The position numbers and the translations under genes are program-made. The notes beneath the pieces are model-generated. The model had not been told where the DNA came from and did not search any database. It worked only from the letters and a program-made list of their open reading frames with translations. Shown piece after piece: positions 1 to 23,735 of a stretch of 23,735 nt of DNA (position 1 is the stretch's first letter; each line of letters begins with the position of its first letter). Source of the stretch: a virus; the IMG/VR virus record IMGVR_UViG_3300017765_000063, positions 1 to 23,735 of that record. One strand, given 5' to 3'.

Positions 1-705
1 ATTTGTAATATTAGAAGCAGTAGTATTAACATTGGCAATATTAGAAGCCACAGTAGTAACATTAGATGATACACCAGCGACAGTAGTAATATTAGAGTTA
101 TTACCAGCTACAGTATTAATATTAGAAGAATTAGAATTTACAGCGTTAATGTTAGTTGCATTAGAGTTTACAGCACTAACTGCACTAGATATTCCAGCAA
201 CAGTAGTTATATCGCTAGATACACCAGCAAGAGTATTCATGTTAGTTACATTAGAAGATGTAGCTAAAGTGTTCATATCACTTACAATATCTGCAGTAGC
301 AAGTGTATTCATGTCAGATACTACATCAGCAGTACCCAGAGTATTCATATCTGCAACCACATCAGCAGTTGCTAAAGTATTCATATCAGAAACTATGTCA
401 GCTGTGGCTAGGGTATTCATATCTGATACCACATCAGAAGTACCTAATAAGTTCATAGCAGTTACAGTTGCAGAACTACCTAAAACATTCATGTCATTAA
501 CAACATCAGCAGTTCCTAAGATAGCCATATCTGCTACAGCATCTGAAGTACCTAATCTACCTATCTCTGTGGCTTTACCAGCTACAGTACCTATATCCGT
601 TGCATCAGCAGCAACAGCATTAATGTTAGTTGCATTACCAGCAACAGCTGTAACATTAGATGCAATACCACTAACTGTAGTAATATCACTAGCAATACCA
701 GCAAC
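1..705 (-). repeat. Two-period coding repeat array of the tail fibre shaft
   Basis: Tandem degenerate repeats inside the tail fibre gene. 30-bp units (10 residues) occupy 705-556, 36-bp units (12 residues, nine copies) occupy 555-232, and 30-bp units resume from 231 to the edge. The 12-residue units end in DMNT or close variants; the 10-residue units end in ITT, INA or VTT. The DNA copies have diverged at third positions, so the array is not a recent slippage product. Confidence 0.85.
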
Positions 706-1236
706 AGTTGCTACATCTGTAATTGATTGACTAAACTCAATACCATTACCAGAACTATTAACTGTTAGTATCTTATTAGCTACTAATTCAGGAAATATTA
801 ATCCATATGCAGTAGATGTTGTAGAAGCGGCTCTTGGTGATAAGTTAATATCAACACCTTGTTGTTGCATCATTGCAACAATTTTATCTAATTCTGTGTT
901 TAAAGATTCAATAGGAAATATACCAGTACTAGCAAAATCAGTACTTCTAGCTATAGGTAAATTTCTAGTAATTGTATATTTATCATTAACAGTAGCACCA
1001 GCACCTAAGGTTATTGATCCACCACCAGTTACGCCAGCACCAGTTACAGAATACTGAGTAGCACTAGATGGACTAGCTGCTAATGTTAATGTAGTAATAG
1101 CACCATCAGATATAGCAGTTTTTTTAACTACTAAATCAGAATCAGCAAAAAACTCAAACGCAACTGTAAATGAAGTTTGCCCAGCTGTAGCTGTATATTG
1201 TACTCTAGGTGAGGTGTCTGATATTGCTATTGCCAT
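1..1236 (-). CDS. Tail fibre protein, N-terminal part (partial at left edge)
   Basis: Receptor-binding tail fibre, of which only the first 412 codons lie in the window. The ATG at 1236-1234 follows directly on the stop of the upstream internal-virion gene. Residues 1-170 resemble the T7 gp17 N-terminal domain that attaches the fibre to the tail; the recognisable piece is YTATAGQTSFTVAFEF at about 14-29, followed by a turn-rich beta region. From residue 178 to the edge the protein is entirely short repeats: five of 10 residues (178-227), nine of 12 residues (228-335, consensus LATADVVSDMNT), then 10-residue copies again (336 onward, such as VAGNNSNITT). Such repeats suggest a long thin beta-structured or coiled shaft. 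The receptor-binding tip would lie beyond the left edge. The family call is firm; the shaft structure is inferred. Confidence 0.85.
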   Translation of the reverse strand, partial: MAIAISDTSPRVQYTATAGQTSFTVAFEFFADSDLVVKKTAISDGAITTLTLAASPSSATQYSVTGAGVTGGGSITLGAGATVNDKYTITRNLPIARSTDFASTGIFPIESLNTELDKIVAMMQQQGVDINLSPRAASTTSTAYGLIFPELVANKILTVNSSGNGIEFSQSITDVATVAGIASDITTVSGIASNVTAVAGNATNINAVAADATDIGTVAGKATEIGRLGTSDAVADMAILGTADVVNDMNVLGSSATVTAMNLLGTSDVVSDMNTLATADIVSDMNTLATADVVADMNTLGTADVVSDMNTLATADIVSDMNTLATSSNVTNMNTLAGVSSDITTVAGISSAVSAVNSNATNINAVNSNSSNINTVAGNNSNITTVAGVSSNVTTVASNIANVNTTASNITN

Positions 1237-4200
1237 TTATCTTAATACATCTTTTTCTAATTTATCAAATACTGAATCCAAAAACCATACATTCTGGAAA
1301 GGTACAAGTCTACGCACATTCCTTGCTGTGTGATGATTGTATTTACCAGTTCCCCATGTCCACATAATATCTGCTATATTTGTTATTTGGTTAGCAGTTG
1401 GACCTAATACATCAGGAATAGGATTATTTAATATATCTTTGTATGTTCCATAAGGTTTTTTACCACCTAATAATGGTCTTAAACCTATTTCATTATTACC
1501 TAATCTTTCTATTGCATTATTAATATCTGAAAAAATACCACCTAATCCTGATCTATCAAAACCATCTACTATCTTTTGACCAAAAGGTTTTTTACTATAA
1601 TCTCTATTAAATTGCTTTTGTCTAAATGCATCTACCATCATACCAGCACCCATCAATAACAATATTCCTTGCATAAAATTTGTATCTTTTTCTTGTAATC
1701 CACGCATTAACATTCTTTGTGTAGCAGCAGCACCAAATTTTTTAAACTGTGCTAAAGCACCACCCATTTCACTATTTGCCCAGAGAGGTACATCTCCTTT
1801 ACTTGGAGTAACAATATCTACATTTACTTGTTTAGATAATCCTTGATGATATATTTCAGCAGCTTTACGAGCTTCTACAGTATCATCCCAAGAATCACTA
1901 TTAGCAACACGCATATGTTTAAAATCATTGCCATCTGCTTTTGTTGATATTTTACCATTTTTACCAACACCATGTTTTTGATATTGTTTATATATCTCTC
2001 TAGCAATAGTATCATCTATTCCTAAAAAGTTTAATCTAGCTCTATTTAATTTAGATATACTTTTTCCTAATGCTATTTTTTCTACATTTTCTATTATTCT
2101 AGTGCCATTAAAGAATCCAGCCATAGTTTTTACTGAAGCGTTCCACGGATTACTAGCGTTTAGAAATGTAAAATAGACATTTCCCACCTTACTCATTCCT
2201 CTTTCCATTTTATTAAATACACCGAAAGCATCTTCCATACCATACATACCCATAGCTCTTGAGCTATCTATCATGTCTAATGCTTCACCGCCTAATTGTG
2301 TAGAGTTTTTAGACATCTTAAGTATTTCTTTAGCCATACCACTTTGGAACATTTCTGTTTGTATTTTAAATGTTTTACCCATACCATTAATCATAATTAA
2401 TCTAGCTGTATCTACTACTTGTGCTATACCAGTAAGCATAGTTGTAGCATTATACAGCTTCATCATTCTTAGACCTCTACTAAAAGTCCTATTGGGATCT
2501 TGTGCTAAACCATATGTGCCTCTAGTTAAATGTATAGAAGCATCTAAATCTTTTATGTTTTGTATTTGTTGTTTTGTTAAAAACTTTTCTAAAGGTTCTT
2601 GATTTATATCTCCTAGTTGATTGTAATACTTATCGTATTTACCATTTTTTCTTAACATATTATCTACAATTTGTAATATACCTTGTTGATAATTACCATC
2701 AGCAGACCAACGACTACCATAACCCATAGGATCACCAAATACTTTTGTAAGTTCTATATCAGGAACTACTTGATTAAAGTAATGTCTTTGTAAAAGCATT
2801 ACATCATCTTCCATAAATCCTTCTTTCATTAATCTTGTATAATCAATATTTAATTCTCTACCTAAAAATCTACTAGATATTTTATTAACTTCTTCTATTC
2901 CTTCATCAGTAAACTTTGCTACGCTTGATAATTGTTCATCAATGCTTTTTAAACGCAAAGTTGGTTGATATTGCATAAAAGATTCTATTATGTCGTCAAT
3001 AATAACCTTAGATAATCCTTGTTTTTCTAATTCTTCTTGCATTATTCTTTTGAATAATTCAGGGTTAGCATCAATAGCATCTCTTTTATATAAAGGATTA
3101 ATATAATTTTTTCTTAAAATTTTACCTTTCTTTAACAATTCTAATTTATTCTCTATTTTTCTTTTTGTTGTAATAAGTTTATTAAGCTGTTCTAATTTTT
3201 TAGGATTAGTTACTGCTTTTCTTCCTTTAATACTACCATCCATAAAAGATATATATTTTTCTATTTGACTTAAATGCCATGTATGCCATGAAATAGAAAT
3301 TTCTGATTCAGCATATTCTTTACCCAATGGACCATAAAATAAATCTTCAGTATGTTTTGCAGCAGCTCTAACTTCTGGTTCTACTGCTAAGTTAGGATCT
3401 AATCTAGCTCTAGTTACAGCAGAAGAAAATTCTCTTGGTGTCATAACACCAGTTTTATTCATTCCTGTACCTATTTTAGTATTAATAGTTTTCTCAAAAA
3501 TATTCTGTTCATTTTTGCCAAGTCTTTTTAAATAAGTATTGTATTCAGACATAACTGCATCATCACTAATTTTAATCATGTAATGTCTTGATTTTATTTT
3601 TCTTTCAATAGTTGCACCAGAAACTACTCCTTCAAAATTACCTTTAGTTAGTAAAGGACTTTCTAATACAGTAGTAATAAAATCTTGCTCATCTAAACCA
3701 CCTTTATTTAACACTCTAAATATTGGTGTAAATCCAGACTTTTCTCCAAGTATACCCATACCAGTAGGTTTTATTTGATTGGCTTTAATCCATTCTGCTT
3801 CTGTTCTAATTGGTCCTGTAGCACCAGCACCAACAGATCCATCTTTATATAAACCACCACCAACATATTGACTATTAGAATAATGTGTGTCCATATTATC
3901 TAGTTTATTTGCTGTATCATCAAACTGTTTACCAGCTAATTTATTATTAATAGCTGGAAATATAGCTGGTAATAAAAAACCACTAGCAGATATAATAGCA
4001 GTTTCTTCCCATGTTCTTGTATCGCTTAGTCCTTGTTTTGCAAATTCTTCAGTAGTTATTAAACCACCTACTTTTCCTGATCTTAATAATCTACTACCAG
4101 TAAATAAAAAACTACCACCTTTAGTAAACATAAATAAACTAGAAGGATCTGTTAAACCACCTAATACTCTACCTACAATGTAAGATGGAGATCCATTTGC

Positions 4201-4533
4201 TTTTTGAGAATCTTCTACAAAATCTGTAATTAATCTTTTAGTTTGTTTTGCACTTTTACTATGTAAAAAATTGCCAACATAAGGTTCAAATCCTTTAATT
4301 TGGAAATCATTAAATATATTATAATTAGGATCTTCTACAAATTCTGTATCGTTTTGAGCAACACTAGCATCAACTATATATTTAAAACCAAGACCAAATA
4401 TATTTTCATCTGCCCAACCAGCACCTACATCTCTTACATCTTGAAAATAATTTAATGGTTCTGTCGGATCTGGTCTACCATTAATAATAGGTTTTCTAGC
4501 ACCTATATCTCCTATAGTAGATACATCACCCAT
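1237..4533 (-). CDS. Large internal virion protein (T7 gp16-like position)
   Basis: 1098-aa protein directly upstream of the tail fibre, where T7 has gp16, the inner-core protein ejected into the host envelope. T7 gp16 is about 1318 aa and carries an N-terminal transglycosylase domain. This protein is shorter, and I see no such domain; a lysozyme-like domain lies in the preceding gene instead. The sequence is mostly helical and charged. It has hydrophobic stretches around residues 690-720 and at 956-967 (GILLLMGAGMMV), and a C-terminal segment RLVPFQNVWFLDSVFDKL (about 1075-1092) of a kind I recall from marine podovirus internal proteins. It starts one base after the upstream stop. The assignment rests mainly on size, position and this C-terminal motif. 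Confidence 0.7.
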   Translation of the reverse strand: MGDVSTIGDIGARKPIINGRPDPTEPLNYFQDVRDVGAGWADENIFGLGFKYIVDASVAQNDTEFVEDPNYNIFNDFQIKGFEPYVGNFLHSKSAKQTKRLITDFVEDSQKANGSPSYIVGRVLGGLTDPSSLFMFTKGGSFLFTGSRLLRSGKVGGLITTEEFAKQGLSDTRTWEETAIISASGFLLPAIFPAINNKLAGKQFDDTANKLDNMDTHYSNSQYVGGGLYKDGSVGAGATGPIRTEAEWIKANQIKPTGMGILGEKSGFTPIFRVLNKGGLDEQDFITTVLESPLLTKGNFEGVVSGATIERKIKSRHYMIKISDDAVMSEYNTYLKRLGKNEQNIFEKTINTKIGTGMNKTGVMTPREFSSAVTRARLDPNLAVEPEVRAAAKHTEDLFYGPLGKEYAESEISISWHTWHLSQIEKYISFMDGSIKGRKAVTNPKKLEQLNKLITTKRKIENKLELLKKGKILRKNYINPLYKRDAIDANPELFKRIMQEELEKQGLSKVIIDDIIESFMQYQPTLRLKSIDEQLSSVAKFTDEGIEEVNKISSRFLGRELNIDYTRLMKEGFMEDDVMLLQRHYFNQVVPDIELTKVFGDPMGYGSRWSADGNYQQGILQIVDNMLRKNGKYDKYYNQLGDINQEPLEKFLTKQQIQNIKDLDASIHLTRGTYGLAQDPNRTFSRGLRMMKLYNATTMLTGIAQVVDTARLIMINGMGKTFKIQTEMFQSGMAKEILKMSKNSTQLGGEALDMIDSSRAMGMYGMEDAFGVFNKMERGMSKVGNVYFTFLNASNPWNASVKTMAGFFNGTRIIENVEKIALGKSISKLNRARLNFLGIDDTIAREIYKQYQKHGVGKNGKISTKADGNDFKHMRVANSDSWDDTVEARKAAEIYHQGLSKQVNVDIVTPSKGDVPLWANSEMGGALAQFKKFGAAATQRMLMRGLQEKDTNFMQGILLLMGAGMMVDAFRQKQFNRDYSKKPFGQKIVDGFDRSGLGGIFSDINNAIERLGNNEIGLRPLLGGKKPYGTYKDILNNPIPDVLGPTANQITNIADIMWTWGTGKYNHHTARNVRRLVPFQNVWFLDSVFDKLEKDVLR

Positions 4534-4534
4534 A

Positions 4535-6082
4535 TTAATCTAATACAGACTTACTTTTTTTACTAATTTGTGGAGATGTTACTTTTTGTAAATCTGGGAA
4601 ATATGTCATTTGTCCTTGCGACCATGCAGATATAAATCCAGATACATCTCTCATCATAGTTCTAAAACCACCATATCCTATTGCAGCTTGACCTTCTGCA
4701 TCATTCCATAATTCATTTAATAAAGCTGGTTCATATTGTTTTACTTGAGCGGCAGTTGATCCTGAGTAAAACTCATCTGTACCTTCTTTATAACTAGCAA
4801 AGTTTCCAATATATTTCATATCTCCAGTTTCTATAAAGTTTTTTAATGCTTCTTGGAATCTTGGTCCAATCCATGTAGAACTATTATAAGCTAATTTAAC
4901 TAATGCTACTGCAAGATATGCATTTTTGTTAGAAGTTAAATCATCAATACCAGTAATATTTTTTACCATTTGTAATTTATCATCTAACATTTTCATCATT
5001 ACAATGTTATTAACTTCTCTTGTAATTGTTTCTTCACCAGTCATTAATTTTTCAATATCATAACCTAAGTTTGTTAATTCTTTAATAACAGTAGGATCTT
5101 TTAAAGATAATCCAGTTCCAATAGTAGGATCGCCATTATCTGATTTCATAAGATCATATTCTGCTTTTTGTATTTTACTATCTTGAGCAGCCATTTCTAT
5201 TGGACCACCACCACCAGCTCTTGTTCCAACATTAAATGTTTTATTTCTATCTCCTGTAAAACCAGAATCATATGCTTGTGCATAAAATCCACCTTCTTGT
5301 TTTGTAACAGTATCCATTAATAAATTAGTTGCTGTGTTTTGATATCCCATGCCTGTTTGCTCCTTACCTTCAAATTGTGAAGCTAGATTATCATCAAATA
5401 CTCCAGCTTGTTTTTGTTCTTGATATGTTAAAAAATTAATTTGATTTTCTTGTAACTGTCTTTCAACAGTATTCATATCTATATTAACATCAGGTAACCA
5501 TTCAATGTCATTAAACATTCTACCTAAATCTTCTATTCCATTTTTTCCTTTGTTATAACCATTATAAACAAGATTGAACATTCCTTTTAAAGTTTGCATA
5601 ACTAATGGTTGTTCTTCTACATCAGCAAAACCATATGTTTTAAAAAATGTTTGTGCTGCAATATTTTGTGAACTCCAATTTTGCCATGCTTCATTTTGAA
5701 ACTCAGCTCTTACACCACCTAATGTTAATGATGAATTTAGTTCTCTGTTAGCTTCTGGTTTAAAAGATGCATCAGGATCATTAGGATTATTTAATGCCAT
5801 AAAAATACCATCACCATCTGTATCTATTGATATTCTATATGTTGGATCTCCTATACTAGCTGGATCATAATCAAATCTTATTCTTTTATTATCCATTAAT
5901 CCTAAAATATTTTCAGCTGTAAAAAAATCAGAGCTAAGACCTAATGCTGCTCTTTCTCCATCACTTAAATTTAAACCTCTATTTATAATAGTCATAGTAG
6001 CGTCTGTTTTAATTTCATCAACGCTCATACCTTTTTTAGTATAGGTATTATACATAGGATATTTAACTAATTCTGTAGCCAT
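4535..6082 (-). CDS. Internal virion protein with a lysozyme-like (GH24-type) domain
   Basis: 515-aa virion protein, coupled to the upstream gene by a TAATG overlap. Residues about 255-430 read like a phage lysozyme of the T4 type. KQEGG (E263) matches the catalytic Glu-Gly, YD (D272) the catalytic Asp, and DPTIGTGLSL (T320 in 319-328) the T4-lysozyme YTIGIGHLL strand. A helical part ends in a YNSSTWIGPRF segment (399-409) like the asparagine-containing helix of these enzymes. Between D272 and T320 there is an insertion of about 40 residues with a glycine run. The likely role is local peptidoglycan cleavage during DNA entry, the job done by the N-terminal domain of gp16 in T7. The first 250 residues are not recognised. 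The enzymatic call is an inference from motif order. Confidence 0.6.
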   Translation of the reverse strand: MATELVKYPMYNTYTKKGMSVDEIKTDATMTIINRGLNLSDGERAALGLSSDFFTAENILGLMDNKRIRFDYDPASIGDPTYRISIDTDGDGIFMALNNPNDPDASFKPEANRELNSSLTLGGVRAEFQNEAWQNWSSQNIAAQTFFKTYGFADVEEQPLVMQTLKGMFNLVYNGYNKGKNGIEDLGRMFNDIEWLPDVNIDMNTVERQLQENQINFLTYQEQKQAGVFDDNLASQFEGKEQTGMGYQNTATNLLMDTVTKQEGGFYAQAYDSGFTGDRNKTFNVGTRAGGGGPIEMAAQDSKIQKAEYDLMKSDNGDPTIGTGLSLKDPTVIKELTNLGYDIEKLMTGEETITREVNNIVMMKMLDDKLQMVKNITGIDDLTSNKNAYLAVALVKLAYNSSTWIGPRFQEALKNFIETGDMKYIGNFASYKEGTDEFYSGSTAAQVKQYEPALLNELWNDAEGQAAIGYGGFRTMMRDVSGFISAWSQGQMTYFPDLQKVTSPQISKKSKSVLD

Positions 6083-8247
6083 TAATTTTCATCATATGCA
6101 TATCCCATACTTCTAATTGTATTTAGAATATAGGGTAATTGTTTTTTATATGCTTTTTTTAAAGAATCTGGTGTCATATTAATATTATAATTATCATTAC
6201 TAAACATACTAGCTACACTTACTTTAATCATTTCTCCTGCTTCTTGCATAACTAATTGAAAAGAAGGTTCTAATTGATTATCTCTACCCATAATATTAAA
6301 TTCATTATTGCCTGTTAATAAATCTGTATCGGAAAATCCAAAACCCCACCACGGACCATCTTCTTGTTTATCTTCAAAAAAATCTTCCATTAACTTATCA
6401 AATTTTAAATTATTATCTTTAATAACATTATTCATATGTTCAATCTTTTCATCTAAAACTGTTTGTTGTGGGTATACTTGACTAACCCATTTTTCTACAA
6501 TTAATGCTTCGTATTGACCAATAGTATTTACTCCTAAAATATCATTAATTTCTTTTTCAGTTCTATTAGCTAATTTTAAATCTAATCTACCTACTTTTTG
6601 AAACTCTTTATGCAATTCAACAAGATTAGCAAAAGTTTTATTTGCTTCACTATCACTAAAAGCAAGTGGTTGTCCTTTAGTTAAATTTAAATTATTTGCA
6701 AATTCAGCCATATTTCTAAGTTCTGTTCTATCTGCTTGTACTTCATAATTAAAAGTTCCAGCACTACCAAAATAACTTTCTAATTTATCTGGTACTGCTC
6801 CATATGTTTTTGATAATTCTAAAAGAGAAGTTAAAAATAAATTGTTTTGTGCAGCTCCACTTTCACTTACTGTAGATAAATCCATGTTATTAAACATTGC
6901 TCTTGTCATATCTTCAAACTCAATATTAATTAATTCATACATTTGTTGCATCATAGCTTCATCTTTTAATGTTTCTTCATCAATATCTACTCCAAGATTT
7001 TGTAAAGTTTTTGTTCTATTATTAATTAAATTATTAACATCAAATTGATTCATTTTACTTAAAACTTTACCATCTTCAAAAATACTAATTTGACTACTAA
7101 CTTCTTTTATAGCTTCCATTTTGTAATTTTCTTTCATTAATCTACCTAATTGATCTTCTGTTAAACCATTTTTAGTAGCTAAAACTCTTAATTGTTTTTC
7201 ATCATAAATTTCACCATCTCTCATTCCAGCAATAGTATTATTTACAACATCTTCTTTATTTTGATCTAATATTATTTGTTGTTTTTTTACATTTTTTTCA
7301 TTAGCACTATTCCATGTTTCAATATATTTTCCAACTTCTGAAGATATAAATGCTCTTTCTTCCATATTAGTATCTTTATAAACACTAGCATCATCTTTAT
7401 CATGTAAAGGATTATCTAAATAGTTCATACCCCATTTTTGTAATTCAGCATTAATTTTAGATACTTCTGTTATATAATTTTCTGGTATACCCCCAGCACT
7501 TTGTATAAACAAACTGTCTGCTAATTGTGCTGCATCTAAATCTTGTTTAGCTAGACTAATTAATCTTTGTGTTTCAAATCCTATTAAAAGAGTTTTATTA
7601 AATGTTCCTTTTTGTAATTTACCATTTTCATCTATTCTATCAGGAGTACCTAAAGAATTTTTTAATTGTTCTTGTATAGCAGCTGGATAGGAATTATATA
7701 ATTTTTCATAATCAACTATAGTATCTGATATTTCAGGTAATAATGCTTCAGTCCAGTATGATTGCATTTCATCTGGAGTTAATCCCATTATAGCTTCATT
7801 TCTTTGTGAAATAAAATCATTATGATTAATAGCAAATCCATCTATTGCTAAAATATCTTTTTGTGCTTTAGCTTCTTGAAATATTCTATCTCCGTATTCA
7901 AAAGCTATATTGCCAGTAAATGATTTAGCATAATCTTTAAACCTATTAGGAGCTTTTTCTACTAAAGTATTAATATAACTATTAGCTGCTTTAGTAAAAC
8001 CATCTGGGTCATCATAATGTGTTCTTGAAAGCTTTAATAAACTTTGTCTTGATTTTAATTTTAAATCAGTTTTGTATGCTACTTCTTCTTTGTTAGCTTC
8101 TCTTTCTGCAAATACATCTAAAACAGCAGAAGCATTTTTTGCTGCTAAACCTATAGCATCTTCGCTATAGGTAGGAACAACACCCATTCTACTTTGTATA
8201 GAGCTAACTGTTGCTTTGTTTTGTTTTTCGCCTGATGTAAGTGCCAT
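6082..8247 (-). CDS. Internal core protein (T7 gp15-like position)
   Basis: 721-aa, strongly helical, acidic and Asn/Gln/Lys-rich protein with no cysteine-rich or membrane segment. Its size (T7 gp15 is 747 aa) and place between a gp14-like protein and the lysozyme-like/gp16-like pair suggest the middle internal core protein, which stacks on the portal inside the capsid and is ejected with the DNA. It starts by a TAATG overlap with the upstream gene. An aromatic patch, GPWWGFGFSDTDLL, sits at about residues 635-648. I recognise no motif, so the call rests on synteny and length. Confidence 0.65.
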   Translation of the reverse strand: MALTSGEKQNKATVSSIQSRMGVVPTYSEDAIGLAAKNASAVLDVFAEREANKEEVAYKTDLKLKSRQSLLKLSRTHYDDPDGFTKAANSYINTLVEKAPNRFKDYAKSFTGNIAFEYGDRIFQEAKAQKDILAIDGFAINHNDFISQRNEAIMGLTPDEMQSYWTEALLPEISDTIVDYEKLYNSYPAAIQEQLKNSLGTPDRIDENGKLQKGTFNKTLLIGFETQRLISLAKQDLDAAQLADSLFIQSAGGIPENYITEVSKINAELQKWGMNYLDNPLHDKDDASVYKDTNMEERAFISSEVGKYIETWNSANEKNVKKQQIILDQNKEDVVNNTIAGMRDGEIYDEKQLRVLATKNGLTEDQLGRLMKENYKMEAIKEVSSQISIFEDGKVLSKMNQFDVNNLINNRTKTLQNLGVDIDEETLKDEAMMQQMYELINIEFEDMTRAMFNNMDLSTVSESGAAQNNLFLTSLLELSKTYGAVPDKLESYFGSAGTFNYEVQADRTELRNMAEFANNLNLTKGQPLAFSDSEANKTFANLVELHKEFQKVGRLDLKLANRTEKEINDILGVNTIGQYEALIVEKWVSQVYPQQTVLDEKIEHMNNVIKDNNLKFDKLMEDFFEDKQEDGPWWGFGFSDTDLLTGNNEFNIMGRDNQLEPSFQLVMQEAGEMIKVSVASMFSNDNYNINMTPDSLKKAYKKQLPYILNTIRSMGYAYDEN

Positions 8248-8696
8248 TAGCTATAATATTTATAATTTCCATATCCATTAACTAAACCAGCTATAGCAGA
8301 AGTATAGCCACCAAAAGTAACTGCATCCATTTTAGCTTGGTTTTCAAATGCCATTTGTCTATATTTTAAATTAACAGATTTACCCATTAATCTAATATCT
8401 GATATATCTTTATTTCTATTAGATATAACTTGTTTGTTCATATTTAGAAAAGACATACTATCATCTGCATAACCAGCTATAGATTGATAAGCTAAATTAT
8501 TAGCTATTTCTTTTTGAGCATATTGATTTCTAGCATTTTCTTCTTGAGCAGCTGCTAGTTCAGCCATTTTAGATTCTGTTTCCAATCTATAATTTTCTCT
8601 ATTGAGTGCAGCTTGTTGCGATCTCATAGATGATATTGTTCCTACAGCTGATACTCCAGCTGATATTAACATTAATGTTGCAGCATTAGCGGTCAT
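8247..8696 (-). CDS. Internal virion protein B (T7 gp14-like)
   Basis: 149-aa protein that overlaps the end of tail tube B by four bases (ATGA). It has a hydrophobic N-terminus (about residues 5-20, ATLMLISAGVSAVGTISS), then a long Ala/Glu/Gln-rich helix (about 25-75), and a small Gly/Ala-rich C-terminus. This is the usual architecture of T7 gp14 and its relatives, which follow tail tube B and form part of the ejected internal core and outer-membrane channel. It is somewhat shorter than T7 gp14 (196 aa). Its job is inferred from order and architecture. Confidence 0.7.
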   Translation of the reverse strand: MTANAATLMLISAGVSAVGTISSMRSQQAALNRENYRLETESKMAELAAAQEENARNQYAQKEIANNLAYQSIAGYADDSMSFLNMNKQVISNRNKDISDIRLMGKSVNLKYRQMAFENQAKMDAVTFGGYTSAIAGLVNGYGNYKYYS

Positions 8697-10909
8697 GCAA
8701 ATTGTATCTCCATTGCTAATCCTAATACTTTTAGAGGTAGAGGACTATCTTGCGATATTGTTATTGTTGGTGATTTACTATATCCCAGAAAGGTAAATTC
8801 TTTTTTACCACCTACTGATGATAAATCTGTACCAATATTAAAATCTGCTTGTTGTATAATTAACTCTTTGGATGTTAAGTCAGCAGCTTTCATTGTTACA
8901 TCTAATCCCCCTGAAATATCTATTATAGCTTTATTAATCCTTCTTGGCTGTCCTGTCAATGGTCCAGTATCAATTTCTTTGTCTATAGGCATTGTTTCTA
9001 ATATAGGCGTAAAATTATATCCTACCCTAACGCCTGTAGGTTGTGGAGCATTATCTAAAGTAATTCTATTAGAAGCTCCTACAGTATATGATCCTAAAGC
9101 ACCATTACCAAAAACAGCTTCAATTACATTATTTTGTTCATAAATACTATTAACAGTATGTATAAAACCTTTTACAATAGTAATTACAGCATTATCTGAA
9201 GGAGTAGCAGCTAAACTTTTATCTAATTGTAAATTGTATTCATTAGTAGCAGTATTAGTTACAGCTTGTATAGTATATTCTGTGGCATTCCCAGCAATGG
9301 TAAATGTTTCTTGTATAGCTGGAGCAGTAGTAATGCCATCTATTAAAAGAGTTGTTCCTGATTGGCTACCACCTTTTACAGCTGGTGATCCTTTTTGGAA
9401 TACTGTTGTAGTTGTACTACAATCTACTGTTATAGAATCATCATTAGCAAATTTTTCTAATAAATATTTAGTTCCAGAAGGTAATATTCTTTTAGTAACT
9501 ACAAATAAGAACTCATTAACAGATGTTATGCTATGAAATTTATCATTTGTTTTGGTATTCCAAATAGTCCAACCAGCTATTTTTTCATCTCTAATACTAT
9601 GAAAGACACCTATTTGACCATCTAATGTAGTACCACTATTAAGGAAGTAAGCAAATTGTTCTGGTCTTTCTTCATTACCAGTCATCATTGTAATATCTTT
9701 AGGATTATCAATTACTTGAGATGACAGTACAGAAATACTATTAGATTTATATGCTTGTTCTAAATCAGAAAAAACATACTCACGAATTGACTTGCCATTT
9801 TTAGATGTAAAAATAGTAGCACCATCAAAAGGAGTTGGCTTTGCTCTATTACATCCATAAGGTGTTTGTCTAAGAAAAGAAATACTTGCTGGTGTAATTG
9901 CACTATCTGTACTTTGAGGAATATAGTATTCACCAGAATCTGTAAATATTTGTAAATTTCTACCAGATATAAAATGTCTTATTTCATTTACAGTATCAGC
10001 AGTAATATTAACATTAATACCTTCATTAGCTAATCCTGTACCTAAATCAAAACTAAAGTATGCTCCTATTTCAGAAGCAATAACAGATGAAGGATTATCT
10101 CTTACTCCACCAAACCAAATTCTATTATCATGGAATGTAACTGCTTGAGGAAATCCTCTAACAGTAGAAATTAATTGTTCTTGCCAATCTGCGTGAGGAC
10201 CAACAGTAACAGTATCTTCTAATACTGTAACTGTAACTACAGTTGCACTTGTATAACCAGTAACAAAACATTGTTTACCATTAACTTTTAAATATGTGTT
10301 TACATAAGAAGCACTAAAAGCATTAGCACTTGCAGTTAATGTTCTTCCTGTACCAGTAGCGTGAGCAGATAAAGTAACAGTAACGCTAGAATCAGCATAT
10401 TTATAAAAAGGTTGTAAGGTTTTACTTACACCACCTACAGTTACATCATCATCAGTTTCAAAAGAATAAAGACTTACTGAAAATGCAGAAGCACCAGTTC
10501 TTTTTATTTGAACAATAGGATTATTTCTATGACAGATAAATACAGTATCAGCAAACTGAGCATAACTTAATTCAAATAGTTGTGCTGTAGTCCAATTACA
10601 ATTACTTGTAATGTTAGCTGATATTGCAGTACCACTAGAATTATAAACATCTAATCTATTATTAGATAAAGCAAAAATTGCTACTTCATCTTCTGCAAAA
10701 ATAAAAGGAATGATTCTAGATTCTGCTGGTAGTTCTGCTGTAAATTGTGTAGCTGGTCTACGCATGACACCACCTTCATCTAAAAGATACCAGTTCTTAC
10801 ATTGTCTAGCACCTTCAAAATATGCTTTAGCATCTGTCCTTGCGTTGAGTAAAGGGTTAAGTTCTCCAGCTGAGAAGTTGGTAAATACTTGTCTGACTTT
10901 TCTTGGCAT
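8693..10909 (-). CDS. Tail tubular protein B (T7 gp12-like nozzle)
   Basis: 738-aa protein that forms the distal nozzle of the short tail. The N-terminus is the most diagnostic part: VRQVFTNFSAGELNPLL, then a segment with CKNWYLLDEGGVMRRPATQF at about residues 38-57, typical of podovirus tail tube B or stabilisation proteins. The rest is beta-rich. The length is close to the 794 aa of T7 gp12. It starts by a TAATG overlap with tail tube A and overlaps the gp14-like gene by four bases, so the three are probably translated in a coupled way. Confidence 0.9.
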   Translation of the reverse strand: MPRKVRQVFTNFSAGELNPLLNARTDAKAYFEGARQCKNWYLLDEGGVMRRPATQFTAELPAESRIIPFIFAEDEVAIFALSNNRLDVYNSSGTAISANITSNCNWTTAQLFELSYAQFADTVFICHRNNPIVQIKRTGASAFSVSLYSFETDDDVTVGGVSKTLQPFYKYADSSVTVTLSAHATGTGRTLTASANAFSASYVNTYLKVNGKQCFVTGYTSATVVTVTVLEDTVTVGPHADWQEQLISTVRGFPQAVTFHDNRIWFGGVRDNPSSVIASEIGAYFSFDLGTGLANEGINVNITADTVNEIRHFISGRNLQIFTDSGEYYIPQSTDSAITPASISFLRQTPYGCNRAKPTPFDGATIFTSKNGKSIREYVFSDLEQAYKSNSISVLSSQVIDNPKDITMMTGNEERPEQFAYFLNSGTTLDGQIGVFHSIRDEKIAGWTIWNTKTNDKFHSITSVNEFLFVVTKRILPSGTKYLLEKFANDDSITVDCSTTTTVFQKGSPAVKGGSQSGTTLLIDGITTAPAIQETFTIAGNATEYTIQAVTNTATNEYNLQLDKSLAATPSDNAVITIVKGFIHTVNSIYEQNNVIEAVFGNGALGSYTVGASNRITLDNAPQPTGVRVGYNFTPILETMPIDKEIDTGPLTGQPRRINKAIIDISGGLDVTMKAADLTSKELIIQQADFNIGTDLSSVGGKKEFTFLGYSKSPTITISQDSPLPLKVLGLAMEIQFA

Positions 10910-11517
10910 TAATAATTAACAAGTCCACTTCGACTGCTCCTTCTCTCAGCTATAAATCTTGTAGTATTTAACTTCTGTGTAGTAGTTTCTTGAGAAGCAA
11001 TATTTCTAGCTTTGATTAACTGTCTTTCTGCTTTTGTTTCATAAGAATTAATTAAGTCTGCATCTCTACCTAAAGAACCACCATAAGCACTAGCTAATTT
11101 ATAAATTAAAGCTAATCTAAAATATGTTGGAAACAAAGATTCATCCTGTCTAAATACATAATCCATATATACTTTACTACTAGAACCATAACCATTTAAA
11201 TAAATTTTATCTTCATATCTAGCATAGGGAATAGGATTGTCATTATTAGTTACAGTCATAATTGTAATGACTGCTGGATCACTAGGCATTTGATATGCAT
11301 ATTCATATCTAGTTGTAGGAGCGTCAGCTAATAAAGATAATTGTTTTTGACCCATTGCAAATCTCCAATGAGATTCTGCTAGAGTAGATTCTACTACTTC
11401 TTCATAAATAGTATTTGTAATTAAGGCTTCTGTAGAGTTATCAGTAAAAGAAGATATAGGATTAGCTCCTACTAATACTAACGCTCTTGATGCTATATCT
11501 ACTTTAGTTACTGCCAT
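10909..11517 (-). CDS. Tail tubular protein A (T7 gp11-like gatekeeper)
   Basis: 202-aa protein, about the size of T7 gp11 (196 aa), which forms the ring joining portal and nozzle. The N-terminal stretch VDIASRALVLVGANPISSF and the ESHWRFA motif (about residues 48-54) are hallmarks of this family, as is the C-terminal helical part with YKLASAYGG. Its ATG directly follows the stop of the lysine-rich gene upstream, and its stop overlaps the ATG of tail tube B (TAATG). Confidence 0.9.
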   Translation of the reverse strand: MAVTKVDIASRALVLVGANPISSFTDNSTEALITNTIYEEVVESTLAESHWRFAMGQKQLSLLADAPTTRYEYAYQMPSDPAVITIMTVTNNDNPIPYARYEDKIYLNGYGSSSKVYMDYVFRQDESLFPTYFRLALIYKLASAYGGSLGRDADLINSYETKAERQLIKARNIASQETTTQKLNTTRFIAERRSSRSGLVNY

Positions 11518-12300
11518 TTATACTTTTGGAATTAATATTGATAAATTTTTACCAGTAATATTTGTTATTCCATATTTATCATTTAAATAATTTAGTCTTG
11601 CCATAAATTCTTGTTTTTCAAGATAGGATGGATTATTTGATAAAACTACACTTTCTAATACAGCTAAATTTTTTCTAACATCATTTATTTCTTTTTCTGA
11701 TAATTGTTTAGATGAAAATACTGCATTTCTACTATTATCTTTAAATGTTGTACTAAATCTACCATCATTCATTCTTTTAATATCATACTCTGATTCTTTT
11801 GGTGTAGAAGATTTTAATAAAGAAGCTGTTAATCCAGCTATTCCTATAGCACCAGCAGCACCAACAACCATACCAGCTCCTTCTGCTTTGCTCATTGGAC
11901 CACCAACAGCATCTATTATTTTATCTTTATCTAACGATTTAACTTTGTTTGTTACTTTAGTTGCTGTTGTTTTTGCTGCTGTTGCACCAACCCCTACACC
12001 AGTAGCAACTTTAGCTTTTGTTGTTTTTGCTACATCTTTAACTTTTTCAATTACTGGTTTTGTTTTTTCTTTAATTTTATCAATAGATGGTTTGGTTTTT
12101 TCTTGAATTTTTTTTACAGCTGGTTTTGCTTTAGCTACTGCACCAGTTACTGCGGCAGATCCAGCAACTTTTTTTGTGTTTACTTTTACTGCTTCTTTTA
12201 ATTTGCTTGTTTGTTTTGTAGTTACATTGATAGCTTTTTTAAGACTTTTATTTTTGAGTAATTTTTTTGCTAATGCTTTTGCTGCTATACCTATTGCCAT
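11518..12300 (-). CDS. Lysine-rich, histone H1-like protein of unknown function
   Basis: 260-aa protein with three parts. Residues 1-130 are strongly basic and rich in Lys, Ala, Thr and Val, including three 11-residue repeats (65-75, 76-86, 87-97; unit IKEKTKPVIEK) that recall histone H1 tails or amphipathic lipid-binding helices. Residues 141-162 form a Gly/Ala/Val-rich hydrophobic stretch that could span a membrane or pack as a glycine zipper. Residues 165-260 look globular and charged. It is preceded by AAAGGA about seven bases from the ATG. It sits between the head genes and tail tube A, where T7 has no equivalent, so a virion DNA-binding, core or head-completion role is possible but not shown. 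Confidence 0.75.
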   Translation of the reverse strand: MAIGIAAKALAKKLLKNKSLKKAINVTTKQTSKLKEAVKVNTKKVAGSAAVTGAVAKAKPAVKKIQEKTKPSIDKIKEKTKPVIEKVKDVAKTTKAKVATGVGVGATAAKTTATKVTNKVKSLDKDKIIDAVGGPMSKAEGAGMVVGAAGAIGIAGLTASLLKSSTPKESEYDIKRMNDGRFSTTFKDNSRNAVFSSKQLSEKEINDVRKNLAVLESVVLSNNPSYLEKQEFMARLNYLNDKYGITNITGKNLSILIPKV

Positions 12301-12317
12301 TTTTTATTCCTTTATCA

Positions 12318-12337
12318 GTGGGGGATTTCTCCCCCAC
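12318..12337 (-). terminator. GC-rich stem-loop with GAAA tetraloop after the capsid module
   Basis: Read on the minus strand, GTGGGGGA-GAAA-TCCCCCAC is a perfect 8-bp stem with a GNRA tetraloop. It lies in the 49-bp gap between the 82-aa head-region gene and the lysine-rich gene. It lacks a following U-tract (TGATAAAGGAATA comes next), so it is not a textbook intrinsic terminator. It could be a leaky terminator or an RNA-stability element that raises expression of the upstream capsid genes. Confidence 0.55.
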
Positions 12338-12349
12338 TTCGTAATTATA

Positions 12350-12598
12350 TTATGATAGTAACGCAGATCTTACTTGCGTTGCACTAGAAGTAGTTATGAT
12401 AAGGATATCTACTACTCCGTTTGATCCACCACTATTTACTATTATAACATCACCAGCAGTTAATTCTTCTTTTGAAAGAAGAAAATACTCGTTGTCATCA
12501 ATAGTTCCAATAGCGTCGCCATCTGTGTAATACCACATAGAGTTGGAATCACCCATTTGACTTATTTTTTTAACAGGGTTTGCTAATTCATATGCCAT
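12350..12598 (-). CDS. Small head-region protein next to the capsid gene
   Basis: 82-aa protein directly after the major capsid gene, with an AGGAG site seven bases before its ATG. It contains a short aromatic strand (SMWYYTDGDAIGTI, about residues 20-33), then YFLLSKEEL and a GDVIIVNSGG segment. The overall look is of a small all-beta fold. Similar small proteins next to phage capsid genes are common, and head decoration is a reasonable guess, but I cannot name a family. Confidence 0.7.
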   Translation of the reverse strand: MAYELANPVKKISQMGDSNSMWYYTDGDAIGTIDDNEYFLLSKEELTAGDVIIVNSGGSNGVVDILIITTSSATQVRSALLS

Positions 12599-12607
12599 TG
12601 ATTACTC

Positions 12608-13456
12608 CTATTCTGCACACTTCTGTATACGAATACCATTGGTATCAATTAAGATTGAACCCATTGATAGGTATGATGTTAATAGATGAGCTACTTTCTC
12701 AGGAATGTAGTTTACTTCAGTTCTAACTTCTGAACCTACGCCTAAACCCATTGAGGATTTATGCCAACAAACAGTATGTCTATCTGTTGCTCCAGATGTA
12801 TCAAGACCTGAGTGAACAAAAGTTAAGAATCCTAAGAATCTTTTAGCTGTGTAGTTCATTCCAGCGAAAGGTAATTGGCTTGGACCAATATAGTCAAGGT
12901 TTGACCAGTTATCTTCTGCTAGTAGATCACCCCATTGATTTGGACCTATTGCCCAATATCTTTGGTCATCATCAGGAACTTCGTTTGTTCCAAATAATGC
13001 TTGCATATCTTTGAACTTAGCTACATTCATATCAGTTGCTAATCCAGCTGTACCATTTGCACCAGCATTGTTTGCTACTTTAGTAGCAGAATCCATAGCT
13101 GTTGTAATAATACTGTCAGTCTTACGACCAAGAGCGTAAGCTGCGTTATTTGCAATTACTGCTCTTTCGTCAATGTTGGTTTTCAACTCGTCTAATTTAT
13201 CCACATAGTCAGATGCATAGTAGTCAGCAAGTGTTGCTGTTACATTTGTGTGTGAAATGTTCATCGCTACAACCTCAGCGTGTCTAGCTTTAGTTGTTGC
13301 TTCTCCTGTTCCTACTTTTTGGAACTTAACAGATTCACCTGATACACCATTAACTGTACGAATTAAATTTTTAAGTTTACTACCCATTCTTTGGTATGCC
13401 ATATGTACTTCAGCTTCAAACTGAGTAATAAAAGCATTGGTTATAGATGCACTCAT
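12608..13456 (-). CDS. Major capsid protein
   Basis: 282-aa shell protein. The N-terminal half carries the pattern I associate with the Phage_capsid_2-type major capsid proteins: FEAEVHMAYQRMGSKL (about residues 13-28), FQKVGTGEATTKARH (about 45-59), LADYYASDYVDKLDELKTN (about 76-94) and YALGRKTDSII (about 107-117). The protein is shorter than T7 gp10A (345 aa). Its AAAGGAG ribosome binding site lies five bases before the ATG and is among the strongest in this operon, as expected for the most abundant product. It follows a 133-bp gap after the scaffold module. Confidence 0.9.
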   Translation of the reverse strand: MSASITNAFITQFEAEVHMAYQRMGSKLKNLIRTVNGVSGESVKFQKVGTGEATTKARHAEVVAMNISHTNVTATLADYYASDYVDKLDELKTNIDERAVIANNAAYALGRKTDSIITTAMDSATKVANNAGANGTAGLATDMNVAKFKDMQALFGTNEVPDDDQRYWAIGPNQWGDLLAEDNWSNLDYIGPSQLPFAGMNYTAKRFLGFLTFVHSGLDTSGATDRHTVCWHKSSMGLGVGSEVRTEVNYIPEKVAHLLTSYLSMGSILIDTNGIRIQKCAE

Positions 13457-13589
13457 TTTAACTCCTTTAAGTTATTTAGTTTATGTAAAAAGATTATCTC
13501 TTTTGGAAGCAATCGTTATCCTAATTAGGGCGATCCTAATGCCATCTGAGGTCTTATTAAGATATCAGTTACATAGATAACTTACTAAT
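13457..13589 (-). promoter_or_regulatory. Capsid gene leader with strong ribosome binding site
   Basis: 133-bp gap upstream of the capsid gene and the largest in the minus-strand virion block. It holds the AAAGGAG site (13462-13468), an AT-rich stem AAAAGA/TCTTTT (13487-13492 with 13498-13503) and the palindrome CCTAATTAGG (13520-13529). I find no convincing sigma-70 promoter. The stems may protect or regulate capsid mRNA. Confidence 0.45.
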
Positions 13590-13880
13590 TCAACGCACAA
13601 ATTTAAATGATTTTATATTTTCTGTAGGAATTGTAGTACAGTCGCCAATATCCGTATCATTGTAGGACATATAAACTATTGTGGAGTGTTTATTTTTTTC
13701 TAATAAGTAGCCTTCTGTAGTATTTACTGCTGGTTTAAATAGTTTTGCTTCACTAGGAGAGAGCCATTCAGCATGACTAATAGCATCTCTCCAAAGTATT
13801 TTAACTCTTTTACGCTTTGTTTGCGTATTTCTCGTAGAGGTCTGTAACTTTTTTGATGTATGCTGGATCTTTTGCTCCAT
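13590..13880 (-). CDS. Small conserved phage protein between scaffold and capsid
   Basis: A protein of 96 aa if the ATG at 13880 is used; the reading frame is open up to ATG 13901 (103 aa). The first 25 or so residues overlap the scaffold gene out of frame and look like forced sequence. The conserved part starts at VKILWRDAISHAEWL and continues with KPAVNTTEGYLLEKN, a Thr/Tyr-rich strand, GDCTTIPTENIKSF and the end. I recall similar small proteins in many tailed phages (a W-x-DA start, a 't-GyLl-e' strand and an 'IP' C-terminus), usually near head or tail-completion genes, with no proven function. No good in-frame start lies nearer the conserved part, so the true start is uncertain. Confidence 0.65.
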   Translation of the reverse strand: MEQKIQHTSKKLQTSTRNTQTKRKRVKILWRDAISHAEWLSPSEAKLFKPAVNTTEGYLLEKNKHSTIVYMSYNDTDIGDCTTIPTENIKSFKFVR

Positions 13881-14550
13881 CCTTCCAATACCTTTCATCA
13901 TTCATCATTGATCTTAAATCTAACGGATCTAAAGACACATCTATTTTTGTTTCTGTACTTGGTATAGGAGCATCTTTATTTAAACTCATAATTTCTTCTA
14001 TAGCTTTTACACCATCAGCAGTACTAGCTATATTAGCCATAGCTGCATAACTTGATTCACTTAGATTTTTTTTTGCCCATAAATCAGCAGATTCAATTCT
14101 TTGTGTAGCATTTTCTCCTAATAAATTTATTTGTGTATCTCTATCAGGTAATCCAGATATTTCATTTTGTACAAATGCTTCAATGCCTTTGTTAAAATCT
14201 TCATTACTTAATCCTTTAGACTTTGCTGTTTCTTGCCACCATTGTAGTAAAGGTTGTTCTGGATCTACATCTACTTGAACACCATCAGGTAATTCAGGCA
14301 TTTTTATTTCATATGCATCAGGTGCTTGACCTTTAATGTCTGCTAATACTTCTTCTCTAATAGTACCAGCTAGTTCATCTGTTCTTTGACCTAATCTTTT
14401 TTCTAATGCTTTGTAAGAAGCACCCATTTCTTCTACATTAACTTCATTTAAATCTTTGTTCCAAAATTTTTCAGGAACATAAGAAGGAATCTCTGTTGTG
14501 GCTTCTTCTGTTTTTGTTTCTGTATTTTCAATAGTCTGATCTTCACTCAT
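13810..14550 (-). CDS. Capsid assembly scaffolding protein (T7 gp9-like)
   Basis: 246-aa acidic protein between portal and capsid, the standard place for the internal scaffold that directs shell assembly and leaves before packaging. It begins with a Glu/Thr-rich disordered tail, then PSYVPEKFWNKDLNEVNVEE (about residues 22-41), which is typical of podovirus scaffold proteins, followed by helical segments including KALEKRLGQRTDEL and a C-terminal YIKKVTDLYEKYANKA helix (about 231-246) suited to bind capsid protein. It overlaps the upstream small gene by eight bases. T7 gp9 is about 307 aa. Confidence 0.85.
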   Translation of the reverse strand: MSEDQTIENTETKTEEATTEIPSYVPEKFWNKDLNEVNVEEMGASYKALEKRLGQRTDELAGTIREEVLADIKGQAPDAYEIKMPELPDGVQVDVDPEQPLLQWWQETAKSKGLSNEDFNKGIEAFVQNEISGLPDRDTQINLLGENATQRIESADLWAKKNLSESSYAAMANIASTADGVKAIEEIMSLNKDAPIPSTETKIDVSLDPLDLRSMMNDERYWKDGAKDPAYIKKVTDLYEKYANKA

Positions 14551-14788
14551 TTTTAGTACCTCTTTTTATTTTACTTTTAATTATTTGTAATAAATATCTT
14601 TGTCCTTCCAAATGCCATAGTGTTGAATCACTAGCTTGTGGAGTACAAATACTATTTATAGTTATAGATTCTAAATACTCAATTACTTTTTTACCATTTA
14701 CTTGATTAAATACAGAGGTAAATATCTTATCTATTTCTGTAGATTCTGATTTATTAGACTTCTTGTTCTGAAGATTCTGCCAACTCAT
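14543..14788 (-). CDS. Small conserved protein between portal and scaffold
   Basis: 81-aa protein if the ATG at 14788 is used. The frame extends to an ATG at 14836, but that part lies inside the portal gene and reads like shadow sequence, so I prefer the inner start; neither has a clear ribosome binding site. The conserved core is IFTSVFNQVNGKKVIEYLE followed by PQASDSTLWHLEGQRYLL and a short basic helix. This matches my recollection of the small Bbp19-like proteins found beside portal genes in many podoviruses, which have no established function. It overlaps the portal end by 35 bases and the scaffold start by 8. Confidence 0.7.
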   Translation of the reverse strand: MSWQNLQNKKSNKSESTEIDKIFTSVFNQVNGKKVIEYLESITINSICTPQASDSTLWHLEGQRYLLQIIKSKIKRGTKNE

Positions 14789-16349
14789 TTGGTTGGATAT
14801 TAGCTTGTTGCTGTTGTGATTGCAACCTTGAAACAACTTCTGCTTGTTCTTCTGCTGTTCTTACTAATTTTTCAGGTAGATTCATTTTATCTACCAAATA
14901 TCTAGCTATTTCGTCTTGTTTAACTACCATGTTTAACATTTCAGGACCAAAAGTAGTACCTAATATTTCTGAGAATCTCATAACATCAGCTATATCTTGT
15001 TGATGTTGTGCTTTAGAAAGAGGAGAAGTAGATACAACTTTTACTTCTCTATCATTAACTGTAGGTATTTTTATTTTACCTTGTTTAGTTAATATTCTAA
15101 TTACCCTTCTTAATAAGGGTGTTACAAACTCTGATTGTAATCTTCCGAATGATGATCCTATTTGTCGTGATAGATCAGACATTCTTTCTGCTACTTCAGT
15201 AGCTGACATTGGTGTACCTTCAGGTCTACCTAATGTTTCCATATATAAAGCCTTTTTAATATTTGCTCTCATATCTCCTAAGATTAACTGAGCTACATCA
15301 AATCTACCAGCTGCTGGTAGTGCTTGTAATCCTCTGCTGTTTGGTGCTACAGGGATTAGACTACCGGGCTGTAGTACAATATTTTCAGGATTTATTACTC
15401 CATCATCTTCAAAAGTATAGATACCAGATATACTCATTTGAGCATTTTGTAAGATGAGTTCTACTGTTAGGTTTGTAGTTTTAATTGCAGCCATAGCATT
15501 AAATACTGGACCACGACCATAAACTTCTCCTGATGCTTTATTCCATCTAAAAGCAATATAAGGATTTGAACCAATACCTTTTAGTTCTTTTTCAAAAATC
15601 ATTTCTTGCATACTCATACAAACTACACAGTACTTAAATCTTTCTTCGTTAGGCTTATCGTATAATTTAAAAACTCCTTCAACTATCTTAGCTCTATCAT
15701 GTCCATCATCTGAAATTTTTTTCATCATTTCAGGAGACATTTCTGCATTAGGATATGCTGTCATAATCTGATTATAATTCATGTATCTAGTTCTAAAGAC
15801 TGTATCTATTTTATTGTCAGGTCCATTGTTCAGCATAACTCTTGGTAAAGGTATAGCTTGAAAGTTTATAGGATTAAGACTATCTCCTTCTTCTACTAAC
15901 AGAACAGAAGTTCCAATAGCTAAGTCCATAAATGCTTCGTGTACTTCTTGATTAAAATTAGATCCACCTAATATTTCAAAGACATATTCAGTTATAGCAT
16001 CTAGTTGTTCATTGACTTCAGGGATTGCTTCTTCTGGTATTTCTGATCCAGCTTCAAAGTTTGCCCAACGACCATATGTTGGAACCATTCCAGCTTGTAG
16101 TCTTGAAGCAAATTCTTGTATTCCTACTACAGCTGTTTCATCAAATATCTTATCTGTTCTTCTTTCCCCTATAGTTTCATCATAAAATGATTCTCTTTGA
16201 GGCATAGTATATTCATATGCTTCTTCATATTTATCTTTCCAATTATCATATATATATTCTGCATCTCTAAATCTTTTAATAAAAGAAGCTACTCTAGGAT
16301 CATTACCACTATAAGGTGTATCATCTTCAGGTACTGGTAAATAAGGCAT
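14754..16349 (-). CDS. Portal protein (T7 gp8-like head-tail connector)
   Basis: 531-aa portal, almost exactly the size of T7 gp8 (536 aa). It would form the dodecameric channel for DNA packaging and exit. Supporting segments include RDAEYIYDNWKDKYEEAYEY (about residues 28-47), TAVVGIQEFASRLQAGMVP (about 72-90), the conserved YGRGPVFNAMAAIKTTN (about 277-293) and GRPEGTPMSATEVAERM (about 382-398), all characteristic of the head-tail connector family. The C-terminus is Gln-rich (QSQQQQ) and probably flexible. It starts by a TAATG overlap with the upstream gene. Confidence 0.92.
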   Translation of the reverse strand: MPYLPVPEDDTPYSGNDPRVASFIKRFRDAEYIYDNWKDKYEEAYEYTMPQRESFYDETIGERRTDKIFDETAVVGIQEFASRLQAGMVPTYGRWANFEAGSEIPEEAIPEVNEQLDAITEYVFEILGGSNFNQEVHEAFMDLAIGTSVLLVEEGDSLNPINFQAIPLPRVMLNNGPDNKIDTVFRTRYMNYNQIMTAYPNAEMSPEMMKKISDDGHDRAKIVEGVFKLYDKPNEERFKYCVVCMSMQEMIFEKELKGIGSNPYIAFRWNKASGEVYGRGPVFNAMAAIKTTNLTVELILQNAQMSISGIYTFEDDGVINPENIVLQPGSLIPVAPNSRGLQALPAAGRFDVAQLILGDMRANIKKALYMETLGRPEGTPMSATEVAERMSDLSRQIGSSFGRLQSEFVTPLLRRVIRILTKQGKIKIPTVNDREVKVVSTSPLSKAQHQQDIADVMRFSEILGTTFGPEMLNMVVKQDEIARYLVDKMNLPEKLVRTAEEQAEVVSRLQSQQQQANIQPNELAESSEQEV

Positions 16350-17113
16350 TATTTCATTTTACCTAAAAATGTTTGAGCCGAAGATTGTAGAAACTTTCTA
16401 TTAGGACTACCACTATCACTTTTAGCTAAATTAGCTAATCTATTTTTTGCTGTTTGATTTCCAGCAGATGCTTGTGTCATATTTTCTGTCATTTGATTGG
16501 TGTTTGTAATAGGTGCTTCTGTTTTATTTGTTGATACATTGTTTTGTCCTGTACCAACTCCTCTTTTAGAGCCACTATAATAATCTGCAACATATTGAGA
16601 ATAAGGTTGTTTACTAGAATAATAGGCAGCTGAAAAAAAAGAAGGCATACCACTTAATCCAGTAGCTAAAGCTCCAGCTATTGTTTTAAATTTTTGTTGA
16701 GAATCATACATTTGTCTTGACAAAGGCATAGGTTCTCTTTTAGCTGCTTCCATTGCACCTCTAGTTGTATTTGTATATGTCAATCCTTTATCTGTTTGTA
16801 CTGCTGGATCATATGTTGTAAAAGTTTTTCCTGTAGCATCAGTAACTGTACGAGCAGTTGCTAATCCTTGTGAAGCTAAATATTCTCCTCTTGCTGCTTG
16901 GTATTCTGCACCATACATTTGATTAGATGATGTAGTAGAATAAAATCCTGTTGGTGTTGTATTAGCACCAGCAACAGGACCAGCCACTGTAGTTGTAATA
17001 CCTAATTTTTTTTGAGCATATTGATCTGCTTTTATACCTTGTACTACTGCACTTGATTGTGCAGTCTTATTAGACATTCCACCTTTTGATGATGATGGTG
17101 TATTACTACTCAA
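16349..17113 (-). CDS. Unknown Ser/Thr/Gln-rich protein upstream of the portal
   Basis: 254-aa protein of unknown function, of low complexity and rich in Ser, Thr, Asn, Gln and Ala. It has recurring Tyr-containing segments such as YSTTSSNQMYGAEYQAARGE and YSSKQPYSQYVADYYSG, and no membrane helix. The best start is a TTG at 17113, seven bases after GGAG and overlapping the upstream stop (TTGA). An internal ATG at residue 13 with AAAGG before it is the alternative. Its place between large terminase and portal suggests a minor head or ejected protein; this is inference from position only. Confidence 0.65.
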   Translation of the reverse strand: MSSNTPSSSKGGMSNKTAQSSAVVQGIKADQYAQKKLGITTTVAGPVAGANTTPTGFYSTTSSNQMYGAEYQAARGEYLASQGLATARTVTDATGKTFTTYDPAVQTDKGLTYTNTTRGAMEAAKREPMPLSRQMYDSQQKFKTIAGALATGLSGMPSFFSAAYYSSKQPYSQYVADYYSGSKRGVGTGQNNVSTNKTEAPITNTNQMTENMTQASAGNQTAKNRLANLAKSDSGSPNRKFLQSSAQTFLGKMK

Positions 17114-17334
17114 ATTTCTTCTCCATCTCTAAAAAATCCTTGTTGTCCTGACTTAGAAAATAAACTTCTAGTTCCTAACATACCTTTGGATTTTCTTTTC
17201 TTTTGTCTTTTTTCTTTAGCTTCTGCTTCTGCTTTTAATCTTTCTTCTTCAGCACGCTTTCTTTCTATATCTTCACGCAGAGCCTTGTCTGCTGGTGTTT
17301 CTTTATATTTAGTTGAGCCGAATAAATTTCCCAT
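17110..17334 (-). CDS. Small charged coiled-coil protein
   Basis: 74-aa protein with an Ala/Lys/Glu-rich helix from about residue 16 to 48 (ADKALREDIERKRAEEERLK and onward) that should form a coiled coil, framed by MGNLFGSTKYKETP and a C-terminal GTRSLFSKSGQQGFF segment. Similar tiny proteins ending in a 'G-t-r-SL-f' motif occur upstream of portal genes in other podoviruses as I remember them, without known function. No clear ribosome binding site precedes its ATG, and it overlaps the next gene by four bases, so it is probably translated by coupling. Confidence 0.65.
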   Translation of the reverse strand: MGNLFGSTKYKETPADKALREDIERKRAEEERLKAEAEAKEKRQKKRKSKGMLGTRSLFSKSGQQGFFRDGEEI

Positions 17335-17338
17335 GGGT

Positions 17339-17752
17339 TTATAGATCTATCTCAGAATATCCTTCTTTTTTCAACGCACAATATAATTGATATGGCGTAA
17401 AGATCCACCATTTATTATAACCTATTAATCTTTGTACATAACTCACACAGCTATGTTCTTTAATCCATGATCCCATAAAACTAGGAAAGCCTGTTTTCTT
17501 TTGTGGCATTTCTCCTTGTAATACAACACCATTTTTCATTCTAATCATTCTAAAAAAAGCCTCTGCTGTTTGATCTGTAATTGTTTCAACTAATAATTGT
17601 CCAAATATATACTCAATAAGAATCCAATGTTTACTTGAGGGATCATAACTTATAACTCCACAATGTTTATAACCTTTTTTAAATTTTTTTGTATGTCTAT
17701 GTCCATCTTCGTTTTCAAAGAAGTATATTAGAAATTTGATCTGTTTTGCCAT
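17339..17752 (-). CDS. Putative permuted papain-like (NlpC/P60-related) protein
   Basis: 137-aa protein that overlaps the large terminase end by 25 bases. The layout recalls circularly permuted NlpC/P60 or YiiX-like enzymes, in which the catalytic His comes first and the Cys last. GYKHCGVIS places H30 at the start of a beta strand, WILIEY (43-48) gives the next strand with an acidic residue, and HSCVSYVQRLIG (100-111) places C102 at the start of a helix. The end, FTPYQLYCALKK, mirrors the 'tP-x-x-Ly' ending of that family. If active it would cut peptide or amide bonds in peptidoglycan or remove lipid or protein modifications. It could also be an inactive structural relative. No signal peptide or membrane segment is visible. 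Confidence 0.6.
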   Translation of the reverse strand: MAKQIKFLIYFFENEDGHRHTKKFKKGYKHCGVISYDPSSKHWILIEYIFGQLLVETITDQTAEAFFRMIRMKNGVVLQGEMPQKKTGFPSFMGSWIKEHSCVSYVQRLIGYNKWWIFTPYQLYCALKKEGYSEIDL

Positions 17753-19242
17753 ATAGATTTCTTTTTCTTTTTGTCAAAAATATTCCATCCTCTAGTCTTA
17801 ACTACAGAACTAGGTGTTGATATTCCTACTGTTAGCTGTTTACCTTCTCCAGCACCCATTAACATATACTGTAAAGCATCATGTACATGGGAATATTTGT
17901 TTTTATTTGGCTTTTCATCATAACGATCTCCAGATGTTTGTATTCTTCTGTAATGATAGCCACCATTAAAACCTTTTTTAAGGTTCACACAGCTATTGTT
18001 TAGTAAAAAACCAGACTTGCCTTCTACCAACCTACTCAAAGCTGTTTCTACAGCCTCTATACGCAGAGAAACATCATTACTTGGAGCTGGTCTAGCCTTA
18101 ACTCCTTGTGATCTCATTATTTGGAACGGAGTAGCTTCATCTGTTTGCACTCTAAAGTCTCCAGCTGGATCACCATATATATCTATGACTAAACCTTTGT
18201 ATGTTTTTGCTATTTCATACTTTAATAACTCAGTAAATCTAACTATACCCATATCAAAGCATACAAGCTCTTGTAAAATTACCCATCTACCACTTGATAG
18301 CTTCTGTCCAAAGACTGCTGCTGGTGTTAATCCAAAGTCAATACCAATAAATACATCAGTAGGAAAGGGTGCTATAACTTCTTTACTAAGATGTATATCT
18401 TCACTCCAGCTTGGATAAACAGGCTTACCTTCTTCTAGTGATCCTAGTTTATTCATAACATAAACATCAATCCATCCTTTAGTTTTACCTTTAACTATGT
18501 TTTCATAGTAAGCATCTGTAATAAATTTTTTATTTTCGCATAAAGGATTTCTTTCATAACCAGTTAATTCACCTTTATCATCTTTAGTTTCTAATAATGC
18601 TGGTGGTTGTGTATGAAAACTCCAGTTGTCAGGCTTGACTAACATTAATGCTTCTTCTCTACCTATATGATCTGGTACTGGTACATCACCAGCCATGACT
18701 GCCCACCAATGATCTTCTTCAGGTGCGTTAGTATCGGCTATAACACCATACCAAGATGCACCACCATCACGCATAGAAGGGAATCTACCTACACGCATAG
18801 TACAAGCATCAATGATTGACTTAGGTAATTCTCTTGCTTCATTAACCCAGACACCAGTAAGTTCTAATGACAGTAGTTTTTTTACATCCTCTGGTCTATC
18901 TAATGCTAAGAAGATAACTTCAACATCTGCATCACCAATAGTAATTTGATGTGTATAAGGAACTGACCATCTAAATGGTCCAAATGTATTTTCTGGAAAC
19001 CAATCCAGCCATGTTTTAATTGTTGTAGTTTTTAATTGAGGGTTCGTGTTCCTGATAACAGCCCAACGAGATTTTCTTCTTCCATCACTACCTTTAGACT
19101 GCTGAAGTGCTCTTCTAAATATTTCAATACAGCAAGCAACTGACTTACCGCTACCAACTGGTCCTCGAAGTCCTCTAAAGAAATCGTTTGATTTAAGAAA
19201 GCCTTTAAGTGTTCGTCCATCTGGTTTATAATTAAATTCCAT
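17728..19242 (-). CDS. terL: Terminase large subunit (packaging ATPase and nuclease)
   Basis: 504-aa motor protein that pumps DNA into the prohead and cuts it. The ATPase domain has Walker A GPVGSGKS (residues 27-34) and a Walker B-type strand TGVWVNEAREL (129-139) ending in the catalytic E135, preceded by an IRNTNPQLKTTT motif (63-74). The nuclease domain shows the acidic residues expected of an RNase H-like fold: D302 in GIDFGLTPAA, D358 in YGDPAGDFR and D455 in HVHDALQYML. It starts by a TAATG overlap with the 82-aa gene upstream. Unlike T7, where terminase genes end the genome, it precedes the portal here. Confidence 0.95.
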   Translation of the reverse strand: MEFNYKPDGRTLKGFLKSNDFFRGLRGPVGSGKSVACCIEIFRRALQQSKGSDGRRKSRWAVIRNTNPQLKTTTIKTWLDWFPENTFGPFRWSVPYTHQITIGDADVEVIFLALDRPEDVKKLLSLELTGVWVNEARELPKSIIDACTMRVGRFPSMRDGGASWYGVIADTNAPEEDHWWAVMAGDVPVPDHIGREEALMLVKPDNWSFHTQPPALLETKDDKGELTGYERNPLCENKKFITDAYYENIVKGKTKGWIDVYVMNKLGSLEEGKPVYPSWSEDIHLSKEVIAPFPTDVFIGIDFGLTPAAVFGQKLSSGRWVILQELVCFDMGIVRFTELLKYEIAKTYKGLVIDIYGDPAGDFRVQTDEATPFQIMRSQGVKARPAPSNDVSLRIEAVETALSRLVEGKSGFLLNNSCVNLKKGFNGGYHYRRIQTSGDRYDEKPNKNKYSHVHDALQYMLMGAGEGKQLTVGISTPSSVVKTRGWNIFDKKKKKSIWQNRSNF

Positions 19243-19490
19243 TACTTGACTTTTGCAATATGCTCAATCAGTAACTTCTCCCTAATGCTTGGTCCTAATG
19301 CTTCAATCATCTTATCAGCTTCTTTATCAGTTAAAAACTCCTCAGGCAAGAACTTAAGGTGTACTTTCTTAACTATCTTTCTTAATCTTTGTCTATCTTG
19401 ATAAGATAGAGGAAACTGTTTTCTATTATCTATATCTACTTCAGCATCAATAGGATCAAAATCAGGTGGTCTTACAAAATTATCTGTCAT
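19242..19490 (-). CDS. Small protein upstream of large terminase, unknown function
   Basis: 82-aa protein starting at the ATG in a TAATG overlap (19490). A longer GTG-started form (86 aa, from 19502) would overlap the upstream gene and is less likely. After an acidic N-terminus (FVRPPDFDPIDAEVDID) comes a helical domain, YQDRQRLRKIVKKVHLKFLP (about residues 30-49), then FLTDKEADKMIEALGPSIRE (about 52-71). I recall related proteins in marine podoviruses, also close to the large terminase, without assigned function. Confidence 0.7.
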   Translation of the reverse strand: MTDNFVRPPDFDPIDAEVDIDNRKQFPLSYQDRQRLRKIVKKVHLKFLPEEFLTDKEADKMIEALGPSIREKLLIEHIAKVK

Positions 19491-19726
19491 TAACATTTCC
19501 ACTTTCTTAAAGCTAATGCTTTACGAGTTGGTCTACCTTTTGAATCTTTCATGGGTCCTTTTACTCCTGACATTCTAGCACAGAAACTTTTTTTTCTGCC
19601 TTTTGCTTTTTTAGTTTTAGGGTTAGGTGCTGGTGGTTTTAGATTAGAACCATCTTTGTTTTTAAAATATTTACGACCAGCAGCATTAAGTCCACCTGAT
19701 GGATTCTGATATTTTTTAGCTACCAT
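19490..19726 (-). CDS. Small basic protein, DUF6321-like
   Basis: 78-aa basic protein coupled on both sides by TAATG overlaps. It begins VAKKYQNPSGGLNAAGRKYF and ends with FCARMSGVKGPMKDSKGRPT (about residues 48-67) followed by RKALALRKWKC. This conserved pattern (Gly-Gly-Leu-n-x-x-Gly-Arg start, 'SFCARM-G-KG-MKD-kG-PTRKALAL-KW-C' end) is one I associate with DUF6321 proteins in marine phages and large algal viruses. Two cysteines (C49 and the last residue) and many Lys/Arg residues suggest nucleic-acid contact. Function is unknown. Confidence 0.75.
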   Translation of the reverse strand: MVAKKYQNPSGGLNAAGRKYFKNKDGSNLKPPAPNPKTKKAKGRKKSFCARMSGVKGPMKDSKGRPTRKALALRKWKC

Positions 19727-19974
19727 TAACTAAACTTTCTATAAGATGCTGTTTTTTTAGCTATTTTTTTAGGTTGTTTAGATACTTGTTTACCTTTAGC
19801 TTTTGCTTTTCTTTTAGCTTTGGTAGTGGCTGCATATTCTGATGCACTTAATGCGTTAATTGCTTTAGTAGGTAGATATCTTTCGCCTGTATCACTAGAT
19901 CGTTTACCAGATTTAGTTCGCCACTTCTGGCTACCCCATGCTTTTAAACTTCTTTGTGATTTGGCAAGAGCCAT
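19726..19974 (-). CDS. Small basic protein, DUF5872-like
   Basis: 82-aa lysine-rich protein with WGSQKWRTKSGKRSSDTGER (about residues 13-32), YLPTKAINALSASEYAATTK (33-52), then a tail rich in Lys, Ala and Gln (KQVSKQPKKIAKKTASYRKF). The 'W-T-K-SGK-S-TGERYLP-AI-AL-EYAAT' series matches what I remember of DUF5872 proteins from marine phages and phycodnaviruses. It shares one base with the gene before (TAATG) and one with the gene after. DNA or RNA binding is plausible from charge; it is not shown. Confidence 0.75.
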   Translation of the reverse strand: MALAKSQRSLKAWGSQKWRTKSGKRSSDTGERYLPTKAINALSASEYAATTKAKRKAKAKGKQVSKQPKKIAKKTASYRKFS

Positions 19975-20147
19975 TACTTATATCCACCCCCAGCTGCTTT
20001 ATATCTTTTAGCAAGTAGTTGAGCTTTTCTTGCTGACCATTTACCAGCAGCAGTTCCTTGTACAGAACTAGATTTTATACTATTAAATAATCTTTTTCTC
20101 ATGGCTGGCTTTGTATAATTACCAGCCTGATTAACTTTACTAGGCAT
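19974..20147 (-). CDS. 57-aa basic protein of a conserved marine phage type
   Basis: Small gene with a TAATG overlap at both ends. The protein has KPAMRKRLFNSIKSSSVQGT (residues 13-32), then GKWSARKAQLLAKRYKAAGG (35-54) and a Gly-Tyr-Lys end. I remember closely similar short proteins in cyanophages and other marine phages, with the 'KWSARKAQ-LAK-YKA-GGGY' end almost fixed. It is strongly basic and likely helical, so nucleic-acid or capsid-interior contact is possible, but no function is known. Conservation of this ending, together with the coupled starts, argues that it is a real gene despite its size. Confidence 0.75.
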   Translation of the reverse strand: MPSKVNQAGNYTKPAMRKRLFNSIKSSSVQGTAAGKWSARKAQLLAKRYKAAGGGYK

Positions 20148-20269
20148 TACTTTTTCTTTTTCATTGTTTTTTTCATACTCATCTTTACACCTTTTTTGAT
20201 AGCTTCTTTTTTAGCAGCTCTCATACCAGATGCATTATATGAAAAAGTTTTTTTTCCAACTTTAGGCAT
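20147..20269 (-). CDS. 40-aa very lysine-rich microprotein
   Basis: Very short gene, 14 lysines in 40 residues: MPKVGKKTFSYNASGMRAAK, then a helix of Lys/Ala/Met ending in KKTMKKKK. Its start overlaps the end of the 74-aa gene by eight bases and its stop shares a base with the next ATG (TAATG), so it fits the coupled chain exactly. Similar 'MPKVG-K-F-Y' microproteins occur in marine phages as I recall. The charge suggests binding to packaged or replicating DNA. An eight-A homopolymer near its 5' end (minus-strand 20255-20248 region) is a possible slippage site. Confidence 0.65.
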   Translation of the reverse strand: MPKVGKKTFSYNASGMRAAKKEAIKKGVKMSMKKTMKKKK

Positions 20270-20486
20270 TTGTTTTCCTTTCTATTAAATCATGTTTAAA
20301 TTTAATAAACTCATCAACGCTTTTGTTAATTGTTGCTGTTCTGAAATCAAATAACTGTTCATTCTTAATCTCTAACCTTTCAGTTATAAACTTAACTTGT
20401 AAAGTTAATTCAGTTATTTCTTTTTTAAGTACCTTGTTCTCCTTACGAAGCTCATGGTATTTCTTTTCTGATGGTGTCATAGCCAT
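20262..20486 (-). CDS. Small coiled-coil protein, first gene of the terminase-portal operon
   Basis: 74-aa helical protein. Residues about 5-50 (SEKKYHELRKENKVLKKEIT onward) form a strong heptad-like coiled coil, ending in a charged helix DEFIKFKHDLIERK. It may be a dimeric assembly, tail or regulatory factor; I do not recognise it. AAAAGG lies three bases before the first ATG (20486) and nine before the second (20480), so the second ATG may be the true start (72 aa). It is the first gene after a 217-bp gap containing a candidate promoter. Confidence 0.65.
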   Translation of the reverse strand: MAMTPSEKKYHELRKENKVLKKEITELTLQVKFITERLEIKNEQLFDFRTATINKSVDEFIKFKHDLIERKTNA

Positions 20487-20703
20487 ATACCTTTTCTATA
20501 AAAATTTTTTACAAACTTCAAATAAAAAATCCAGCTGGATAAACACCATGTCATAACCTGACAAGCTAGAACTTGTGTAAGTTCCTTTTTTGAAGTGTTG
20601 TTTATGTAATATATCTATAAGGATAAACTAATCAATGCACATAAATTGTACCTTGACAGATTAGTAAGTGTCTGAACCTAAAAAAATTTCATGTTCGTCT
20701 TTT
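20487..20703. other. Non-coding gap upstream of the terminase-portal operon
   Basis: 217 bp with no supportable gene; the longest minus-strand frame is a 25-codon stub without a ribosome site that runs into the next start. It contains a perfect stem GAACTT-GTGT-AAGTTC (20569-20584) followed on the plus strand by six T, which looks like a weak terminator pointing right to left-arm transcripts' antisense, and a candidate minus-strand promoter at 20608-20635. Confidence 0.5.
20608..20635 (-). promoter_or_regulatory. Candidate sigma-70 promoter for the virion operon
   Basis: On the minus strand TTGATT (20635-20630) and TATATT (20613-20608) are separated by 16 bases: four of six and five of six consensus matches. 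Transcription would begin near 20601 and run into the coiled-coil gene at 20486 and on to the terminase and head genes. In an AT-rich genome such pairs arise by chance, so this is only a candidate. Confidence 0.35.
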
Positions 20704-20880
20704 TCAAGACGCTTTTTGCCCTTTATAATGTTTACCACAAAGGAAATAATAGCTATTATTCTCATTTATTCCGAAACTTCCCCACTCTCTACAGTCTTTA
20801 ACCGAACAAACCTTATGTTTAACTTGTTCTTCTCTACTCCAGTTCAGGATTTGAACTATGTTGAAGTACTTTTTTAACAT
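20704..20880 (-). CDS. 58-aa zinc-finger-like protein
   Basis: Short gene between the small terminase and the coiled-coil gene. The protein has four candidate metal ligands: C25 and C30 in VCSVKDCREWGSFGI, then C48 and H51 in YFLCGKHY, giving C-x4-C-x17-C-x2-H. I recall the same 'C-x4-C-x(2)-G-x-(F/Y)-G … CxxH' plan in many tiny phage proteins thought to bind zinc. The N-terminus is a short helix (LKKYFNIVQILNWSREEQ). A stop lies immediately upstream of the ATG and no clear ribosome site is visible, which lowers confidence. A plus-strand frame covers the same bases but shows no family pattern, so I take it as the shadow. Confidence 0.55.
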   Translation of the reverse strand: MLKKYFNIVQILNWSREEQVKHKVCSVKDCREWGSFGINENNSYYFLCGKHYKGQKAS

Positions 20881-20977
20881 CTAATGTTTGTTTAACACAT
20901 GTTCACTACTGTATCTAGTAGTTTTTAACCCTACCCCCCCTCAGTTGTGAACCTAACGCTGTTGTCTGCGTTGCAAA

Positions 20978-21391
20978 CTATGACAGGTCTATGTTGATCT
21001 TCAGTTGTCCTTCTACGCTGTGTTGTACCTTGTCTGGGGTGCGTAGTCCTACCCTGTCAAGTACATCCCTACTAGCTTCTAATTGCACATGCTCGCTCTT
21101 GGCACTACCAGCTAAATGGACAAGTTTGTTGGACGCAACTACAGCACCTAGTCCTAGTGTTCTCGCACACTGATCCATCATGTACTTTTGTACCTTGGCA
21201 GTTCGTAGTGTTCGTGACGCCTGTACTCTACCCCCATCTTTTGTTGAATATCCAGCCTTTATGGATGCTTCTTTGATGCTACATCCTGTGGCTACAAGTG
21301 TATCTACCAGCCTTACTTGCTTGGGTGTTAGTCCATACTTTGATGTAGCTGATTTTTCTTTATCGGTCAGATTCGTTTCTTGCGTGGACAC
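20978..21391 (-). CDS. terS: Terminase small subunit (putative)
   Basis: 137-aa protein. YGLTPKQVRLVDTLVATGCS (residues 19-38), then IKEASIKAGYS (39-49), is the classic DNA-binding helix-turn-helix start of many terminase small subunits. A long helical part follows (about 55-112), with an acidic/basic C-terminal tail ending KINIDLS. It would recognise the phage packaging site and recruit the large subunit, which is nearly 1.8 kb downstream rather than adjacent. The start is a GTG at 21391; an in-frame stop lies two codons before it, no in-frame ATG comes before residue 71, and AAGAG abuts the GTG. The gene is much more GC-rich than the rest: 88 of 180 bases (49%) in 21001-21180 against about 33-35% in lines sampled in the virion genes. 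Confidence 0.75.
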   Translation of the reverse strand: MSTQETNLTDKEKSATSKYGLTPKQVRLVDTLVATGCSIKEASIKAGYSTKDGGRVQASRTLRTAKVQKYMMDQCARTLGLGAVVASNKLVHLAGSAKSEHVQLEASRDVLDRVGLRTPDKVQHSVEGQLKINIDLS

Positions 21392-21400
21392 CTCTTGTTA

Positions 21401-21427
21401 GTTATAGATAGGAAATATTGATGTCAA
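21401..21427 (-). promoter_or_regulatory. Candidate sigma-70 promoter abutting the small terminase start
   Basis: On the minus strand a perfect TTGACA (21427-21422) is followed after 15 bases by TATAAC (21406-21401). Transcription would start near 21394, only about three bases before the GTG start at 21391, giving an almost leaderless mRNA. The 15-base spacing is short, so the match could be fortuitous. Confidence 0.4.
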
Positions 21428-21493
21428 GAACAAAATGTAGACATTAAATATATCACTGAATCTACTATATATATTTTACTCATTACATACTCC

Positions 21494-21542
21494 ATTTAAG
21501 AATGAAGCTCGCTTCAACCTTGCTTTGCAAGGATTCTTAAAT
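21494..21542. ncRNA. Three-way-junction fold element
   Basis: A perfect 10-bp outer stem, ATTTAAGAAT (21494-21503) with ATTCTTAAAT (21533-21542), encloses two adjacent perfect hairpins: GAAGC-TC-GCTTC (21504-21515) and CCTTGC-TTT-GCAAGG (21518-21532). Only two bases (AA, 21516-21517) stay unpaired at the junction, so 42 of 49 positions pair. The design works as RNA from either strand, or as a DNA cruciform. Whether it is transcribed is unknown; the type given is provisional. Confidence 0.55.
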
Positions 21543-21573
21543 ACGTATTACATTCAATTCAGTTCATCTTTTG

Positions 21574-21594
21574 TTGGGGGTACACAACCCCCAA
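21574..21594. repeat. G5/C5 stem-loop with a competing second C5 run
   Basis: TTGGGGGT (21574-21581), loop ACACA, ACCCCCAA (21587-21594): 8 bp, perfect. A second CCCCC (21596-21600) immediately follows and could pair with the same G run, so two alternative folds exist. No T-tract follows on either strand. Confidence 0.55.
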
Positions 21595-21610
21595 ACCCCC
21601 ACGTGTTCCA

Positions 21611-21633
21611 TAAAGGATGTCTTAAATCCTTTA
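21611..21633. repeat. Stem-loop TAAAGGAT/ATCCTTTA
   Basis: Perfect 8-bp inverted repeat with a 7-base loop GTCTTAA. The 15 bases from 21613 (AAGGATGTCTTAAAT) repeat, with one inserted base, the 14 bases at 21529-21542 of the three-way-junction element, which suggests a shared binding site or a duplicated piece. Confidence 0.5.
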
Positions 21634-21702
21634 CAACCTAGCTGGGAAAACTAAGTAAAAATAATACGAAAGACGGACAACTTGTCGATGCTTACATTAT
21701 TA

Positions 21703-21722
21703 CGCTGGGACCCAACCCAGCG
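21703..21722. repeat. GC-rich stem-loop CGCTGGG/CCCAGCG
   Basis: Perfect 7-bp inverted repeat with a 6-base loop ACCCAA, six of the seven pairs G-C. It is not followed by a T-tract on the plus strand (gatacatt) and on the minus strand is followed by taataatg, so it is not an intrinsic terminator. Confidence 0.5.
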
Positions 21723-21803
21723 ATACATTAGAATAACAAGTGGTCGCAGTAACTGCCAAGCATCTTTCATATTATTTGTATTAGTTTCTTCTGAATATAA
21801 GGC

Positions 21804-21820
21804 GTTATCATGGAGATAAC
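21804..21820 (+). repeat. Stem-loop upstream of the plus-strand operon
   Basis: GTTATC-ATGGA-GATAAC, perfect 6 bp, flanked by a further GG/CC pair beyond one mismatch (21801-21802 with 21822-21823). It lies about 58 bases before the first plus-strand ATG, and its 5' flank ATAAGGCGTTA (21797-21807) recurs in the stem-loop after that same gene (22446-22456). Confidence 0.45.
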
Positions 21821-21829
21821 ACCAATAAC

Positions 21830-21871
21830 AATATATATAAATAATATAAATTATATATACTTTATAAGGAG
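21830..21871 (+). promoter_or_regulatory. A/T-only tract with inverted repeat, and ribosome binding site
   Basis: Thirty consecutive A/T bases (21830-21859) contain TATATATAA (21832-21840) and its complement TTATATATA (21851-21859). AAGGAG (21866-21871) follows, six bases before the ATG at 21878. The tract holds several TATAAT-like words but no convincing -35 partner; it could serve as a promoter core or as an easily melted element. Confidence 0.45.
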
Positions 21872-21877
21872 AACTAA

Positions 21878-22417
21878 ATGACTACAATAGAACAAAAAGA
21901 AACTGAAATACTTGCTACTGTAAGAACAAATACATTGGCTTCATTAGAAACTATGTATAGAGATTTTGTCAAATTTGATGATATCTTCAATCTTAAGTGT
22001 GAGTTAGGGAGTGAGTTATCTCGTATAACTTACAGAGTTAATAATCAAAAATCCAAAATGGATGAGAAAGAAATTGAGTACACAAAACTCAAAGAAATCA
22101 ATGGCTCTAACATCAATAGTGTTAAGGCATCATTTCAAGGTCAAGAAACATATGCCCAACAATTAGGTAGAATTGAATGGTCAGTTGAGAGAATGATGTA
22201 CACTCTTGAAATCTTAGAAACTAAATATTTAGTGACTAAAGAATTTTATGAGAGAGTTGTTGGAGAGAAGTATGTACCATACTCATCAGGCAAGGTAAAA
22301 GATACCAAGAAGCTACAAGCTGAAAGTAAAAAAGGCAAAGAATGGTTAGCAAAGAATAACCATGAATTGCCATCTATCATTGAAGGTAGTGAACTAATAC
22401 CAGCTATAGCTGAATAA
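21878..22417 (+). CDS. Unknown coiled-coil protein, first gene of the plus-strand arm
   Basis: 179-aa charged, helical protein without cysteine-rich, membrane or enzymatic motifs that I recognise. Residues about 45-75 (LSRITYRVNNQKSKMDEKEI onward) and 95-130 (an LGRIEWSVERMMYTLEILET helix) look like coiled coils. The tail has a Lys-rich linker and a hydrophobic end (IIEGSELIPAIAE). It has the best ribosome binding site of the plus-strand arm (AAGGAG, six-base spacing) and is followed by tandem stem-loops, so it may be a separately expressed, abundant early protein. Function unknown. Confidence 0.8.
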   Translation: MTTIEQKETEILATVRTNTLASLETMYRDFVKFDDIFNLKCELGSELSRITYRVNNQKSKMDEKEIEYTKLKEINGSNINSVKASFQGQETYAQQLGRIEWSVERMMYTLEILETKYLVTKEFYERVVGEKYVPYSSGKVKDTKKLQAESKKGKEWLAKNNHELPSIIEGSELIPAIAE

Positions 22418-22444
22418 GGTTTTTTCATAATAATAAACATTTAT

Positions 22445-22496
22445 GATAAGGCGTTAATACGCCTTATCTGGTGATAGTCATCACCAAAAAAAAAAA
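22445..22496 (+). repeat. Two tandem stem-loops followed by an A11 tract
   Basis: First stem: GATAAGGCGT (22445-22454), loop TAAT, ACGCCTTATC (22459-22468), 10 bp perfect. The second follows with no gap: TGGTGAT (22469-22475), loop AGTC, ATCACCA (22480-22486), 7 bp perfect, then 11 A (22486-22496). The tract is A, not T, in the direction of transcription, so this is not a normal intrinsic terminator. A 3'-end stabilising or RNase III-type processing structure between the 179-aa gene and the operon behind it is more likely. Confidence 0.6.
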
Positions 22497-22553
22497 TGGC
22501 TCGCATCCGCTCGCTATTATATAAACCGAATAAGATCAACCGAAAGGATATAA

Positions 22554-22640
22554 ATGATACTAGCAATAATATGGTTACTATTAATATATGTTATGTTAAA
22601 ATTTCAATTAACTATAGAAAAGAGGAAAAACTATGACTAA
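22554..22640 (+). CDS. 28-aa single-pass membrane microprotein
   Basis: Very short frame with AAAGGA five bases before its ATG. The peptide is a hydrophobic helix, MILAIIWLLLIYVMLKFQ, followed by a basic tail TIEKRKNYD, the classic form of a single membrane segment with its positive end inside. It overlaps the next gene by eight bases (ATGACTAA), the same junction as between the next two genes. Possible roles include a lysis-related or membrane-targeting peptide or simply a coupling leader; none is proven. Confidence 0.5.
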   Translation: MILAIIWLLLIYVMLKFQLTIEKRKNYD

Positions 22641-22884
22641 TAAAGAGAAATTAACCGAACAGTTAAAAGCATTTAATGCAGTTCAACATGAATTAAAACA
22701 TCATAATGAAGGTATGGATATAAAAACTGTAGATCATTATTATAAATGGATTGAAGATACAATTAATATAATTGAATTTGCAATTAAGAAAGAGGAAGAA
22801 TTTGATTTAATAAAAGAAAAGTTATCTCATGGAGATACAGATATTAAATTTCCATTTGTCGAAAGGAGTAATAACAATGATTAA
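22633..22884 (+). CDS. Small unknown helical protein
   Basis: 83-aa charged protein, probably all helical: KEKLTEQLKAFNAVQHELKH (residues 4-23), then a His/Asp-rich turn and DTINIIEFAIKKEEEFDLIK (about 42-61). AGAGGAA lies six bases before its ATG. It overlaps the gene on each side by eight bases (ATGACTAA, ATGATTAA), which makes it an integral part of the plus-strand operon. No family recognised. Confidence 0.7.
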   Translation: MTNKEKLTEQLKAFNAVQHELKHHNEGMDIKTVDHYYKWIEDTINIIEFAIKKEEEFDLIKEKLSHGDTDIKFPFVERSNNND

Positions 22885-23224
22885 ATGGACTTTACGATTA
22901 GCACCAAAGGTTGCTAGAGCTGTTGCTACTACAATAGTATACAAATATGCAAAGGATAGAGCAGTATGGTATTATCATAATGCAGTAAATCCTAGATATT
23001 CAGAAACTATGCTGAATTTGTATAAAGTAAATAAGATGGAAAGACAGATGAACCAAGCAGAAGCATATGGTATCAGAAAGAAAGTCTTTCATATATCAAA
23101 AGAAGGTTATGTTTATGATGTAAGCACTGGTGCAGTCTATGGTAATATAGATGAACCTAAGTTCAATAAGTATGAACATGACAAACAATACGAAACAGAA
23201 ATCAGAGAGGAACAAACAGCATGA
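22877..23224 (+). CDS. Small unknown basic protein
   Basis: 115-aa protein. I choose the ATG at 22877 because AGGAG lies eight bases before it and it creates the recurring eight-base overlap. An upstream ATG at 22829 (131 aa) lies inside the previous gene and has no ribosome site. The N-terminus is a basic amphipathic helix (IKWTLRLAPKVARAVATTIV) that could touch a membrane. A later segment, VFHISKEGYVYDVSTGAVYG, is beta-like, and the tail is charged. Function not recognised. Its stop overlaps the next ATG (ATGA). Confidence 0.7.
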   Translation: MIKWTLRLAPKVARAVATTIVYKYAKDRAVWYYHNAVNPRYSETMLNLYKVNKMERQMNQAEAYGIRKKVFHISKEGYVYDVSTGAVYGNIDEPKFNKYEHDKQYETEIREEQTA

Positions 23225-23481
23225 TTAATCGTATGAACCAAGAACAACAAAAAGCATTTCTGGAATGGAGTACTGGCATTGTTGAATCAATAAAGTCATT
23301 ACATAAAGAAGTAATAGAGTTATCAGATATGGTGATGAAACATAGAAAGTTTAATATGGAACAGAGCCAGAAAGTTGCTGATTTATTTATGGCATTAGGA
23401 AAACATACTGGTGCTATGACAGAAAAAGAAGTGAATGAATTGAAAGGAGAATACTATGGGAAAAGTAAAAGCAATGTATGA
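23221..23481 (+). CDS. Small unknown helical protein
   Basis: 86-aa protein with helical segments QEQQKAFLEWSTGIVESIKS and EVIELSDMVMKHRKFNMEQS (about residues 8-27 and 30-49). It starts by an ATGA overlap with the previous gene; AGAGAGG lies ten bases before the first ATG, and a second ATG at codon 5 is a possible alternative. Its end overlaps the next gene by 26 bases, so the C-terminal tail (KGEYYGKSKSNV) is encoded over the next gene's ribosome site and start. No family recognised. Confidence 0.7.
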   Translation: MINRMNQEQQKAFLEWSTGIVESIKSLHKEVIELSDMVMKHRKFNMEQSQKVADLFMALGKHTGAMTEKEVNELKGEYYGKSKSNV

Positions 23482-23707
23482 AGAAATGAAAACAGTGCTA
23501 GCAGAAACTACGAGCAATTTAGAAGATGATCGTAATAAACTCAAAGAAGCATATGTGCTTCTAAATTCTGTAAGCAAAGCTAAGATAGTAAGAGGTCCGA
23601 ACTTAGACTTAGCTATCTCTCTTGTAGATAAGATCATCAAAGAATGTGATGTAGCTATTGATATAAATTATGCTGAGCTAGATGATAACCCACTAACTAC
23701 CATCTAG
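23456..23707 (+). CDS. Small unknown helical protein, last complete gene
   Basis: 83-aa protein, mainly helical: KAMYEEMKTVLAETTSNLED (about residues 5-24), KLKEAYVLLNSVSKAKIV (about 28-45) and LDLAISLVDKIIKECDVAID (about 50-69), with an acidic end. AAGGAG lies about seven bases before the ATG, inside the preceding gene. It looks like a small helical bundle; no family recognised. The operon continues to the right, since another ribosome-site-like sequence follows. Confidence 0.7.
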   Translation: MGKVKAMYEEMKTVLAETTSNLEDDRNKLKEAYVLLNSVSKAKIVRGPNLDLAISLVDKIIKECDVAIDINYAELDDNPLTTI

Positions 23708-23735
23708 CTCTTGTATAAGAGGAAAGGACTATACA
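23708..23735 (+). promoter_or_regulatory. Leader of the next plus-strand gene (start beyond the window)
   Basis: CTCTT-GTAT-AAGAG (23708-23721) is a 5-bp stem whose right arm runs into the ribosome-site-like GAGGAAAGGA (23719-23728). The next gene probably starts just past the right edge, with its ribosome site partly hidden in this small stem. Confidence 0.35.

Follow-up and report, generated by a model that had tools for sequence, protein, structure and literature searches.

The question raised by this locus is whether a compact 49-base element of enclosing and adjacent inverted repeats (element A) is a functional structure and, if so, whether it acts as RNA or as DNA. The window, that is, the whole stretch of DNA analysed, is a 23,735-base viral contig (record IMGVR_UViG_3300017765_000063) in which an operon of podovirus structural genes lies on the minus strand and early genes occupy the plus strand from position 21878 onward; among named isolates, Pelagibacter phage EXVC031P Hodr is closest to it in TerL (66% identity). 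The initial annotation correctly assigned element A to a divergent control region, since terS and the first early gene diverge from the 486 bases that separate them (Table 1). At the opposite end of the window, positions 1-1236 encode a tail-fibre-like protein with near-perfect short repeats (NTLATADIVSDM..), which runs off the contig end.

Table 1. Features of the divergent control region and genes of the window
Feature	Position	Strand	Basis or remark
Major capsid protein gene	12608-13456	minus	in structural operon
terL	17728-19242	minus	in structural operon
terS	20978-21391	minus	Pfam Terminase_2, E 1.6e-9
Promoter-like motif TTGACA-15-TATAAC, before terS	21401-21427	minus	sequence; recurs in relatives
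Promoter-like motif TAGACA-17-TCTACT, sigma-70-like	21438-21466	plus	points to element A and early gene
Element A, outer stem, left arm (ATTTAAGAAT)	21494-21503		sequence; pairs 1, 5 and 7 covary
Element A, inner hairpin 1 (GAAGC-TC-GCTTC)	21504-21515		realistic form 4 bp with 4-nt loop
Element A, inner hairpin 2 (CCTTGC-TTT-GCAAGG)	21518-21532		sequence, fold
Element A, outer stem, right arm (ATTCTTAAAT)	21533-21542		complement of 21494-21503
G5/C5 hairpin (TTGGGGGT-ACACA-ACCCCCAA), then second C-tract	21574-21594		fold
Hairpin P0 (AAAGGATGTCTTAAATCCTTT)	21612-21632		fold; in all relatives with element B
Element B, larger three-way junction: outer stem P1, hairpin P4, stem P2 carrying hairpin P3	21661-21775	minus	covariance model
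Hairpin H6 (GGCGTTATC-ATGGA-GATAACACC), between element B and early gene	21801-21823		conserved in relatives
Early gene (179 aa), first early gene, divergent from terS	21878-22417	plus	

Element A (21494-21542) reads ATTTAAGAAT-GAAGC-TC-GCTTC-AA-CCTTGC-TTT-GCAAGG-ATTCTTAAAT. The three-way junction originally described, with a perfect 10-bp outer stem, two inner stems and a 2-nt junction, stands except in one detail: of the 42 paired positions claimed among the 49, 40 are more realistic, because steric constraints make a 2-nt loop on a 5-bp stem improbable in RNA, and the predicted fold has a 4-bp stem with a loop of 4 nt instead. The predicted RNA MFE is -15.1 kcal/mol on the plus strand (z -3.84, none of 200 shuffles as good) and -14.1 kcal/mol on the minus strand (z -2.90, 4 of 200 as good), and as single-stranded DNA the values are -11.9 and -11.5 (z -4.6 and -4.8), so that the comparison with shuffled sequences proposed at the outset places element A far below them in either chemistry. 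A motif scan for an outer stem of at least 7 bp enclosing two perfect hairpins found element A as the sole site in the 23.7-kb window, and first-order Markov simulations (2 x 593 kb, 1.19 Mb) gave no matches when the outer stem was set to 10 bp; with a minimum of 7 bp the rate was 0.04-0.08 per window. These simulations and the shuffles bear out the suggestion that such a structure is rare in random AT-rich DNA; chance in AT-rich sequence does not explain the fold.

Related contigs were retrieved by TerL, TerS and the early protein, and a DNA pattern of the element was used in a separate scan. Element A was found at the same place in six other IMG/VR contigs (L112/L085, a 99% relative; L113; L116; L122; L119; L121), and the window and these six carriers together have four distinct 49-mers. 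The outer stem occurs as ATTTAAGAAT/ATTCTTAAAT, ATTTGAGAAT/ATTCTCAAAT or TATTTAAAAT/ATTTTAAACA, and hairpin 2 as CCTTGC/GCAAGG or CCTCGC/GCGAGG, its fourth pair being T-A or C-G by double change, with a loop of TTT or TTC. The stem of hairpin 1 is invariant in all carriers (loop TC, CA or TA) and therefore supplies no covariation evidence. The compensatory changes that the initial annotation asked for in all three stems are present at outer pairs 1, 5 and 7, at one pair of the 6-bp hairpin and, as a minus-strand G-U, at outer pair 2, but not in the 5-bp hairpin. Altogether, double changes that leave the stems intact occur in 5 of the 21 pairs, and none of 500 shuffles matched either the paired percentage or the covariation score. 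Read as minus-strand RNA, all 105 cells are paired (100%), outer pair 2 being U-A or G-U; read on the plus strand, 98.1% are paired because this pair is A.C in L119 and L121. The independent covariation events are few, perhaps three to five. Element A is better conserved than its flanks.

Beyond these contigs the element was not encountered. A covariance search of 76 loci returned the known carriers only, an exact degenerate pattern found no copy in approximately 85,000 prokaryotic genomes (host or prophage), and a wider search with the second hairpin left free returned the known contigs and seven matches that do not fold as element A. The sequence AAGGATTCTTAAAT, which forms window positions 21527-21542 of element A, is also present without any difference in the P0 hairpin of three relatives that lack the element (L098, L099 and L009); common origin, a shared protein site and coincidence are all possible.

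Absence of the element from close relatives had been named in advance as evidence against it, and this was observed in part. Seven close relatives (L114, L115, L117, L118, L120, L123 and L124), whose TerS proteins are 92-97% identical to that of the window, have no element A, but what they are missing is a clean block of approximately 100 bp, comprising element A and its flanks, between ACACTG and CATATTTYGTTGGGGG, with no sign of decay. L113, which has element A, is otherwise nearly identical to L114 and L117, which do not. On trees built from terS and from the early gene, the presence of element A must have changed four to five times; well supported branches by themselves force two to three of these changes. 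From the block absence and these changes it follows that element A is dispensable and has been exchanged or repeatedly lost. Element A is thus a real, unclassified, dispensable and exchangeable structural module.

The surroundings of element A are also structured. The plus-strand promoter-like motif lies approximately 28 bp to its left and is kept in all 12 regions compared, with and without element A, as TRGACA/GAGACA-17-TNNACT in ten of them and as ACGACA-17-TTAACT in L125 and L127. The motif of the window is too weak for the consensus promoter scan, which was limited to spacers of 16-18 nt and so also left the terS motif, with its 15-nt spacer, outside its range. Transcription from the plus-strand motif is predicted to start at approximately 21473-21475, with element A beginning at about +20. 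Host-type promoters are plausible for the related phages; a search for phage-type RNA polymerase matched nothing in them, although its own control matched nothing either. A search for replication enzymes in relatives found no DNA polymerase A, so replication may depend on host enzymes. By inspection, the early regions of two relatives (L192 and L194) encode SSB, a YqaJ-like exonuclease and a Rad52/Sak-like annealing protein.

Perfect hairpins of at least 6 bp number 6 in the window against 0.33 expected, and the region between terS and the early gene is rich in hairpins across most of the phage group: whole-region folding is far below shuffles (z about -3 to -12) in 18 of 19 regions, the exception being L125, whose relative L127 was outside the set. 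The sequence GTTGGGGGTACRCAACCCCCAAACCCCC of the G5/C5 hairpin was found in 11 contigs, and in relatives without element A this hairpin directly follows the plus-strand promoter motif. Around it, window positions 21573-21600 (GTTGGGGGTACACAACCCCCAAACCCCC) contain a single G-tract that faces two C-tracts, and this stretch is the same in 11 contigs apart from one base; the more distant relatives L129 and L139 have a similar CCCCCC..CCCCCC..GGGGGG layout in a different order, and the strand geometry at 21573-21600 would permit slipped pairing or a triplex. In the intergenic region of L119 and L121 (748-768 nt, about 3 kb on the upstream side), element A is present and element B is replaced by an unrelated, strongly folding segment of approximately 500 nt; the whole region folds at -188 to -230 kcal/mol, and no Rfam match was found in L100 and L005, which derive from the same contigs. 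In the region of Hodr (L002) upstream of the gene divergent from terS, the ribosome-binding site CCAAAGGAGGA has an exact 11-nt complement approximately 150 bases upstream, and the leader folds as one long stem (-95 kcal/mol), so that translational control is possible there. Sequestration of the ribosome-binding site was rejected as a general mechanism: across relatives the longest complements are 6-11 nt and not systematic, and only Hodr is striking.

A larger structure than element A is element B, a branched fold that has conserved unpaired segments, belongs to no Rfam family and is RNA-like in its imperfections (bulges, mismatches and wobble pairs). Its covariance model matched 15 further loci (E down to 6e-31), and element B is present in all close relatives except L119, L121, L125 and L127, as well as in L009, L010, L108 and L111, whose TerS proteins are only about 73% identical. 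In the model alignment, which was fitted to the structure and so favours covariation somewhat, 94% of cells are paired, 16 of 39 pairs have double changes, and the 47 double-change cells compare with a shuffle mean of 15.6 (none of 500 shuffles as high). Element B has stronger covariation and a wider distribution than element A. It is the better candidate of the two for a new RNA family, and probably also the feature of greater importance in this region.

Comparison with known elements gave modest functional insight. The initial annotation could not place element A in a family of RNA or DNA elements, and this is borne out by the pattern search of prokaryotic genomes and by Rfam, in which neither the window nor nine related loci had a match at the gathering threshold and matches at E<=10 were at chance level, far below threshold. 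Element A belongs to no known family. A literature search for pelagiphage noncoding RNA gave no relevant paper. ARAGORN found no tRNA or tmRNA in the window, and with no cloverleaf there this identity was rejected for element A; so was that of an intrinsic terminator, of which a scan found none at the element, as there is no U-tract and the sequence that follows is ACGTATT on the plus strand and GGAGTATG on the minus strand. The pRNA of phi29-type phages (Rfam Phage_pRNA) is likewise a three-way junction encoded by a phage near packaging-related genes. The phi29 packaging motor operates without TerS. TerS is present here, the 2-4 nt loops of element A (TC, TTT) are not complementary and Rfam gave no match, so element A was not identified as a pRNA. 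GOLLD and ROOL (PMC12286853) are large, ornate structured phage RNAs, and the region studied here is likewise elaborately folded over 300-800 nt; it differs from them in having no Rfam match at the gathering level, in being much smaller and in not lying near tRNAs.

The nearest functional analogue of element A, compared in position and architecture, may be the put RNA of phage HK022, a cis-acting antiterminator of approximately 70 nt, of which putL lies just downstream of the early promoter PL, that causes the host polymerase to ignore terminators (PMC9378689). The put RNAs are defined by two stem-loops with essential primary sequence and by factor-independent antitermination through the zinc-binding domain of the RNA polymerase beta' subunit. 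A put-like action would require rightward transcription of element A, which would then be, like put, a small multi-stem structure close to a sigma-70-type promoter that serves an early phage operon. It differs in that put comprises two long stem-loops along with a triplex that starts at nucleotide 3, whereas element A is 49 nt long, has an enclosing third stem and would start approximately 20 nt into the transcript.

Among the three readings originally offered, a structured RNA is favoured, a cruciform is possible and a simple dimer-binding site is less likely because the three-stem fold is kept. The favoured reading, which we hold tentatively, is that element A is a small structured module that most likely acts as RNA, forming one of the folded parts of a leader presumed to be transcribed from the divergent region between terS and the early gene in this podovirus group. 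This reading is preferred because pairing is kept by covariation, chance is excluded, the site is constant just downstream of a promoter motif, and the region folds strongly and contains an RNA-type covarying neighbour in element B. The DNA-level alternative, in which the inverted repeats form a cruciform or single-strand hairpins as the recognition site of a protein of replication, packaging or regulation, seems unlikely, although relative to shuffles element A folds at least as well as DNA, most of its changes are full Watson-Crick double changes, the region is rich in perfect inverted repeats, and the lack of DNA polymerase A in relatives makes host-dependent origin elements conceivable. 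Element A also lies directly upstream of terS, recalling pac of phage SPP1, which overlaps the beginning of the terS gene as well as late promoters (PMC6316719), and, like SPP1 pac and lambda cos, it is noncoding DNA beside terS and its promoter; on the other hand 80-150 bp separate it from terS, whose start it does not reach, and TerS cannot need element A when the seven close relatives with near-identical TerS do without it, which led us to reject a pac- or cos-type terminase recognition site. The bulges, mismatches and wobble pairs of element B also speak for RNA rather than DNA.

A neutral origin appears unlikely: a palindromic insertion could be kept perfect by template switching between its arms (quasipalindrome correction) without selection for structure, and template switching can yield perfect stems as well as compensatory changes of several bases (PMC8794818). 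The outer stems of L119 and L121 do differ by several changes at once, two or three events could explain all double changes among only four distinct sequences, and presence and absence in close relatives fit a dispensable insertion. This explanation does not account as readily for an element more conserved than its flanks, for three stems rather than one remaining intact with change in an inner hairpin as well as the outer stem, or for a constant position directly after the promoter motif.

If element A is RNA, its strand is nearly evenly balanced, with a slight lean to the rightward direction because the only conserved promoter-like motif that would transcribe the element is visible there, pointing at it. 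The rightward reading must contend with the fact that the only unpaired plus-strand cells of element A become G-U on the minus strand, and that wobbles in element B and hairpin H6 (one pair, C.A on plus and U-G on minus) behave likewise: about six well supported pair positions (one in element A, four in B and one in H6) are G-U on minus and A.C on plus, against none in reverse, a count biased by the construction of the element B model on the minus strand. A leftward transcript carrying both A and B on the minus strand, either as leader of the late (terS) operon or as a separate antisense or noncoding RNA, is nevertheless somewhat unlikely. It is favoured by this asymmetry and by the lower RNAalifold energy of the B region on the minus strand (-41.4, against -20.9 on plus), but neither a consensus scan nor inspection revealed a good or conserved promoter on the minus strand to the right of B, terS has its own promoter-like motif to the left of A, and over whole regions the two strands have similar z-scores and equal wobble counts, with no strand preference.

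As part of a leader RNA, element A would be transcribed rightward from the plus-strand motif and would fold approximately 20 nt into the early-operon leader, where it may work on the nascent transcript, by affecting RNA polymerase in the manner of HK022 put RNA or by slowing decay of the leader. Absence from seven close relatives argues against an essential role; as these relatives have another stable, promoter-proximal hairpin (G5/C5), element A would be an optional extra module. A broader and speculative proposal is that the region encodes a modular, fast-evolving leader RNA of undescribed families, with A as a swappable three-way-junction domain and B as the core, which acts in cis on the host RNA polymerase by put-like, factor-independent antitermination in streamlined marine bacteria. 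Almost nothing is known of gene control in these abundant marine phages. The natural presence/absence pair of L113 and L114/L117 is a ready-made test of the action of such a module, and RNA-seq and probing are feasible with Hodr, a related isolate whose region is just as structured. If elements A and B are RNAs, they would be new structured-RNA families in abundant marine phages.
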